64,000 bases of DNA from Bradyrhizobium oligotrophicum S58 (GTDB lineage Bacteria; Pseudomonadota; Alphaproteobacteria; Rhizobiales; Xanthobacteraceae): contig NC_020453.1 of NCBI RefSeq assembly GCF_000344805.1, positions 5,303,001 to 5,367,000 of the forward strand, written 5' to 3'. Position 1 is the stretch's first letter; each line of letters starts with the position of its first letter. The translations under genes were made by a program, and so were the position numbers. Shown here piece by piece: positions 1 to 64,000 of this stretch. The notes under the pieces were generated by a model. The model was given only the letters and a program-made list of their open reading frames with translations. It was not told the origin of the DNA and did no database searches.

Positions 1-304
1 ACGTCCCGGTTACGCCGCCCTGCGGCGGCGCGTCGGATGAAGGTGGTCAGCCGGAACCCAAAATCAAGCGGCGCCGACCACCCGACCGTGACGATGTTTC
101 GAGGCCGCGATCGGCAGCCCCGGCTGGGCACCGGCGCGGTCCGATACCTCCGCTGAGACAAAAAGGAACCACTCGAGGCGAGAAAGGCCCGGCGTCCCCC
201 GCTCGATCACGGGGTCAGCTTTACCCGCCATCGCTCTGCGTCTATTGGTGAATATCGCCTTGACCCTATTTTGGCCATGGTGCTCCTAACCGGGGGACGC
301 AGGC
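1..304. other. Window edge: no confident gene
   Basis: No convincing gene. One forward frame is open from base 3 to a TGA at 249-251 and would encode a Pro/Arg-rich tail, so it could be the end of a gene that starts outside the window, but the composition is also what chance gives in GC-rich DNA. A short ATG frame starts at 277 and stops at 310-312, just before the next gene. Confidence 0.3.
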
Positions 305-1669
305 ATCAGTAACACTCAGATCCTGGACGAACGCGTAACCGAGGCCGGAACGGCCTGGCTCCCCGTCATCGTCATCCCCCTCTTCCTGGTCGCGCCGGCG
401 CTGTGGAACGGCTACCCGCTGCTGCAGTGGGATACGGGCGGCTATCTCGCGCGCTGGTACGAAGGCTATCTGGTGCCGAGCCGCTCGACCGTGTTCGGCC
501 TCTATCTGCATTGGGGCGAGGGGTCGAGCTTCTGGCTCAATCTCGGCCTGCAGGCGCTGGCGACGCTGTGGATCCTGCAGCTCACCTTGCGCGTCCTCGG
601 GCTCGCGCAACCGTTGCGGCTATTGTGGATCGGCCTGCTGCTGATCCTGACCACCGCTTTGCCGTGGCTCGCCAGCATGCTGCTGACCGACATCTTCGCC
701 GGCCTGTCGGTGCTCGCGCTCTTCATCTTGGTGACGCAGGCCCCCCGGATCTCGTCGCTGGAGAGATGGGCGCTGTTCGGCTTCGTCGCCTTCACCTCCG
801 CCACCCACAGCGCCACGCTCGGGGTGCTGTTCGGCCTGTGCTGCGCCGGCTGGATCGCCTTCCCGTTCCTGCGCCGGCAGATCGCGCTCTCCGGCCTGGT
901 CCAGGGCAGCCTGACCATCGTCGCCGGAGCGGCGATGCTGCTCGCGGCGAATTTCGCGCTGTCCGGCCAGCTGGCCTGGACGCCCGGCGGCACCGGCGTC
1001 GCCTTCGGCCGCATGCTGCAGGACGGCATCGTCGCGCAGTACCTGAAGGACCATTGCGCGCGCGAAAGGCTGAAGCTCTGCCCCTATCGCAACGAGCTGC
1101 CACCCACGGCCGACGACTTCCTGTGGGGCAACAGCATGTTCAACAAGCTTGGCCGCTTCGAGGGCATGAACGAGGAGATGGGCACCATCGTCAAGCAGTC
1201 GCTCGCCGCCTATCCGCTGTGGCAGGCCAGGGCGGCGGCGGTAGCGACGGCGGAGCAGCTGGTGCATGTGGCGACCGGTGAAGGCACCAGCGGCTGGGTG
1301 CCGCACACCTACGGGATCATCGAACGCTACATCCCGGCGCAGACGAGGGAAATGCGCGCGGCGCATCAGCAGCATTGGGAGATCAATTTCGCCGTCGTGA
1401 ACTGGCTGCACGTGCCGGTCGCGCTCGGCTCGATGCTGGCGGCGGCGGCGATCGCGGCGCACGCGATCTGGCGCCGGCGCCGCGACGACGTTGCCCTGCT
1501 CGCCACGACCGTCACGCTCGCTTTGCTCGGCAACGCCGTGATCTGCGGCGTGATCTCCGGCCCGCACGACCGCTACGGCGCCCGGCTGGTGTGGATCGCC
1601 ACCTTCACGGTGCTGATCGCAGCAGCGAGGTGGTTCAGCGGCGAGCGCGCGGACGGCTCCGCCGCATGA
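305..1669 (+). CDS. Multi-pass membrane protein with no standard start codon
   Basis: Polytopic inner-membrane protein of unknown function. From the GTG at 473 the frame gives 398 residues, but coding clearly continues upstream: codons 305-472 encode a hydrophobic segment (LPVIVIPLFLVAPALW) followed by a WDTGGYLARWYEGYL stretch that leads straight into the rest. Between the in-frame stop at 287 and the GTG at 473 there is no ATG, GTG or TTG. A GGGGGA run at 292-297 lies seven bases before an ATC at 305, so either ATC or CTG(323) is used, or a single-base indel has separated the body from the ATG at 277. Several transmembrane helices alternate with a roughly 150-residue soluble region (about residues 250-380 counted from 305). 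I do not recognise a catalytic motif. The start given is provisional. Confidence 0.6.
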   Translation: MSNTQILDERVTEAGTAWLPVIVIPLFLVAPALWNGYPLLQWDTGGYLARWYEGYLVPSRSTVFGLYLHWGEGSSFWLNLGLQALATLWILQLTLRVLGLAQPLRLLWIGLLLILTTALPWLASMLLTDIFAGLSVLALFILVTQAPRISSLERWALFGFVAFTSATHSATLGVLFGLCCAGWIAFPFLRRQIALSGLVQGSLTIVAGAAMLLAANFALSGQLAWTPGGTGVAFGRMLQDGIVAQYLKDHCARERLKLCPYRNELPPTADDFLWGNSMFNKLGRFEGMNEEMGTIVKQSLAAYPLWQARAAAVATAEQLVHVATGEGTSGWVPHTYGIIERYIPAQTREMRAAHQQHWEINFAVVNWLHVPVALGSMLAAAAIAAHAIWRRRRDDVALLATTVTLALLGNAVICGVISGPHDRYGARLVWIATFTVLIAAARWFSGERADGSAA

Positions 1670-1700
1670 CGCCCCGTAGCCCGCATGAGTGACAGTAGTC

Positions 1701-1783
1701 GTAGCCCGGATGAGCGCAGCGATATCCGGGGTCTCCTCCACAGCACGTGTGAACCCGGATGTCGCTGCGCTCATCCGGGCTAC
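1701..1783. repeat. Palindromic repeat, family A
   Basis: The ends are GTAGCCCGGATGAG and CTCATCCGGGCTAC, exact reverse complements, with inner ATATCCGGG and CCCGGATGTCGC boxes. A truncated arm (GTAGCCCGCATGAG) precedes it at 1676. The family recurs nine times in this window, always between genes. Confidence 0.9.
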
Positions 1784-1793
1784 GCTCTCTCCA

Positions 1794-1869
1794 CGTCATT
1801 GCGAGCGCAGCGAAGCAATCCAGAATCCCGCCCACCACTCTGGATTGCTTCGCTGCGCTCGCAATGACG
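1794..1869. repeat. Palindromic repeat, family B
   Basis: Inverted arms CGTCATTGCGAG and CTCGCAATGACG enclose GAAGCAATCCAGA and TCTGGATTGCTTC. It sits 10 bases after a family A copy. Five copies occur in this window. Confidence 0.9.
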
Positions 1870-1910
1870 GAGCAAGTCGAAGCGACGGAGCACGTCAGCG
1901 GGCTACGCGG

Positions 1911-2660
1911 TCAGCGCTGCGCGAGAAAATCCACAACGCCGGCCTTGTAGACCTTGTCGCCGACGGCGCGCATGTGATCGCGGTTGGGGATGTCGAGCAC
2001 CTTCGCGCCTGGAATGAGCGCGCCGAGCGCTGGCCCCGAGCCCGACACTTCGTCTGTGGTGCCGACGGCCACCAGCACCGGCACGGCGATGCGGCCGGCC
2101 TCCTCGCGCGAGATCAAGCCACGCGAGCCGCGCATGCAGGCCGCGAGCGCGAGACGGTCCGAGCGGGTCTGGTCGGCGAAAGCGCGGAACGTCCGTCCCA
2201 CCGGATCCGTCACCTCATCGATCGACGGCGCCTCCAGCGCGGAGGCGACGTTCTCGCCGGGGCCGCCGCCCTCGATCATCGCCATGCCGATGCCGCCGAA
2301 GATCGCCGAGCGCAGCCGCTCCGGCGTGGCGAGCGCGATGTGGGCGGCGATCCGGCCGCCGAGCGAATAGCCCATGACGTCGGCCGCAGCGATGCCGAGA
2401 TGATCCATCAGCGCGGTGACGTCGCTCGCCATCTCCGCGATCGAATACAGCGCGGGATCGTAGAGCTTGGCGGAATCGCCATGGCCGCGATTGTCGAGCG
2501 CGATGACGCGACGGCCATCCTTGCGCAGCTCCGAGACCCAGGCCGGATAGACCCAGTTGACGTTCTTGGTCGAAGCGAAGCCATGGACGAGCACGATCGG
2601 ATCGCCCTCCCCCTCGTCGATGAAGGCAATGTCGACGGCGCCGTTGTGGAAGCTCGGCAT
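1911..2660 (-). CDS. Alpha/beta hydrolase
   Basis: A 249-residue soluble hydrolase of the alpha/beta fold. The order of motifs is typical: oxyanion-loop HGF near residue 27, NRGHG near 58, the nucleophile elbow GYSLGG (Ser near 97), an acidic residue in VAVGTTDEVSG, and the catalytic His in NRDHM near residue 230. Substrate is not readable from sequence; esterase, lactonase or C-C hydrolase activity are all possible in the family. I chose the ATG at 2660, with GGGA upstream, over the TTG at 2675. It faces away from the preceding membrane protein and is followed upstream by another minus-strand gene 40 bases away, so the two may be cotranscribed. Confidence 0.85.
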   Translation of the reverse strand: MPSFHNGAVDIAFIDEGEGDPIVLVHGFASTKNVNWVYPAWVSELRKDGRRVIALDNRGHGDSAKLYDPALYSIAEMASDVTALMDHLGIAAADVMGYSLGGRIAAHIALATPERLRSAIFGGIGMAMIEGGGPGENVASALEAPSIDEVTDPVGRTFRAFADQTRSDRLALAACMRGSRGLISREEAGRIAVPVLVAVGTTDEVSGSGPALGALIPGAKVLDIPNRDHMRAVGDKVYKAGVVDFLAQR

Positions 2661-2700
2661 CGGAGCTGGTCCCAAAAATCTCGAGTGAAGATGGCGAAGT

Positions 2701-3879
2701 CTAGCCGCAGGGCGCGGCTGCGACCAGTTCGCCGCTGGCGATGGCCGCCTGCATCTGCCGCAGCCGGCGCCGCCTGCGGCGGTCGAGCCAGGCCTGCGTC
2801 GTGCGCTCGGTCATCGACTTGAGCGAGACGACGAAGCCGAACAGGGTCATCACCGCGCTGAACAGCCAGAGCGCGAGATTGAACGCGCCCGCGGTCAGGA
2901 GCAGCGCGCCACGGCCGAACAGCTTCAGGATCGCGCGTGTCTGGCCACCCTTGGCCTCGGCGAGCCGGGCGGCGCGGGCGATGTCCTTCGGCCCCTCGGC
3001 CAGCTTGAGCGAATCGAGCGCGCCGCGGGTTCCGACCTTCTCGGTGATGCGGCCGACATCCTTGGCGAGCCGCACCAGCGCGCCCGCCTTCTCTGCCCGA
3101 AAGGCAGCCCTGATCGCGGTCGCGGTCTCGCCCGGGCGCAACACCGAGCCGGTGGCGACCGCCTGCTGCAGCACGGGCGCATCCACCACCTCGCGTGCCG
3201 ACCGTCCCGCCCAGGCCGCGAGCCCTTCGCCGAGCCGGCCGACCTTCCGCGCATCCTTGACCAGGGTCAGCCCGGCCCGCACCGGCGCCGCGCCGCCAGC
3301 CGAGACGTAGGTCGCCGCGGTCACGGCAAGACCGGCGGTGGCGAGACCCAGCACCAGCCGGTCGGTTTCCTCGCCCATCACCAGGTGCTTGCCTTCGCGC
3401 ACCGCGTCGCGGATGTCGCCGAACACGAACAGATCGCCGGCCACGGTGCCCGAAAGGCTTGCGACGTCATCGGCCTGCCCGGTGACGAGGCCGGTCGCAA
3501 AGCGCCTGGCGACACTCGTCGGCGCCTGCTCCGCCGCGACGGCATCGCTCACCCGCCGGACCTGAGTTTCATCGAGCGCGACCCGATGCTCCCGCGCCAG
3601 TGCGACGAAGCTCTCGGCGAGATCGGGGTCGCTGGCGGCGAGCGCGTCGTCGATGCCGCGTGCAATGCGCGTCGGATCGGTCTGCAGGACGGACGTGGTC
3701 TGGAGCTCCGACAGCCGCGCCGGATCGTCCTGAGCCGCGATCACGGCTCCGGCACGATGCGCATGCGGCCACAACGCAACGCCGACCGCTGCAGTGAACG
3801 CGAGGCCTGCGAGGGCCAGATTGATTCGTCCCGGGATCACGCCGCCTTCACGTTTTCGCGTGGATGACACAACAGACAT
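2701..3879 (-). CDS. Membrane-anchored protein of unknown function
   Basis: A 392-residue protein I do not recognise. It has an N-terminal hydrophobic segment (residues about 20-40, LALAGLAFTAAVGVALW), a long Ala/Arg-rich region that is probably periplasmic with helical propensity, a weakly hydrophobic Gly/Ala stretch near the middle, and a strong C-terminal transmembrane segment (LLLTAGAFNLALWLFSAVMT) followed by a very basic cytoplasmic tail containing RRRRRRLRQ. The ATG at 3879 is preceded by GGAG at a good distance. The gene lies upstream of and in line with the alpha/beta hydrolase. Confidence 0.75.
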   Translation of the reverse strand: MSVVSSTRKREGGVIPGRINLALAGLAFTAAVGVALWPHAHRAGAVIAAQDDPARLSELQTTSVLQTDPTRIARGIDDALAASDPDLAESFVALAREHRVALDETQVRRVSDAVAAEQAPTSVARRFATGLVTGQADDVASLSGTVAGDLFVFGDIRDAVREGKHLVMGEETDRLVLGLATAGLAVTAATYVSAGGAAPVRAGLTLVKDARKVGRLGEGLAAWAGRSAREVVDAPVLQQAVATGSVLRPGETATAIRAAFRAEKAGALVRLAKDVGRITEKVGTRGALDSLKLAEGPKDIARAARLAEAKGGQTRAILKLFGRGALLLTAGAFNLALWLFSAVMTLFGFVVSLKSMTERTTQAWLDRRRRRRLRQMQAAIASGELVAAAPCG

Positions 3880-4131
3880 AGGATCTCCGGTGACGGACAC
3901 AACGGCCCCGACGAAAGAAGGGCTTCTCGGCGGCCCTGAGTTTGTGTCGAATCCACAGGCCAGAACATAACGGCGTGCGTCTCTCCCAAACCCGGGTTCC
4001 CAACACTAGGAATTGGCCTTAAGGCTCAGTATGGTCGCGCCGTTTTCGACTGGTGTGGCCATGCGACGAGTCCCGTCCTGCTCCGTCGTGCTGACCATAT
4101 ACGCTCCCGTTGCCACTCCAAGGTGATACCG

Positions 4132-4374
4132 ATGGCCGACAACATCGTCCCGCATTTCCACAACGATGCCGGCGTCCCCGTCATCGAGATCGGCTCGCAT
4201 GAGTTCATGTGCGTGGGCGCCAATCCGCCGTTCGATCATCCGCACGTGTTCCTCGATCTCGGCAACGACAACGAAATCATCTGCCCGTACTGCTCGACGC
4301 TGTACCGCTACGCGCCTGACCTCGCCGCGGGCGAGGCGCGGCCGCCGGAATGCGTGCTGAAGGACGTCGCCTGA
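4132..4374 (+). CDS. Small zinc-finger (CHCC-type) protein
   Basis: An 80-residue protein resembling the bacterial relatives of the mitochondrial complex I accessory subunit NDUFS6. Visible zinc-ligand candidates are the Cys of HEFMCVG, the His of DHPHVFLDLG, and the two cysteines of IICPYCSTLY, which fits the CHCC arrangement. The ATG at 4132 has AAGGTG just upstream; an in-frame GTG three codons earlier is less likely. In alphaproteobacteria such proteins are thought to take part in respiratory complex I biogenesis, but no nuo genes are nearby. The next gene begins 10 bases downstream, so the two are probably cotranscribed. Confidence 0.8.
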   Translation: MADNIVPHFHNDAGVPVIEIGSHEFMCVGANPPFDHPHVFLDLGNDNEIICPYCSTLYRYAPDLAAGEARPPECVLKDVA

Positions 4375-4384
4375 TCGGCGTGTC

Positions 4385-5584
4385 GTGGCATCTCGTACCG
4401 TCTTTGTCGCAGGGGCCGGGATCGGCGGCCTGACAGCCGCGCTGGCGCTCGCCACCAAGGGGTTCCGCGTCGTCGTGCTGGAAAAGGCCGAGCGGCTCGA
4501 GGAAGTCGGCGCCGGCCTGCAACTCTCGCCCAATGCCAGCCGCATCCTGATCGATCTCGGCCTGGGGCCGCGGCTGACCGCGCGCGCCGTGGTGCCGGAG
4601 GCCGTCAGCATCATGAGCGCACGGACCGGCGGCGAAATCGCCCGCCTGCCGCTCGGCGCCGCGGCGAGCGAGGCCGCGGGCGCGCCCTATTGGGTGATCC
4701 ACCGTGCCGACCTGCAGGCGGCGCTGGCGGCCGAGGCGATGGCGCATCCGGACATCGAGCTGCGGCTCGGCTGCCAATTCGAGGACGTCGCGGCCCACGC
4801 CAAGGGGCTGACGGTGGTGCATCGCCGCGGCAATGAGCGCCGCCAGGACGTGACGCTGGCGCTGATCGGCGCCGACGGGGTGTGGTCGGCGGTGCGGCAT
4901 CACCTGTTTCCGCAGGCGCGCGCCGAATTTTCCGGGCTGATCGCCTGGCGCGGCACGCTCGAGGCGCGGCAATTGCCCCGTGAATACACCAGCGCGCGGG
5001 TGCAGCTCTGGATGGGGCCGGACGCACATCTCGTCGCCTATCCGATTTCCGCCGGCCGTCAGGTCAACGTCGTCGCCGTGGTGCCCGGCACCTGGAACCG
5101 GCCCGGCTGGAGCACGGAAGGCGATCCGAACGAGCTGAAGGCTGTGTTCGGCCCGCCGCGCTGGCCGGCGGCGGCGCGCCTGCTGCTCAACGCGGTCGAT
5201 GGCTGGCGCAAATGGGCTCTGTTCGCGGTCCCCGAAGGCATCGAATGGACCGAAGGCAACGTCGCGCTGCTGGGCGACGCTGCGCACGCCATGCTGCCGT
5301 TTGCCGCGCAGGGCGCGGGCATGGCCATCGAGGATGCGGCGGTGCTGGCCAAGACCCTGAGCGAGGCCCGTTCCGACGGGCCGGCGGCGATCGAGGGCGC
5401 CCTGCAGCGCTATGCCGAGCTGCGGCGTCCCCGCGTCGGCCAGGTGCAGCGTACGGCACGCGATCAGGGCCGCGTCTACCACATGACCGGGCCGCTGGCG
5501 CTGGCGCGGGATCTCAGCATCAAGGCGCTGGGACCGCAGCGGCTATCGGCGCGGCAGAGCTGGATCTACGACTGGCGGCTATAG
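4385..5584 (+). CDS. FAD-dependent aromatic monooxygenase (salicylate hydroxylase-like)
   Basis: A 399-residue group A flavoprotein hydroxylase. The N-terminal dinucleotide-binding GAGIGGLTAALAL motif lies at residues 10-22, a second flavin/NADPH motif (ALIGADGVWSAVR) near 160, and the FAD-ribityl GDAAHAMLPFAAQGAGMAIED motif near 298. That set is typical of salicylate 1-monooxygenase and 6-hydroxynicotinate 3-monooxygenase relatives; the ring substrate is not readable. Translation starts at GTG 4385, close behind the zinc-finger gene. The C-terminus ends 12 bases before the stop of a convergent lipoprotein gene. Confidence 0.9.
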   Translation: MASRTVFVAGAGIGGLTAALALATKGFRVVVLEKAERLEEVGAGLQLSPNASRILIDLGLGPRLTARAVVPEAVSIMSARTGGEIARLPLGAAASEAAGAPYWVIHRADLQAALAAEAMAHPDIELRLGCQFEDVAAHAKGLTVVHRRGNERRQDVTLALIGADGVWSAVRHHLFPQARAEFSGLIAWRGTLEARQLPREYTSARVQLWMGPDAHLVAYPISAGRQVNVVAVVPGTWNRPGWSTEGDPNELKAVFGPPRWPAAARLLLNAVDGWRKWALFAVPEGIEWTEGNVALLGDAAHAMLPFAAQGAGMAIEDAAVLAKTLSEARSDGPAAIEGALQRYAELRRPRVGQVQRTARDQGRVYHMTGPLALARDLSIKALGPQRLSARQSWIYDWRL

Positions 5585-5595
5585 GCTGTGCTGGG

Positions 5596-6063
5596 TCAGT
5601 AGACCGAGCCGTCGCGCGGCAAGGTCGACGGTGTGCGAGGGCTCGTGGACGCCATCGGCCGCACGGTGCGCGCCGGCTTGACCGGCTTGCCGCCCTTTGC
5701 AGCCACGGGCGCCGGCGGCGTCTCGACACATTTGTTGCGACGCCAGGCCTCTTCGGCAAATTGCGACTGGCCGCGGACGGCGATGTAATCGTTGCGATAG
5801 GCGACCTCGGCGACAACAGCGCCGCCGGCCCCGGTCTCCGCCTTGGCCATCAATCCCTGCAGCTCGGCCGTGCGCCCGGCGAGCGCCTTGCGCTCGGCTT
5901 CGAGCTGCTTGCAGTCGTAGAGATCGTACTTGGCGGGATCGGCGAAGGCCGTCGACACGCTGTCGCTCATGCCCGCGCAGCCCGAGAGCAGCGTTCCGCA
6001 AGCGAACAGTCCCGCGGCGAGCGCGAGGCGCCAATGGATCGGGCGATGGCAGTCCGTCGTCAT
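5596..6063 (-). CDS. Small lipoprotein
   Basis: A 155-residue outer or inner membrane lipoprotein of unknown role. Residues 1-29 form a lipoprotein signal peptide with a hydrophobic core (LALAAGLFACGTLL) and lipobox LLSGC, so Cys29 would be lipidated. The mature part has a helical Lys/Glu/Ala segment (DCKQLEAERKALAGRTAEL) and a Pro/Lys-rich tail typical of an extended periplasmic linker. The longer frame open to 6288 is rejected because the signal peptide begins exactly at the ATG at 6061-6063. It converges on the monooxygenase. Confidence 0.8.
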   Translation of the reverse strand: MTTDCHRPIHWRLALAAGLFACGTLLSGCAGMSDSVSTAFADPAKYDLYDCKQLEAERKALAGRTAELQGLMAKAETGAGGAVVAEVAYRNDYIAVRGQSQFAEEAWRRNKCVETPPAPVAAKGGKPVKPARTVRPMASTSPRTPSTLPRDGSVY

Positions 6064-6464
6064 GCAGCCTCGATAATGCAGCCGGCTTAAAACATCGTCT
6101 CGATCGCGGGTACGCGCCAATCGGCCGCGCCCGGCGTTGCGGACGGCAGCAGCGCACGTCGCAGCGATCTTGTCCGCCCGATTCGTCACCCTCACCTCGT
6201 CCACTCGATGGCCCCGGATTCCCTCGGGATCATTTCCCGTGGTGCCTCCGTGCCTTATAACGGCCGCCTCGTCCATGTCATGCATCACGCCAGAACGGAC
6301 TTCGCGGATCGCTTCAGCTCGGAGGCAATCTCAAAGCAGCTGGTGACGGCGGGATTGAGGCTTTACCAAGGCGGCGGTGCTGGCTTAAGCAGAGGATGAG
6401 CTTCGGGGCCGCACGCAACCTCATTCCGTCTCGCCGGATGATGCGCTACGTCTCTGATCCCAAG

Positions 6465-6551
6465 GCGGACGTGGCGGAATAGGTAGACGCAAGGGACTTA
6501 AAATCCCTCGATGGCAACGTCGTGTGGGTTCGAGCCCCACCGTCCGCACCA
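6465..6551 (+). tRNA. tRNA-Leu (anticodon UAA)
   Basis: A seven-pair acceptor stem (GCGGACG with CGTCCGC), an anticodon arm AGGGA-CTTAAAA-TCCCT giving anticodon TAA, a long variable arm as expected for a class II tRNA, a T arm with GTTCGAGCC, discriminator A and an encoded CCA (6549-6551). Confidence 0.95.
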
Positions 6552-6699
6552 GGCTTTCACATTCATGCGAGCGACGACGAGTGTGGCTGAGCATCGCGGA
6601 AAAGAGCCGGTCCGCCCGCCATGACGACATCGCCTCGATCGCCGACCTTGCTGAGATCGGCACCATCTTCGACGCTGTCCGGCAGGCCGCCCTGCCCGC

Positions 6700-7425
6700 T
6701 CAGTTCAACGCCGCCAACCGCTCGAGGGCAGCGGGATCGGTCACCTGCAGAGTGCGGTCGGCAAGGGTCAGGATGTTGCGTTCGCGGAACAGCGCCAGCA
6801 CGCGGCTGACATGCACCGAGGTCAGGCCCACCGCATCGGCGATGTGCTGCTGCTTGAGCGGGAATGGATAGCGCTGGTCCGGGATTTCGCCGTGCGCGGC
6901 GATCCGCCGTATCAGGCTGAGCAGCAGATGCGCAATGCGCCGCTCCGCGGGGCGCTGGCCGAGCACGGTGATGAGTTCGTAGGAGGCGCGCCCGTTGTCG
7001 CCGAGCGAGCGAAACACCTCCATCATGACGAGCTCATCCGCGCGACATTGCGTGCGGACCTCCTCCCCGTCGAGCCGGCTGACCTCGACTTCGGTCAGCG
7101 CCTTGGCCGAGAAGCTCATGCCCTTGGAGAAGATCGCCGCCGGCGAGAAGATGTCGCCCGGCAGCAGGAAGCGTAGGATCTGCCGGCCGCCATCCGACAG
7201 CTGGATGTAGCGAAACGCCCAGCCGCTGCAGAGCACGAGCACATCGTCGCGTGCTTCGCTCTGGCATTTGATCTGGTGACCGGCCTTGACCGTCATGAAC
7301 TGCTGATTGAGCCGCGGCATCGCGGCCCGCTCCACGCAGGCATTGAACAGGGCCGCACAGAACCCGGAATTGCGGTGGACACAGCCAACGCAGCGAGGGG
7401 ACAGACCGCTTTCTGATCTCAGCAT
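6700..7425 (-). CDS. Crp/Fnr-family regulator with an N-terminal cysteine cluster
   Basis: A 241-residue transcription factor: an N-terminal Cys-rich segment, a cyclic-nucleotide-binding-like beta barrel (about residues 35-140), a dimer helix, and a C-terminal winged helix-turn-helix (about 165-235). Cysteines at 12, 15, 23 and 30 (CVGC, then FCAALFNAC) resemble the Fe-S cluster region of FNR, where three N-terminal cysteines and one central cysteine bind a 4Fe-4S cluster; further cysteines lie in the barrel (QIKCQ, LVLCSG, RTQCR). The recognition helix reads TSVHVSRVL: Ser and Arg of the FNR E-x-x-S-R pattern are kept but the Glu is not, so a target other than TTGAT-N4-ATCAA is likely. I chose ATG 7425 over an upstream start at 7461. 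Oxygen, redox or NO sensing is an inference. Confidence 0.85.
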   Translation of the reverse strand: MLRSESGLSPRCVGCVHRNSGFCAALFNACVERAAMPRLNQQFMTVKAGHQIKCQSEARDDVLVLCSGWAFRYIQLSDGGRQILRFLLPGDIFSPAAIFSKGMSFSAKALTEVEVSRLDGEEVRTQCRADELVMMEVFRSLGDNGRASYELITVLGQRPAERRIAHLLLSLIRRIAAHGEIPDQRYPFPLKQQHIADAVGLTSVHVSRVLALFRERNILTLADRTLQVTDPAALERLAALN

Positions 7426-7870
7426 CGAGAGCCGTGCTCGCCTTTCACGCATCCGGCGCAATCACGCGTGCACCGGCTGCTCTGAGGCGTACAGCACTAC
7501 GGCTTGTCACGACCGCCGAAGCCCAGTGTGACGTGCGGCTCTCGCCTCCTCGCTCACTACTGATCTACGGGAGAAACCGGCGCTGAAGATATAACCTATA
7601 TTAATTAGCCGCATGCGCCATCATCGCGCAGCCGGGCCGGAGGGGGACGACAAAATCAGAGCACCGGATCCGGGCTGTCGAACAGCAAAGCATCTCGAGA
7701 GATGAGAGGACGCGACCATGCTTCCGGCATGCGACCTCGATGAGACCGGCAACCCGCGGCACCGCCACCGCCCCAGATGGGCCGGAGACTTCGCCTCTCC
7801 CGGCGCCAGCGCTGCAAGACGATATGGCGCCCCTCGGACATCACGCTCTCCCACCCCGATGTTGAACTGC
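7426..7870. other. Intergenic, no gene seen
   Basis: About 445 bases with no convincing CDS. It includes an AT-rich patch near 7588-7612 (AGATATAACCTATATTAATT) that could hold the promoter of the Crp/Fnr gene. A 72-codon minus frame (7656-7874) overlaps the stop of the SRPBCC gene but looks like noise. Confidence 0.5.
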
Positions 7871-8356
7871 TCACGACGATGATGAGGGGCGTTCCGCCTC
7901 TGCCACGAAGCGCTGCAGCAGGCCGGGCCAGCCGCCGTCGACATCCCTGCGCATCGATGCGCCGGCCTCGCTGCCCATCGTTTCAAACTTGTGATGCAGC
8001 AGCTCGACGCGCGTCTTCTCCGCTTCCTCCGCAAAGAACCGCACGTCGACCTCCGAACGCATCGCTGCATCCGGCTTCCACTGCGCATTGATCTGCCACA
8101 CCATGACGAAGCGATGCGGCGGCTCCCACAGCGCGATGGTTGCGACCGGCGTCTGACTGCCATCCTCGGCAATCTCGAGCCAGCGCCCGCCGAGCTTGGG
8201 CTCCAGCAGCACCTTTGCGATCGGCTTGCCGCCGACCCCATGCGTATGCGGCCACCAGCGGGTCAGGCCGCTGGTGAACACGGCGAAGGCATGGTCGATC
8301 GGCGCCTGGACATGGACCTGCTTCCGAACCGGCGCAATCACGACGGGCTCACTCAT
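7871..8356 (-). CDS. SRPBCC / AHSA1-like protein
   Basis: A 161-residue protein of the START-like SRPBCC superfamily (activator-of-Hsp90-ATPase-1-like group). Family hallmarks visible are VQAPIDHAFAVFTSGLTRWW near the N-terminus, LEPKLGGRWLEIAEDGS, the central WEPPHRFVMVWQI strand, and the C-terminal long helix region GWPGLLQRFVAEAE. These proteins form a hydrophobic cavity for a ligand that is usually unknown. The start codon overlaps the end of the upstream ArsR gene by eight bases, showing translational coupling. ArsR plus SRPBCC is a recurrent bacterial gene pair. Confidence 0.88.
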   Translation of the reverse strand: MSEPVVIAPVRKQVHVQAPIDHAFAVFTSGLTRWWPHTHGVGGKPIAKVLLEPKLGGRWLEIAEDGSQTPVATIALWEPPHRFVMVWQINAQWKPDAAMRSEVDVRFFAEEAEKTRVELLHHKFETMGSEAGASMRRDVDGGWPGLLQRFVAEAERPSSSS

Positions 8357-8678
8357 TCCTCGTCCCTTTCGTCTGTCGATGCCTGCGCTCGGCCTCGATC
8401 TTGAAGGCGAGCAGCGCGTCGTCCCAGAAGCTGTCGAGCCAGTCGCGCAGCTCGGCCAATCCCTCGCGGCGCAACGAGTAGATGCGCCGTACACCTTCGC
8501 TCCGCTCCTCGACCAGCCCGGCGTCCTTCAGCAGCTTCAGATGCTGCGATACCGCAGGACGCGACACAGGCAGTCCGGCCGCAATCGCATGGACCGGGCG
8601 CGGCCCGTCCCGCAGGCGCTCGAACACCTGCCGCCGCGTCGGGTCCGCAAGCACCGCCAATGCCGTTTCGTAAGCCAT
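8349..8678 (-). CDS. ArsR-family winged-helix repressor
   Basis: A 109-residue DNA-binding protein. [15 protein letters not shown] near residue 11 and the helix-turn-helix [19 protein letters not shown] at about 38-56 are characteristic, followed by the wing ([13 protein letters not shown]). No metal-binding ELCVCDL-type motif is present, so it belongs to the non-metal ArsR branch that commonly regulates SRPBCC genes. It overlaps the SRPBCC gene and lies nine bases from a perfect palindrome (8687-8702), which points to autoregulation. Confidence 0.9.
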
Positions 8679-8686
8679 GTCTTACC

Positions 8687-8702
8687 GTAAGCTTGAGCTT
8701 AC
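8687..8702. promoter_or_regulatory. Palindromic operator ahead of the ArsR gene
   Basis: GTAAGCT-TG-AGCTTAC, a perfect 7-bp inverted repeat with a 2-bp spacer, begins nine bases before the arsR-like start codon. Position and symmetry fit an ArsR-dimer operator. Binding is inferred. Confidence 0.65.
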
Positions 8703-8893
8703 CAAGAGGTCAAGAGAAACGTACGATTGGTACCCGGCAGTCCGGATCACCCCGGTCTTCGCCACCGGCGGTTGCAGCGGGAAACCTTTTGGTAACCAAA
8801 CCCCGAGCAGGTTGGAACCGAAGGCTGCCGCCTGACGAATCGGCGAGACACAGCGGCATCGCGCGCGCCGCCGCGATCGCATCGAGAGGAAAA

Positions 8894-10297
8894 ATGCTGG
8901 GATTCCGCAGCCGCAAAACCAACGAACCGCAGCCCTCTTCCGCGTTCGACACTGCTGCCTCCGACGCATTTCAGGAGGCCCTGGCGCAGTGCCTTGGCGA
9001 CTGGGCCGAGGGCAAGCTCAACCGCGAGATCGCCAGCCTCGACGCCGCGGCACTGCGCGCCCGGCTCAGGCCTGATCTGATCGAGGCCATCCATCGGCTC
9101 GGCACGGCGCTCACCGCACGGGCGTCTCAGGATCTCGATTCCATCGTCGATCTCTGCATCAACAGCAACGAGGCCTCGATCAGCGCGGCCCGCCTGATCG
9201 GCGCCTCCAACAATCAGTCCGAGCGCTGCCAGAGCCTCGCTTCGGCGTCGGTCGAGATGCAGGCCTCGGTGCACACCATCAGATCGACATCGACCGAAGC
9301 CGCCGCCGAGGCGGCCGCGACCCGCCAGGCCGTCGACAACAGCGTGACCGCCGTGCGCCGGACGCTGCAGACCATGAACGGCATCGCCAGCTCGGTGCGC
9401 GACACCTCGGCCAAGATCGCCGATCTCAGCGCGGCCTCCGCGGAGATCGGCTCGATCGTCGGTACCATCGATGCGATCGCCAACCAGACCAACCTGCTGG
9501 CGCTGAACGCCACCATCGAGGCCGCCCGCGCCGGCGAGTTCGGCCGGGGCTTTGCCGTCGTCGCGGCCGAGGTGAAAAACCTGTCGCAGCAGACCACCAA
9601 GGCGACCGAGGACATCAAGGGCCGCATCGAACGGCTGCAGGCCGAGATGGGCGGCATCGTCGAGGCCATGGCCGGCGGCGCCAAGGCGGTCGAGATCGGC
9701 ATGACCGAGATGAACGATCTGGCGCAGACGATCGATCAGGCCGGCTCGCGGACCGCGGTGGTCAGCTCCAAGATGGACGAGATCTCCGGCATCCTCGCCG
9801 AGCAGAGCGCGGCGACCGACGAGGTGGCGCAGGGCATCACCATCATCGCCGATCTCGCGACCGCCAACGCGAACGAGGTGATGTCGCTCGCCGATACGAT
9901 GAGCAGGACCGATTCGAAGGTCGGCAAGATGCTGGGCGACATCGCCAGGCTCTCGCTCGACAATCAGGTCGTCCGGCTTGCCAAGGCCGACCACGTGATC
10001 TGGAAGAAGCGGCTCGTCGACATGTCCGTCGGGCGGCTGCAGCTCAAGGCGGATGAGCTCACCGACCATCACAATTGCCGGCTCGGCAAATGGTATTATG
10101 GCGAAGGTGGCCAGCGCTTCGCCGGCAACGCGGCGTTCCGCGCCCTCGAACGGCCGCACGAGGCCGTGCATCGCCACGGCAAGGAAGCCGCCCGTCTGTT
10201 CAGCTCAGGACGCATCGAGGAAGCGCTCAGCGAAATCGGCAAGGTCGAGGTCGCCTCGACCGACGTCCTGGCTTCTCTCGACCAGATCAAGGAGTGA
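8894..10297 (+). CDS. Soluble chemoreceptor with C-terminal CZB zinc-binding domain
   Basis: A 467-residue methyl-accepting chemotaxis protein without any transmembrane segment, so it is cytoplasmic. The signalling hairpin tip ([22 protein letters not shown]) lies near residues 197-218, flanked by Ala/Ser/Thr-rich coiled coil. The last 110 residues are a chemoreceptor zinc-binding (CZB) domain: His in DHVIWKKRL near 366, Cys in NCRLGKWYY near 395, and the two histidines of PHEAVH near 421-424. In characterised CZB receptors these three His and one Cys bind zinc and sense zinc or hypochlorite. The N-terminal 130 residues carry no named sensor domain that I recognise. The ATG at 8894 has GAGAGGA upstream. 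No che genes are adjacent. Confidence 0.9.
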
Positions 10298-10488
10298 TCG
10301 CACGACGATGCCCGGACCGTTTCCAGCGCGATGGGTGTTGCAGCCAGGATGTGTCCGACATGCGATCGGGAAAAACGCGCCATCTGGTCCATGCGCCCCG
10401 CTGATGGCACGCGACCCGGAAACGATTCGATCCACTCAAGCGCCAACTATAAGTTACAACTTTAGCGGTTCGGAACCCGGAGCAGGAC

Positions 10489-10556
10489 GAGCGCAGCGAA
10501 GCAATCCAGAGTCGTGGGCGGGATTCTGGATTGCGTCGCTGCGCTCGCAATGACGG
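10489..10556. repeat. Palindromic repeat, family B (one arm truncated)
   Basis: GAGCGCAGCGAAGCAATCCAG and its mirror CTGGATTGCGTCGCTGCGCTC, ending in GCAATGACGG. The left outer CGTCATTGC is missing. Confidence 0.85.
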
Positions 10557-10603
10557 AGCAAGTGGAAACGGCGGAGGACGTCAGCAGCCGCGCGGTCGTA
10601 GTC

Positions 10604-10686
10604 GTAGCCCGGATGAGCGAAGCGATATCCGGGGTCTCCTCCACAGCACGTGCGATCCCGGATGTCGCTTCGCTCATCCGGGCTAC
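10604..10686. repeat. Palindromic repeat, family A
   Basis: The ends are GTAGCCCGGATGAG and CTCATCCGGGCTAC, with the same internal CTCCTCCACAGCACGTG as the copy at 1701, so these two belong to one subfamily. It ends 12 bases before the stop of the binding-protein gene. Confidence 0.9.
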
Positions 10687-10697
10687 GCGGCTCGCGC

Positions 10698-12311
10698 CTA
10701 CTCGCTCTTGTCGACGTTCCAGAACACCGGCACCGCCTGGCCTTCCAGCATGCCGGTGACCGATTTGCGCCAGGCGCTCGGCATGAACCACTGCCCGAGC
10801 GGCACGTAGATCACCTGGTCATAGACCTCCTGCTGGATCTCGGCGGCGATGCGCTTCTGGTCCTCTGGCTTGCCGGCCTTGGCGAAGGCGTCGCGCAGCT
10901 CCTCCATCTTCGGATCGTCAGGCCAGCCGAACGGGCTCTTCTGACCGCGCGCGCCGACGAAGGTGCTGCCGATCGGGTTGCCGGAATCGGCGATCACCGA
11001 ATTGGTGAAGAACATGTTCCAGCCGCCCTCCTTCGGCGACTTCTGACTGGCGCGCCGCGTCACCACGGTCTGCCAGTCCGTCGTCTGCAGATCGACCTTG
11101 AAGCCCGCGGCGCGCAGCAGCTGCGCGGCGATCACCGGCTGCGCCTTCAAGGTGATCGCGTCGCCCGGCGCGAGGATCACGACAGGCGTGCCGTCATAGC
11201 CGGCTTCGGCCAGCAGCTTCTTGGCCTGCTCCATGCCGTTGCCCTTGACCAGCGTCTCCGAGCCGAGCTCGGTTTCGAGCGGCGTGCCGCAACCGAACAC
11301 GGCGCCGCAGACCTTGTAGTATTTGGAATTGCCGACCAGCGCGTCGAGCACGTCCTTCTGGTTCAGGGCGAGGAACGCCGCGCGGCGGATCTTCACATTG
11401 TCGAACGGCGGAAACAGGAAGTTCATCCGGCCGAGCGTCTGGTAGCCGAACTTGTTCAGCACGTTCATCGTCAGGTCGGGACTGGCTGACAGCACCGGCT
11501 CGAGGTCGAGCGGCGGAAACTCCATGAAGTCGATGTCGCCCGACTGCAGCGCGTTCACCGCGGTCTGGGCGTCCGGCATCGAGATCCACTCGACGCGATC
11601 GACCTTGACGACCTTGCCGCCGGCGGTCCAGCTCGGCGGCTCCTTGCGCGGCACGTAGCCGGTGTTCTTCTCATAGACCGCCTTCACGCCCGGCTGGAAC
11701 TCAGCCTTGACGAACTTGAACGGGCCCGAGCCGATCTGCTCTGATATCTGCTGGTTCGGCGGCGTCTCGGCGAGACGCTTGGGCATCATGAACGGCACGT
11801 AGGACGACGGCTTGCCGATCGACTCCAGCACCAGCCCATAGGACTCCTTCAGCTTCAGCGTGATTGTCTTGGCGTCGGTCGCTTCGAGCGAGGCCGTCGC
11901 ATCCATCAGCTTCTGGCCCATGCTGTCGTTGCGGCTCCAGCGCTGCAGCGAGGCCACGCAGTCCTCGGCGGTGACATCAGTGCCGTCATGCCATTTCAAG
12001 CCGTCGCGCAAGGTGAAGGTGTAGGTCAGCTTGTCGTCGGAGACCTTCCACTCCGCCATCTGCGGCTGGACCTGAAAATTGGCGTCGGTCCCGAGCAAGG
12101 TGTCGTACACCATGTAGCCATGGTCGCGCGTGATATAGGCCGGCGTGAACACGGGATCGATCACGCGCAGATCCGAATGCATCACCGCCGTGATCGTCTT
12201 CTTCGCGGCGGCCAGGGCCGGCGACATCACGGCCGCCGACGACAGAGCCATGACCGAGGCGACGAACCATGAAACGAGCGCGGATGACGACCGGCGCGAA
12301 GTGTGTGACAT
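10698..12311 (-). CDS. Peptide ABC transporter substrate-binding protein (SBP_bac_5), paralog 1
   Basis: A 537-residue periplasmic binding protein of the DppA/OppA family. An N-terminal signal peptide (basic start, hydrophobic ALVSWFVASVMALSS, cleavage near ALAAA) precedes the mature protein, which opens KKTITAVMHSDLRVIDPVF. Family landmarks include YDTLLGTD, LTYTFTLRDGLKWHDG near residue 100, IGSGPFKF, and the C-terminal YVPLGQWFMPSAWRKSVTGM. The ATG at 12311 has AGAGAGA upstream; in-frame ATGs further up are less likely. It is a close paralog of the next minus-strand gene, and both lie back-to-back with the permease and ATPase genes. Substrate is inferred to be peptides or related amides. 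Confidence 0.92.
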   Translation of the reverse strand: MSHTSRRSSSALVSWFVASVMALSSAAVMSPALAAAKKTITAVMHSDLRVIDPVFTPAYITRDHGYMVYDTLLGTDANFQVQPQMAEWKVSDDKLTYTFTLRDGLKWHDGTDVTAEDCVASLQRWSRNDSMGQKLMDATASLEATDAKTITLKLKESYGLVLESIGKPSSYVPFMMPKRLAETPPNQQISEQIGSGPFKFVKAEFQPGVKAVYEKNTGYVPRKEPPSWTAGGKVVKVDRVEWISMPDAQTAVNALQSGDIDFMEFPPLDLEPVLSASPDLTMNVLNKFGYQTLGRMNFLFPPFDNVKIRRAAFLALNQKDVLDALVGNSKYYKVCGAVFGCGTPLETELGSETLVKGNGMEQAKKLLAEAGYDGTPVVILAPGDAITLKAQPVIAAQLLRAAGFKVDLQTTDWQTVVTRRASQKSPKEGGWNMFFTNSVIADSGNPIGSTFVGARGQKSPFGWPDDPKMEELRDAFAKAGKPEDQKRIAAEIQQEVYDQVIYVPLGQWFMPSAWRKSVTGMLEGQAVPVFWNVDKSE

Positions 12312-12570
12312 GCGATCTCTCTTGACGTGAGCTTCCATCTGGAGGGCCCTGACACCGATCAAGGCCGGGCGAGGCGTCCTGCGTCGCATCTGCAAACGCT
12401 GAGCAGACAAGTCTCGACAGCGAGACTTGCAGCAGTTCCACCGCAGGTCAATCGCCATGGTCGCGTGGTCACAGCATCACGAGGCGCACGGTACGCAGAA
12501 GCGGCGATCGCGTCCCGCCATCTGGAACTCAGCTGCTTCTGATCTGTTATGCGCAGCAGCAAGGAGCCCG

Positions 12571-12714
12571 ATGATGCCCAGTGAAGTCACCAAACCGCAT
12601 GACAGCCGACGCCCGGCCGCACCGATCCGCACCGGCACGACCCGGCCTCAGGACCAGATCAACCCGCCCTTGATGGTCGAGGGTCTGGAAGCGGTGCGCG
12701 ATCCGCACTGCTGA
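12571..12714 (+). CDS. Small ORF with a strong ribosome-binding site
   Basis: A 47-residue candidate, MMPSEVTKPHDSRRP at the start and EGLEAVRDPHC at the end, with AAGGAG five bases before the ATG. It lies in the gap between the two binding-protein genes, on the opposite strand. It is hydrophilic and Pro/Arg-rich with no hydrophobic segment. I do not recognise it; the Shine-Dalgarno match is the main support. Confidence 0.4.
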   Translation: MMPSEVTKPHDSRRPAAPIRTGTTRPQDQINPPLMVEGLEAVRDPHC

Positions 12715-12744
12715 AGGGCCGCCCAAGCGGGCGACTGCAAGACC

Positions 12745-12782
12745 AAAAAAAGAAACGCGGCGAAGTTTCCACTTCGCCGCGT
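12745..12782 (-). terminator. Rho-independent terminator of the second binding-protein gene
   Basis: Perfect 12-bp stem ACGCGGCGAAGT / ACTTCGCCGCGT around a TTCC loop (12755-12782). On the minus strand it is followed by TTCTTTTTTTGG, and it lies 32 bases beyond the stop codon at 12814. Confidence 0.88.
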
Positions 12783-12813
12783 CTTGGCTTGCGTCACGAG
12801 CGCGGCGCGCCGC

Positions 12814-14427
12814 CTACTCGCTCTTGTCGATGTTCCAGAAGACCGGCGTCGCCGGGCCGTCCAGGACCCCGGTCAGCGATTTGCGCCAGCCGCTCGGAAG
12901 CAGGTACTGCCCGAGCGGCACGTAGATCACCTTCTCGTAGTTCTGCTTCTGGATCTCGGTCGCGATCTTCTTCTGCTCGTCGAGCGAGGACGACCGCGCA
13001 TAGGTGTCGCGCAGCTTCTCGATCTCGGCATCCTCGGCCCAGCCGAACCAGCCGCCCTTGGTGCCGCGGCCGCCGATCGAGACGTTGACCACGGGATTGG
13101 CGACGTCGGCGCCGACCCAGTTGGTGAAGAACATGTTCCAGCCGCCTTCCTTGACAGGCTTCTGGCTGGCGCGCCGCGTCACCACGGTCTGCCAGTCGGT
13201 GGCCTGCAGGTCGACCTTGAAGCCGGCCGAGCGCAACAGCTGCGCGGCGACGACCGGCTGCGCCTTCAGCGTGCTAACATCGCCGGGCGCCATGATCGCG
13301 ATCGGCGTGCCGTCATAGCCGGATTCCGCCAGCGCCTTCTTGGCCTCGGCCATGCCGTTGCCCTTGATCAGCGTCTCCGCGCCGACATCGGTTTCCAGCG
13401 GCGTGCCGCACACGAACACCGCGCCGCAGACCTTCTGATACTTCTCGTTGCCGACCAACGCGTCGAGCACGTCCTTCTGGTTCAGCGCCAGGAAGGCGGC
13501 GCGGCGCACCTTCACGTTGTCGAACGGCGGATTGAGGAAGTTCATGCGGCCGAGCGTCTGGTAGCCGAACTTGTTGAGGACGTCGATCTTGAGATCGGAG
13601 TTCGTCTCCAGCACGGACATCATGTCGTAGGGAAGGTTCTCCATGAAGTCGATGTCGCCCGACTGCAGCGCATTCACCGCGGTCTGCGCATCCGGCATCG
13701 TGATCCACTCGACGCGGTCGACCTTCACCACCTTGCCGCCGGAGGTCCAGCTCGCGGGCTCCTTGCGCGGCACGTAGTCGGTGTTCTTCTCGTAGACCGC
13801 CTTCACGCCCGGCTGGAATTCCGCCTTGACGAATTTGAACGGACCCGAGCCGATCTGTTCCGGAATCTGCTGGCCCTGCGGCGTCTCGGCGAGCCGCTTC
13901 GGCATCATGAACGGCACCAGCGAGGACGGCTTGCCGATCGACTCCAGGACGAGACCGTAGGGCTCCTTCAACTTGAGCACGATGGTCTTGGCGTCGGCCG
14001 CGTCCAGGCTCGCCGTGAAGTCCATCAGCTTCTGGCCCATGCCGTCATTGCGGCCCCAGCGCTTCAGCGAGGCGACGCAATCCTCCGCCGTCACATCAGT
14101 GCCGTCATGCCATTTCAAGCCGTCGCGCAGGGTGAACGTGTAGGTCAGCTTGTCGTCCGACACCTTCCAGTCGGCCATCTGCGGCTGGACCTTGAAGCTC
14201 GAATCGGTCGCCAGCAGCGTGTCGTAGACCATGTAGCCGTGGTCACGGGTGATGTAAGCCGTGGTGAAGCCGGGGTCGATGACGCGCAGATCCGAATGCA
14301 TCACCGCCGTGATCGTCTTCTTGCCAGCAGCGATGGCCTGCGTGGTCAAAGCCGTCGAAAGCGAAAGCATGGAAACGGCCAGGCTCGTGGCGAGCGTCAG
14401 GCGTTTCCAGCGCGGGATGTGGAACAT
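12814..14427 (-). CDS. Peptide ABC transporter substrate-binding protein (SBP_bac_5), paralog 2
   Basis: A 537-residue periplasmic binding protein, collinear with paralog 1 and sharing long identical blocks (for example KKTITAVMHSDLRVIDP, PFMMPKRLAETP, GTPLET). The signal peptide is LATSLAVSMLSLSTALTTQAIAA with cleavage near AIAA-GKK. Differences concentrate in parts of the pocket: EFPPLDLEPVLSASPDL in paralog 1 against ENLPYDMMSVLETNSDL here, and NSVIADSGNP against NWVGADVANP near the C-terminus. Tandem duplication followed by divergence would widen the ligand range of one permease complex. It ends at a clear terminator and probably has its own promoter in the 280-base gap shared with the divergent M20 peptidase gene. 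Confidence 0.92.
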   Translation of the reverse strand: MFHIPRWKRLTLATSLAVSMLSLSTALTTQAIAAGKKTITAVMHSDLRVIDPGFTTAYITRDHGYMVYDTLLATDSSFKVQPQMADWKVSDDKLTYTFTLRDGLKWHDGTDVTAEDCVASLKRWGRNDGMGQKLMDFTASLDAADAKTIVLKLKEPYGLVLESIGKPSSLVPFMMPKRLAETPQGQQIPEQIGSGPFKFVKAEFQPGVKAVYEKNTDYVPRKEPASWTSGGKVVKVDRVEWITMPDAQTAVNALQSGDIDFMENLPYDMMSVLETNSDLKIDVLNKFGYQTLGRMNFLNPPFDNVKVRRAAFLALNQKDVLDALVGNEKYQKVCGAVFVCGTPLETDVGAETLIKGNGMAEAKKALAESGYDGTPIAIMAPGDVSTLKAQPVVAAQLLRSAGFKVDLQATDWQTVVTRRASQKPVKEGGWNMFFTNWVGADVANPVVNVSIGGRGTKGGWFGWAEDAEIEKLRDTYARSSSLDEQKKIATEIQKQNYEKVIYVPLGQYLLPSGWRKSLTGVLDGPATPVFWNIDKSE

Positions 14428-14709
14428 TACGAGGTCTCCTGGAGGAATGGTTTGACCTGAAACTGATCAGATCCAGATCATTCGTTGTGCGTGCAGGTCA
14501 ATCCTTGTGCGAACTAACACGCTGTAAGTCGTGAGATTTCGACAGTTGCAGAGGTCGCGTTTCGCGTCAATCCGCATTCAGCGCATGCCACGGGCCGCTC
14601 AGAATGCCGTTAACGCCCGCATAGCTTTGGCTTTACAAGGCCCCCGCGACTCCGTTTCGTGTCTCGCTCGTGTCGCGAGATCACGACAAAGCCAAGAAGA
14701 GAGCACAGC

Positions 14710-15840
14710 ATGAACCCAGCCGATCTGCCCTTTGATACTGAAGCCATGCTGCAGGGCCTGCGCGGCTGGGTCGAATGCGAAAGCCCGACCTGGGACGCTG
14801 CTGCCGTCGCGCGCATGCTGGACCTCGCCGCCCGCGACATGGCGGTCATGGGTGCGACGATCGAGCGCATCTCCGGACGGCAGGGCTTCGCCGGTTGCGT
14901 GCGCGCCCGCTTCCCGCACCCGAGACAGGGTGAGCCCGGCATCCTGATCGCCGGACACATGGATACCGTTCACCCCGTGGGGACGCTCGCCAAGCTGCCG
15001 TGGCGACGCGACGGCAACAAATGCTTCGGGCCCGGAATCTGCGACATGAAAGGCGGCAACTATCTCACGCTGGAGGCGATCCGGCAGCTGATGAAGGCCG
15101 CCGTGACGACGCCGCTGCCGCTCACCGTGCTGTTCACGCCGGACGAGGAGGTCGGCACGCCCTCGACCCGCGACATCATCGAAGCCGAGGCGCAGCGCAA
15201 CACATACGTGCTGGTGCCCGAGCCGGGCCGCGCCGACAACGGCGTGGTGACCGGCCGCTATGCAATCGCACGCTTCAATCTCGAAGCCACCGGGCGCCCC
15301 AGCCATGCCGGCGCGCGGCTCGGCGCCGGCCGTTCCGCGATCCGGGAAATGGCACGGCAGATCCTCGCCATCGACGCCATGACGACGGAGGATTGCACCT
15401 TCTCGGTCGGCATCGTGCATGGCGGCCAGTGGGTCAACTGCGTCGCCACCACCGCCACCGGTGAAGCGCTCAGCATGGCCAAGCGGCAGGCCGATCTCGA
15501 CCGCGGCGTCGAGCGCATGCTGGCGCTGTCAGGCACCACCGACGACGTGACGTTCAAGGTGACGCGCGGCGTGACGCGGCCGGTCTGGGAGCCGGATGCC
15601 CGGACGATGGCGCTGTATGACAAGGCGCGCGGCATCGCCGAACAGCTCGGCCTGTCGCTGCCCCACGGCTCGGCCGGCGGCGGCTCGGACGGCAACTTCA
15701 CCGGCGCGCTCGGCATTCCCACCCTCGACGGCCTCGGCGTGCGCGGCGCCGACATGCACACGCTGAACGAATATATCGAGGTCGACAGCCTCGCCGAGCG
15801 CGGCCGCCTGATGGCCGGCCTGCTCGCGAGCCTCGCGTGA
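14710..15840 (+). CDS. M20 family metallopeptidase (carboxypeptidase G2-like)
   Basis: A 376-residue di-zinc hydrolase of the M20A/glutamate carboxypeptidase group. Metal and catalytic residues are all visible: His and Asp in AGHMDTVH near residue 82, Asp in GICDMKGG near 115, the Glu-Glu pair of TPDEEVGTPSTRD near 145, Glu in VPEPG near 170, and the C-terminal His of DMHTLNEYIEV near 353. A dimerisation/lid domain (GRPSHAGARLGAGRSAI) is inserted as usual. No signal peptide, so it is cytoplasmic. It starts at ATG 14710 with AAGAGAG upstream, is divergent from the binding-protein genes, and opens the plus-strand peptide-utilisation run. Confidence 0.9.
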   Translation: MNPADLPFDTEAMLQGLRGWVECESPTWDAAAVARMLDLAARDMAVMGATIERISGRQGFAGCVRARFPHPRQGEPGILIAGHMDTVHPVGTLAKLPWRRDGNKCFGPGICDMKGGNYLTLEAIRQLMKAAVTTPLPLTVLFTPDEEVGTPSTRDIIEAEAQRNTYVLVPEPGRADNGVVTGRYAIARFNLEATGRPSHAGARLGAGRSAIREMARQILAIDAMTTEDCTFSVGIVHGGQWVNCVATTATGEALSMAKRQADLDRGVERMLALSGTTDDVTFKVTRGVTRPVWEPDARTMALYDKARGIAEQLGLSLPHGSAGGGSDGNFTGALGIPTLDGLGVRGADMHTLNEYIEVDSLAERGRLMAGLLASLA

Positions 15841-15862
15841 GCAAGCGGCTCGCCCCGCTGCC

Positions 15863-15998
15863 GTAGGGTGGGCAAGCAGCCGCCGCAGGCGGCAGCGTGC
15901 CCACCGTCGATCCGCGTATTCAGCGGCGAGACGGTGGGCACGGCGCAACCGCGAACCCGCAAGCGGCGACAGCATCTTCGCGCCTTTGCCCACCCTAC
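15863..15998. repeat. Palindromic repeat, family D
   Basis: The ends are GTAGGGTGGGCAA and TTGCCCACCCTAC (exact reverse complements), with inner GTGCCCACCGTC and GACGGTGGGCAC. A second copy is at 58782. Confidence 0.88.
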
Positions 15999-16104
15999 GG
16001 ATCATCACGTCGCCTGCTGCGCAGCAGCACGGTTTCATTTTCCGGGACCAATATCGGGCAAGTGGACATTCGCCCCATGGCGCGCGCATGATGGCATGCG
16101 GCTT

Positions 16105-16137
16105 GCAAAGTTTCTCCGCAAAGTTCGTTGCAAAGTT
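16105..16137 (+). repeat. Triple direct repeat GCAAAGTT upstream of the permease operon
   Basis: GCAAAGTT occurs at 16105, 16118 and 16130, about one helical turn apart, roughly 170-200 bases before the dppB-like start. This spacing suits a regulator binding to one DNA face. The rest of 15999-16305 holds no gene that I can see. Confidence 0.4.
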
Positions 16138-16305
16138 GCCGCGAGATTGTTCGCAAATGCGATGGATCGAAGCGATGGCAACGTCCGCGTCATCAGCGTG
16201 CAAACGAACACCGGAGATCTTGAAAGCAATGGATATCGGTGACATGCAAACTCAGTCGCGACACCGTGCGCGTCGTCCCAGCACCATGAAGGCGGTTCTC
16301 TCCCG

Positions 16306-17247
16306 ATGATCGGTTATCTGCTTCGCCGCATTCTCGCGGCCATCCCCGTGATGGGCGTGGTGGCGCTGTTCGTCTTCCTGCTGCTGCGGCTGACGCCCGG
16401 CGATCCCGCCGCGATTCTCGCCGGCGACAATGCAACTCCCGAACAGCTCGAACGCATCCGCAGTTCGCTCGGGTTGAACGAGCCGCTCTACATTCAGTTC
16501 GTCACCTGGATCAATCAGCTCATTCACGGCGATCTCGGCGTTTCCTTGATCTCGAAGGTGCCGGTGCTGCAGATGATCGGCCAGCGCGTCGAGCCCTCGA
16601 TCTCGGTCGCGATCTCGACCATCATCCTGTCGATCCTGGTCGCGGTCCCGCTCGGCGTCATCGCCGCATGGAAGCACGACACCTGGATCGATCGTTTCGT
16701 GATGGGCCTGTCGGTGCTCGGCTTCTCGGTGCCGGTGTTCGTGATCGGCTACATCCTGATCCAGATGTTCGCGATCAATCTGCGCTGGGTCCCCGTGCAA
16801 GGCTTCAAGAGCCTCTCGGGCGGCTTCGGCCCGTTCTTCGAACGCATCATCCTGCCGACCTGCACGCTGTCCTTCATCTATGTCGCGCTGATCGCGCGCA
16901 TGACTCGCGCGGCCATGCTCGACGTGCTCGGCGAGGATTTCGTCCGAACGGCCCGCGCGAAGGGCGTCAGCGAGGTCGCGGTGCTGCTGCGTCATGCGCT
17001 GCGCAATGCCGCCGTTCCCGTCATCACCGTGATCGGCACCGGCTTTGCGCTCTTGATCTCGGGCGTCGTCGTCACCGAGAGCGTGTTCAACCTGCCCGGC
17101 ATCGGGCGGCTCACGGTGGACGCGGTGCTGGCGCGCGACTATCCGGTGATCCAGGGCATGATCCTGCTGACCTCGTTCATCTACCTCGCGGTCAATCTGC
17201 TGATCGACCTCGCCTACACCCTGCTCGATCCACGCATCCGTTATTGA
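16306..17247 (+). CDS. Peptide ABC transporter permease (DppB-like)
   Basis: A 313-residue inner-membrane permease with six predicted helices. It opens with the standard MIGYLLRRILAAIPVMGVVALFVF segment, contains LTPGDPAAI, and carries the EAA cytoplasmic loop DVLGEDFVRTARAKGVSEVAVLLRHALRNA (about residues 205-235) that docks to the ATPase. It ends with LLIDLAYTLLDPRIRY, the normal C-terminus of the DppB/OppB/GsiC family. The next permease starts 11 bases after its stop, so the pair is cotranscribed. Confidence 0.95.
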   Translation: MIGYLLRRILAAIPVMGVVALFVFLLLRLTPGDPAAILAGDNATPEQLERIRSSLGLNEPLYIQFVTWINQLIHGDLGVSLISKVPVLQMIGQRVEPSISVAISTIILSILVAVPLGVIAAWKHDTWIDRFVMGLSVLGFSVPVFVIGYILIQMFAINLRWVPVQGFKSLSGGFGPFFERIILPTCTLSFIYVALIARMTRAAMLDVLGEDFVRTARAKGVSEVAVLLRHALRNAAVPVITVIGTGFALLISGVVVTESVFNLPGIGRLTVDAVLARDYPVIQGMILLTSFIYLAVNLLIDLAYTLLDPRIRY

Positions 17248-17258
17248 GGCCTGCTCCG

Positions 17259-18146
17259 ATGGCGATCGTTACCACTCCTGAGCCGTCGATTCCGGTCACC
17301 ACGCGACTGGGGCCTCGATTCGGCTTTCTCACCTCGACCCCGATCATCGCGGTCGCCACGATCTGCCTCGCGGTGATCGTGATCGTCTCGGTGCTGGCGC
17401 CGCTGCTCGCGCCGCATGATCCGCTGCTGCTCGCGCCTTCGCAGCGGCTGAAGCCGTCGAGCGCGCAGTTCATTCTCGGCACCGATGCCTATGGCCGCGA
17501 CCTGTTGTCGCGCACGATCTATGGCGGCCGCATCTCGCTGCTCGTCGGCGTCGGCGCGGCCATCGTCTCGATCGCGATCGGGCTGTTCATCGGCCTCGTC
17601 TCGGGCTTCTTCAAATGGGTCGACGCCGTGATGATGCGCGTCATGGACGGCCTGATGGCGATCCCGAGCATTCTGCTCGCCATCGCGGTGGTGTCGCTGT
17701 CGGGCGCCAGCGTCGGCACGGTGATGATCGCGATCACGATTCCCGAAATCCCGCGCGTCGCACGCCTCGTCCGCTCGGTCGTGCTGACCGCGCGCGAGGA
17801 GCCCTATGTCGAGGCCGCGATCTCGGTCGGCTCGTCGCTGCCCAAGATCATGTGGCGGCATCTGATGCCGAACACGATCGCGCCGCTGATCGTGCAGGGC
17901 ACCTATGTCTGTGCGTCCGCGATCCTCACCGAAGCGATCCTGTCGTTCCTCGGCGCCGGCATCAGCCCGGAAACGCCGACCTGGGGCAACATCATGGCCG
18001 AGGGCCGCTCCTACTTCCAGATCAAGCCGTCGCTGATCTTCTGGCCGGGCCTGCTGCTCTCGATCGCCATCCTCTCGATCAACCTGATCGGCGACGCCGC
18101 CCGCGACGCGCTCGACCCCCGCATGAAGCAGCGGGAGGGCAAATGA
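17259..18146 (+). CDS. Peptide ABC transporter permease (DppC-like)
   Basis: A 295-residue permease. The N-terminal cytoplasmic tail is followed by TM1 (IIAVATICLAVIVIVSVLAPLLA), the periplasmic LGTDAYGRDLLSRTIYGGRISL signature near residues 74-95, and the EAA loop YVEAAISVGSSLPKIMWRHLMPN near 190. The C-terminus GDAARDALDPRMKQREGK is standard for the family. It pairs with the preceding DppB-like protein to form the membrane channel. The partner ATPase gene is separated from it by 166 bases that hold a family A repeat. Confidence 0.95.
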   Translation: MAIVTTPEPSIPVTTRLGPRFGFLTSTPIIAVATICLAVIVIVSVLAPLLAPHDPLLLAPSQRLKPSSAQFILGTDAYGRDLLSRTIYGGRISLLVGVGAAIVSIAIGLFIGLVSGFFKWVDAVMMRVMDGLMAIPSILLAIAVVSLSGASVGTVMIAITIPEIPRVARLVRSVVLTAREEPYVEAAISVGSSLPKIMWRHLMPNTIAPLIVQGTYVCASAILTEAILSFLGAGISPETPTWGNIMAEGRSYFQIKPSLIFWPGLLLSIAILSINLIGDAARDALDPRMKQREGK

Positions 18147-18160
18147 CACGCCCTGCAATC

Positions 18161-18270
18161 GTAGCCCGGATGAGCTCCGGCGAAGCCCGAAGGGCTTCGA
18201 CGAAAGCGATATCCGGGTTCACCGAGACACTGCGTGCGAACCCGGATGTCGCTTCGCTCATCCGGGCTAC
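18161..18270. repeat. Palindromic repeat, family A, inside the transporter operon
   Basis: The ends GTAGCCCGGATGAG and CTCATCCGGGCTAC are kept; the left half has an extra internal hairpin (CGAAGCCCGAAGGGCTTCG). It lies 14 bases after the dppC-like stop codon and 42 bases before the ATPase start. Confidence 0.9.
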
Positions 18271-18312
18271 GCGCTCACACTTCCTCGCATTGACGACAGC
18301 GATAAAAGACAG

Positions 18313-19959
<1,647 letters not shown>

Positions 19960-19973
19960 CAACGGCCGCTCCC

Positions 19974-20112
19974 GTAGCCCGCATGAGCGACAGCCGGTGC
20001 GCGGAACGCGCGGCGGCGACAGCGACATGCGGGATCTCACGAACTGCGGCGATGAACCCGGATGTCGCTCCGCCTTCGCCCTTCGGGCTGCGGCGCCGCT
20101 CATCCGGGCTAC
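19974..20112. repeat. Palindromic repeat, family A (variant left arm)
   Basis: The left end GTAGCCCGCATGAG has one change against the right end CTCATCCGGGCTAC; the right half carries an extra CGCCCTTCGGGCTGCGGCG insert. It lies between the ATPase and the M81 peptidase genes. Confidence 0.85.
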
Positions 20113-20209
20113 GCGTTAGCGGCATGCAAAACGGCATCGCTCCATCGCTTGCGTGGGCCGCGAAGGCGGGTCTAACGTCACTGTACGTTCAACGGCCTGA
20201 GGCGAAGTA

Positions 20210-21709
20210 ATGACGCGCGTCGCGATTGGCGGCTTCCTGCACGAGACCAACACCTTCGCACCGACAAAAGCGGACTACGACGCCTTCATGCATGGCGGCG
20301 GCCGTGCCTCGATCGCTGATGCAGCCAGCGTGCTCACGACCATGCGCGGCATCAATGCCGGCCAGGCCGGCTTCATCGCAGTCGCGGAGGCCAACGGCTG
20401 GGAAATCGTTCCAACCATCGCCTGCGCGGCGAGCCCGTCGGCGCACGTCACCAAGGATGCGTTCGAGCGCATCACGACCACGATGGTCGACCGGATCAAG
20501 GCGGCCGGTCCGCTCGACGGCGTCTATCTCGACCTGCACGGCGCGATGGTGGCCGAACATCTCGACGACGGCGAAGGCGAGATCCTCGCCCGCGTGCGCG
20601 AGGCGATCGGTCCGGACGTGCCGCTGGTCGCGAGCCTCGACCTGCACGCCAACGTCACGCCCGAGATGATCGCGCAGGCCGACGCGCTGATCGCCTATCG
20701 CAAATATCCGCACACCGACATGGCCGACACCGGCCGCGCGTCGGCCGAGCACCTCGCGCTGCTGCTGGGCGCGCAGGCCCCGCTTGCAAAAGCGTTCCGG
20801 CAGCTGCCGTTCCTGATCCCGATCAGCTGGCAATGCACCAACGACCAGCCGACCAAAGGCATCTACGAACAGCTCGCCGCGCTGCAGAGCGAGGCCGTGC
20901 CGACGCTGTCGTTCGCGCCGGGCTTTCCGGCGGCTGATTTCACGCATTGCGGCCCGAGCGTGTTCGCCTATGGCCGCACGCAGGCCGATGCGGACGCCGC
21001 GGCGGATGCGATCGCGGCGATCGTCATGGGCCATGAGGATGATTTCGATGGCCGCATCTACACGCCCGATGACGGCGTCCGCCATGCGATGACGCTGGCG
21101 AAGACGGCGAGCCGCCCGATCGTGATCGCCGACACCCAGGACAATCCCGGCGCCGGCGGCGATTCCGACACCATGGGCATGCTGCGCGCGCTGGTGCGCA
21201 ACCGCGCCAGCCGCGCCGCGATCGGCATGATCTATGATCCGCAATCGGCGCTGGCGGCGCATGCGGCCGGCGAAGGCGCAACTGTCACCCTGTCGCTCGG
21301 CGGCAAGAGCGGCATATCAGGCGATGCGCCGTTCGAGGAGAGCTTCATCGTCGAGAAGCTCTCCGACGGCCGCTTCATTGCGCCCGGTCCGTTCTATGGT
21401 GGTCGCAAGATGGAGATGGGTCCCTCTGCGGCGTTGCGCATCGGCAATGTCCGGGTCGTGCTCTGCTCGCACAAGGCCCAGCTCGCCGACCAGGAAATGT
21501 ATCGCTTCGTCGGCATCGAGCCGACCGAGCAGGCGATCCTCGTCAACAAGAGCTCGGTGCATTTCCGCGCCGATTTCGAGCCCATCGCTGAACAGCTCCT
21601 GATCTGCGCCGCGCCCGGCGCGATGCCCGCCGATCCCTCCACCCTGCTCTGGACACGCTTGCGTCCGGGCATCCGGCTGAAGCCGAACGGCCCGGCGTTC
21701 CCAGCTTAG
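20210..21709 (+). CDS. M81 family metallopeptidase (MlrC / microcystinase C-like)
   Basis: A 499-residue protein matching the MlrC family, whose founding member opens linear microcystin peptides. The N-terminal domain begins VAIGGFLHETNTFAPTKADYDAF, with a possible metal ligand in HETN, and continues through VYLDLHGAMVAE (near residue 105) and ASLDLHANVTPEM (near 142). The C-terminal MlrC domain begins around residue 300 with IVIADTQDNPGAGGDSDTMG. In most bacteria the natural substrate is unknown; the position next to a peptide importer and M20 peptidases argues for hydrolysis of imported peptides or amides. It is 31 bases from the next gene and probably cotranscribed with it. Confidence 0.88.
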   Translation: MTRVAIGGFLHETNTFAPTKADYDAFMHGGGRASIADAASVLTTMRGINAGQAGFIAVAEANGWEIVPTIACAASPSAHVTKDAFERITTTMVDRIKAAGPLDGVYLDLHGAMVAEHLDDGEGEILARVREAIGPDVPLVASLDLHANVTPEMIAQADALIAYRKYPHTDMADTGRASAEHLALLLGAQAPLAKAFRQLPFLIPISWQCTNDQPTKGIYEQLAALQSEAVPTLSFAPGFPAADFTHCGPSVFAYGRTQADADAAADAIAAIVMGHEDDFDGRIYTPDDGVRHAMTLAKTASRPIVIADTQDNPGAGGDSDTMGMLRALVRNRASRAAIGMIYDPQSALAAHAAGEGATVTLSLGGKSGISGDAPFEESFIVEKLSDGRFIAPGPFYGGRKMEMGPSAALRIGNVRVVLCSHKAQLADQEMYRFVGIEPTEQAILVNKSSVHFRADFEPIAEQLLICAAPGAMPADPSTLLWTRLRPGIRLKPNGPAFPA

Positions 21710-21740
21710 ACCCATCAACGACTTCCAACGGAAAGCCATC

Positions 21741-22904
21741 ATGCCCACGATCGACCGCATCCAAGGTTACGCCGACGAACTCACCGCCATCCGGCGCGAC
21801 CTGCACGCCCATCCGGAGATCGGCTTCGAGGAGACGCGCACCTCCGGCATCGTCGCCGAGAAGCTGTCGCAATGGGGCATCGAGGTGCATCGCGGCCTCG
21901 GCGGCACCGGCGTGATCGGCGTGCTCAAGGGCAGGAACGACGGCGGCAAGAAGATCGGCCTGCGCGCGGACATGGATGCGCTGCCGATGGAGGAGAACAC
22001 CAACCTGCCCTGGCGTTCGACCATCCCCGGCAAGTTCCATGGCTGCGGCCATGATGGCCACACCACGATGCTGCTCGGCACCGCGCGCTATCTCGCCGAG
22101 ACCCGCAACTTCGACGGCACCGTGCATTTCATCTTCCAGCCGGCGGAAGAAGGCCTCGGCGGCGCGCGGGCGATGATCAAGGACGGGCTGTTCCAGAAAT
22201 TTCCCTGCGACGAGCTCTACGGCCTGCACAATGCGCCCGACCTGGAGCATGGCGAGATCGCGATTCTGCCGGGACCAGCGATGGCCGGCGCCGACTTCTT
22301 CGATATCCGCATCTCCGGCTATGGCGCCCATGGCGCGATGCCCGAGCGCTCCAAGGATGCGGTGGTGATCGCGACCAGCGTGGCGCAGGCGATCCAGACC
22401 ATCGTCAGCCGCAATGTCGAGCCGCTGCAGGCGGCCGTGGTCTCGATCACCCAGATCCATGCCGGCTCGGCCTACAACGTCATTCCCGGCGACGCCTGGC
22501 TGTGCGGCACCGTGCGTGCCTTCTCCGACTCCGTGCGCGCGCTGGTGCGCGAGCGCATGCGCGCGATCTGCGCCGGCATGGCGGCTGCGTTCAATTGCGA
22601 GATCGATGTCGACATCCGCGACACGTTCAGCGTGCTGGTGAACCAGGAGGAGCAGTCCAAGGTGGTCGAGCAGGTCGCGCGCACCGTGGTCGAGCCGTCG
22701 AAGGTGCTGACGCGCGCGACGCCGAAGATGGGCAGCGAGGATTTCGCCGACATGCTGCAGACGATTCCGGGCGCCTATTTCTGGGTCGGTCATGACGGCT
22801 CGGTGCCGGTGCACAATCCCGGCTACGTGCTCGACGACAAGATCCTGCCGATCGGCGCCAGCATGTTCGCGCGCATCATCGAGACGCGCCTGCCGGCGGG
22901 CTGA
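21741..22904 (+). CDS. M20 amidohydrolase (hippurate hydrolase / aminoacylase-like)
   Basis: A 387-residue cytoplasmic amidohydrolase of the M20D group. It has RRDLHAHPEIGFEE near residue 20, LRADMDALPM near 75, GCGHDGHTTMLLG near 101, QPAEEGLGGA near 135, LHNAPDLE near 160 and the C-terminal MGSEDFADM metal ligand near 330. These motifs are typical of hippurate hydrolases, N-acyl-amino-acid amidohydrolases and IAA-amino-acid hydrolases. Exact acyl specificity cannot be read. It sits between the M81 peptidase and the amidase genes in one run of same-strand hydrolases. Confidence 0.92.
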   Translation: MPTIDRIQGYADELTAIRRDLHAHPEIGFEETRTSGIVAEKLSQWGIEVHRGLGGTGVIGVLKGRNDGGKKIGLRADMDALPMEENTNLPWRSTIPGKFHGCGHDGHTTMLLGTARYLAETRNFDGTVHFIFQPAEEGLGGARAMIKDGLFQKFPCDELYGLHNAPDLEHGEIAILPGPAMAGADFFDIRISGYGAHGAMPERSKDAVVIATSVAQAIQTIVSRNVEPLQAAVVSITQIHAGSAYNVIPGDAWLCGTVRAFSDSVRALVRERMRAICAGMAAAFNCEIDVDIRDTFSVLVNQEEQSKVVEQVARTVVEPSKVLTRATPKMGSEDFADMLQTIPGAYFWVGHDGSVPVHNPGYVLDDKILPIGASMFARIIETRLPAG

Positions 22905-22970
22905 TGCCGTCTGACATACGTCAATGAGCGGGCGGCCATCTCATACGAAGTTCGGCGTGGGAGTACCAGC

Positions 22971-24392
22971 ATGCACAAGCCCGTCTCGGATGACGTCACC
23001 TCGCTGCACGATCTCTCCGCCGTCGATCTGATCGCCGGCTATCGCGCGCGCCAGTTCTCGCCGTCCGAGGTGATGGACGATGTGCTGGCGCATGTCGCGG
23101 CCTGGGAGCCTGCTATCAAGGCGCTGTATCTGCTCGACCCCGACGCCGCGCGAACCGCGGCCAAGGCGTCGACCGAGCGCTGGGCCAATGACGAGCCGGC
23201 GGGCGTGCTGGACGGCGTGCCGGCGACGGTGAAGGACAACATCGCCACCAAGGGCCAGCCGATGCCGCTGGGCGCGGCCAGCGTCACGCGCACGCCGTTG
23301 GCAGCCGACGCGCCGCCGGTGGCGCGCCTGCGCGAGGCCGGTGCGATCATCTTCGCCAAGACCACGATGCCCGACTACGGCATGCTGTCGTCGGGCCTGT
23401 CGAGCTACCATCCGCTGACGCGCAATCCGTGGGATCTCCGCATGAACCCCGGCGGCTCCAGCGCCGGCGCGGGCGCTGCCGCGGCTGCGGGCTATGGCCC
23501 GCTGCATGTCGGCACTGACATCGGCGGCTCGATCCGGCTGCCGGCGTCGTGGTGCGGCCTCGTCGGCCTCAAGCCGAGCTTCGGCCGCGTGCCGATCGAT
23601 CCGCCCTATGTCGGCCGCGTCGCCGGTCCCATGACGCGGATCGTCGACGACGCCGCGCTGATGATGAGCGTGCTGTCGAAGCCGGACAGGCGCGACGGCA
23701 CCAGCCTGCCGCCGTCCGACCTGCACTGGAAGGTCGCGGAGAAGCCTACCCGCAAGCTGCGCATCGGCCTGATGCTCGACCTCGGCGGCGTCGGCCAGGC
23801 GCTGGAGGCGCCGGTGCGCGCAACAACGCTCGCGGCCGCCAAAGCGTTCGAGGACGCAGGCGCCGTCGTCAGTGAGGTGAGAGGTTTTCTGACCCGCGAG
23901 ATGCTCGACGGCCTCGACAATTTCTGGCGCGCGCGGCTGTGGGACGATCTGGCGCGGCTCGCGCCCGAGGTGCGCGCCAAGACCCTGCCCTACATTTTGC
24001 AATGGGCGGAGCGCGGCGCCGCGCTGTCGGGCGTCGAGGTCGTCCGGGGCTTCAACGTCACCATGACCCTGCGCGCGTCGGCCGCAAAGCTGTTCTGCGA
24101 CTACGACTACATCATCTCGCCGGTCTCGCCGGGCGTGAAGTTTCCGGCCGAGTTCGCCTCGCCCGTCAACGATCCCCAAGCGCCGTTCGAGCACATCACC
24201 TACACCGTGCCGTGGAACATGTCGGAGAACCCGGCGATCTCGGTCAATGCCGGCTTTGACGACGACGGCTTCCCGATCGGCCTGCAGATCATCGGCCGCC
24301 GCTTCGACGATGTCGGTGTGCTGGGGATGGCGAAGACGTTCGAGAGCCTGCGCGGCGAACAGCGGCCGTGGCCGAAGGCGCCAACCGCGTAG
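22971..24392 (+). CDS. Amidase (amidase signature family)
   Basis: A 473-residue Ser-cisSer-Lys amidohydrolase. The catalytic Lys is in TVKDNIATKG near residue 85, the cis-Ser in NPGGSSAGAGAAAA near 163, and the nucleophile Ser in TDIGGSIRLPASWCGLVGLKPSFGR near 187. The family includes GatA, fatty-acid amide hydrolases, aryl-acylamidases and 6-aminohexanoate-cyclic-dimer hydrolase; no GatB or GatC lies nearby, so this is a catabolic amidase rather than a tRNA amidotransferase subunit. Its TAG stop codon (24390-24392) is part of the GTAGCCC end of a family A palindrome, so the repeat has landed exactly at the gene end. Confidence 0.92.
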   Translation: MHKPVSDDVTSLHDLSAVDLIAGYRARQFSPSEVMDDVLAHVAAWEPAIKALYLLDPDAARTAAKASTERWANDEPAGVLDGVPATVKDNIATKGQPMPLGAASVTRTPLAADAPPVARLREAGAIIFAKTTMPDYGMLSSGLSSYHPLTRNPWDLRMNPGGSSAGAGAAAAAGYGPLHVGTDIGGSIRLPASWCGLVGLKPSFGRVPIDPPYVGRVAGPMTRIVDDAALMMSVLSKPDRRDGTSLPPSDLHWKVAEKPTRKLRIGLMLDLGGVGQALEAPVRATTLAAAKAFEDAGAVVSEVRGFLTREMLDGLDNFWRARLWDDLARLAPEVRAKTLPYILQWAERGAALSGVEVVRGFNVTMTLRASAAKLFCDYDYIISPVSPGVKFPAEFASPVNDPQAPFEHITYTVPWNMSENPAISVNAGFDDDGFPIGLQIIGRRFDDVGVLGMAKTFESLRGEQRPWPKAPTA

Positions 24393-24470
24393 CCCGGATG
24401 AGCGCAGCGACATCCGGATTCACCGACACACCGCGTGAGACCCGCATGTCGCCGCGCTCATCCGGGCTAC
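24389..24470. repeat. Palindromic repeat, family A, overlapping the amidase stop
   Basis: GTAGCCCGGATGAG at the left end and CTCATCCGGGCTAC at the right. The first four bases contain the amidase stop codon. Confidence 0.9.
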
Positions 24471-24484
24471 GAACATCTCCACGA

Positions 24485-24561
24485 GTCATTGCGAGCGAAG
24501 CGAAGCAATCCAGAGTCCCGCCCACGACTCTGGATTGCTTCGCTTGCGCTCGCAATGACGG
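24485..24561. repeat. Palindromic repeat, family B
   Basis: GTCATTGCGAGCG on the left and CGCTCGCAATGAC on the right, with GAAGCAATCCAGAGTC and GACTCTGGATTGCTTC inside. Confidence 0.9.
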
Positions 24562-24711
24562 GGAGAGAGTGTGGGCCACATCGCTACTGGATCGCTTGCT
24601 GAGAGAACAATGCTGCGCGCGGCGCTTTTGCCCGCCCCGCGGAATGTCATGCGCACTTTGACGCGGCCCAGCGCTGAACTATTGTAGTCCGATCGTCGAT
24701 CTCAATTTCGC

Positions 24712-24809
24712 CGTCACTCCGGGGCGTGCGAAGCACGAGCCCGGAGTCCATACTCACGATCGTGGTTATGGATTCCGGGCTCACGCCTGCGGGCGTGCCC
24801 CGGAATGAC
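24712..24809. repeat. Palindromic repeat, family C
   Basis: CGTCACTCCGGGGCGTGC on the left and CCCCGGAATGAC on the right, with AGCCCGGAGTCCAT and ATGGATTCCGGGCT inside. One mismatch (CACTCC for CATTCC) in the left arm. It lies just upstream of the enoyl-CoA hydratase gene. Confidence 0.88.
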
Positions 24810-24862
24810 AGCGGAGTTTGTGGCACGCACAACCAACAACAACGACCGCATCAGGAAACCCC

Positions 24863-25753
24863 ATGGCCTACCAGACCATCCTTTACGATGTCGCCGACAA
24901 GATCCTCACCATCACGCTGAACCGGCCGGAGAAGCTCAACGCCTTCACCCCGACCATGCAGCGCGAGCTGATCGATGCCTTCGATCGCGCCGACAAGGAC
25001 GATGGTGTCAGGGCCATCATCGTCACCGGCGCGGGCCGCGCGTTCTGCGCCGGCGCTGATCTTTCTTCCGGCGCCGACACCTTTGACCGCGACGCGAGGC
25101 GCGGGCCGGTGAAGCGTCATGCCGACGGCCGTGTCGACTACTCCGATCCGCAGGTGCGCGATGGCGGCGGCCAGGTGACGTTGCGCATCTTCAAGTCGCT
25201 GAAGCCGGTCATCGCCGCGGTGAACGGCCCGGCGGTCGGCATCGGCGTCACCATGCAGCTTGCGATGGACATCCGCATTGCCTCGGAGGCAGCGCGGTTC
25301 GGCTTCGTGTTCTCGCAGCGCGGCATCGTGCCGGAGGCGGCCTCGAGCTGGTTCCTGCCGCGTCTCGTCGGCATCTCGCAGGCATTGGAATGGTGCTACA
25401 CCGGCCGGGTGTTCCCGGCGCAGGAGGCGCTCGCCGGCCGCCTCGTCAGCCGCCTGGTGCCGCCAGATGATCTCCTGCCGACCGCACGCGCTCTGGCGCG
25501 CGAGATCGCAGAGAAGACCGCGCCGGTGTCGATCGCGCTGATCCGCCAGATGATGTGGCGCATGATGGGCGCGGACGATCCGATGGAGGCGCACAAGATC
25601 GACAGCCGCGGCATCTACGCGCGCGGGCGTTCCGACGACGTCAAGGAAGGCGTGGTGTCGTTCCTGGAGAAGCGCCCGGCGCAGTTCAAGAATACGGTCA
25701 CGGCCGACATGCCGGATTATTTTCCGTGGTGGGATGAGCGGGATTACAGATAG
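24863..25753 (+). CDS. Enoyl-CoA hydratase / crotonase-family protein
   Basis: A 296-residue crotonase-fold protein. The first oxyanion-hole region reads GAGRAFCAGADLSSG (near residue 60) and the second NGPAVGIGVTMQLAMDIRIAS (near 120), followed by RGIVPEAASSWFLPRLVG where hydratases carry the second catalytic Glu; here Glu is present in PEAASS. LNRPEKLNAFTP near residue 18 is typical. It probably hydrates 2-enoyl-CoA esters, though the family also includes isomerases and hydrolases. The ATG at 24863 (CAGGAAACC upstream) was preferred to an in-frame ATG at 24818. It stands alone, with repeats on both sides. Confidence 0.9.
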   Translation: MAYQTILYDVADKILTITLNRPEKLNAFTPTMQRELIDAFDRADKDDGVRAIIVTGAGRAFCAGADLSSGADTFDRDARRGPVKRHADGRVDYSDPQVRDGGGQVTLRIFKSLKPVIAAVNGPAVGIGVTMQLAMDIRIASEAARFGFVFSQRGIVPEAASSWFLPRLVGISQALEWCYTGRVFPAQEALAGRLVSRLVPPDDLLPTARALAREIAEKTAPVSIALIRQMMWRMMGADDPMEAHKIDSRGIYARGRSDDVKEGVVSFLEKRPAQFKNTVTADMPDYFPWWDERDYR

Positions 25754-25761
25754 TCTCTCCC

Positions 25762-25844
25762 CGTCATTGCGAGGAGCACTTGCGACGAAGCAATCCAGAG
25801 TCTTTTCGCAGCCCTGGATTGCTTCGCTTCGCTCGCAATGACGG
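25762..25844. repeat. Palindromic repeat, family B
   Basis: CCGTCATTGCGAG on the left and CTCGCAATGACGG on the right, with GAAGCAATCCAG and CTGGATTGCTTC inside; nine bases after the hydratase stop. Confidence 0.9.
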
Positions 25845-25861
25845 CGGCGCGCCTAGCCTTC

Positions 25862-25973
25862 GTAGCCCGGATGAGCGCCCGCCGGAGCCCGAAGGGCGCA
25901 GACGGAAGCGATATCCGGGATCTAACATGCGGCGTCGGAGACCCCCGCATGTCGCACCGCTCATGCGGGCTAC
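25862..25973. repeat. Palindromic repeat, family A
   Basis: Left end GTAGCCCGGATGAGCG with a GGAGCCCGAAGGGCGCAGACGG insert, right end CGCTCATGCGGGCTAC (one change). The remaining bases to 26164 hold a short GTCCCGGCGCGGAGGCCGGGAC hairpin (26078-26101) and no gene. Confidence 0.85.
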
Positions 25974-26164
25974 CAGCCTCGCCATCGTCCCGACCTCCGC
26001 GCCGGAACTCATAGCTACCGAACGCTGTTTGACGAAGGTTGATGCCCAGGCTGCCTCAAAGACAAATCACGCGGTATGGGTCCCGGCGCGGAGGCCGGGA
26101 CGACAGCGAGGGTGGAGCGACGCCTTGCGCGCGATGAGCAGCCCATCACATCGCCTGCGATCGC

Positions 26165-28204
26165 TCACGCCGCCTTGATGCCGCGAATGAAGGCGTCGAC
26201 ATGGCGGCGCATGCTCTCGGACTGGCGCAGCAGCTCGGCCGACGCCCCGAGCACCTGGCTGGCGGTGACGCCGGATTCGTTTGCGGCGGCCGTGACCTGC
26301 TGGATGTTCTGCGAGATCTCGTCCGTCCCCTTGGCCGCGTGCTGAACGTTGCGCGCCATCTCGCGCGTGGCCGCGCCCTGCTCCTCCACCGCATTCGCGA
26401 TCGACGACGCGATCTCGTTCAGCTCGCCGATGGTCGTGGTGATGCCGCGGATGGCGCGGACGGCCTCGGTCGACACCTCCTGCATTCCGGAGATCTGCGC
26501 GCGGATCTCGCCGGTCGCCTTGGCCGTCTGCTCGGCCAGCAGCTTCACCTCGCCGGCGACGACGGCAAAGCCGCGGCCGGCATCGCCCGCCCGCGCGGCC
26601 TCGATCGTCGCGTTGAGCGCGAGAAGGTTGGTCTGGCCGGCAATGTCGCTGATCAGCCGCACGACGTCGCCGATCCGCTCGGCCATGCTGGAAAGGCCCT
26701 GCACGGTCTCGTTGGTCCGCTGTCCCTCCGCGACCGCCTTCTGCGCAATGTCGGCCGACTGCGTCACCTGGCCGCCGATCCCGGCGACCGAGCTCGACAG
26801 CTGGTCCGTCGCCGCCGCCATCGTCTGCATGTTGCTCGATGCGGCCTCGGTCGCCTGCGCGACGCTGCTCGCTTCGCCGCAGGTCCGGCTCGCGGTCCGG
26901 TTCATCACCGCAGCCGTCGATTCGAGTTGCGTCGAGGCCGCGATCACGCTGTCGATCACGGCCGCGATGTCGCCGCTGAAACGGTCGGTCAGCTCGCCGA
27001 CCCGCTTCGCCTTCTCGGCGCGCTGGCTCATCGCGTCCGCGTCCCTGGCGGCGAGCTCGGCGCCATGGATCATGTTCTCCTTGAAGACCTGCACCGCCCT
27101 TGCCATCAGGCCGACTTCGTCCCGCCGGTCGACGGCGTCGATCGCCGTGCCTACATCGCCCTTTGCCAGCCGCGTCATCGTATCGGCCAGCACGTTGATC
27201 GGCCGGGTGATGCTGCGCGCCAGCGCGACGACGATCGCGAGGCTCAGCACCAAGGCCAGCAGCAGCATCACGCCGACGGCGGCGAGGCTGGCCGTGGCCG
27301 CGGCCTGCTTGCCAGCCATCAGCGCCGACAGCTCGGCGGCCAGCGCGTCTTCGACCTGCTTCAGCAGGTCGATCCGCAGCGTGGCCGCATCGAACCAGGC
27401 TTTGCTCGTGAGCCCCTTGAAATCACCGCTGACGCCACCCTGCTCCACCACCTTGCGCATGGCAACGACGCCGTCGATCGCCGGTCCGGTCATCGCCGCA
27501 TCGAATGCCGCGCGCGCTCTCGCCGAGGCGGTGGCGCGAAATGCCCCGAAATAGCTGTCCTGTGCCGCAGCCAGCCCCATCGCGCGCGCGTAGGCGGCCT
27601 GCTCGAAGCGGCCGGCGGCGAGGCCTCCCGCCACGACCGCGCGCTCCAGGCCGGCGCGCTCCTTGCCTTCGGTCAGATTGCCATAGGCGATGATCGCCTT
27701 GGAGATCTCGTCGTCGTCGCTCAGCACCGATATGCCGCTGATCAGGCTGGTCAGCCGGCCGACGATCTCGGTGAGCGAGCCAACCGCCACCGCCGGCGTG
27801 ACGGCCTGCGCATCGATGTCGCCGCGGCGGCGGTCGAGCTGCGCCAACGCCTGCTCGCTCGCCTGCGCCGCCTCGGCCAGCGCGCCGCTCCGGCGCAGCC
27901 CGTCCAATGCGGCGACCGCATGCGCGCGCTCGCCATCGGTCAGCTGGCGCTGCTGATCCAGTTCGGCCCGCATCTGCGTGCCCTTGCTGCTGAGGAAGGC
28001 CGACGACATGCCGCGCTCGCGCTGCAGCTCATGAACGAAACGGCTGAGCCTGCCGACGGCATCCGCCGCCGGCTGCATCTGCATCATCTCGACGCGCACC
28101 GCCCATTTCGTGGAGATCTCGTAAGCCGCCAACGCAGCCAATGTGAGGATGGGCAGCAATGCAGAAAGGGCTATGCGGTGAAGTATCTTCGACGTCTTCA
28201 ACAT
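26165..28204 (-). CDS. Methyl-accepting chemotaxis protein with NIT sensor domain
   Basis: A 679-residue inner-membrane chemoreceptor. TM1 is at about residues 9-28 (ALSALLPILTLAALAAYEI). The periplasmic part contains the start of a NIT (nitrate/nitrite-sensing) domain, recognised from FVHELQRERGMSSAFLSSKG near residue 56. TM2 is near 305-330 (LAAVGVMLLLALVLSLAIVVALA), followed by a HAMP domain (RSITRPINVLADTMTRLAKGDV). The signalling hairpin tip is [22 protein letters not shown] near residue 535. No CheR-tethering pentapeptide is visible at the C-terminus (IRGIKAA). In NasR-type proteins the NIT domain binds nitrate or nitrite; that ligand is an inference here. Confidence 0.92.
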   Translation of the reverse strand: MLKTSKILHRIALSALLPILTLAALAAYEISTKWAVRVEMMQMQPAADAVGRLSRFVHELQRERGMSSAFLSSKGTQMRAELDQQRQLTDGERAHAVAALDGLRRSGALAEAAQASEQALAQLDRRRGDIDAQAVTPAVAVGSLTEIVGRLTSLISGISVLSDDDEISKAIIAYGNLTEGKERAGLERAVVAGGLAAGRFEQAAYARAMGLAAAQDSYFGAFRATASARARAAFDAAMTGPAIDGVVAMRKVVEQGGVSGDFKGLTSKAWFDAATLRIDLLKQVEDALAAELSALMAGKQAAATASLAAVGVMLLLALVLSLAIVVALARSITRPINVLADTMTRLAKGDVGTAIDAVDRRDEVGLMARAVQVFKENMIHGAELAARDADAMSQRAEKAKRVGELTDRFSGDIAAVIDSVIAASTQLESTAAVMNRTASRTCGEASSVAQATEAASSNMQTMAAATDQLSSSVAGIGGQVTQSADIAQKAVAEGQRTNETVQGLSSMAERIGDVVRLISDIAGQTNLLALNATIEAARAGDAGRGFAVVAGEVKLLAEQTAKATGEIRAQISGMQEVSTEAVRAIRGITTTIGELNEIASSIANAVEEQGAATREMARNVQHAAKGTDEISQNIQQVTAAANESGVTASQVLGASAELLRQSESMRRHVDAFIRGIKAA

Positions 28205-28296
28205 GATCGGCCTCGACCTGTCCGATCATTCTATGAATCCAGTGGTAAAAAAATACAGAGTCCCATCCGCCACATTTTTGGGCAGACGCCTGCCAA

Positions 28297-29274
28297 CTAA
28301 TCCATCATCAGCGCGACGCGACCGATCGCCTTGCGCTCGATCAATAGCCGCATCGCGCGCGCGTAGTCCGCGAACGGGACGCGATGCGATACGTTGGGCC
28401 GCAGTCTGCCTTGCTCGGCGAACGCGAGCAGCGCGGCCATGCGCCGCTTGCCCGATTCAGGATCCTTGCGCGCGGCCTCGCCGGCGCGGACGCCGAGCAC
28501 ACTCGCGCCCTTCATCAGGATCAGATTGGTACGCGCCAGGCCAATGCCGCCGGTGAAGCCGATCACGAGCAGCCGCGCGCCCCAGGCGATGCAGCGCACG
28601 CTGTTCTCGAACACCTCGCCGCCGACCGGATCGAACACGACGTCGACACCGCGGCCGTCCGTGATGCGCTTCACCGCATCACGAAACGGCTCGCGCGAAT
28701 ACAGCACGAGATGATCGGCGCCACGCGATTGTGCCACCGCTAGCTTCTCCTCCGACGAGGCCGCTGCGATCACGGTCGCGCCCAGGAGCTTGCCGAGCTC
28801 GACGGCGGCAAGGCCGACGCCACCACCGGCGCCATGCACCAGCAGCGTCTCGCCGGCCTCGAGCTGGCCGCGATCGACCAGCGCGTGATAGGCGGTGCCG
28901 TGGCCGGCGAGATAGGTCGCGCCTTCCGCGTAATCGAAAGTCGACGGCAGCGGCGTAAGCTGGCTGGTCGCAACCACCGCCTCCTCGGCATAGGCGCCGA
29001 AGCGCATGCGGACGATCACCTTGTCACCGATGGCTTGCCCCGTCACAGCGGCGCCGGTCTCGATCACGTCGCCGGCCGCTTCCACCCCCGGCGTGAACGG
29101 CAGCTCCGGCTTGAGCTGATATTCGCCGGCCGCCATCAGTATGTCCGGAAAGTTGATGCCGGCGGCGCGGATCTTCAGCCGCACCTCGCCGTCACCGAGT
29201 GAGCGCGGCGGTAGGGCCTCCAGCCGCAGCGTCTCCGGCGGGCCGAGCGCGCGACAGACGATCGCGCGTGGCAT
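28297..29274 (-). CDS. NADPH:quinone oxidoreductase (zinc-free MDR family)
   Basis: A 325-residue medium-chain dehydrogenase/reductase of the quinone-oxidoreductase type. The substrate domain contains GINFPDILMAAGEYQLKP (near residue 33) and PFTPGVEAAGDVIETG; the NADPH-binding Rossmann motif is VHGAGGGVGLAAVELGK near 145. The Cys/His zinc ligands of alcohol dehydrogenases are absent, as expected for this group. It reduces quinones or alpha,beta-unsaturated carbonyls. Its ATG shares one base with the stop codon of the upstream isomerase-like gene (TGATG), so the two are translationally coupled. Confidence 0.9.
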   Translation of the reverse strand: MPRAIVCRALGPPETLRLEALPPRSLGDGEVRLKIRAAGINFPDILMAAGEYQLKPELPFTPGVEAAGDVIETGAAVTGQAIGDKVIVRMRFGAYAEEAVVATSQLTPLPSTFDYAEGATYLAGHGTAYHALVDRGQLEAGETLLVHGAGGGVGLAAVELGKLLGATVIAAASSEEKLAVAQSRGADHLVLYSREPFRDAVKRITDGRGVDVVFDPVGGEVFENSVRCIAWGARLLVIGFTGGIGLARTNLILMKGASVLGVRAGEAARKDPESGKRRMAALLAFAEQGRLRPNVSHRVPFADYARAMRLLIERKAIGRVALMMD

Positions 29275-29879
29275 CAGACGCGCCCCTTCGTCCGCGCCAG
29301 CGCCTCGCGGATCAGTGGCAGGCGATCATTGCCGAAATACATGTCGGTCGCATCGAGGAAGATCGTCGGCGAACCGAAGCCGCCGCGCTTGACGACCTCC
29401 TCGGTGTTGATGCGCAGCTGATCCTTGATGCCCTGCTGCGCGATGCCCTCGAAGAACGCCTGCGGATCGATGCCGACTCTGCGGCAGACTTCGGTCAACA
29501 CGTCGTCCTTGGAGATGTCCTGGTCCTCGCCCCAATAGATCTCGAACACGGCGCGCGCGAACGGCACCATGTCCTGCCCCAGCCAGATGCAGCCGCGCAT
29601 CGCCTTGACGCTGTTCACCGGAAATACCGTGGGCGGCATCTTGATCTTGAGCCCGGCCGAGCGCGCCCAGTCGCCGAGGTCTTTCAGCGTGTAGGCCGCC
29701 TTGGCCGGCACCGGCGTCTCACGCTGCGCGTAGACGCTGGGATTGACGGTGTTGAAGATGCCGCCGACCAGGATTGGCCGCCAGACGATGTCGGCGCCGA
29801 ACTCGCGTGCGAGCGGCTGGATGTTGTGGAAGGCGAGATAGGTCCAGGGGCTGGAGCAGTCGAAGAAGAATTCGATCAT
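29274..29879 (-). CDS. 2-hydroxychromene-2-carboxylate isomerase-like (DsbA-fold)
   Basis: A 201-residue member of the DsbA-like kappa-class GST/HCCA isomerase family. It opens with IEFFFDCSSPWTYLAFHNI, where the Ser of SSPWTYLA is the usual glutathione-binding residue, and has PPTVFPVNSVKAMRG near residue 82 and GGFGSPTIFLDATDMYFGNDRL near 165. Known relatives isomerise hydroxychromene carboxylate in naphthalene breakdown using glutathione. No other naphthalene genes are near, so the natural substrate may differ. It is coupled to the quinone oxidoreductase gene, which hints at detoxification of an aromatic or quinone compound. Confidence 0.88.
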   Translation of the reverse strand: MIEFFFDCSSPWTYLAFHNIQPLAREFGADIVWRPILVGGIFNTVNPSVYAQRETPVPAKAAYTLKDLGDWARSAGLKIKMPPTVFPVNSVKAMRGCIWLGQDMVPFARAVFEIYWGEDQDISKDDVLTEVCRRVGIDPQAFFEGIAQQGIKDQLRINTEEVVKRGGFGSPTIFLDATDMYFGNDRLPLIREALARTKGRV

Positions 29880-29949
29880 CGGGTGTCCTCAATATCTCTA
29901 TGAGATCGTCGAGAGCGTAGCGGAGTCATTCAGCTTGTACGTTGTGGCC

Positions 29950-30053
29950 CCTGGATTGCTTCGCTGCGCTCGCAATGACGGCGGAAAGAGTTGGCGCGCA
30001 CCACTCTCTCCGCCGTCATTGCGAGGAGCGGAGCGAGGAAGCAATCCAGGGGC
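29950..30053. repeat. Two outward-facing half copies of family B
   Basis: CCTGGATTGCTTCGCTGCG...GCAATGACGGCGG and its mirror CCGCCGTCATTGCGAGG...GAAGCAATCCAGG. The halves are in reverse order compared with the other family B copies. Confidence 0.85.
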
Positions 30054-30111
30054 TGCGACAACGGTCTAGATGGTTTTTCGGCGACGCCCCTCGCACAGCC
30101 GTAGAGCTCGC

Positions 30112-30816
30112 TCACGATCTCCCCCTCATCTCCTTCGCCCGCGCGCCGAACATCACGTGGCGCGTCTCGTCGTTGAACGGCTCCTTGACGAATTTGCCGA
30201 TCGCGAGTCCCGCCTGCAGCTTGGGCCGCGCGCGCAGCACCGCGTACCAGCGCTTGATGTTTGGATAGTCGTCGAGCGTGAAGCCCTGCGCCTTGTGGGT
30301 CATCATCCAGGGGAAGCAGGCGATGTCGGCGATCGTGTAGTCGTCTCCCGCAACATAGGCGCCGGTCTTGCCGAGCTGCACGTCGAGCACGTGGAACAGC
30401 CGTGCGACCTCGTCGCGGTAGCGCTGGATCGCATACGGAATCTTCTCGGCAGCATAGAGCGCGAAATGACCGTGCTGGCCCATCATCGGCCCGAGCCCCG
30501 CCATCTGCCACATCACCCATTGGATGACGCGCGAGCGCGCGCGCAGCTCCGATGGCAGGAAGCGGCCGGTCTTATCGGCGAGATAGATCAGGATGGCGCC
30601 GGTCTCGAACACCGGGAACGGCGCACCGCCATCGGCCGGCGCGTGATCGACGATCGCCGGAATCCGGTTGTTGGGGCTGATCGCCAGGAACTCCGGCTTG
30701 AACTGGTCACCGGCGCGAATGTCGACGGGAATGACGGTATAGGGCAGCCCGAGTTCCTCGAGCATGATCGAGACCTTCCAGCCGTTCGGCGTCGGCGCGT
30801 AATGGAGATCGATCAT
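30112..30816 (-). CDS. Glutathione transferase-like protein (YfcG/YghU type)
   Basis: A 234-residue glutathione transferase-fold protein. The thioredoxin-like domain begins IDLHYAPTPNGWKVSIMLEELGLPY; the TPNG motif is that of the E. coli disulfide-bond oxidoreductases YfcG and YghU, where the Thr/Asn side chains contact glutathione. The conserved cis-Pro RIPAIVDH and FETGAILIYLA follow, then an all-helical C-terminal domain (GDDYTIADIACFPWM near residue 160). The ATG at 30816 is preferred over an upstream start at 30933, which would overlap the divergent methionine synthase gene. Confidence 0.9.
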   Translation of the reverse strand: MIDLHYAPTPNGWKVSIMLEELGLPYTVIPVDIRAGDQFKPEFLAISPNNRIPAIVDHAPADGGAPFPVFETGAILIYLADKTGRFLPSELRARSRVIQWVMWQMAGLGPMMGQHGHFALYAAEKIPYAIQRYRDEVARLFHVLDVQLGKTGAYVAGDDYTIADIACFPWMMTHKAQGFTLDDYPNIKRWYAVLRARPKLQAGLAIGKFVKEPFNDETRHVMFGARAKEMRGRS

Positions 30817-30965
30817 GCCTTTTCTTGATCCCTTGCCCGATTCCTGCCGGACCATTATGCCGCGCTGCGGAACATCCGAGGCGGTCTCGTTCTTCTGTAC
30901 CTGAAGGGTAAGCCATGGCAGACAGGCGCTCAAGCCTGACCGCCCCTACGCCGGAGAGTTCGACC

Positions 30966-31988
30966 ATGCTGTTTCCATCGACCATCGCAGGCTCGCTGCC
31001 GAAGCCGGAATGGCTGGCCGAGCCGAACGTGCTGTGGGCCCCGTGGAAGTCGAAGGGCGAGGAGCTTGCGCGCGCCAAGCGCGACGCGACGATCCTGGCG
31101 CTGAAGCTGCAGGAGGATTCCGGCATCGACATCCTCACCGAGGGCGAGCAGTCGCGGCAGCATTTCGTGCACGGCTTCCTCGAGCGTGTCGAAGGCATCG
31201 ACTTCGCGCACAAGGTCGAGATGGGAATCCGCAAGGATCGCTACAAGGCGATGGTGCCGCAGGTCGTGGCCCCGCTGTCGCTGAAGGGCCGCGTGCATGG
31301 CGACGAGGCGCGGATCGCGCGCACGCACACCACGCGGGCCGTGAAGTTCACCCTGCCCGGCCCGATGACGATCATCGACACCATCGCCGACAACTACTAT
31401 GGCGACCGCGTCAAGATGGCGTTCGCGTTTGCCGAGCTGCTGAACCAGGAAGCCAAGGCGCTGCACGACGACGGCATCGACATGATCCAGTTCGACGAGC
31501 CGGCCTTCAACGTCTACATGGACGAGGTGCGCGACTGGGGCATCAAGGCACTGGAGCGCGCCGCCGAGGGGCTGACCTGCCCGACCGCGGTCCACATCTG
31601 CTACGGCTACGGTATCAAGGCCAACACCGACTGGAAGGAGACGCTGGGCGGCGAGTGGCGGCAGTATGAGGAGACCTTCCCGGTCATCGACGCCAGCACG
31701 ATCCAGCAGGTCGCGGTCGAGTGCCGCAATTCGAAGGTGCCGATCGAGCTGCTCGGCCTGCTCAAGAACAAGATCGTGCAGGCCGGTGTTATCGATGTCG
31801 CCAGCGACGAGATCGAGACCGCTGAGGACGTCTGCAAGACCATCGAGGACGTCATGAAGGTGGTGCCGAAAGAGAACATCATCGCCACGACCAATTGCGG
31901 CATGGCACCGATGCGGCGCGAGGTCGCCGAGGCCAAGCTGATGGCGCTCGGCACCGGCGCGAAGCTGGCGCGGCAGCGGTTCGCCTGA
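30966..31988 (+). CDS. Cobalamin-independent methionine synthase, MetE C-terminal core
   Basis: A 340-residue protein containing only the catalytic C-terminal TIM barrel of MetE. It begins MLFPSTIAGSLPKPEWL. Zinc-binding candidates are the His and Cys of TAVHICYGYG near residue 210, a Glu further on, and the Cys of IATTNCGMAPMRR near 314. The N-terminal half of MetE, which binds polyglutamyl folate, is absent; core-only proteins of this kind are known as folate-independent methionine synthases, and the methyl donor here is unknown. I chose ATG 30966 (GGAGAG upstream) because the protein family starts there; ATG 30915 is in frame with AAGGGTAAG before it. Confidence 0.88.
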   Translation: MLFPSTIAGSLPKPEWLAEPNVLWAPWKSKGEELARAKRDATILALKLQEDSGIDILTEGEQSRQHFVHGFLERVEGIDFAHKVEMGIRKDRYKAMVPQVVAPLSLKGRVHGDEARIARTHTTRAVKFTLPGPMTIIDTIADNYYGDRVKMAFAFAELLNQEAKALHDDGIDMIQFDEPAFNVYMDEVRDWGIKALERAAEGLTCPTAVHICYGYGIKANTDWKETLGGEWRQYEETFPVIDASTIQQVAVECRNSKVPIELLGLLKNKIVQAGVIDVASDEIETAEDVCKTIEDVMKVVPKENIIATTNCGMAPMRREVAEAKLMALGTGAKLARQRFA

Positions 31989-32660
31989 ATCAGGTGCGGG
32001 TTCAGACCCGCGGCGAGGGCGTCGACGGCTCGCCGCGCCCGTCTCGAAGCAATGACGCCTGCCGAGATCGACAGGGGCCTGCGCGCATCGTGCGCGGGGC
32101 CATGACACCATCCTCAATGGCGATCGCGCCGGGAGGCGACGCACAAGTGATTCCAGAGTGACGGAAACAGCGCATCCGCGGTGAGCACCCTCACCATGCG
32201 ATTCGTTGCGACAGCACGTCCGCGCCTTTGCCGCCGCTGCACGACGCCGCCAACATCGCCTCAGTCTTTCATATGCACTCTTCTGTTGTTTTGCGGCAGA
32301 CCGCGACCATCATCAATCACGGACGGCCGATGGAAACATCGCCTTTTGGTAGCAACTTACCGGATACACAACATTCCACAAGGCAGGGCCGCGCAAGGCA
32401 AGGCTACGCAAGGAAGGCAACCAGCCCGCGCGGATTGGAGGGATGATCTGCAGAGGCAGACGATTGCGCCCGGAATCCAGCACGACGTCGTCGCCCGCCT
32501 GCAGCGCACGCAGCGTCGCGCGTGGCGTGAGCAGCGGCACATCAAGGTGAGCCGCGAACAGCGGCACGTCGATGGACTTGGCTGATCTCATCGATGTCGG
32601 TTGCCCGATCAGCGCGGGCAACCATCGAGCAGCATGCGACTGACGTCGAAGGTCGGCGCC
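31989..32660. other. Intergenic, no gene seen
   Basis: About 670 bases between convergent genes. Frames of 60-130 codons exist but have no recognisable domain and no good ribosome-binding site. GCAAGGCAAGGCTACGCAAGG (near 32394-32414) is a short low-complexity run. Confidence 0.5.
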
Positions 32661-34175
32661 TCACGGCTCGCAAAAGTCGAGGTAGCCCAGCAGGACGCTG
32701 TTGCTCAGCGGCCTCGCGTCGCGGCGAAACACGCCGAAGCCATCGGAGGATCCGCCGGGGTTGGTGTTGCCCTCGATCGTGACGATGTTGTCGCCGCTCA
32801 CCTCGATCACCAGGCCGGCGTGCCCCTTGCCGCCGCCGAGATCGAGCGCGAAGATCATGCCGGGCTTGACCGTCTGCGCGCTGACCTCGGACTTGTGCAC
32901 GATCTGCGCATCGGTGCGGCGCGCCAGGGTCCACAGGGCGATGACGCCGGCGGTCTTCGGCAGCGGGTTTTCGATGCCCTTGATCTTCGCCGCCTGGTTG
33001 AACACCCAATAGAGGAAGCAGACGCACCACGGGAAGCTGTCGGTGGTCGGATCGAGCCCGGCGGTGCGGATGTAGACGTCGACCTCCGGCCCGCGGTTCG
33101 AGCCCCGCGGCTGCTCGACGACACCGATCTGGGAGGCCGCGATATCGATCACGAGCTGACGGATCGACGCGTTGCGATCGAAGTCGGCCGAGTTGAAGAC
33201 CGCGCCCGGACCGAACAGCGCCGCCCATGTGGCGGCATCGACCTCGCCCGTGATCTGCAGCGGCTGGCCGTTGGGTGTCGAGTTGCGGGCCTGGAAGTGG
33301 AAGACGGCATTCTGGGTGCCCTCGCCGAAATCGCCGTCGACCACCAGAGGGCCGAAGCGAAGCTCGTTGAGCCTGTTCTGCACGGCCTTGACGCTGGCTG
33401 ATCCGAACTGGCCACGATGCAATGGCTGGCCCGGAAACGACGGGGCTGCGGGAAAGTCGAGCTCAGCCGGAGCAGCATCGGCGGCCGGCGCCATCGCGGG
33501 AGCCACAGCGTCTGCGACGGCCTGGGGCTGCGCCGCCTGACCGAGCAGGAAGCCGCCGAAGTCGGGAAGCTCGAGATTGAGCTGATCCGGATCGACATCG
33601 TCATCGAAGTTGCAGAAATGCCTGACCGGCATGCCCTGGAGAATATTCCAGCGCCGCGAGGCATTGAACTGGGCCGTGCCGCGAAATCCGGTCGACTGCG
33701 ACAGCCAGGTCAGCTGCACCAGGCCGGCGTCGAGCAGCGTCCTGCAGACCGCGCCAGAGCTGTAGACTCCGATGCGGTAGGGACGGCCGGCCCGCTCAAA
33801 GGCCGCGGCGATGGCTTCGAAATGCGGCCGGATGGCGATGCTGACATCGGCTTCGGTCGCATCGAAATCGGCCGAGAAGTAGATCGCCGAGCCCGCCGGC
33901 TGGCCGATGACGTGCTGCGCGTAGTCGAGCGCGTCTTCCGCTTCCTGCTTGCCTTTGATGGCGCTGAAATCGGCGCGCAGGCGATGGCGGATTTGATAGA
34001 CGGGCCAGATCCGGATCCCCGCCGCGGACAGCGCTCGCGCCTCATCCGGCTTGAGGATCTTGGGGTTGGAGCGGTTGCGAGTGTAGTAGCGTCCGATTGC
34101 GGTGATGCCCTGCGCCCTCATGCAAGGGACCATGCGGGTCGAGGTCTGGTTGGTGTCGAGCGCAACAAAGGCCAT
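32661..34175 (-). CDS. DUF1906 glycoside hydrolase-like + peptidoglycan-binding + CHAP protein
   Basis: A 504-residue three-domain protein. Residues about 2-195 are a DUF1906 (Rv2525c-like glycoside hydrolase-like) TIM barrel: FVALDTNQ, IGRYYTRN, IYFSADFDATEAD, IGVYSSGAV and LSQSTGF. A Pro/Ala linker follows. Residues about 258-325 form a PG_binding_1 repeat (SVKAVQNRLNELRFGPLVVDGDFGEGTQNAV). Residues about 345-500 look like an amidase of the CHAP type, with the catalytic Cys in DSFPWCVCFLYWVF and His in GGKGHAGLVIEV. The set suggests degradation of peptidoglycan by both glycan and peptide cleavage. There is no obvious signal peptide, so export would need another route such as a phage-type or type VI system, or lysis. 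Confidence 0.85.
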   Translation of the reverse strand: MAFVALDTNQTSTRMVPCMRAQGITAIGRYYTRNRSNPKILKPDEARALSAAGIRIWPVYQIRHRLRADFSAIKGKQEAEDALDYAQHVIGQPAGSAIYFSADFDATEADVSIAIRPHFEAIAAAFERAGRPYRIGVYSSGAVCRTLLDAGLVQLTWLSQSTGFRGTAQFNASRRWNILQGMPVRHFCNFDDDVDPDQLNLELPDFGGFLLGQAAQPQAVADAVAPAMAPAADAAPAELDFPAAPSFPGQPLHRGQFGSASVKAVQNRLNELRFGPLVVDGDFGEGTQNAVFHFQARNSTPNGQPLQITGEVDAATWAALFGPGAVFNSADFDRNASIRQLVIDIAASQIGVVEQPRGSNRGPEVDVYIRTAGLDPTTDSFPWCVCFLYWVFNQAAKIKGIENPLPKTAGVIALWTLARRTDAQIVHKSEVSAQTVKPGMIFALDLGGGKGHAGLVIEVSGDNIVTIEGNTNPGGSSDGFGVFRRDARPLSNSVLLGYLDFCEP

Positions 34176-34330
34176 CTGATGCTCTCCCGGTTCATCGGCG
34201 CGTTTCCCGTGACATCGCTGGGCTGGCGATGGATGGCGCGCCGCGCCACGCTATCGCAACCGTGGCGGGAGCAGTGTGAAGCCGTTCACAGACTCGATCG
34301 GCGATGACGAACGCTCGGAAGATCGATCAG

Positions 34331-34963
34331 TCAGCTGATCTGGCCGCTCGGCCGCGGTCGATCGTGCAGGACCGGACGATAGCCGGCGCGCAGCGCCCGG
34401 ACCGTCGACGGTGGTGTCAGCAGCAGCGCGGCACCGAGGTCGTCGCGCGCCGCGCCATAGCCGGCGAACGACCACTGCAGCGCCCTGCCCTGCAGGATCA
34501 CGTAGCTCTCGCCGCCCGCCTGCACCATCGCACCGTCAGGCAGCTCATGCAGGTGCGAAGGCAACGGATGCAGCCGCTTGCGGCCGTGGTCCAGCCGCTC
34601 GCGATGCAGCACCTTGTCGATCTCTGCGGCGCGAACACCGCTGACACCATTGCCCTCTTCCCACGCATCGCGGAAGCGTGTGGCATCGTCGCGGCGGCAA
34701 TAGAAGCAGGGCCGATGGCCGGCAGCAAAGGCGGTGGCCTCGTCGAGGAAGAACAGCTCGGTCCAGCTGCGCTGCGCCATCACCTCGCGGCGTTTGCCGC
34801 GGAAGTCGCACAGGCAGACCAGCCAGGCGGGGCTCGACCAGCGCTTCCGCAGCAGCGTCTTCGTCGCCGGATCATGGATGATGCCGCGATTGCCGGTGAA
34901 CAGGCCGCGATGCAGCGTGGCGACGATGTCGCCTGATGGCGTGACGCGGTTCTGCAGCGGCAT
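34331..34963 (-). CDS. Conserved protein of unknown function with a CFYCRR motif
   Basis: A 210-residue soluble protein I cannot assign. Visible motifs are WLVCLCDFRGKRREVM near residue 47, FFLDEATAFAAGHRPCFYCRRDDATRFRDAW near 70-100, and a C-terminal GRALQWSFAGYG. The four cysteines (CLC and CFYC) could bind a metal, and GHRPCFYCRR recalls zinc-ribbon or Ada-like cysteine clusters, but the fold is not evident. It stands between the CHAP protein and gpt on the same strand, separated from gpt by a palindromic repeat. Confidence 0.7.
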   Translation of the reverse strand: MPLQNRVTPSGDIVATLHRGLFTGNRGIIHDPATKTLLRKRWSSPAWLVCLCDFRGKRREVMAQRSWTELFFLDEATAFAAGHRPCFYCRRDDATRFRDAWEEGNGVSGVRAAEIDKVLHRERLDHGRKRLHPLPSHLHELPDGAMVQAGGESYVILQGRALQWSFAGYGAARDDLGAALLLTPPSTVRALRAGYRPVLHDRPRPSGQIS

Positions 34964-34993
34964 GGCGAGCCTTCGGCTGGCGAACAGCGAATG

Positions 34994-35048
34994 GGGAGTA
35001 GCGAATAGCGAACGGCTCGCCCACCCGGATTCCCTATTCGCTACTCCC
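34994..35048. repeat. Palindromic repeat, family E
   Basis: GGGAGTAGCGAATAG (34994-35008) and its exact reverse complement CTATTCGCTACTCCC (35034-35048) around a 25-base centre. Flanks on both sides extend the symmetry imperfectly. Confidence 0.85.
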
Positions 35049-35067
35049 TACTCGCCACTCGCCCGGC

Positions 35068-35589
35068 TCACGCCGCGCCATCGCGCAGCGGCGGCGCGAA
35101 CGACAGCGCGGTGTCCCAGGGGAAGAAGATCCAGGTGTCCTGCGACACCTCGGTGATGAAGGTGTCGACCAGCGGCCGGCCCTTCGGCTTGGCGTAGACG
35201 GTGGCGAAATGGGCGTCGGGCAGCATCTCGCGCACCAGCTGCGCGGTCTTGCCGGTGTCGACGAGATCGTCGACGATCAGGAGCCCCTTGCCGGTGCCGC
35301 TACCGAGCTTGAGCGTGTCCTCGGAGATCGCCTTCAGGACGTTCAATTCGCCCTGCCGGGTGTGATCGTAGCTCGCGACACCCACGGTATCGATCACGCG
35401 CACGCCGAGCTCGCGCGCCACGATCGCGGCCGGCACTAGCCCGCCGCGAGTGATGGCGATGATGGCCGCAAACGGGCCAGCCTCGTTGAGCCGCCAGGTC
35501 AGCGCCCGGCAGTCGCGGTGAAACTGGTCCCAGGACACCGGAAAGGCCCGGCCTGCCCGCTCCTCTGCGCTCAACGTCTTGTCCGCCAT
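35068..35589 (-). CDS. gpt: Xanthine phosphoribosyltransferase
   Basis: A 173-residue purine salvage enzyme that makes XMP (and GMP) from xanthine or guanine and PRPP. The PRPP-binding motif [14 protein letters not shown] lies near residues 103-116, preceded by the [21 protein letters not shown] segment near 42. The C-terminal hood [19 protein letters not shown] corresponds to the purine-binding region of Gpt (WVVQPWDM in E. coli). Length is slightly above the 152 residues of E. coli Gpt because of an N-terminal extension. Cytoplasmic or peripheral to the inner membrane. Confidence 0.93.
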
Positions 35590-35627
35590 TGCTCTCGTCC
35601 GTGGCTCTTTTGAAAGTTACACCTGCT

Positions 35628-36365
35628 TTAGCGCGTCACGTTGAGCCCGGCGAGCATCTCCTTCACGGCCGCCATCGCGGCGGCCAGCTTGTCGGCATCG
35701 CGCGAGCGCACCACGAGATGCGTGTTCGGCTTCTGGTCCTCGTCGGTGAAGGGATAGCTGCCGATGATGGTGTCCGGGTGCGCCTTGGCGATCTCGCGCA
35801 AGGGGCCGCCGATGTCGCCCTCGCGCGCATTGGCGCGGACGGTCTCCGACAGCATCCGCACGCCCGATTTCAGCTTCGGCGCCACGATGTCCATCATCGC
35901 CTGCATGATCGAGGGTACGCCGGCCATGACGATGACGTTGCCGAGCTTGAAGCCGGGCGCCAGGATGGTGGCGCTCTGGATCAGCTCGGCGCCATCGGGG
36001 ATGCGCGCCATCCGCAGCCGCGCCTCGTTGAGCTCCTGCTCGCTCCAGCGCTCGCGGAAGCGCGCCACCACCTCGGGATGGTGGTCGATGCCGACGCCGA
36101 ATGCCTTGGCGATCGAGTCGGCCGTGATGTCGTCATGGGTCGGGCCGATGCCGCCGGTCGTGAACACATAGGTGTAGCGGTGCCGCAGCGCGTCGAGCGC
36201 GGCGATGATGTCGCCCTCGTCGTCCGAGACCACCCGGACCTCCTTGAGGTCGATGCCGAGATTGGTCAGGTATTCGGCGATGAAGCCGATGTTCTTGTCC
36301 TTGGTCCGGCCGGACAGGATCTCGTCGCCGATGACCAGCAATCCCGCGGTGACGATGTCGCTCAT
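35628..36365 (-). CDS. CinA-like molybdopterin-binding (MoaB/Mog-fold) protein
   Basis: A 245-residue protein with the N-terminal domain of competence/damage-inducible protein A. Motifs are LLVIGDEILSGRTKDKN near residue 8, VFTTGGIGPTHDDITADSIAKAFG near 65, GAELIQSATILAPGFKLGNVIVMAGVPSIMQAM near 135. The C-terminal nicotinamide mononucleotide deamidase domain of full-length CinA is absent, so pyrophosphatase activity on ADP-ribose-type nucleotides is the likelier role. I chose ATG 36365, preceded on the minus strand by a GAGGAGAAG run. It lies 38 bases upstream of gpt and may be cotranscribed with it. Confidence 0.88.
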   Translation of the reverse strand: MSDIVTAGLLVIGDEILSGRTKDKNIGFIAEYLTNLGIDLKEVRVVSDDEGDIIAALDALRHRYTYVFTTGGIGPTHDDITADSIAKAFGVGIDHHPEVVARFRERWSEQELNEARLRMARIPDGAELIQSATILAPGFKLGNVIVMAGVPSIMQAMMDIVAPKLKSGVRMLSETVRANAREGDIGGPLREIAKAHPDTIIGSYPFTDEDQKPNTHLVVRSRDADKLAAAMAAVKEMLAGLNVTR

Positions 36366-36592
36366 GGCTTCTCCTCGCATCTCCCTCTCTTTTGGCCCGG
36401 GCCGGCGCCAATGTCATCCAGTACGTCACCGGTTATGCCGCGGTTTTGAGCATTGCGCAGCCGGTTTTTCGGGCACGATTTCGGCGCCCGCCGCGAAATG
36501 CCGCTGAGGAATGCATATCGGGCTGGCCCGGGCCTTGCTACCATCATGGGGAGTCATGCAGTGTATGGCGAGGCTGGGACACACGGGCATCT

Positions 36593-38011
36593 ATGGCAGT
36601 TGCGTTCGACGAGATGAACGAGCCGGGCGGCGAAGTCCGTCAGGCCTATCATGAACTGTCGCGGTGGCTGAAGGAAACGCCGCCGGACGCGCTGGAATAT
36701 CGCCGTCAGGAGGCGGAGCTGCTGTTCCGGCGGATCGGCATCACCTTCGCGGTCTATGGCGAGGCGGAGGCGCAGGAGCGGCTGATCCCGTTCGACGTCA
36801 TTCCGCGCATCCTGTCGGCTAAGGAATGGACGTTGCTGGAAAAGGGGCTGAAGCAGCGCGTCAAGGCGCTGAACATGTTCCTGCGCGACATCTATCACGG
36901 CCGCGACATCCTGCGCGCCAATGTCGTCCCGGATGACCTGATTTTCCAGAACCCGGTCTTCCGGCCCGAGATGAACGGCCAGGACGTCCCGCACGACGTC
37001 TATGTCCACATCGCCGGCATCGACATCGTCCGCGTCGACGCCAACGACTTCATCGTGCTGGAGGACAATGCGCGCACGCCGTCCGGCGTATCCTACATGC
37101 TGGAAAACCGCGAAATCATGATGCGGCTGTTTCCGGACCTGTTCGCGCGCCACCGCGTCGCGCCGGTCGAGCGCTATCCGGACGAATTGCTGTCGTGCTT
37201 GCGCTCGGTCGCGCCGCTCAGCGCCTCGGCCGAGCCGACCGTGGCGCTGATGACGCCCGGCATCTACAATTCCGCCTATTACGAGCACTCGTTCCTGGCC
37301 GACAAGCTCGGCATCGAGCTGGTCGAGGGCCGCGACCTCATCGTCAAGAACGACGAGGTGTTCATGCGCACGACCGAAGGCCTGAAGCGGGTCGACGTGA
37401 TCTACCGCCGCGTCGACGACGACTTCCTCGATCCCCTCACCTTCCGTCCCGATTCGGCGCTCGGCGTGCCCGGCCTGATGTCGGCCTACATGGCCGGTAA
37501 CGTCACGCTCGCCAACGCCGTCGGCACCGGCATCGCCGACGACAAGGCGATCTACTCCTACATGCCGGATATCGTGAAGTTCTATCTCGGCGAGGAGCCG
37601 ATCCTGAAGAACGTGCAGACCTTCCGCTGCCGCGAGCCGCAGGACCTGTCCTATGTGCTCGACCATCTCGGCGAGCTCGTCGTCAAGGAGGTCCACGGCT
37701 CCGGCGGCTATGGCATGCTGATCGGCCCTGCCGCGACCAAGGCCACGATCGAGGCGTTCCGCGACAAGCTGAAGCGCGAGCCGGAGGGCTTCATCGCGCA
37801 GCCGACGCTCGCGCTGTCAACGTGCCCGACCTGCGTCACGGCGGGGCTTGCCCCGCGGCATGTCGATCTCAGGCCGTTCGTGCTGACCGGCCGCGACCGC
37901 ACCACCATCGTGCCGGGCGGCCTCACCCGCGTGGCGCTGAAGGAAGGCTCGCTGGTGGTGAATTCCAGCCAGGGCGGCGGCACCAAGGACACATGGGTGC
38001 TGGATGAATAG
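36593..38011 (+). CDS. Circularly permuted ATP-grasp protein (Anbu operon)
   Basis: A 472-residue protein of the circularly permuted ATP-grasp type 2 family. Landmarks are RLIPFDVIPRILSAKEWTLLEKGLKQRVKALNMFL (residues about 63-97), VHIAGIDIVRVDANDFIVLEDNARTPSGVSYMLENRE (about 137-175), and near the end VVKEVHGSGGYGMLIGP and the ATP-grasp-like VLKEGSLVVNSSQGGGTKDTWV region. Such enzymes join a carboxylate to an amine through an acyl phosphate. It is the first gene of a conserved four-gene set with alpha-E, transglutaminase and Anbu; comparative work has proposed that the set builds and breaks peptide-like bonds, but the product is unknown. ATG 36593 is the family-typical start; the open frame reaches 36392. 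Confidence 0.92.
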   Translation: MAVAFDEMNEPGGEVRQAYHELSRWLKETPPDALEYRRQEAELLFRRIGITFAVYGEAEAQERLIPFDVIPRILSAKEWTLLEKGLKQRVKALNMFLRDIYHGRDILRANVVPDDLIFQNPVFRPEMNGQDVPHDVYVHIAGIDIVRVDANDFIVLEDNARTPSGVSYMLENREIMMRLFPDLFARHRVAPVERYPDELLSCLRSVAPLSASAEPTVALMTPGIYNSAYYEHSFLADKLGIELVEGRDLIVKNDEVFMRTTEGLKRVDVIYRRVDDDFLDPLTFRPDSALGVPGLMSAYMAGNVTLANAVGTGIADDKAIYSYMPDIVKFYLGEEPILKNVQTFRCREPQDLSYVLDHLGELVVKEVHGSGGYGMLIGPAATKATIEAFRDKLKREPEGFIAQPTLALSTCPTCVTAGLAPRHVDLRPFVLTGRDRTTIVPGGLTRVALKEGSLVVNSSQGGGTKDTWVLDE

Positions 38012-38050
38012 AGGTTGGTTTGCACACATCGAGCCGCTTGCTCGCTGCAA

Positions 38051-38212
38051 CCTCACCCCGCCTGCGGGGGCGCGACGAGCTTCGCTCGCGCTGAGAGGTC
38101 GGATTGCATCGAAAGATGCAATCCGGGTGAGGGGGTACAGGTCTTACAACTCGCACCGCCCGTGCGTCAGCCCCTCACCCCACCCCTCTCCCCGTGAAGA
38201 ACGGGGAGAGGG
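38051..38212. repeat. Two palindromic units in the first Anbu-operon gap (family F)
   Basis: Unit 1 (38051-38135) pairs CCTCACCC with GGGTGAGG and contains GGATTGCATC-GAAA-GATGCAATCC. Unit 2 (38184-38212) is a perfect 12-bp stem CCCTCTCCCCGT / ACGGGGAGAGGG around GAAGA. Confidence 0.85.
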
Positions 38213-38247
38213 AGCGCACCGTCTCCTCCGCACCTCATAGATTGCCC

Positions 38248-39192
38248 ATGCTGTCGCGCACCGCCGAAAACCTGTACTGGCTCGCCCGCTATGTCGAGCG
38301 CGCCGAGTATCTCGCCCGCACCATCGACGCTACGTTGCGCGTCACGGCCCTGCCCGCGGCCTATATCGGCAAGACCAATGAGTGGGAATCGGCGCTGATG
38401 ACCGCCGGCGTCAATGTCAGCTTCTACGAGCATTATTCCGAGGCCAACGAGCAGAACGTCGTCGAATATCTCTCCTTCAATCAGTCGAATGCGTCATCGA
38501 TCAGGAACTGTATCGAGGCCGCCCGGCTCAACGCCCGCTCGGTCCGCACCGCGCTGACCTCGGAGATGTGGGACACCCTCAACGGCTCATGGATCGAGCT
38601 GCAGGAGGTGTGGAGCAAGGGCACCAAGACGCGCGAGGAGCTGGCGCGCTTCCTCCGCTTCGTGCAGGAGACCTCGCTGCGCTTCGACGGTTCGGCCTAC
38701 CGCACCATGCTGCGCAACGACGCCTATTGGTTCTCGCGGCTCGGCCTGCATCTGGAACGTGCCGACAACACCGCGCGCATTCTCGACGTGAAGTATCACG
38801 TGCTGCTGCCCGAGGAGGAGCATGTTGGCGGCCCGCTCGACTACTATCAGTGGACCTCGATCCTGCGCTCGGTGTCGGCGCTGACGGCCTATCACTGGGT
38901 GTATCGCGAGACGCTGAAACCCTGGCTGATCGCCGATCTCCTGATCCTCAACGACACGCTGCCGCGCTCGCTGGCCAGCTGCTATGGCAATCTCGTCCGC
39001 AATCTCGACCAGATTGGCGTCGCCTATGGCCGCCAGGGTCCGTCGCAACGCCATGCCCGCGGCGTCCGCAACCGGCTGGAGCACTCGAACATGGACGACA
39101 TCTTCCAGCGCGGCGTGCACGAGTTCATCCAGGAGTTCATCTCAGACAATTCACGGCTCGGAGAGATCATCACCAAGCAATATCTGATCTGA
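38248..39192 (+). CDS. Alpha-E domain protein (Anbu operon)
   Basis: A 314-residue all-helical protein. It begins MLSRTAENLYWLARYVERAEYLARTIDATLRV, the hallmark of the alpha-E family, and continues with SIRNCIEAARLNARSVRTALTSEMWD near residue 95 and a C-terminal helical repeat region (HARGVRNRLEHSNMDDIFQRGVHEFIQEFI). The family always travels with the circularly permuted ATP-grasp and transglutaminase genes; its biochemical role is unknown and it may bind the ATP-grasp partner or the growing peptide. The ATG at 38248 is the family start. Confidence 0.92.
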   Translation: MLSRTAENLYWLARYVERAEYLARTIDATLRVTALPAAYIGKTNEWESALMTAGVNVSFYEHYSEANEQNVVEYLSFNQSNASSIRNCIEAARLNARSVRTALTSEMWDTLNGSWIELQEVWSKGTKTREELARFLRFVQETSLRFDGSAYRTMLRNDAYWFSRLGLHLERADNTARILDVKYHVLLPEEEHVGGPLDYYQWTSILRSVSALTAYHWVYRETLKPWLIADLLILNDTLPRSLASCYGNLVRNLDQIGVAYGRQGPSQRHARGVRNRLEHSNMDDIFQRGVHEFIQEFISDNSRLGEIITKQYLI

Positions 39193-39219
39193 TCGAGTAA
39201 GGTGAAAGCTCTCGGTCAC

Positions 39220-39313
39220 CGTCATGGCCGGGCGACGTCCTGGCCATCCGCGCTTTGCTTGTTCTCCCGGTGAGAAGCGCGCGGATGCCCTGGCCTGCGC
39301 CCAGGGCATGACG
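39220..39313. repeat. Palindromic repeat, family G, in the second Anbu-operon gap
   Basis: CGTCATGGCCGGGC and CCAGGGCATGACG at the ends, TGGCCATCCGCGC and GCGCGGATGCCC inside. It fills the gap between the alpha-E and transglutaminase genes. Confidence 0.8.
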
Positions 39314-39345
39314 ATGGATAAACCGGCATTCCATCGGACACGACC

Positions 39346-40206
39346 ATGCGCCTGCGTATCTCTCATTCCACCACCTACCGCTACGAGCCGGCGGCGACCG
39401 GCGCCATTCAGATCATCCGCATGACGCCCGGCAGCCATGATGGCCAGTATGTGGCGGAATGGCAGATCGACGTGTCGACCGATTCACGCCTCGACATGCA
39501 TGAGGACGCGTTCGGCAACGTCACCCACGTGATCACCCACGATGCGCTGGAGGAGCTCACCATCACCGCCGAAGGGCTGGTGGAGACGCACGACACCGGC
39601 GGCGTGCTGAAAGGCGCGGACGAGCGGTTTCCGCCCGGCTTCTTCCTGCGGCAGACCCCGCTGACGGCAGCCAATGCGGCCATGGCTACGATCGTGCGCG
39701 ACCTGCGCGCGGAATCGGAAGCCGACGTGCTCGGCTTCCTGCACACGCTGATGACGCAGATCTACGAGCACATGACCTTCGACGAGAGCCCGACCCACAG
39801 CGGCACCTCGGCCGCCGAGGCGTTCGGCCTGCGGCGCGGCGTCTGCCAGGATTACGCGCACATCTTCATCGCCTGCGCGCGCGCCGGCGGCATCCCGGCG
39901 CGCTTCGTGTCCGGACACTTCCTGCGCTCTGATGGTGCGGTGCACCAGGAGGCCGGTCACGCCTGGGTCGAAGCCTATATCCCCGATCTCGGCTGGGTCG
40001 GGTTCGACGCCGCCAACTGCATCTGCACCACGGATGCTCACGTGCGGGTCGCCCTCGGGCTGGATTATCTCGGCGCCGCGCCGGTGCGCGGCACCCGCTA
40101 TGGCGGCGGACAGGAGACGCTCACCGTGAAGGTCAAGGTCGAGCAGGTCGGACGCGGCGGCCCGTCGCAATCGCAGTCCCAGTCCCAGTCCCAGCGGCAG
40201 TCCTGA
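39346..40206 (+). CDS. Transglutaminase-like protein with SQ-repeat tail (Anbu operon)
   Basis: A 286-residue protein with a bacterial transglutaminase N-terminal domain (MRLRISHSTTYRYEPAATGAIQIIRMTP) and a transglutaminase core. The catalytic triad is visible: Cys in RRGVCQDYAHIF near residue 168, His in EAGHAWVEAYIP near 207, Asp in GWVGFDAANC near 222. In bacteria this fold usually acts as a protease or amide hydrolase/transferase. The last residues are an unusual SQSQSQSQSQRQS tail encoded by repeated CAGTCC units, an apparent recent expansion. It is the third gene of the Anbu set. Confidence 0.92.
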   Translation: MRLRISHSTTYRYEPAATGAIQIIRMTPGSHDGQYVAEWQIDVSTDSRLDMHEDAFGNVTHVITHDALEELTITAEGLVETHDTGGVLKGADERFPPGFFLRQTPLTAANAAMATIVRDLRAESEADVLGFLHTLMTQIYEHMTFDESPTHSGTSAAEAFGLRRGVCQDYAHIFIACARAGGIPARFVSGHFLRSDGAVHQEAGHAWVEAYIPDLGWVGFDAANCICTTDAHVRVALGLDYLGAAPVRGTRYGGGQETLTVKVKVEQVGRGGPSQSQSQSQSQRQS

Positions 40207-40233
40207 ATTCCGGAACGCGCGCCCCACCACCGG

Positions 40234-40338
40234 TGTCATTCCGGGGCGGCGCGAAGCGACGAGCCCGGAATCCATTTCTCTACGCGTTCTGTCGCCCGAT
40301 GGAATCCGGGCTCGCGCTTACGCGCGCCCCGGAATGAC
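40234..40338. repeat. Palindromic repeat, family C, in the third Anbu-operon gap
   Basis: GTCATTCCGGGGCG on the left and CGCCCCGGAATGAC on the right; GAGCCCGGAATCCAT and ATGGAATCCGGGCTC inside. It separates the transglutaminase and Anbu genes. Confidence 0.9.
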
Positions 40339-40433
40339 ACCGATGGTGGAGCTCCGGGCGCGCGCTTCACTGCGGGGGTTGGACGGACCGCCGATTTTCG
40401 CTAGTAATTCGCGTAACTGCTCGGGGGACGACG

Positions 40434-41192
40434 ATGACCTATTGCTGCGGAATTCTGGTGCGTGACGGGCTCGTCATGATCGCGGACACCCGAACCAATG
40501 CCGGCCTCGACAACGTCTCGACCTTCCGCAAGCTGCACATCTTCTCCAATCCCGGCGAGCGCATCGTGGCGGTCGCCAGCGCCGGCAATCTCGCGGTCAG
40601 TCAGTCCGTGCTGTCGACGCTGACGGAGGGCATGGAAGATCCCGAGACTGGCGATGTCGAGACCCTGATGAACGCGCCGACCATGTTCCAGGCCGCGCAG
40701 CGCATTGGCAAGGCAATCCGCATGGTGCACGCCACCGAAGGCCCGGCGCTCAAGGCCGAGGACATCTCGTTCGACGTGTCGTTCCTGTTCGGCGGCCAGA
40801 TCAAGGGCTCGCGGATGCGGCTGTTCATGGTGTACACCGCCGGCAACTTCATCGAATGCACCACCGACACGCCCTACTTGCAGATCGGCGAGCACAAATA
40901 CGGCAAGCCGGTGCTCGACCGCGCCATGCATTACGACGTCGAGCTCTATGATGCGCTGAAGACCGGGCTGATCTCGATGGATTCGACGATGCGCTCGAAT
41001 CTCGGCGTCGGCATGCCGATCGACGTGCTGGTGGTGCGCGCGGAGGCTTGCGAGGCCGACCTCAACCATCGCATCGAAGCCGGCGAGCCCTATTTCCACG
41101 ATCTCCGCTCGCGCTGGTCGGCGGCCCTGCGCGCGGCGCATAACAACATTCCCAGGCCGCCCTATAAGACTCAGAGCGAGTCGAAACACTAA
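40434..41192 (+). CDS. Anbu proteasome-like peptidase
   Basis: A 252-residue member of the Ntn-hydrolase superfamily, the ancestral bacterial beta-subunit family known as Anbu (also BPH). It starts MTYCCGILVRDGLVMIADTRTNAGLDNVSTFRKLHIF; processing of Met1 would leave Thr2 as the N-terminal nucleophile, with the Asp of ADTR and Lys of FRKLH in the expected active-site places. The rest follows the proteasome beta fold, including GVGMPIDVLVVRAE. Anbu from other bacteria assembles into an open helical ring and no unfoldase partner is known. Substrate unknown. It is fourth in the ATP-grasp / alpha-E / transglutaminase / Anbu set. Confidence 0.94.
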   Translation: MTYCCGILVRDGLVMIADTRTNAGLDNVSTFRKLHIFSNPGERIVAVASAGNLAVSQSVLSTLTEGMEDPETGDVETLMNAPTMFQAAQRIGKAIRMVHATEGPALKAEDISFDVSFLFGGQIKGSRMRLFMVYTAGNFIECTTDTPYLQIGEHKYGKPVLDRAMHYDVELYDALKTGLISMDSTMRSNLGVGMPIDVLVVRAEACEADLNHRIEAGEPYFHDLRSRWSAALRAAHNNIPRPPYKTQSESKH

Positions 41193-41238
41193 AACTGCAG
41201 AGAACACTGCAAACTTTGACAACTGAAGGTGAGGAAAC

Positions 41239-41994
41239 ATGGCTGAAGCGGCAAAGAAGATCGCGCTGGTGACGGGCGCAGGCACGGGCGTGGGCCGCGC
41301 CGCATCGCTCGCGCTGATGAACTCCGGCTTCACCGTGGTGCTCGCCGGCCGTCGCAAGGAGATGCTGGAGGAGACCGCGAAGCTCGGCCCGTCCGGCATG
41401 AGCTTGCCCGTTTCCGCCGACATGATGGACCCCGCCTCGATCGCGGCGCTGTTCGACACCGTCAAGTCGACCTACGGCCGCCTCGACGTGCTGTTCAACA
41501 ACGCCGGCATGGGCGCGCCGCCGGTGCCGCTCGAAGAGCTGACGCTGCAGCAATGGCAGCAGGTGGTCGCAACCAATCTCACCGCGCCGTTCCTGTGCAC
41601 GCAGCATGCGTTCCGGATCATGAAGGACCAGTCGCCGCGCGGCGGCCGCATCATCAACAACGGCTCGATCTCGGCGCACGCGCCGCGGCCGTTCTCATCG
41701 CCCTACACCTCGACCAAGCACGCGATCACGGGCCTTACCAAGGCCTCGAACCTCGACGGCCGGGCCTATGACATCGCGGTCGGCCAGGTCGATATCGGCA
41801 ATGCCGAGACGCCGATGACCGAGCGCATGGTCGGCGGCGTGCTGCAGCCGGACGGCCGCATGATGCCGGAGCCGCGCATGGACGTGAAGGCCGTCGGCGA
41901 CGCCGTCGCCTACATGGCCGGCCTGCCGCTCGACGCCAACGTCCTGTTCATCACGGTGATGGCAACAAAGATGCCGTTCGTCGGGCGGGGCTGA
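41239..41994 (+). CDS. Short-chain dehydrogenase/reductase
   Basis: A 251-residue classical SDR. The cofactor motif is [15 protein letters not shown] near residue 13 and NNAGMGAPP near 88; the active-site Ser is in [11 protein letters not shown] near 140, with the [14 protein letters not shown]yr and Lys near 156-160. The Arg in AGRRKEM (near 37) favours NADP(H). The substrate is unknown. It begins 46 bases after the Anbu stop codon on the same strand, so it may be transcribed from the same mRNA, though it is not a recognised member of that set. Confidence 0.9.
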
Positions 41995-42031
41995 TCGCCT
42001 CGATCCGGGTGCAGCCCTCGCTCTCTCCCCA

Positions 42032-42180
42032 CGTCATTCCGGGGCGCGCGGAGCGCGAGCCCGGAATCCATACCCACAGGATCGACTGTGAGGCACGCGC
42101 GGAGTGAGCATCTCTCGTCGCCATGACCGCTCGTGGTTATGGATTCCGGGCTCATCGCTCCGCGATGCCCCGGAATGACG
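42032..42180. repeat. Palindromic repeat, family C (long centre)
   Basis: CGTCATTCCGGGGCGCGCG on the left and GCCCCGGAATGACG on the right; AGCCCGGAATCCAT and ATGGATTCCGGGCT inside, with an about 70-base centre. Confidence 0.88.
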
Positions 42181-42199
42181 GAGAGAGCGGCACCCAGCC

Positions 42200-43426
42200 C
42201 TACTCCAGCTTCTCCACATTCCGCAGCTCCGGAAACAGCTTCATCCACGCCAGCGCGATCGCGATGGTGCCGACGCCACCGAGCACGGCGGCGGGCATCG
42301 CGCCGAACAAGGCCGCGGTGAGACCGCTCTCGAATTGGCCGAGCTGATTGGAGGCGTTGATGAACAGGAAGTTCACCGCGCCGACGCGGCCGCGCATCTC
42401 GTTGGGCGTCGCGAGTTGCACCAGCGAGAAGCGGATCACGACGCTGATCGTGTCGGCGGCGCCGAGAATGGCGAGCGCCAGAACCGAGATCAACATCACG
42501 TGTGAGACGGCAAAGACGACGGTGGCCGCGCCGAACACGATCACCGCCTGGAACATGCGCAGGCCGACGCGCCGCTTGATCGTGGTGCGCGCGAGCACCG
42601 CGGTCATCGCCAGCGCGCCGACCGCGGGCGCTGCGCGCAGCACGCCGAGCCCGAACGGCCCGGCCTCCAGGATGTCGCGCGCGTAGATCGGCAGCAGCGC
42701 GGTGACGCCGCCGAGCAGCACGGCAAACAGATCGAGCGAGATGGTGCCGAGGATCGCCGGATTGGCGCGGATGAAGCGGATGCCGGCGAACAGGTCCGCG
42801 TTGCTGCCATCGCGGCGCTCGGCCGGCACGTCCTCCGGCACCTGCATCAGGCCCGTCAGCGCCATGCCGCCGAGCCAGAACAGCATCATGATGCCGTAGG
42901 GCAGACCAGGCGCGACCGCATAGGCGAAGCCGCCGATCGCGGGACCGGCGATGGTCGCGAGTTGCGCCGCGCCGCTCGACAGCGCGCTCGCCCGCTGCAA
43001 CGTGCCCGATGGCGCGATCAGCGGCAGCAGCGCGGCGGTGGCCGGGCTCTCGAACGCACCGGCGATGCCGAGCACGAAGACGGCTGCGAACAGCTGCAAT
43101 TCGCCGAGCTGGCCGGCATAGGCGCCCCAGCACAGATAGAGCGCGGTGAGCGCCTCGGCGAGCTGACAAAGCTGCACGACGCGCTTGCGCTGGAAGCGGT
43201 CGGCGGCACTGCCGGCCGCGAACACGAGCAGGGCCGTTGGCAGGAACTGGATCAGCCCGACCATGCCGAGATCGAAGGCGCGCCCGGTGAGATCGTAGAC
43301 CTGCCAGCCGATCGCCACCGCGGCGATCTGGCTCGCGAACCGCGACAGGCTGCGGGACGACAGGAACAGCAGGAACGCGCTTTGCTTCAGCAGATCGCGC
43401 GCGCCGATCGGGACGGTGGTCGACAT
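42200..43426 (-). CDS. Major facilitator superfamily transporter
   Basis: A 408-residue inner-membrane carrier with about twelve hydrophobic segments. The N-terminal half has the MFS loop 2-3 motif AAGSAADRFQRKRVVQLCQ near residue 62, and the C-terminal half carries GAADTISVVIRFSLVQLATPNEMRGRVGAVNFLF near 315, typical of the enterobactin-exporter-like (MFS_3) group. It probably exports a small molecule, perhaps a siderophore or drug; the substrate cannot be read. The ATG at 43426 is chosen over an upstream in-frame start. Confidence 0.88.
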   Translation of the reverse strand: MSTTVPIGARDLLKQSAFLLFLSSRSLSRFASQIAAVAIGWQVYDLTGRAFDLGMVGLIQFLPTALLVFAAGSAADRFQRKRVVQLCQLAEALTALYLCWGAYAGQLGELQLFAAVFVLGIAGAFESPATAALLPLIAPSGTLQRASALSSGAAQLATIAGPAIGGFAYAVAPGLPYGIMMLFWLGGMALTGLMQVPEDVPAERRDGSNADLFAGIRFIRANPAILGTISLDLFAVLLGGVTALLPIYARDILEAGPFGLGVLRAAPAVGALAMTAVLARTTIKRRVGLRMFQAVIVFGAATVVFAVSHVMLISVLALAILGAADTISVVIRFSLVQLATPNEMRGRVGAVNFLFINASNQLGQFESGLTAALFGAMPAAVLGGVGTIAIALAWMKLFPELRNVEKLE

Positions 43427-43543
43427 GATGGCGCCTGCGTGACGCAGGCTCCTGCGCTTGTCAATTGCAGCCCCGCGCATGGCCGCACGGCATTGCGCGG
43501 GGCCGTTCCATCAGCTCATAATCGGGCGGGTTTGGGGGATCTG

Positions 43544-44794
43544 ATGCTTCAGCTGCAATCGGCGTTCGGGATCGTCGCGCTGCTCGCGATCGCATGGGCG
43601 CTCGGCGAAAACCGGCGCGCGGTGTCGCTGAGACAAGCCGCGCTCGGGCTGGTGGTGACGATCCTGACCGCGGTCGTCCTGCTCAAGGTCCCGACGGTGG
43701 CTCGCGCCTTCGGCGCCATCAACGACGCCGTCGGCGCCATCTCCTCGGCCTCGCGCGCCGGCACATCGTTCGTGTTCGGCTATGTCGGCGGCGGCGCCCT
43801 GCCCTTCGACTTGAAGGCCCCCGGCGCCGATTTCGTGCTCGCCTTCCAGGCGCTGCCGATCGTGCTGGTCATGAGCGTGCTGACGACGCTCTTGTTCTAT
43901 TGGCGGGTCTTGCCGCCGCTGGTGCGCGGCATGGCGTGGCTCTTGGAGCGCACGCTCGGCGTCGGCGGCGCCGTCGGCCTGTCGACCGCTGCCAACGTCT
44001 TCCTCGGCATGGTGGAAGCGCCGCTGTTCATCCGGCCCTATCTGGCGCAGATGACGCGCAGCGAATTGTTCCTGGTCATGACCGGCGGCATGGCCGGCAT
44101 CGCCGGAACCGTGCTGGTGCTGTATGCGACGCTTCTTGCTCCGCTCATTCCCGATGCCGCCGCGCATTTCGTGATCGCCTCGGTGCTAGGCGCACCGGCT
44201 GCGATTCTGATCAGCCTGATCATGGTGCCGGAGACGTCGAAGCAGCTCACCGGCGGCACGCTCGGCGACCCCGACACGCAGGCCACGTCGACGATGGATG
44301 CCATCGTCAAGGGCACCAGCGCCGGGCTCGAACTGCTGATGAACATCGTCGCGCTGTTGCTGGTGCTGGTCGCGCTGGTTCATCTCGCCAATGCGATCCT
44401 GTCGCTGTTGCCCGCGATCGGCGGCGCCGACATCTCGTTGCAGCGGCTGCTCGGCCTCGTCATGGCGCCGGTGTGCTGGCTGATGGGCCTGCCGTGGTCG
44501 GAGGCCGTCACCGCCGGCAGCCTGATGGGCACCAAGACGGTGCTGAACGAGCTGATCGCCTATGTCGAGCTCGCCAAGCTCGACACCACCGCGATCGACC
44601 CCCGCGCGCGGCTGATCATGCTCTATGCGATGTGCGGCTTCGCCAACTTCGCCAGCCTCGGCATCATGATCGGCGGCCTCGGGACGATGGCGCCGACGCG
44701 GCGCGACGAGATCAATGCGCTCGGCCTCAAATCAATCGTCTCGGGCACCCTCACCACCTGTCTGATGGGAGCCATCGTCGGCCTGCTGACGTGA
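43544..44794 (+). CDS. Concentrative nucleoside transporter (NupC/CNT family)
   Basis: A 416-residue inner-membrane symporter. Family landmarks are the GYVGGGALPF segment near residue 82, SVLTTLLFYWRVLPPLVRGMAWLL near 115, the re-entrant-loop motif STAANVFLGMVEAPLFIRPYL near 147, and GTKTVLNELIAYVEL near 328. It takes up nucleosides with H+ or Na+. Its last 63 bases overlap the 3-prime end of the convergent acyltransferase gene. Start ATG 43544 has a GGGGGATCTG leader. Confidence 0.92.
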   Translation: MLQLQSAFGIVALLAIAWALGENRRAVSLRQAALGLVVTILTAVVLLKVPTVARAFGAINDAVGAISSASRAGTSFVFGYVGGGALPFDLKAPGADFVLAFQALPIVLVMSVLTTLLFYWRVLPPLVRGMAWLLERTLGVGGAVGLSTAANVFLGMVEAPLFIRPYLAQMTRSELFLVMTGGMAGIAGTVLVLYATLLAPLIPDAAAHFVIASVLGAPAAILISLIMVPETSKQLTGGTLGDPDTQATSTMDAIVKGTSAGLELLMNIVALLLVLVALVHLANAILSLLPAIGGADISLQRLLGLVMAPVCWLMGLPWSEAVTAGSLMGTKTVLNELIAYVELAKLDTTAIDPRARLIMLYAMCGFANFASLGIMIGGLGTMAPTRRDEINALGLKSIVSGTLTTCLMGAIVGLLT

Positions 44795-46753
44795 GCCGAG
44801 CTCGGTGTTGTCCGGCTGCAGCAGCGGGGCGACCCTCGCCATCACCGCATCCGAGCCTTCCGCCGTGAGATGCGCATGGTCGAAGGAGAGCGGGACATCG
44901 CCCGCGGTGAGCGGACAGCGCCCGTTCTCGCAGACGATCGACAGGATCGAGACGTAGGAGAGCCCCTCGCCCGTCGGCAGCGCCGCCTGCATCGCCGCGT
45001 CCAGCGCAAAGATATCCGACCGGACGAACGTCGCACCGTCGGGTGTCACGCCGCGCAAGGTCGCGCGCGCCAGCATGGATGGCAGCCGCGCCCGAAACTG
45101 CACGGATGGGCCGAGCAGCACCACCGGAATGCCCGCGTCCTGAAGGCGTCCGATGGTCTGTCTGAGGTCGCGCAGCATGCCCGGAAAGCGCGGCGGCCGC
45201 GCATTCTCGAGCCAATCGGCCGACATCACCACGAGATCGGGCCGCGCTTGCGCGAAATAGTCTCGCATCTGGCTTGCGAAGGCGCGGCAGGACGCGACGC
45301 CCTGTGTCTCCGCGCTGAAGGTCGGCATGCACGTCGGCTGGCTCGCCTGCATGATGTTGACGGTGCGTGGATCGAGGTGAGCTGCGAGGCCGTGATAGTA
45401 GTGCGCGGCAAAGCTGTCGCCCCACAGCAGGACGTTGGTCTTGCCGGTCACCGGACGGAGACACTCTGCGGGCACGCGGCCGTCCGGTGTCGTGAAGCAG
45501 GTGCCGTAGCGATAGACCGGCTTCATGTCATAGCTGTTATAGGCATCGTAGCGCTGCGCCGCGCGGTCGTCGTCAGACGCGGACCCGGCGCGCAGCAGGC
45601 CTACGCCGCTGCCGACGAGCAGCAGCAGGCTCGCCAGCGCGGCCAGGCCGAAGGCGGCGCGCGGTGTCGGCGCGAGTTGCCGCGTCCGGAATGGCTGCTC
45701 GACGAAGCGCCAGGACAGCGTGGCCACAGCGACCGTCAGGGCGAACAAGGCCGCCCGCTCCCAGCCCTCGAGTGCGAGACCGGGCTTGGCGAAGCGCGCA
45801 AACGCAAACAGCGGCCAGTGCCAGAGATACAGCGAATAGGAGATGCCGCCGAAGAACGCCGCCACATTGAGCGGCGACAGCCGGCTGCGCGGCACGTTGG
45901 CAACGCCCACCCCGCTCCACAGGAACAGCGCGGCGCCGAGGCATGGCGCGAGCGCGTTGACGCCGGGGAAGCCCGGTCCGGCACGCAACGACAGGATCGG
46001 GATCGCCATCAGCAGCAGCGACAGCGCGCGAGCGAGGCGCTGCGCCAGGCCGGGACGCAATGCGGGCAGGCCTGAAACCGCAACGAGGCTGCCGAGCAGG
46101 AATTCCCAGGCACGCGGCGGGCTGAGGAAGAACGCGCTCGCAGATGCGTTGCCTCGCATCAGCATCAGGCCGAGCACGAACGAGCCTGCAGCAAGCAGCG
46201 CCAGGGTGAGCGGCAGCGCCAGCCGGCGCCCACGCGCCAGCCGCAGCACGGCCCAGACCACCACCGGCAGCACCAGATAGAACTGCTCCTCGACCGCCAG
46301 CGACCAGGTATGCAGCAGCGGCTTCTCGACCGCCGCGTGGTCGAAATAGCCGGACTGCAGCCAGAAGAAGATGTTCGAGGTGAAGGTGACGACGGCGGCC
46401 GCGGACCGGAAGAACTCGACGCGCTCGGAGCTCAGCATGTCCTGCGACGCAGGGATCGCCGCGAATGCCACCATGACGTAGAGCGCCGGCAGCAGCCGTC
46501 GCACCCGCCGCTCGTAGAATTGCGCGAACGAAAAGCGCGCCTGCGCCATCTCCGACGCGATGATGCCGGTGATCAGGTAGCCGGAGATCACGAAGAAGAT
46601 GTCGACGCCGACGAAGCCGCCGAAGATCGCGGGCGCCTCGAAGTGAAATGCGACGACGGAGAGCACCGCAATGGCGCGCAGCCAATCGATGTCCTCGCGA
46701 TGAGCGGGAGGTGAATCTGAAGCTGCGCGCGCGCCGGCGATACGGGGCTGCAT
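44732..46753 (-). CDS. OafA/YrhL-type acyltransferase with SGNH domain
   Basis: A 673-residue integral-membrane O-acyltransferase. The acyltransferase_3 domain occupies about residues 15-370: DIDWLRAIAVLSVVAFHF with the catalytic His, GFVGVDIFFVISGYLI, FYERRVRRLLPAL, and HTWSLAVEEQFYL. After a last helix a periplasmic SGNH-like domain starts near 430 (LLWGDSFAAHYYHGLAAHL with the catalytic Ser; FDHAHLTAEGSD with Asp and His near 635). The pair is known to acetylate cell-surface polysaccharide such as O-antigen. ATG 46753 is one of three close starts (46765 and 46816 are alternatives). The tail overlaps the nucleoside transporter gene by 63 bases on the other strand. Confidence 0.9.
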   Translation of the reverse strand: MQPRIAGARAASDSPPAHREDIDWLRAIAVLSVVAFHFEAPAIFGGFVGVDIFFVISGYLITGIIASEMAQARFSFAQFYERRVRRLLPALYVMVAFAAIPASQDMLSSERVEFFRSAAAVVTFTSNIFFWLQSGYFDHAAVEKPLLHTWSLAVEEQFYLVLPVVVWAVLRLARGRRLALPLTLALLAAGSFVLGLMLMRGNASASAFFLSPPRAWEFLLGSLVAVSGLPALRPGLAQRLARALSLLLMAIPILSLRAGPGFPGVNALAPCLGAALFLWSGVGVANVPRSRLSPLNVAAFFGGISYSLYLWHWPLFAFARFAKPGLALEGWERAALFALTVAVATLSWRFVEQPFRTRQLAPTPRAAFGLAALASLLLLVGSGVGLLRAGSASDDDRAAQRYDAYNSYDMKPVYRYGTCFTTPDGRVPAECLRPVTGKTNVLLWGDSFAAHYYHGLAAHLDPRTVNIMQASQPTCMPTFSAETQGVASCRAFASQMRDYFAQARPDLVVMSADWLENARPPRFPGMLRDLRQTIGRLQDAGIPVVLLGPSVQFRARLPSMLARATLRGVTPDGATFVRSDIFALDAAMQAALPTGEGLSYVSILSIVCENGRCPLTAGDVPLSFDHAHLTAEGSDAVMARVAPLLQPDNTELGSRQQADDGSHQTGGEGARDD

Positions 46754-46973
46754 CGATGCGCGCATTCGCGGCGCGATCGTGCTCCTTGGAGCGAACTGGA
46801 CGACAAAGGGCGGCAACGGGACGGGTCAGCCTTACGCAAGCCCACGGCGAACACGTCTGACGGATCCGTCGCCGGCCCATCCGTCCCAATGACGCGAGAC
46901 TGGATGTCGACACACACGCGCGATGGGACCGCCGTCCATCGCACGCTAATGTTTCCATCCATTTCTGTCGGCT

Positions 46974-47579
46974 TTACGTCGACAGTTCGACCGTTTTGAA
47001 GTCGGCCGGCAGGATCACTTCGAGCAGCTCGACGTCGTTGGAATAGTCGAGGATCATGTGCCGGATCTTCGGCGGCTGGGTCCAGCAGCTGCCTTCTTTC
47101 ATCAGCGTCTCGCCGACGCCTTCGAGATAGCTCTTCACCCAGCCCTTCAGCACATAGACCATCTGGAAGTCGACGGCATGGGTGTGCAGCTTCGACACCT
47201 CGTGCGGATTGCACGGCGGCAGCATGCGGATGACGTGCGCCCGCGCCAGGCCGTGGGTTGCGTGGGCAATGCCGAGGTCGCGGTAGACAGCGTAGGTGCG
47301 CAGGCCGTCGGCCTTGAAGTCCTCCTCGCGGTGATGGCTGATCGCGACCTTCTGCTTCGGCCGCCGCGGCGCCGGCGCCAGCCGTCCCTGGCTGACGAGC
47401 GCATTGCGCGCGGACGGCGCGGCGGCCGCGCCCGGCTTGGCCGGCACTTTCGCGAGCGTCCTGGTGTTGGTCTTCGTGACGGCCTTCGCCGTCGCCTTGC
47501 TGCTCTTGCCAGTCCTCAGCGATGCGGCCTTGGCGGCGGCACGCGATGCGGGCTTGGTGGTGCGGCTCTTCGTGGCCAT
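46974..47579 (-). CDS. Cupin protein with histone-H1-like basic N-terminal tail
   Basis: A 201-residue protein with two parts. Residues 1-60 are Lys/Ala/Thr-rich and free of acidic residues (SRTTKPASRAAAKAASL and following), resembling histone-H1-like tails of bacterial nucleoid proteins. Residues about 85-200 are a small cupin barrel: the first motif holds HEVSKLHTHAVDFQMVYVLKGWVK, with His ligands, and the second GSCWTQPPKIRHMILDYSNDVELLEVILP with a further His. A metal site is likely, the ligand unknown. The fusion suggests the cupin is held on DNA or an anionic surface. The ATG at 47579 is preferred over one at 47660. Confidence 0.85.
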   Translation of the reverse strand: MATKSRTTKPASRAAAKAASLRTGKSSKATAKAVTKTNTRTLAKVPAKPGAAAAPSARNALVSQGRLAPAPRRPKQKVAISHHREEDFKADGLRTYAVYRDLGIAHATHGLARAHVIRMLPPCNPHEVSKLHTHAVDFQMVYVLKGWVKSYLEGVGETLMKEGSCWTQPPKIRHMILDYSNDVELLEVILPADFKTVELST

Positions 47580-47654
47580 GGTGCTCTCCCCTGCGAGTCC
47601 TCGATGCAAGGTTAGCACACATTGGAGAAGCTCAGCAGAGCCACGACGAGAGGT

Positions 47655-47756
47655 CGTCATTCCGGGGCGTGCGAAGCACGAGCCCGGAATCCATTGCTCC
47701 GCACGTTCTGCCGCCCGATGGATTCCGGGCTCGCGCTTCGCGCGCCCCGGAATGAC
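47655..47756. repeat. Palindromic repeat, family C
   Basis: CGTCATTCCGGGGCGTGCG on the left and CGCGCCCCGGAATGAC on the right; GAGCCCGGAATCCAT and ATGGATTCCGGGCTC inside. Confidence 0.9.
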
Positions 47757-47788
47757 AGCGTTGGTAGAGCGACCAACGCGCCGTCAAC

Positions 47789-48073
47789 TCAATGCAGCAC
47801 GAACACGCCGTCGACGGCGCGCAGCTCGGCCGGCTTGATCAGCTTGGAATGCGCCACCGTGACCGAGTACAAGGGGCCCTCGATCTTCTCCTCCCAGAAC
47901 GCCAGGAAATCCTTCAGAGCCGGGAATTTCGGGAACAGGTCGTAGTTCTGCCAGACGTAGGTCTGCAGCAGCGAGCGGTGATCCGGCATCCGATACAGGA
48001 TCTGCGCGGTCGTCAGCCCGTAACCCAAGACCTGTTTCCGAAAGTCCTCGGAAACTTCACCCTTCGACGCCAT
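47789..48073 (-). CDS. usg: Usg-family protein
   Basis: A 94-residue protein of the Usg family, named from its position in tryptophan-biosynthesis or tRNA-pseudouridine gene surroundings in other bacteria. The body GYGLTTAQILYRMPDHRSLLQTYVWQNYDLFPKFPALKDFLAFWEEK is diagnostic. Function unknown; it is widespread in alphaproteobacteria. The ATG at 48073 is preferred over one 27 codons upstream. It is separated from groES by 380 bases that carry the heat-shock control region. Confidence 0.85.
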   Translation of the reverse strand: MASKGEVSEDFRKQVLGYGLTTAQILYRMPDHRSLLQTYVWQNYDLFPKFPALKDFLAFWEEKIEGPLYSVTVAHSKLIKPAELRAVDGVFVLH

Positions 48074-48342
48074 GCCAACCTCCGTTTCTGGAGCGCATGT
48101 CCGGTGTGGCGACCGGGATTGGAGCCAGCCGGCGAAGATGCGCTCACTCGTCAAGAAATGTGACGCATGTCATCAATCCATCACAAGCCTAAATGTTTAA
48201 CGGGCTGTTGAAATATGCTGCATTAGCAGCGACTTAGCCCGGGTGCTAATACGGGGTTTCACGATCCGTTCCGCCGCCATTAACGATATCGGAGCGCTTT
48301 GGCAGAGCCCGCGTTCGACTGCCAATTTTTCTGCTACAAGCC

Positions 48343-48370
48343 CTTGCTCGGCATAGAACTCTCGCTTATC
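48343..48370 (+). promoter_or_regulatory. Candidate groESL promoter
   Basis: CTTG (48343-48346), 18 bases, then CTTATC (48365-48370), close to the heat-shock sigma (RpoH) pattern of alphaproteobacteria (CTTG - about 17-18 - CCNNAT). A sigma-70 reading (TTGCTC, TTATCT) is also possible. It lies just upstream of the CIRCE-like element. Confidence 0.45.
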
Positions 48371-48383
48371 TCCAGCCTGCGTG

Positions 48384-48410
48384 CTGGCACTCGCCGGCGC
48401 CGACTGCCAA
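48384..48410 (+). promoter_or_regulatory. Degenerate CIRCE element (HrcA operator)
   Basis: CTGGCACTC-N9-GACTGCCAA compared with the CIRCE consensus TTAGCACTC-N9-GAGTGCTAA: 14 of 18 arm bases match and the 9-base spacer is exact. It lies between the candidate promoter and groES, where HrcA binding would repress transcription. Confidence 0.7.
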
Positions 48411-48453
48411 AATCCCAGAAACTGAAATCGCCTCAATAAATTAGGAGGACCGT

Positions 48454-48768
48454 ATGGCTTTCCGTCCGCTTCACGACCGCGTCGTGGTCAAGCGCATCGA
48501 CGCCGAAGAGAAGACCGCTGGCGGCATCATCATTCCCGACTCGGCCAAGGAAAAGCCCTCGCAGGGCGAAGTGATCGCGGTGGGCCCGGGCGCCCGCGAC
48601 GAGAGCGGCAAGCTGGTCCCGCTCGACGTCCAGGTCGGCGATCGCGTGCTGTTCGGCAAGTGGTCGGGCACCGAGGTCAAGATCGACGGCCAGGAGCTGC
48701 TCATCATGAAGGAAAGCGACATCATGGGCGTGATCACCGACACCGCGGCAAAGAAGAAGGCCGCCTAA
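48454..48768 (+). CDS. groES: Co-chaperonin GroES
   Basis: A 104-residue co-chaperonin that caps GroEL. It has the [36 protein letters not shown] mobile-loop region, [34 protein letters not shown], and the C-terminal [10 protein letters not shown]. Length is typical. AGGAGG is close to the start codon, giving strong initiation. It is cotranscribed with groEL 90 bases downstream. Confidence 0.98.
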
Positions 48769-48785
48769 GCCAAACCCGCTCAACG

Positions 48786-48829
48786 CTCACCCCTGAGGAG
48801 CGCCTGCGGGCGCCCTTTCCGAGGGTGAG
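48786..48829 (+). other. Stem-loop in the groES-groEL spacer
   Basis: CTCACCC (48786-48792) pairs with GGGTGAG (48823-48829), and GCGCC/GGCGC form a second helix within. There is no T-run, so it is more likely an mRNA stability or processing element than a terminator. Confidence 0.5.
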
Positions 48830-48837
48830 ACGAATAG

Positions 48838-50499
<1,662 letters not shown>

Positions 50500-50526
50500 G
50501 TCCAGCCTTCCTCGCGAAGACACACG

Positions 50527-50555
50527 AAGGGCGCGGCGCAAGCCGCGCCCTTTTT
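50527..50555 (+). terminator. Rho-independent terminator of groESL
   Basis: Perfect 11-bp stem AAGGGCGCGGC / GCCGCGCCCTT around GCAA, followed by TTTTT, 28 bases after the groEL stop. Confidence 0.95.
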
Positions 50556-50564
50556 GTTTGTGAC

Positions 50565-50647
50565 GTAGCCCGGATGAGCGAAGCGACATCCGGGGCCTCA
50601 CGAGCCGTGCTGGTGAACCCGCATGTCGCTTCGCTCATGCGGGCTAC
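50565..50647. repeat. Palindromic repeat, family A
   Basis: GTAGCCCGGATGAGCG at the left end and CGCTCATGCGGGCTAC at the right (one mismatch), directly after the groEL terminator. Confidence 0.88.
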
Positions 50648-50664
50648 GACATCTGCGACCGCCG

Positions 50665-51447
50665 CTACCTCACCATCGTCCCGATCCGCTCGAAGCGGAT
50701 CCGACCCGGCTTGCCTTTCTCGGCGGCCGCTGTCGAGAAGAAGATCATGGCGGCGCGACCTATGACGTTCTCGATCGGCACATAGCCGATCGCGCTAAGC
50801 ACGCGGCTGTCGGTGGAGTTGTCGCGGTTGTCGCCCATCATGAACAGGTGGCCGGCGGGCACGACATAGACGCTGGTGTTGTCGAAGAAGCCGTTGTCCA
50901 CGCAATCGAGCGTCTCGTAGCTCACGCCGTTCGGCAGGGTCTCGCGCCAGCGCTTGACGCGCTCGCTCGCATCGCCGCCGCAGGCTGGCTCTCCGGTCAG
51001 ATCCTCGACCCGCTCGCGCGCGACGGCTGTGTCGTTGATGTAGAGCACTCCGTCCTTCATCTGGACACGATCGCCGGGCAGTCCGACGATGCGCTTGATG
51101 TAGACGGTCGCATTGTCCTTCGGCAGGAAGAATGCGACCACGTCGCCGCGCGCCGGCGTCGCGCCCCAGATCCGCGCCGAGGGCGGCAAGGAGGATGGCC
51201 AGGGCAGCGGCCACGTGAAGCGGCTGTAGCCATAGGGATATTTCGACACGAAGAAGACATCGCCGACAAGAAGAGTTGGAATGTTCGAGGATGATGGAAT
51301 GTTGAACGGCTGAAACAGAAAGGTGCGGATCAGCACCGGCGAGGCCAGCAGCAGGCACAGCAGCACAAAACCTGCGACGAAGATGGCCGCGATCGCCCAC
51401 CACGGCTCCTGCCGTCGCCTGACCTCTCCGGCGTCCACGCTCGTCAT
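50665..51447 (-). CDS. lepB: Signal peptidase I (variant active-site motif)
   Basis: A 260-residue inner-membrane protease that removes signal peptides from exported proteins. One transmembrane helix (about residues 18-38) precedes the catalytic domain. The general-base Lys is in TVYIKRIVGLPGD and the box E region GDNRDNSTDSR is intact. The serine box reads PSSSNIPTLLVGD: Ser54 aligns with the catalytic Ser, but the normally strict following Met is Asn55 and the preceding Gly/Asn is Ser. A long insert (DLTGEPACGGDASERVKRW and around) carries Cys residues. This may be a second, specialised signal peptidase. ATG 51447 was chosen over an in-frame start at 51507. Confidence 0.88.
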   Translation of the reverse strand: MTSVDAGEVRRRQEPWWAIAAIFVAGFVLLCLLLASPVLIRTFLFQPFNIPSSSNIPTLLVGDVFFVSKYPYGYSRFTWPLPWPSSLPPSARIWGATPARGDVVAFFLPKDNATVYIKRIVGLPGDRVQMKDGVLYINDTAVARERVEDLTGEPACGGDASERVKRWRETLPNGVSYETLDCVDNGFFDNTSVYVVPAGHLFMMGDNRDNSTDSRVLSAIGYVPIENVIGRAAMIFFSTAAAEKGKPGRIRFERIGTMVR

Positions 51448-51529
51448 GACGTTCCCCAGCCTACCGCGTACGAGGATGATCGATCGCGACACTGCGCGCA
51501 ATCGCAAATTGCGCGCAGTGCGGCAACCT

Positions 51530-52111
51530 TCATCTCGCGCGTCGGTACATCACGTCCGTTCGCAGCACGTATTTGCGGCCCCGGATCACGGGATCGCCCC
51601 GATGCATGATTGGATGATGAAACAGCAGTGCCATGCCCTTCTCCGGAATGATGCGCAGCGGACCATCCGGCATCAGGCCGGTGTCGTCGCAGAACGACGT
51701 CGCCCCACCTTCGAAATCATCGTTGAGATAGATCAGGAAGGTGAAATAGCTGCGCTCGCCATTGTCGCGTGCGAAATGGCTGTCGCGATGCCAGTCGAAC
51801 TTCTGGCCGACATCGTAGCGATACAGCCGCAGTCGCTCGTTCAGCCCGACCGGTTGCCAGCGATGCTGGAACGACGGTGCGAGGTGACGGCTCAGCCGCG
51901 AATAGAGCGCCTGCGCGCGATCGCGATCATCGACCATAACCCGCTCATTGTTGCGCACGTCCTTTGCCATGATCATGCCCATCGAGGTCGAGATCGGCGC
52001 GTCGTTGAAGCCGATCGCCTCACCCCAGCTCACATAATCATCGCACTCCGCGGCGGAGAGGAAATTCGCGATCGTCTCGATATTGTCCGCACGCCAAGTC
52101 AGCTCGGTCAT
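51530..52111 (-). CDS. 2-oxoglutarate/Fe(II) dioxygenase (prolyl-4-hydroxylase type)
   Basis: A 193-residue soluble dioxygenase. The iron triad is visible: His and Asp in FDWHRDSHF near residues 106-108 and His in IMHRGDPV near 170, with the 2-oxoglutarate-binding Arg in GRKYVLRTDVMY near 180. The FTFLIYLNDDFEGGATSF segment is typical of the P4Hc domain. The substrate, protein or small molecule, is unknown. On the minus strand AGGAG lies eight bases before the ATG at 52111 and only two or three from another ATG at 52117, so 52111 was chosen. Confidence 0.88.
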   Translation of the reverse strand: MTELTWRADNIETIANFLSAAECDDYVSWGEAIGFNDAPISTSMGMIMAKDVRNNERVMVDDRDRAQALYSRLSRHLAPSFQHRWQPVGLNERLRLYRYDVGQKFDWHRDSHFARDNGERSYFTFLIYLNDDFEGGATSFCDDTGLMPDGPLRIIPEKGMALLFHHPIMHRGDPVIRGRKYVLRTDVMYRRAR

Positions 52112-52141
52112 GATCATATCTCCTGCAACAATCGCAATCGC

Positions 52142-52253
52142 GTAGCCCGGATGAGCTCCCGTCTGCGCCCGTCAGGGTGCAGGCGGGAGCGACATCCGGG
52201 CCCTCACGCGCTCTAGCCGTGAATCCGCATGTCGCTTCGCTCATGCGGGCTAC
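52142..52253. repeat. Palindromic repeat, family A
   Basis: Left end GTAGCCCGGATGAG with an extended GCGCCCGTCAGGGTGCAGGC insert; right end CGCTCATGCGGGCTAC. It lies between the rtcB and dioxygenase genes. Confidence 0.88.
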
Positions 52254-52263
52254 GAGGCTCCGC

Positions 52264-53604
52264 TCAATCCTTGAACGGATCGAACTCGCCGTCGCCGGCC
52301 ATCACCACGGCGAACGGCCGCAGCGTATGCACCACCTTCACCGAGCCGGCGTGCTCGGCGAGCACCTCGGGCAGACGGCGATAGGCCATCGGGCTCTCGT
52401 CGAGATCGGCCCCGATCAGGGTGACGCCGCGGCCCTGCAGCCATTCGTCCATCTCGGCGCGCGTGAAACGCCGCTTGGCCTCCTTGCGGCCGAACAAGCG
52501 GCCGGCACCGTGCACCGTCGAGTACAGCGAGGCCTTGGCCTCCTCCGACTCGACGCCCTCGATGATGACGGCGTCGTCGCCCATCGAGCCGCCGACAAAG
52601 CCGCGCTGGCCGGGAAAGGCCGGCGTCGCGCCCTTGCGCACCACCCACAGATCACGCCCGCCATGGGTCTCACGCCAGGCATAGTTGTGGTGGTTGTGCA
52701 CGCTGTCGGTGACCACGCCGCCGATGATCTGGCGCACGCGCTCGGTCACCCACTCGCGTCCCGCATAGGCGTAGCGCCCGGCGAGCTGCATCGCGGCGAC
52801 GTAGCGCTGCCCGACCTCCGAGTCCTCGTCGACCACGGCGGGCGGCACGTTCATGCCGTCCTTGCCGCCGGCGGCCTTGAGGTAGCGCGTGGCCGAGGTG
52901 TGGCCGAGACCACGGCTGCCGAAATGCACGCCGATCCAGACGAAGCCGTCTCCGTCGCGCATCAGATCGACATAGTGGTTGCCCGATCCGACCGTGCCGA
53001 GCTGTCCGACCGCTTTCTGCCGGTACTCGCCCATATCCGACTCGCGCCAGGCATCGGCATCGTCGAACAGCTCGTGATCGACCCGCTCGGCGTTCTTGCG
53101 TCCGATGCCGAACGAGATCACCTTGGCGACATCCTTGATGATCGCGCCGACGTCGGACTCGATCGCGCTGAACTGCGTGTCGAGCCGCACCGCCATGTTG
53201 CCGCAACCGATGTCGAAGCCGACACCGGAGATGCTGATCTGCTTCTCATAGGCGATCACGCCGCCGACCGGCTGCGCATAGCCGAGATGACCGTCGGCGC
53301 AGATCACCCCGGCCACGGCGTTGCCGACCGCCATGCAGTTCTTCATCTGCGCGATGGTTGCGTCCTCATGGCGACCAAACACCTTCAGCGGGCTGTTCTG
53401 GTACTGCGCCGCCTGCGGCCTGCCCGCGACCGTCTCAGCCAGCGCCCCGGCCTCGCGCGCCAGCTGCTCCTTGCGCGCGGCATCGCGGAACGTGCACCAC
53501 AGCGGCATCGAGCGCTGCCCGGGCCGCTCGACCCGTGCATCCGGATCGAGGCCGGCTTCGACCGCCAGCTGTCGGGCGCGCTCCTGGTAGGGATCGGCTC
53601 GCAT
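52264..53604 (-). CDS. rtcB: RNA-splicing ligase RtcB
   Basis: A 446-residue GTP- and Mn-dependent RNA ligase that joins 2',3'-cyclic phosphate (or 3'-phosphate) ends to 5'-OH ends, as formed when ribonucleases cut tRNA. Active-site elements are all present: ICADGHLGYAQPVGGV near residue 101, VGFDIGCGNMAVR (metal Cys) near 128, GSGNHYVD and GVHFGSRGLGH (metal His) near 206-233, SVHNHHNYA near 307, and the guanylylated His365 in TVHGAGR. AGAGAGGAG precedes the start codon. It is on the same strand as, and downstream of, slipin, tRNA-like elements and an HNH nuclease. No rtcA, rtcR or archease gene is in the window. Confidence 0.95.
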   Translation of the reverse strand: MRADPYQERARQLAVEAGLDPDARVERPGQRSMPLWCTFRDAARKEQLAREAGALAETVAGRPQAAQYQNSPLKVFGRHEDATIAQMKNCMAVGNAVAGVICADGHLGYAQPVGGVIAYEKQISISGVGFDIGCGNMAVRLDTQFSAIESDVGAIIKDVAKVISFGIGRKNAERVDHELFDDADAWRESDMGEYRQKAVGQLGTVGSGNHYVDLMRDGDGFVWIGVHFGSRGLGHTSATRYLKAAGGKDGMNVPPAVVDEDSEVGQRYVAAMQLAGRYAYAGREWVTERVRQIIGGVVTDSVHNHHNYAWRETHGGRDLWVVRKGATPAFPGQRGFVGGSMGDDAVIIEGVESEEAKASLYSTVHGAGRLFGRKEAKRRFTRAEMDEWLQGRGVTLIGADLDESPMAYRRLPEVLAEHAGSVKVVHTLRPFAVVMAGDGEFDPFKD

Positions 53605-54065
53605 TTGATGCTCCTCTCTTGCTCATGCACCACACGACCGCGCCAATGCGCCGCCATGATCGGAGTCACCCGGCCTGAGGCCCGGCGACCATTTGTGCAG
53701 AGAGATGACTTTGAGGATGCAGTCCCGGTAAGGGAGGTCGTCCGGCGGATCGTCTCTCTGGCCTCGAAGGCAGAGGGACGGCCCGCTGCCTCAACTATGC
53801 GTCTGGTCGAATGCTGTGTAGCAGCGCGGTGCTTGCGGAGACGGCCGGCACGCGCACGAGCCAATCACGGCGGCCGCAATGCGGCAGCGCGATGGCCTCG
53901 ATCAGGCGTGATATCGAATTCGGCATGGATCTCTCGCTGGCGGATATCCGCACAATACGTTGGCGCGTGCTCTTACAGCAAATTCGAAATTTGTAAAGTC
54001 GACGATCGAAATCGCGATCGCTTCTTCGCGATGTGCCGTGGACCGAGCACATCATGGCCGATCGT
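53605..54065. other. Leader region of rtcB, no gene seen
   Basis: About 460 bases between rtcB and the repeat bordering the GIY-YIG gene. There is a dyad near 53971-53997 (CTTACAGCAAATT / AAATTTGTAAAG) in an AT-rich patch. A weak sigma-54-like string (TGGCGGC-N4-TGGCG on the minus strand, about 45-65 bases before the start) is too poor to call. Confidence 0.4.
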
Positions 54066-54184
54066 GGCTATGGATTCCGGGCTCATCCGCTACGCGGCTG
54101 CCCCGGAATGACGCGTGGAGAGAGCCAGTACACTCTCCACGCGTCATTCCGGGGCGCCCGAAGGGCGAGCCCGGAATCCATACT
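54066..54184. repeat. Family C palindromes flanking the GIY-YIG gene (3-prime side)
   Basis: TGGATTCCGGGCTCATCCGC...GCCCCGGAATGACGCGTGGAG, then CTCCACGCGTCATTCCGGGGC...GAGCCCGGAATCCATACTCA. The unit is an inverted pair with almost the same sequence as the copy at 54507-54625 on the other side of the gene. Confidence 0.92.
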
Positions 54185-54209
54185 CATTATAGAAGTTTGA
54201 GGCAGGCCT

Positions 54210-54497
54210 TCAGCCGCAGATGCCTAGGTACAGATCATCCCAATTCGGGTTCTGCTCCTCGATCAGCCTGATCTTCCAGCCGCGCCGCCACTTCTTCAGC
54301 TCCTTCTCGCGGGAGATGGCGGCGATGGCGTCGTCGTAGATCTCGAACCAGACGAGCTTGCCGATGTCATAGCGCGAGGTGAAGCTTGGTACAGACTTCG
54401 TCCTATGCTCGTACACGCGACGCACGAGATCGTTCGTCACGCCCAGATAGAGAGTGCCGTGCTTCTTGCTCGCAAGCAGATAGACGTAATGCGCCAT
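54210..54497 (-). CDS. Small GIY-YIG nuclease
   Basis: A 95-residue stand-alone GIY-YIG domain, the length of the UvrC-N/YhbQ-like family. The fold motifs read HYVYLLAS (residues 3-10) and TLYLGVTNDLVRRVYEHR (15-32); the conserved Tyr17, Gly19, Arg27 and His31 are in place, and the catalytic Glu candidate is in SREKELKKW (62-70), with Asn in QNPNW near 83-85. The ATG at 54495-54497 is the family start; the open frame upstream is only repeat sequence. The gene sits exactly between two nearly identical inverted pairs of family C palindrome. Its placement between slipin and rtcB may be an insertion rather than a functional link. Role unknown. Confidence 0.9.
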   Translation of the reverse strand: MAHYVYLLASKKHGTLYLGVTNDLVRRVYEHRTKSVPSFTSRYDIGKLVWFEIYDDAIAAISREKELKKWRRGWKIRLIEEQNPNWDDLYLGICG

Positions 54498-54506
54498 CGG
54501 ACAGTC

Positions 54507-54625
54507 GTGGTTATGGATTCCGGGCTCATCCGCTGCGCGGCTGCCCCGGAATGACGCGTGGAGAAAGCCAGTAAACTCTCCAGGCGTCATTCCGGGGCGC
54601 ACGAAAGCGCGAGCCCGGAATCCAT
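54507..54625. repeat. Family C palindromes flanking the GIY-YIG gene (5-prime side)
   Basis: The same inverted pair in the same order and orientation as 54066-54184: TGGATTCCGGGCTCATCCGC...GCCCCGGAATGACGCGTGGAG, then CTCCAGGCGTCATTCCGGGGC...GAGCCCGGAATCCATACTCA. It ends ten bases before the GIY-YIG start codon on the other side. Confidence 0.92.
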
Positions 54626-54735
54626 ACTCACCAAACTCAGTTGGTATTTCAACTCTCTCCCACACACCCTTAGACGGTCGAAAGGCCGCCCGTGGGCGGC
54701 CTTTCCTATCAACGATGCAGTCTGGCACTCAGCCA

Positions 54736-55887
54736 TCACGCCGCATCCGGCGCCTTCAGCCGCACCAGCTGCGTCAGCAGCGCGTCGAGGCCTGCACCCT
54801 CACCGGCATGCAGGTCGATGCGGCCGACCTTCTCGACGAGGCGCTCCAGCGACTCCAGCTCCTTGAGCCGCAGCAGCAGCGGGTTCTCCTCCATCAGCTT
54901 GGCGGTGTTCAGGAGCGAGCGCGTCGCCGCGGTCTCCTCCTGGCGGCGGATCAGGTTGGCCTTCGCCGTCCGCTCCGCCTCCACCACCTTGTTGACGAGC
55001 TCGCGGATCTCGCCGGGCAGGATCACGTCCTTCACGCCGAGCTCCGTCACCTCGACGCCCGAGCCGTCGAGCCGCGCACGCACGTAGTCGCGCAGCTCGG
55101 CATCGAGCGAGGCCTTGGCCGCCAGCACCTCGTCGAGCGTGCGTGACGCCACTGCCTCGCGGATCGCGAACTGCACCAAACGATACAGCCACGCATCCAC
55201 GTCCGGCGTGGTCGCCACCGCCGCCTCCGCATCGACGATCCGCCGGAACGCCGTCAGGGTCACCCGCAGTGCGATGCGATCCTTGGTCAGCATCTCCTGC
55301 GCGGTGATCTCGAGCGCGGTGGGCCGCAGATCGAGGCGCTTGACCTCGATCTTGCGGCCGACGGCCCAGAAGGCGTGCCGGCCCGGCGCCAGCCGATCGG
55401 CCAGCTTGCCGTCGACATGAAGCAGACCGGCCTCGTGGTTCTCGACCACCGCCTCGGTCACGATGCCAGGCCGGTTGCGCTCGATCATCGCCAGATGCCG
55501 CGCGCTGACGCGTACGTCATCGGTGATGTCGATCCGCTCGACATCGATCCTCGTCGCCACCTTCCAGTAGACGCGGCTCTGCCAGGGCGTGAGCAGATGC
55601 GCCGGCCGGCCATCGAGGCTGACGATCGCGATCTCGTTCGCACCGGTCTCCACCGCCTCGAACAGCTCGGCGGCGAGATCGGGCCGTGCGGCCTTCAGCA
55701 CCGCGTAGCGATCAGCCGGGTACTCGGCCTTGACCACGTCGAACAGCTGGACCGTCAGCCGGTGCAGCGGATCGAGCAGCGCATGACGGCCGGTGCCGAG
55801 CACGCGCACGAGCTGGCCGTCACGCCAGACCAGCGCCCGCTCCCCATCCGCCACCGTCACTGACTTCGTCATCACATGCCAGCTCAT
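54736..55887 (-). CDS. Slipin / SPFH (band-7) domain protein
   Basis: A 383-residue SPFH-domain protein. It opens KSVTVADGERALVWRDGQLVRVLGTGRHALLDP and has a second such segment (ENHEAGLLHVDGKLADRLAPGRHAFWAVGRKIEVKRLDLRP), then the SPFH core TKDRIALRVTLTAFRRIVDAEAA and LDEVLAAKASLDAELRDYVRARLDGSGVEVTELGVKDVILP. The C-terminus is a coiled coil (VVEAERTAKANLIRRQEETAATRSLLNTAKLM). There is no N-terminal transmembrane segment, unlike typical stomatins, so membrane attachment is uncertain. AGGAG lies six bases before the ATG. I recall slipin/band-7 genes as neighbours of rtcB in other bacteria; here only the GIY-YIG unit lies between them. Confidence 0.9.
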   Translation of the reverse strand: MSWHVMTKSVTVADGERALVWRDGQLVRVLGTGRHALLDPLHRLTVQLFDVVKAEYPADRYAVLKAARPDLAAELFEAVETGANEIAIVSLDGRPAHLLTPWQSRVYWKVATRIDVERIDITDDVRVSARHLAMIERNRPGIVTEAVVENHEAGLLHVDGKLADRLAPGRHAFWAVGRKIEVKRLDLRPTALEITAQEMLTKDRIALRVTLTAFRRIVDAEAAVATTPDVDAWLYRLVQFAIREAVASRTLDEVLAAKASLDAELRDYVRARLDGSGVEVTELGVKDVILPGEIRELVNKVVEAERTAKANLIRRQEETAATRSLLNTAKLMEENPLLLRLKELESLERLVEKVGRIDLHAGEGAGLDALLTQLVRLKAPDAA

Positions 55888-55983
55888 GGCACTCTCCTGT
55901 CACGCAAGGTCCGGCGTCGTGCCGGGCCGTGCTCTGTTGGCTGTCCCTCCATCGGCGACAGCAGTTTCAAACTCAAAGGACGT

Positions 55984-56221
55984 GAGGACCGGACGGCGCT
56001 TCCTGCGCGAACCGAGCGGACCGCGGCTTGAGCGTCGGATGATGCCCGGCGCACGCGTGCGGTCGCGCGAGCCGCAGCCCGCGTGTCCATACGCAGCATT
56101 CCCGACAACACGCGACGCGGTATCCACCGCGGCACAGAGCCGGCTCTGCAGTGTCTTGATCTGGTCGATGAGCCTTGCGGCAAAACGGCCGGACCGCGAC
56201 TGAAGCGCGCGTCCGGTCCTC
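55984..56221 (-). repeat. Long inverted repeat in the slipin leader
   Basis: GAGGACCGGACGGCGCTTC (55984-56002) and GAAGCGCGCGTCCGGTCCTC (56202-56221) are reverse complements except for one bulged base, about 200 bases apart. Inside each arm is also a related direct block, GGACCGCGGCTTGAGCG near 56019 and GGACCGCGACTGAAGCG near 56191. It lies between the tRNA-like elements and slipin and would form a large stem in an RNA that spans it. Confidence 0.65.
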
Positions 56222-56256
56222 GTCAGAGGCGCCTAGCTTTTACGCTATTCCGGAGC

Positions 56257-56329
56257 GCTTGGAGCGGGAGTCGAACCCGCGACCCGATGATTCCTGGTCA
56301 TCTGCTCTAACCAACTGAGCTATCCTTTG
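56257..56329 (-). ncRNA. tRNA-like element 2 (broken acceptor stem)
   Basis: On the minus strand: D arm GCTC-AGTTGGTTA-GAGC, anticodon-like arm GATGA-CCAGGAA-TCATC, variable GGGTC and T arm GCGGG-TTCGACT-CCCGC are all intact. The acceptor stem has only three pairs next to the T stem (GGA/TCC); the outer four do not pair and there is no CCA. The loop base before the would-be anticodon (AGG) is C, not the invariant U. A real charged tRNA is therefore unlikely; it is either a decayed tRNA or a tRNA-shaped RNA. Confidence 0.75.
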
Positions 56330-56331
56330 TT

Positions 56332-56394
56332 CGCCGATCGGATTCGAACCGATGCCCTCGGGCTCACACCCGATGCTCACCATGAGCTTCGACG
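56332..56394 (-). ncRNA. tRNA-like element 1 (miniature, GTG loop)
   Basis: On the minus strand: a five-pair acceptor-like stem CGTCG/CGGCG, D arm GCTC-ATGGT-GAGC with a five-base loop, anticodon-like arm TCGGG-TGTGAG-CCCGA with a six-base loop containing GTG, and a perfect T arm ATCGG-TTCGAAT-CCGAT. Total about 63 bases. The loops are shorter than any normal tRNA and no CCA is present. It ends two bases before element 2, so the two may form one tandem RNA. Confidence 0.65.
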
Positions 56395-56587
56395 CGCATC
56401 TTCTCTTCAGCGGAATACGCCACCGGAGACCGGCGCGCACCAGTCGGGATCTCAGCGAGCCCGAACCCATGGCCAAAGCGAAGGACGGTGCAAATAGAAC
56501 AACTATTACGTCAACGCAAGTGTTAGTTTGTCGTTTCGTCAGATATTGCAGATCAGTTGATCATGATGATCGCAACTACATCCTCAT

Positions 56588-56734
56588 CGTCATTCCGGGG
56601 CGCGCGCAGCGCGAGCCCGTAATCCATGACCACGAGCGGGAGTTGGTCGAAGACAAGCGCCACTCGCATCGCGCGCCACATCAACAGATGTGGCTATGGA
56701 TTCCGGGCTCGCGCTACGCGCGCCCCGGAATGAC
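56588..56734. repeat. Palindromic repeat, family C
   Basis: CGTCATTCCGGGGCGCGCG on the left and CGCGCCCCGGAATGAC on the right; GAGCCCGTAATCCATG and TATGGATTCCGGGCTC inside, with a longer centre. It is preceded by an unusually AT-rich stretch at about 56490-56585. Confidence 0.87.
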
Positions 56735-56756
56735 GATCAATCGATACAGCACCTTT

Positions 56757-56868
56757 GTAGCCCGGATGAGCGAAGCGACATTCGGGTTCACACGCGCCGC
56801 TCATGAGAACCCGGATGTCGCCCACGCCGCCGCCCCAGTGGGCGGCGACGTGAGCTCATCCGGGCTAC
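56757..56868. repeat. Palindromic repeat, family A
   Basis: GTAGCCCGGATGAG on the left and CTCATCCGGGCTAC on the right, with a CCGCCGCCCCAGTGGGCGGCG insert in the right half. It abuts the end of the HNH gene. Confidence 0.88.
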
Positions 56869-56878
56869 ACGACCGTCT

Positions 56879-57415
56879 TCACCGCTCCAGCTCCGCGTCC
56901 CAATACAGATAGTCCTGCCACGTCTCGTGCAGGAATCGCGGCGGGAACAGGCGTTGCGCGGCCATCAGCTCGTGCCGCGTCGGCTCGAAAGGCGGCCGCC
57001 GCGGCTTGAGGTAGCGCCGGTCCTTGCGCGCATTGCACGGACTGCACGCCGCGACGATGTTCGTCCACGACGTCTCGCCGCCGTCCGCCCGCGGCACCAC
57101 GTGATCGAACGTCAGCTCTCCGTGGAGATGACGGCCGCCGCAGTACTGACACGTGAAGCGATCGCGCAGGAAGACGTTGAAGCGCGTGAACGGCACCCGC
57201 ATCGCCGGCCTGACGTAGTCGCGCAGCGCGATCACCGACGGCAGCCGCATCGTCACGCTCGGGCTGCGAACGACGCGATCGTACTCCGCAACGACGACGT
57301 GCGATCCGCTGACCACGGCCCTGATCGCATCCTCCCAGCCGAACACCGACAGCGGAAAGTAGCTCAGCGGCTGGAAATCGGCGTTGAGAACGAGCGCCGG
57401 GTTCGTTGCTGACAT
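56879..57415 (-). CDS. HNH endonuclease
   Basis: A 178-residue protein of a widespread chromosomal HNH family. The N-terminal half begins ALVLNADFQPLSYFPLSVFGWEDAIRAVVSG and SPSVTMRLPSVIALRDYV. The HNH motif spans about residues 87-135: FLRDRFTCQYCGG (zinc Cys pair), ELTFDHVVPRADGGETSWTNIVAACSPCN (catalytic His, Asn, and second Cys pair) and ARKDRR. It probably cuts DNA, but the target is unknown. GGAGG lies about eight bases before the start codon. A tRNA-like element ends 39 bases upstream on the same strand. Confidence 0.9.
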   Translation of the reverse strand: MSATNPALVLNADFQPLSYFPLSVFGWEDAIRAVVSGSHVVVAEYDRVVRSPSVTMRLPSVIALRDYVRPAMRVPFTRFNVFLRDRFTCQYCGGRHLHGELTFDHVVPRADGGETSWTNIVAACSPCNARKDRRYLKPRRPPFEPTRHELMAAQRLFPPRFLHETWQDYLYWDAELER

Positions 57416-57454
57416 CGTCGACCTCCTCTCTTCGTTTGATCCGCCCGGTCGTGT

Positions 57455-57529
57455 TGGCGCCCATGACGGGAATCGAACCCGCCTTTCCGGATCGACAGTC
57501 CGGTCCCTTCGCCAGATGGGGACATGGGC
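57455..57529 (-). tRNA. tRNA-like element 3 (anticodon GUC, Asp-type) with encoded CCA
   Basis: On the minus strand: a perfect seven-pair acceptor GCCCATG/CATGGGC, U8, a D arm with only three pairs (CCC/GGG) and a ten-base loop, anticodon arm CCGGA-CTGTCGA-TCCGG giving GTC, a four-base variable loop AAAG, T arm GCGGG-TTCGATT-CCCGT, discriminator G and CCA. Asp tRNAs have G as discriminator, so it could be charged with Asp, but the acceptor is unlike a normal alphaproteobacterial tRNA-Asp (GGAGCGG type). It may be an extra, specialised tRNA or a tRNA mimic; it precedes the HNH gene. Confidence 0.75.
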
Positions 57530-57569
57530 AGTTGGACGCGCCCGGCCTGCCCGGGCATGTCATCGTTGA

Positions 57570-57758
57570 TCAGTCTAACGCAGCCGGAGCGTGCTCCGGC
57601 CGAACGCCATTGATGTAGTCGAGATAGATCTGGCGAGCGCGTGCCTCAGTGACGCCGCGGCAAGCCATGACGATGCGCACGAACGCAAGCGCCACCGGCG
57701 AGCACAGTGCTCGCGCATGGTCGGATGTCTCGGAGTCCGGGATCGTCATGCGGGTCAT
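57570..57758 (-). CDS. Small protein upstream of tRNA-like element 3
   Basis: A 62-residue protein that I do not recognise. Residues 20-35 (SPVALAFVRIVMACRG) are moderately hydrophobic, followed by VTEARARQIYLDYINGV. The minus-strand start has GGAGG six bases upstream of the ATG at 57758, a strong ribosome-binding site. It ends 40 bases before tRNA-like element 3 and is in line with it and with the HNH gene, so one transcript could carry all three. Confidence 0.55.
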   Translation of the reverse strand: MTRMTIPDSETSDHARALCSPVALAFVRIVMACRGVTEARARQIYLDYINGVRPEHAPAALD

Positions 57759-58781
57759 CAGACCCTCCGCTCTATCTGCGGAGGATGAGATCCCGCCGCC
57801 GGTTACGCTCTTGCTGGAATTCGGAGTCCCGGTCTGGCCAGGGACTTCATCAGATCATCTGGACCCTGACAGGCGACGCCCATGCCGGACCAATCGCGCG
57901 ACCAGGTAAACGGTCGTTCGTTGGCGGGGGCGTTCGCGAGATGTGAGCGCAGGCTCAACACGGTCGTGGTCCTCAAGAGCGCGCCGACAAACGGCGCATC
58001 GATTTCGATGGGGCAGAGCTATGCGCAGAATTTCTCGAGGCCGTCAAGGCCGCAGCGCGAAGCGATGATCTTGCAGCCCGCTGCACCGCGACAGATTTGC
58101 AACAACCAGACTGCTCGTCGGGCAAATCAGTTGCGCATTCTCGCGAGCGACAAGGTCGCAACCGGTCATTCGCGCGATCGAAAACGCGTGCGCGCGAAAA
58201 CTCATTTTTCGAGCACGTCCAATGGGATCACCACGCTCACCTGCTGTCCCTCGCATTTTCTTGTTTCCAAAAATCAGAAACCGTGCATTCTATGCCGGTC
58301 CCGTCCTCATGAGAGGGGCGCTTCGCGATCGTCATGAACGTGGAGGGCGGGATGCGGTGGGCGTATCGCCTCGCAGCGTGACCTCGGTCATGCCGACGAA
58401 CGCGGTGATGCGCACGGCGAAATCGTGATGTCCTGACACCCCGACGCTGGTGTCAAGGTCGAGAGAGACGAATGCTCCGACCGATGGTGGCCAGAAAGCC
58501 GGCGCACCAGGGAGACCACGTATAAGCCGTCAATCCATCGCGCGGGGAATGCCGGATGATGCGGCTGAACCTGTGGTAACTGCCGCCTGCTTTCTTTGTT
58601 GCAGGCGGGCCATGGGTGAGGCCCTCACCCGGCATTCCTCGCGCCCTCTCCTGTATTTGGAGGGCGATGTTGTCAGCAAGACTCGGGCGTCGTCCGCCGC
58701 GAGAACGCGGTGTCGTGGCCTGAGCTGTTTGTGTGTCTTCGCTCTCGCGCGATGGCAGGCAGCCGCGGCACGCGACGGCGC
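57759..58781. other. Intergenic, no confident gene; repeat-like part at 58500-58780
   Basis: About 1 kb. Frames up to 150 codons exist on both strands without a domain or good ribosome-binding site. The part 58520-58680 (CATCGCGCGGGGAATGCCGG, GGCGGGCCATGGGTGAGGC, CACCCGGCATTCCTCGCGC) resembles a sequence I recall as common in Bradyrhizobium genomes and contains its own inverted arms (GGAATGCCGG / CCGGCATTCC). 57960-58320 is less GC-rich than the surroundings. Confidence 0.4.
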
Positions 58782-58920
58782 GTAGGGTGGGCAAAGGCGC
58801 GCCCCCGCTCTGTCCTCGCGCGAGATCGCAATGGCGCCGTGCCCACCACACCTCGCGACGAACACGCCGACCGACGGTGGGCACGCGGCCGCCTGACGGC
58901 GGCTGCTTTGCCCACCCTAC
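58782..58920. repeat. Palindromic repeat, family D
   Basis: GTAGGGTGGGCAAAGG on the left and GCTTTGCCCACCCTAC on the right; GTGCCCACC and GGTGGGCAC inside. Confidence 0.88.
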
Positions 58921-58983
58921 AGTTCAAGAGCGGTGCTGGTTATGAGAACGAAGATGCAGACCACACATCGACTTCTGCCCGCC

Positions 58984-60156
58984 TCAGTCGATGCGGGCGA
59001 GCACGGCGAGCTTGCGGATGCCCTTGTTCTTGTAGGCATCGAGGAAGGCGGAGTAGTCGCGGAACGAGACGCAGCCGTTGGAATCGCCGTTCGGCCCGAG
59101 CATGAAGGTGTGGGCCAGAAGGCCGTTGCGGCCGTGGATCGCATCCTCGCCGCCGATCGGGTTGAGCCGCAGCGCCGGGACGCCGTGGAACAGCGCCTCG
59201 CGCGGTTTCAGCTCATAGATGTGCGGCGGCGTGACGCCGCGCATCTTGATCTTCTCCGATCGCGGATTGTCGAGATTGTCGCCGAGGCCCGAATGCGCCT
59301 CGAGCTTGGTGCCGTCCGGCAGGTACACCGCCTTGGCCGAAATGTCGTAGACCGCCGTGCTGGTGTCATAGGGCGGTCGGCCGCCGCCCGTCGGGTCCTT
59401 GCTGATCGTCGCGGTGATGTTGGCATCAGCCGAAGCGTAGGCGAGCAGCCCGCCGTCCTGGTTCTCCGGCTTGCCCCAGAGCTTCTCCTGGATCGAATGG
59501 CGGTCGCCGGACAGCGAAAGCACGGCGGCCTTGGCGCGCTCGGTCATCGCGCGCAGCGAGAAGCCGCTCTTCGGCGCATTGGCCTCGGCGCTCTGTGCGG
59601 GCGCCGCGGCCGGCGGCTGCTTGGGATTCGGATTGGCCAGCGCCAGCTGCATCGGCGGCCGGACGTCCTTCTTCGGCGCCTCGGCGACCTTCGCGGTCTC
59701 GGCCGGCTTGATCTCGGCAGACTTCATCTCGGAGGACTTGGTCTCGACCGGCCGGGGCGCAGCGTCCGCGAGCTTGGGCAGCGGCGGCGCGCCAGCGGCG
59801 GCGTTGGAGGCGATGCCCTGCGGGACGGCGGCGCCGAAGCGGTCGTTGAACATCTGCGGTGTGATGACGGCGACGGTGGCGGCCGGCATGGCCTCTGGGA
59901 ATGCCGAGAAGGCATCGCCGACGGCGTCGGCCGCGCTGCGTGTTGCGAGCCGCGGCGCCGGGCGCACAGGCTCTTCCTGATCGATGCTGCCCAGGGTCGG
60001 ATAGGCGTCGGCGGCGATGATCTTGGTATAGACCGTCACCGCGCAGCCCCCGATCAGGCATGCGATTGCCGCGCCACCGATCAATTTGTGAGAGAACGCG
60101 ATCAGGGAAGATTTCCTGCGGTTTCGTACGGCCAACGCAGCTCGACTGTTACTCAT
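58984..60156 (-). CDS. Tlde1/DUF2778-domain protein (L,D-transpeptidase/carboxypeptidase-like)
   Basis: A 390-residue protein with a basic N-terminus and one signal-anchor helix (residues about 20-45, LIGGAAIACLIGGCAVTVYTKII). A long Pro/Ala/Lys-rich linker (about 65-215) leads to a C-terminal Tlde1 (DUF2778) domain from about 235: YDISAKAVYLPDGTKLEAHSGLGDNLDNPR, HIYELKPREALFHGVPALRLNPI, and the catalytic region IHGRNGLLAHTFMLGPNGDSNGCVSF with His and Cys. The domain is related to a type VI secretion effector that cuts or exchanges D-amino acids in peptidoglycan stem peptides. Here it is membrane-anchored and has no T6SS genes nearby, so a housekeeping cell-wall role is more likely. Confidence 0.85.
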   Translation of the reverse strand: MSNSRAALAVRNRRKSSLIAFSHKLIGGAAIACLIGGCAVTVYTKIIAADAYPTLGSIDQEEPVRPAPRLATRSAADAVGDAFSAFPEAMPAATVAVITPQMFNDRFGAAVPQGIASNAAAGAPPLPKLADAAPRPVETKSSEMKSAEIKPAETAKVAEAPKKDVRPPMQLALANPNPKQPPAAAPAQSAEANAPKSGFSLRAMTERAKAAVLSLSGDRHSIQEKLWGKPENQDGGLLAYASADANITATISKDPTGGGRPPYDTSTAVYDISAKAVYLPDGTKLEAHSGLGDNLDNPRSEKIKMRGVTPPHIYELKPREALFHGVPALRLNPIGGEDAIHGRNGLLAHTFMLGPNGDSNGCVSFRDYSAFLDAYKNKGIRKLAVLARID

Positions 60157-60454
60157 TCACTCACGCCCGAACGAATACTCGAAAACTCTCGCGCGATGCG
60201 CCACGGACACCCGCTTTGCATCTCGCAGAAGCACAGAGCTTCATTAAGGCGACTTTTAGTTAAATGCTGATTAAGTTTTGGCGGATTAGAGGCGGGTTAA
60301 CCATGGAGGTCTGTTTTGCCGGCAAAGAGGGCAAAAACAGGGCAAAATTGCGTGTCCGCCCGAGAAATCGGCTCCGGACAACTCCGGTGTCGGGGTGCCT
60401 TTACTCTGCGGCGATCAGTAAAACATCGCACGCAGCGTTAACGATTGCGTGCCC
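60157..60454. other. Intergenic, no gene seen
   Basis: The divergent control region upstream of the Tlde1-like gene. It is more AT-rich than average (for example near 60240-60300) and could hold the promoter of that gene. No CDS or repeat was recognised. Confidence 0.5.
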
Positions 60455-60602
60455 GCGGCGGGGTGCGATCAATCACCTCGCGTTTCGGCGCACCGACGAG
60501 GTCAAAGGCGTAGTTTTCGGTGGTCTAAGTTCCCTTCCGAGGCGCAGCCTCGCCGATCTTCTGGACGCCAGCGGAAGTATTCGCCGGGTAAAACCGCAAG
60601 TC
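60455..60602 (-). pseudogene. Remnant of a second ArnT/PMT-type glycosyltransferase (C-terminal end)
   Basis: The minus strand reads LRFYPANTSAGVQKIGEAAP then RKGT, a TAG stop, TTENYAF, DLVGAPKREVIDRTPP. Without any gap this lines up with the last 50 residues of the intact glycosyltransferase downstream (PRFYVSDSFARVEKVGEAA, RKRGPLTIETYAF, ALSQPRGEVLDRTPP). The stop replaces a Leu codon. The rest of the copy is missing: a TGA stops the frame seven codons upstream of the match and no further similarity is seen. It is a decayed duplicate on the other side of the FkbM gene. Confidence 0.8.
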
Positions 60603-60867
60603 GATCGACCGTACGACTCAAGGGGCAGGCCACGCGGAATCGAGACCGGCGCACCCCCACTCGCGGTCGCCGGCCATCAGATCGAGGCAGCGGCCGCCAA
60701 GGTCGCAATCGCGATGACGGTCGCGCGTGGATCGCCTCCGTAGCATCCGGGATTTTCGGATCTGTGGCCGCTGTCGGCAATATGGTACAGGAAGCGATTC
60801 CCAACGGCATTGGTTCGGCCATCGTACCGCGTCCCTCCCCGCCGAGACGACACGAGAGGACTCCCTT

Positions 60868-61668
60868 ATGCAGATCCCCGAACGGAAGCTGGCCTTCGTT
60901 CTGGCCTCGACCAATCAAGGTACGATGATCGTCAACCGGCTCGACTATCGCATGGTCGACGCCAACCGCGGCTACGGTGTCGGCTTCCAGATCCTCAACA
61001 CCGGCGCCTTCGATCCGGGAGAGGTGCAACTCGCCGTTCGCCTGCTCGGGGTGCGCCGCAGGCACTATGGCGACGGCGCGGTCGCGATCGACTGCGGCGC
61101 CAATATCGGCGTCCACACCGTCGAATGGGCGAAGGCGATGACCGGCTGGGGATCCGTGCTCTCGATCGAGGCGCAGGAGCGGATCTACTACGCGCTTGCC
61201 GGCAATATCGCGATCAACAACTGCTTCAACGCGATCGCCATCCATGCCGCGGTGTCCTCGGAGCGCGGCGTGCTCAATATCCCGAGCCCGAACTATCTGA
61301 CGCCGTCGAGCTTCGGCAGCCTCGAGCTGCGCCAGCGTCCCAATACCGAGTTCATCGGCCAGGCCATCGACTACGCCAACGACACCGTCGAGGTGCGCAA
61401 GCTGCCGCTGGACGATTTCAACCTGCCGCGCTGCGATCTGATCAAGATCGACGTCGAGGGCATGGAGATCGAGGCGCTCGAAGGCGCCGCGGCAACGATC
61501 GAACGCTGTACGCCGATCATGCTGGTCGAGAAGATCAAGACCGATGCCGACCAGCTGCGGCAATGGTTCGATCGCCGCGGCTACAAGACCATCGACGCCG
61601 ACATCAACATGGTCGCGATCCACAGCCGGGACAAGTCGCTGGCGGACATCATTCCGCAGCAGGCCTGA
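60868..61668 (+). CDS. FkbM-family methyltransferase
   Basis: A 266-residue SAM-dependent methyltransferase. The SAM-binding motif I is VAIDCGANIGVHTVEWAKAM near residue 73, motif II region VLSIEAQERIYYALAGNIAINN near 100, and the FkbM-type C-terminal motif CDLIKIDVEGMEIEALEGA near 190. The family methylates hydroxyl groups of sugars, polyketides or other metabolites. It sits between a decayed glycosyltransferase fragment and the intact copy, both on the other strand, so it may modify a glycan they make. ATG 60868 has GAGAGGA upstream. Confidence 0.9.
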   Translation: MQIPERKLAFVLASTNQGTMIVNRLDYRMVDANRGYGVGFQILNTGAFDPGEVQLAVRLLGVRRRHYGDGAVAIDCGANIGVHTVEWAKAMTGWGSVLSIEAQERIYYALAGNIAINNCFNAIAIHAAVSSERGVLNIPSPNYLTPSSFGSLELRQRPNTEFIGQAIDYANDTVEVRKLPLDDFNLPRCDLIKIDVEGMEIEALEGAAATIERCTPIMLVEKIKTDADQLRQWFDRRGYKTIDADINMVAIHSRDKSLADIIPQQA

Positions 61669-61676
61669 GGCGCATG

Positions 61677-63194
61677 TCAGCGCTGCAGCTCCGGCGGAGG
61701 GGTGCGATCGAGGACCTCGCCCCTGGGCTGGCTGAGCGCGTAGAACGCGTAGGTTTCGATCGTCAGAGGGCCCCGCTTGCGCGCGGCCTCGCCGACCTTC
61801 TCGACGCGAGCGAAAGAATCGCTGACGTAGAACCGCGGCCCGATCTGCGCTTCATCCACGAACAGCTGCGTGCCCGCGAGCTGGCCGGCGTCGGGCTCCG
61901 GAAAATTGACCCAGCGTATCCGCTGGATCGGCTGCAGCACGCAGGTCCCCGGCGGCAGGTAGAACGACAGCCAGGCGGTGGTGCCATAATCCATAGCGAG
62001 CACGCAGGAGGCGCCGGCCCGGACGCGGGCCGCCTCGATCTCGGCCGCCAGCGGTCGCCACCCGACGCCGACGCTGCGCACGGTGGCGTCGCGCCGGTAG
62101 CCCGACAGCCAGCCGGTGTTGGCCTGCACGATCAGCGCCACGAACATCACGATGCCGGCAGGCAACGCCCAGCGCAGGCAGAAGGTCGCGGTGCGCTGCT
62201 CGCGCGGTTGCCAGGCGACGAGATGCGCAGCAGCAGCCGCAGCCACGACGAAGGCCGGATAGATCGGCGCGAACCAGTTGGCTTCGACCCGGGCATGCAG
62301 CCCGTGCCAGAAGAAATAGGCCACGATGACCCACACCATGACCTCGACCAGCACGCGCGAGGCCGCCTCGCCTGCCCTGCGCCGCGCCAGCGCGTAGAGG
62401 CCCATCACGCCGAGGATGAAGACGAGCGGTGTGGCGAACACGAACTGGGTGGGAACGAGCTCGGCGATGTAGACCGGCCGGAAGTCCTCGATCCTGGCGC
62501 GGCCGAGCTGCTTGATGAACGACACCCATTGGTGATCGGCATTCCAGAGGATGACGGGCGAGAAGATCGCGAATGCCACAAGGCCGCCAAGATAGGGCCA
62601 GGGCGACACCAGCCAGGGACGCATCTTCGGCACGGCGAGCAGCCAGATCAGGATCGCGGCGCCGAAGAACATCGCGGTGTATTTCGACAGCAGCGCCGCA
62701 CCGACCGCGGCGCCGACGCCGAGCCACCAGACGCCCCTGCCCGTCTCCAGAACCTTGGCGCAGAACAACAGCACGAAGCTCGAGGCCACCAGCAGCGGCG
62801 CATCGGGCGTCACGATCAGCGTGCCCACGGCGGCCATCAGCGTGACGTTGAGCAGCAGCGCCGCAGTCGCCGCCACGCGTACGCGGCCGAACAGGATCTC
62901 GGCTGCGCGATAGACTGCGTAGCTCATGGGAAGGCCGAGCAGGATCGAGACGACGCGGACGCCGAACTCGGTGTCGCCGGCGATCATCGTGCCCAGACGG
63001 ATCACGACCGCGACCATCGGCGGATGATCGTAATAGCCGCCGGCGAGATGCTTCGACCACATCCAATAATAGGCTTCGTCGAAGGTGATCGGCGTGACCG
63101 CGGAGGCGATCAGCCTGACAACGACGAGGCCGGCGATGGTCAGCCAGACATTGCGGACCAGCCGGGCGTCGTCGGCGCCTGCCGCAGGGATCAT
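61677..63194 (-). CDS. Polyprenol-phosphate-sugar glycosyltransferase (ArnT/PMT, GT83-like)
   Basis: A 505-residue inner-membrane glycosyltransferase of the GT-C fold. After TM1 comes the periplasmic catalytic loop ITFDEAYYWMWSKHLAGGYYDHPPMVA (acidic Asp-Glu pair near residue 41), then about ten further helices, with VTPDAPLLVASSFVLLF near 130 and NADHQWVSF near 225. A soluble C-terminal domain of about 150 residues ends VLDRTPPPELQR. Relatives move a sugar from undecaprenyl or dolichyl phosphate to lipid A, protein or glycan. Its start codon overlaps the stop of the upstream GT2-GtrA gene by four bases (ATGA), so the pair is coupled: one makes the lipid-linked donor, the other uses it. Confidence 0.9.
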   Translation of the reverse strand: MIPAAGADDARLVRNVWLTIAGLVVVRLIASAVTPITFDEAYYWMWSKHLAGGYYDHPPMVAVVIRLGTMIAGDTEFGVRVVSILLGLPMSYAVYRAAEILFGRVRVAATAALLLNVTLMAAVGTLIVTPDAPLLVASSFVLLFCAKVLETGRGVWWLGVGAAVGAALLSKYTAMFFGAAILIWLLAVPKMRPWLVSPWPYLGGLVAFAIFSPVILWNADHQWVSFIKQLGRARIEDFRPVYIAELVPTQFVFATPLVFILGVMGLYALARRRAGEAASRVLVEVMVWVIVAYFFWHGLHARVEANWFAPIYPAFVVAAAAAAHLVAWQPREQRTATFCLRWALPAGIVMFVALIVQANTGWLSGYRRDATVRSVGVGWRPLAAEIEAARVRAGASCVLAMDYGTTAWLSFYLPPGTCVLQPIQRIRWVNFPEPDAGQLAGTQLFVDEAQIGPRFYVSDSFARVEKVGEAARKRGPLTIETYAFYALSQPRGEVLDRTPPPELQR

Positions 63195-64000
63195 CGCTTG
63201 CGCCAGACGAACAATCCGGAGATCGCGTAGTTCCAGACCACGCCCATCAGCGCGCCGGCGGCGCCCGCCAGCCACCAGATCGGCTCCTGATCGTAGACCG
63301 AGAAGGCGACACCGACATTGGCGAGGAGGCCGACCGAGCAGACCAGATAGAACGCGAGCAGGCCGCGCAGAATGGCAAAGCCCTTCAGCCGCTGGTCGCG
63401 ATAGGTGAGGAAGTTGTTGAGGATGAAGTTCGAGGTCATCGCGATGAAGGCGCCGAGCGCCTGCGCTTCCGCGAACGGCATGTCGAACAGATTGAGACCG
63501 AGAAAGAGCGTGGCCAGATGCACGAACAGGCCGATGCCACCGACCATCGCAAACATCAGGAAGCGCAGCGACACCACGTCGTTGGTCATCTTGGCCAGCA
63601 CGAGGCCGAGGAAATCGAGCGCCACCATCGAGTCGAGCTTGCTCTCGCCATGCAGGCGCGAGCCGAACGTGTAGGGCACCTCGACCGTGCGCAGCCCGCC
63701 CTCGGCGCTGGCGATGATGTCGAGCAGGATCTTGAATCCCTGCGTCGACAGTTTTGGCGCGATCTGTTCGAAGCGGTCGCGGCGGATCATGAAGAAGCCG
63801 CTCATGGGGTCGTTGACCTCGACCTTGAGCGCGCGGCGCGCGATCTCGGTGGCGAAGGCGCTCGCTCCCGCACGCTTGGTGTCGAAGCTCGCGGCGCTGC
63901 CGCCCTCGATGTAGCGGCTGCCGACGACGAGTTCGGCAGCCCCGCTCTGCAGCAGCGACAGCATCTTCGGCAGCTGGGTCTCGTCATGCTGCAGGTCGGC
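63191..64000 (-). CDS. GT2 polyprenol-phosphate sugar transferase with GtrA domain (partial)
   Basis: The 5-prime part lies beyond the window; the visible 269 residues begin ADLQHDETQLPKMLSLLQSGAAELVVGSRYIEGG, where DLQHDE is the metal-binding region of the dolichol-phosphate-mannose synthase group. MSGFFMIRRDRF near residue 66 and PYTFGSRLHGESKLD near 110 follow. The C-terminal 120 residues form a GtrA domain with four helices (LRFLMFAMVGGIGLFVHLATLFL, ...LGAFIAMTSNFILNNFLTYRDQ). It makes a polyprenyl-phosphate sugar and may flip it across the inner membrane, feeding the glycosyltransferase encoded next. Confidence 0.92.
   Translation of the reverse strand, partial: ADLQHDETQLPKMLSLLQSGAAELVVGSRYIEGGSAASFDTKRAGASAFATEIARRALKVEVNDPMSGFFMIRRDRFEQIAPKLSTQGFKILLDIIASAEGGLRTVEVPYTFGSRLHGESKLDSMVALDFLGLVLAKMTNDVVSLRFLMFAMVGGIGLFVHLATLFLGLNLFDMPFAEAQALGAFIAMTSNFILNNFLTYRDQRLKGFAILRGLLAFYLVCSVGLLANVGVAFSVYDQEPIWWLAGAAGALMGVVWNYAISGLFVWRKR

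Follow-up and report, generated by a model that had tools for sequence, protein, structure and literature searches.

A large tRNA-imitating RNA precedes slipin genes in many bacteria and is probably part of a system for coping with damaged tRNA

We identified a large RNA that imitates tRNA upstream of slipin genes in many bacteria, which is probably part of a system for coping with damaged tRNA. The RNA lies just before a gene for an SPFH protein and on the same strand, with RtcB as a frequent partner and tRNA arrays with HNH genes as occasional partners. The locus from which we started lies in a window of 64,000 nucleotides of Bradyrhizobium oligotrophicum S58 (the whole stretch of DNA that was analysed). 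A sequence-only reading of this DNA had placed RtcB, GIY-YIG, slipin, HNH and three tRNA-like elements here, and this placement was confirmed by matches to Pfam and Rfam and by ARAGORN, all on the minus strand (Table 1).

Table 1. Features of the locus, in window coordinates.
Feature	Position	Strand	Evidence
RtcB-family RNA ligase, 446 aa	52264..53604	-	PF01139, 224.6 bits; aligns to solved RtcB 1uc2
GIY-YIG ORF, between slipin and rtcB	54210..54728	-	PF01541, 51.9 bits
SPFH/Band_7 (slipin) protein, 383 aa	54736..55887	-	PF01145, 104.9 bits
3' domain with long closing helix	55984..56221	-	Helices 13-22 counted on A5; own fold
Hairpin after element 2, 4 bp and 6-nt loop in window copy	56234..56247	-	Motif among relatives
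tRNA-like element 2, short acceptor stem, anticodon loop CCAGGAA	56256..56329	-	Rfam tRNA, 46.8 bits at 56325-56261; covariation
tRNA-like element 1, 5-bp acceptor stem	56330..56398	-	Rfam tRNA, 32.0 bits at 56394-56332
5' domain, two hairpins around conserved CYGGYGCG...CGTRTNCCG	56405..56478	-	Helices 1-3 counted on A5; conserved block
HNH endonuclease, ortholog of HNH gene within Bradyrhizobium tRNA arrays	56879..57415	-	PF01844
Element 3, tRNA-Asp(GTC) with encoded CCA	57455..57529	-	ARAGORN; Rfam 52.7 bits at 57529-57458
62-aa ORF, family-less	57570..57758	-	Homolog at tRNA array edge in 7/7 arrays

Comparison with related loci indicates that elements 1 and 2 form the central part of one conserved structured RNA of a predicted length of about 500-600 nt. 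In order, this RNA comprises a 5' domain of two hairpins, two tandem cloverleaves, a hairpin resembling an anticodon arm in most relatives, and a 3' domain, with strong covariation in all of these domains. The model R1 spans both elements in the window (56250-56399, 118.1 bits), and a match to the model R2 covers the region of the 5' domain (G000:C1:5359326-5359475). In the alignment both cloverleaves are abnormal: the acceptor stem is 5 bp long in element 1 and 3 bp long in element 2, the anticodon loop of element 1 has 6 nt, and position 33 of element 2 is a C. The third hairpin, defined as a stem of at least 4 bp with a 7-nt anticodon-like loop, was found in 51 of 71 relatives, and shuffled sequences gave at most 3. 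The window copy itself has weak acceptor stems, and its third-hairpin loop has merely 6 nt. Rfam detects the tRNA-like parts of the RNA only, and no family other than tRNA, GOLLD and ROOL included, reached its gathering score in the window or in the 23 loci scanned.

The pairing of this RNA with slipin, which the sequence-only reading had proposed as a linkage, proved almost invariant. Of the 91 loci searched, 90 gave an R1 match upstream of the slipin gene and in its orientation, and 13 paralogous SPFH loci gave none, from which we judge that the association is beyond chance. Most of the matches (73/90) scored at least 80 bits, above a single tRNA; the other 17 lay at 41-74 bits, like one tRNA, and some of these loci may hold one mimic only. 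In a reciprocal search of 150 genomes, 8 of 9 strong R2 matches were situated at slipin genes. What the sequence-only reading had named as its own counter-case, a neighbourhood that is not conserved or elements confined to this DNA, was thus not what we found.

It is very improbable that elements 1 and 2 are processed into tRNAs that decode. Their cloverleaf folds, the CCA that follows element 1 in some relatives, and the 7-nt length of the element 2 loop in 60 of 70 loci would be in keeping with such a function, but neither element has the 7-bp acceptor stem and 7-nt loop with U33 of a decoding tRNA, and the short acceptor stem of element 2 speaks against it as well. Decoding was in any case unlikely, since element 1 often has no 7-nt anticodon loop (23 of 71 loci have a 4-nt loop there) and the element 2 loop varies so strongly inside a single genus that 20 Bradyrhizobium loci show 14 different versions of it. 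Among close relatives, 15 seven-nt loops presented 10 kinds of triplet. The stems that flank this loop are constant (GATGA or GGTGA with TCATC, 20/20 Bradyrhizobium loci). Rapid change of the loop is also compatible with relaxed constraint.

Element 3 has a different affiliation. The sequence-only reading had counted three abnormal tRNA-shaped sequences as one set, which holds for elements 1 and 2 but not for element 3, a nearly normal tRNA found by ARAGORN at default settings, with a full cloverleaf, a 7-nt loop and CCA, as predicted for a decoding-type tRNA. Closely similar copies of it occur in the tRNA arrays of loci L224 and L227, and all seven close orthologs of the HNH gene sit among 8-25 tRNAs. 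Many clustered tRNA genes were not found at the window locus, which has one tRNA together with an array-type HNH gene and the array-edge ORF. To judge from these homologies, a tRNA array has been reduced here to element 3, the HNH gene and the 62-aa ORF, and elements 1 and 2 belong to the large RNA instead. That a genuine array remnant adjoins elements 1 and 2 might suggest that they too are decaying tRNA genes from an array, but this is barely credible, being contradicted by their strong covariation and their conservation in 90 of 91 loci, unless the alignment misleads.

We investigated the proteins encoded at the locus and their distribution. The window RtcB retains the strings DIGCG, GNH, HFGSRGLGH and HGAGR, which we take to be the active-site motifs of RtcB, and 1131 nt separate the slipin ORF from the start of its gene. 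The slipin has additional N-terminal beta modules (AF2 model, pLDDT 82.5), and no clear transmembrane segment was found in it (largest 19-residue hydropathy mean 0.96). The slipin of the laboratory strain Bradyrhizobium ORS 285, which also has the locus, shares 95% identity with it. The GIY-YIG ORF, whose domain occupies residues 80-152 and whose early part overlaps one of the palindromic repeats adjoining it, is variably present among relatives and probably lies outside the system. RtcA and RtcR had no match in the whole genome, as the sequence-only reading had supposed from the locus; its statement that Ro is missing applies locally only, the sole TROVE matches being at G000:C1:4833731-4834471, away from the locus.

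In 24 of 86 loci an rtcB gene comes shortly after slipin and shares its strand, and slipin-positive genomes are enriched in RtcB (10/17, versus 17/133 of the others; p 6e-5), which upholds the proposed partnership. Within Bradyrhizobium, where 6 of 20 loci show it, the linkage is nonetheless loose. A single operon is not the rule, given this figure and the 7 of 17 slipin-positive Hyphomicrobiales genomes, some of them drafts, in which RtcB was not seen. In Citrobacter and Burkholderia, rtcR adjoins the module, and a sigma-54-like site lies upstream of slipin in both and in one E. coli record. Enterobacterial rtc-type loci have at most a much reduced RNA, and so does the related slipin-nucleotidyltransferase segment, which 1624 of the 5426 complete E. 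coli genomes that we searched contain. The genomes with slipin and no RtcB, together with 30 chosen loci lacking RtcB downstream, in 17 of which the next ORF (by simple picking) is on the other strand, would agree with a reading in which slipin and the RNA have some other role under stress, and RtcB and the array remnant are neighbours inherited along with them in accessory islands. We consider this clearly unlikely in view of the RtcB enrichment and same-strand linkage, the adjoining rtcR, and a stress regulon of Anabaena discussed below.

Since the RNA is always on the slipin strand, with T-loops 282-715 nt before slipin in loci with pairs (leaving aside the ordinary tRNAs of L143), and no terminator-like site was found in window positions 55880-57500, it might be a cis-acting leader of the slipin mRNA, whose mimics would be read or cut by tRNA enzymes such as RNase P or an anticodon nuclease, setting slipin expression upon tRNA damage. 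We regard this as possible and somewhat unlikely: the conserved domains are larger and more numerous than in usual leaders, and trans-acting RNAs can also adjoin the genes of their protein partners.

The reading that we prefer, to which we give about an even chance, is that the locus is an accessory module for tRNA damage. The RNA would act in trans and form, with an SPFH ring as scaffold, a ribonucleoprotein that tRNA-binding enzymes take for tRNA. Nucleases attacking anticodon loops would be baited or sensed by the mimic whose anticodon loop changes fast, and the mimic with the closed-off anticodon arm would be a stable anchor. RtcB would reseal cleaved tRNA, and perhaps the bait too, and tRNA arrays, where present, would resupply tRNA. 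Points in favour of such a module are the RNA-slipin pairing and its orientation, the covariation, the reciprocal R2 search, the 4-nt loops of element 1 and the variable loops of element 2 between constant stems, the anticodon-arm motif, the RtcB linkage and co-occurrence, the rtcR neighbours with the sigma-54-like sites, and the Anabaena regulon. Points against it are the invariable cis layout, which also fits a leader RNA, the 7 of 17 genomes without RtcB, the 17 of 90 R1 matches at single-tRNA score, the at most much reduced enterobacterial RNA, the possibility of relaxed constraint on the element 2 loop, the weak acceptor stems and 6-nt third-hairpin loop of the window copy, and a deletion result in Pseudomonas aeruginosa, where loss of the SPFH gene of the rtc locus, a putative subfamily relative, reportedly left pyocyanin, swimming and biofilm unchanged.

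Many bacteria have RtcB, yet to our knowledge little has been learned of what it acts on in nature and with which partners. The module ties an SPFH protein, and frequently RtcB as well, to a very unusual RNA that contains two tRNA mimics and mostly also a separate mimic of an anticodon arm, and it offers a definite pair of RNA and protein for purification. Experiments on the protein are practicable, because so many E. coli genomes carry the related segment.

The vault particle consists of vault RNA and major vault protein, which has vault repeats, an SPFH shoulder and a cap helix. A rather doubtful extension of our proposal would be a widespread bacterial ribonucleoprotein in which an SPFH ring or small vault-like cage is built with the RNA of about 500-600 nt; the hypervariable anticodon loop would be in an arms race with tRNA-cleaving nucleases, and the RNA would be a sacrificial bait or sensor that RtcB resets. 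In a profile search of solved structures no vault protein appeared, and the N-terminal part of slipin alone weakly matched single SPFH-type beta modules.

Among known systems, SPFH/Band-7 modules with tRNA-like RNA were reportedly described within RNA repair systems by Burroughs and Aravind in 2016 (Nucleic Acids Res.). Their defining features (an SPFH/Band-7 protein, an adjoining tRNA-like RNA and a nearby RNA ligase) are all present in the window locus, where the ligase is RtcB. The RNA that we found here, which may be the one described in 2016, has tandem cloverleaves, 5' and 3' domains, an anticodon-arm mimic and a hypervariable loop.

The ornate RNAs GOLLD and ROOL are likewise large structured RNAs that can occur near tRNA islands (PMC12286853), whereas the window RNA contains tRNA mimics, pairs with an SPFH gene and has no such Rfam match. 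Units of tRNA arrays with an HNH gene beside accessory tRNA, as PMC5966550 and PMC12803027 describe them, resemble our array remnant and differ from it in that a single tRNA remains in the window. The Salmonella rsr-yrlBA-rtcBA operon (PMC7790460) similarly has RtcB, and a noncoding Y RNA that includes a tRNA-like domain is encoded next to a protein of scaffold type, which is Ro/TROVE there and SPFH in the window; RtcR and RtcA are absent from this genome.

Finally, the TrcR regulon of Anabaena PCC 7120 brings a tRNA array, its HNH gene, rtcB and slipin under one repressor (PMC10272220), a stress regulon whose grouping also appears in PMC9938897. The Anabaena loci are scattered, unlike the genes of the window, and alr0740 is a candidate member of the subfamily that may have the RNA. 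The shared function that the sequence-only reading had suggested is partly upheld by this common regulation, together with the RNA-slipin pairing and the RtcB linkage and enrichment. A shared role in the RNA-damage response is well supported, within which the RNA itself may act as decoy, sensor, scaffold or leader.

We identified matches to elements 1 and 2, the tandem tRNA-like cloverleaves of the window, upstream of nearly every slipin gene compared. The slipin (SPFH/Band-7) loci comprised 16 from 150 Hyphomicrobiales genomes and 80 named loci (the best 80 of 575); the set includes MAGs, L040 and L114 lie on one contig and further overlaps are possible, so that all counts are of loci and not of independent species. 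When a covariance model built on elements 1 and 2 (R1) was run on 91 of the 96 loci, it matched upstream of slipin in 90 (42 of the 91 had gone into building the model; outside this training set 48 of 49 matched), and the single miss, L041, is cut near a contig end. Both the linkage of slipin to tRNA-like elements and the recovery of these elements by covariance search, which the sequence-only reading had put forward as checks in related genomes, were thus borne out for elements 1 and 2. Scores reached at least 80 bits in 73 of the 90 matches; the other 17 (41-74 bits) were no better than for one tRNA, so that some loci may carry a single mimic. No R1 match up to an E value of 1 was found at 13 paralogous SPFH loci. 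Two T-loop motifs, 60-125 nt apart, precede slipin on its own strand in 75 of the 91 loci with at least 720 nt upstream (one of these, L143, counts ordinary tRNA genes), and at least one motif does so in 15 more; a Burkholderia record has two T-loops at the same place. Record titles are mostly of Alpha- and Gammaproteobacteria; the outliers are two MAGs or bins of Betaproteobacteria and single contigs with the labels Verrucomicrobia and Bryobacterales. A second model, of the 5' domain and element 1 (R2), gave nine matches above 85 bits in the 150 Hyphomicrobiales genomes, eight of them at slipin genes; the ninth (L201) lies at a contig end with no slipin in the stretch examined, and the slipin of that genome sits near the start of a different contig. 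R2 overlooks diverged copies, since nine of the 17 slipin-positive genomes lack a match above 85 bits at slipin.

Comparative alignment indicates that elements 1 and 2 are parts of one large RNA. In 17 Bradyrhizobium-like sequences, conservation sets in about 100 nt upstream of element 1 and dies away 60-100 nt short of slipin. RNAalifold recovered both cloverleaves unaided from 43 sequences. In the named structure of elements 1 and 2, both sides had changed in 30 of 41 pairs, with a covariation score of 0.524 as against at most 0.113 with partners slid; for the full-length RNA (24 alphaproteobacterial sequences) the corresponding values were 72 of 111 pairs and 0.409 as against at most 0.096, a result favoured by the use of one alignment both to derive the structure and to score it. 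The helices of this full-length structure include 5' and 3' domains that do not resemble tRNA. At gathering scores, tRNA was the only Rfam family matched, both across the 23 scanned loci and within this stretch of the window.

We consider a decoding role for elements 1 and 2 unlikely, because the element 1 loop is often not 7 nt and the element 2 loop is highly variable. Across 71 loci, the anticodon-arm loop of element 1 measured 4 nt in 23, 5 nt in 6, 6 nt in 18, 7 nt in 19 (at least 9 of them poor parses) and was longer in 5. For element 2 the loop is 7 nt in 60 of 70 loci parsed, with 14 different sequences among 20 Bradyrhizobium loci, all 20 of which keep a stem pairing GATGA or GGTGA with TCATC; a second count, whose search pattern fixed some stem letters, covered 17 of 21 loci and gave 12 different loops, with ten triplets in fifteen 7-nt loops. 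Element 2 is followed in 51 of 71 loci by a hairpin of at least 4 bp with a 7-nt YUNNNAM loop (at most 3 in shuffles, 0 of 89 control windows); the loop of the window copy is 6 nt.

The minus strand of the window carries, in order of transcription, a 62-aa ORF, a tRNA-Asp gene (element 3), an HNH gene, elements 1 and 2, slipin, a GIY-YIG ORF and RtcB, as the earlier reading described. Its treatment of elements 1 to 3 as one set did not hold, as element 3, the HNH gene and the 62-aa ORF are what is left of an accessory tRNA array. A related HNH gene is present in 58 of 60 Bradyrhizobium genomes (own included) and a close ortholog (76-83%) in seven of 59 others sampled; all seven lie among 8-25 tRNA genes with a homolog of the 62-aa ORF at the edge. 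For the other HNH type, none of the 22 loci examined contained a tRNA closer than about 1.5 kb. Neither slipin nor RtcB was found in the seven arrays (9-20 kb each examined), so that an array beside slipin is not general. Further tRNA genes are absent from 83 of 95 slipin loci and number three or more in four (32, 5, 3 and 3), three of which also hold an HNH gene. The contig labelled Verrucomicrobia (L157) has 32 further tRNA genes, an HNH gene, the RNA, slipin and RtcB in a row. We additionally noted a palindromic repeat with 14 motif matches in the window (0.09 expected), with copies flanking the GIY-YIG domain on both sides.

Coordinates of features in the window and in compared sequences
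Feature	Sequence	Position	Strand
RtcB	window	52264-53604	-
Paired palindromic repeats, motif CGTCATTCCGGGGC	window	54100-54155	
Paired palindromic repeats	window	54543-54598	
Slipin	window	54736-55887	-
Paired palindromic repeats	window	56588-56735	
Paired palindromic repeats	window	24712-24810	
Paired palindromic repeats	window	40234-40339	
Paired palindromic repeats	window	42032-42180	
Paired palindromic repeats	window	47655-47757	
Second RtcB-family gene (L050)	G000:C1	about 1249346-1250356	
Ninth strong R2 match (L201)	G008:C230	5653-5807	
tRNA genes to RtcB	L157	2416-10400	
Slipin and nucleotidyltransferase genes	L264	3396-5320	
Accessory tRNA arrays with embedded HNH gene	L224-L230, L253-L259		

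The slipin-RtcB linkage is partial. Among the 150 Hyphomicrobiales genomes, 17 have slipin (237 bits or more) and 27 have RtcB above cut-off, the latter in 10 of the 17 slipin-positive as against 17 of 133 other genomes (Fisher p 6e-5; odds ratio 9.7, without correction for kinship). RtcB was found within 30 of 95 slipin loci. Of the 86 loci with at least 1300 nt downstream, 24 have it on the slipin strand and no more than 2.4 kb from the start of slipin, itself about 1.1 kb long. Of 20 Bradyrhizobium loci, 6 contain RtcB, upstream in five of these; it was absent from the stretches examined at the 16 order-sample loci, except in the own genome. That genome holds a second RtcB-family gene (382-aa open frame, about 30% identity to the window RtcB). 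RtcA and RtcR, taken to be lacking beside RtcB, are missing from the whole genome; Ro, likewise taken to be lacking, has a TROVE match away from the locus. The Burkholderia record runs rtcR, tRNA-like pair, slipin, RtcB, nucleotidyltransferase, and Citrobacter rtcR, slipin, nucleotidyltransferase; these two and an E. coli record have a sigma-54-like site upstream of slipin, as does no other of 92 loci. Any copy of the RNA in the enterobacteria is reduced: searching with R2 returned only a T-arm-like match (10.7 bits) for Citrobacter and nothing for E. coli. One segment with slipin then nucleotidyltransferase (L264) has matches in 1624 of the 5426 complete E. coli genomes searched.

The proposal of an RNA-damage locus was right in outline, although it grouped the three elements wrongly and understated the RNA; the locus likely has a role in the response to tRNA damage, by a mechanism that we propose as a hypothesis. 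In the open-access literature searched, papers exist on RtcB, SPFH and operons; none was found for RtcB with slipin or Band-7 and tRNA-like, nor for SPFH and tRNA-like. A 2016 review reportedly names a tRNA-like RNA beside SPFH. In Pseudomonas aeruginosa, an SPFH gene lies within the rtc locus (PMC13086221). In Anabaena PCC 7120, one paper gives rises of 77-fold for rtcB, 17-fold for the HNH gene all8564 and 42-fold for the slipin alr0740 on deletion of the repressor TrcR, which also represses a 26-gene tRNA operon induced by antibiotics against translation (PMC10272220). The HNH gene, rtcB, alr0739 and alr0740 are likewise among genes changing together, perhaps via erythromycin, in another (PMC9938897).
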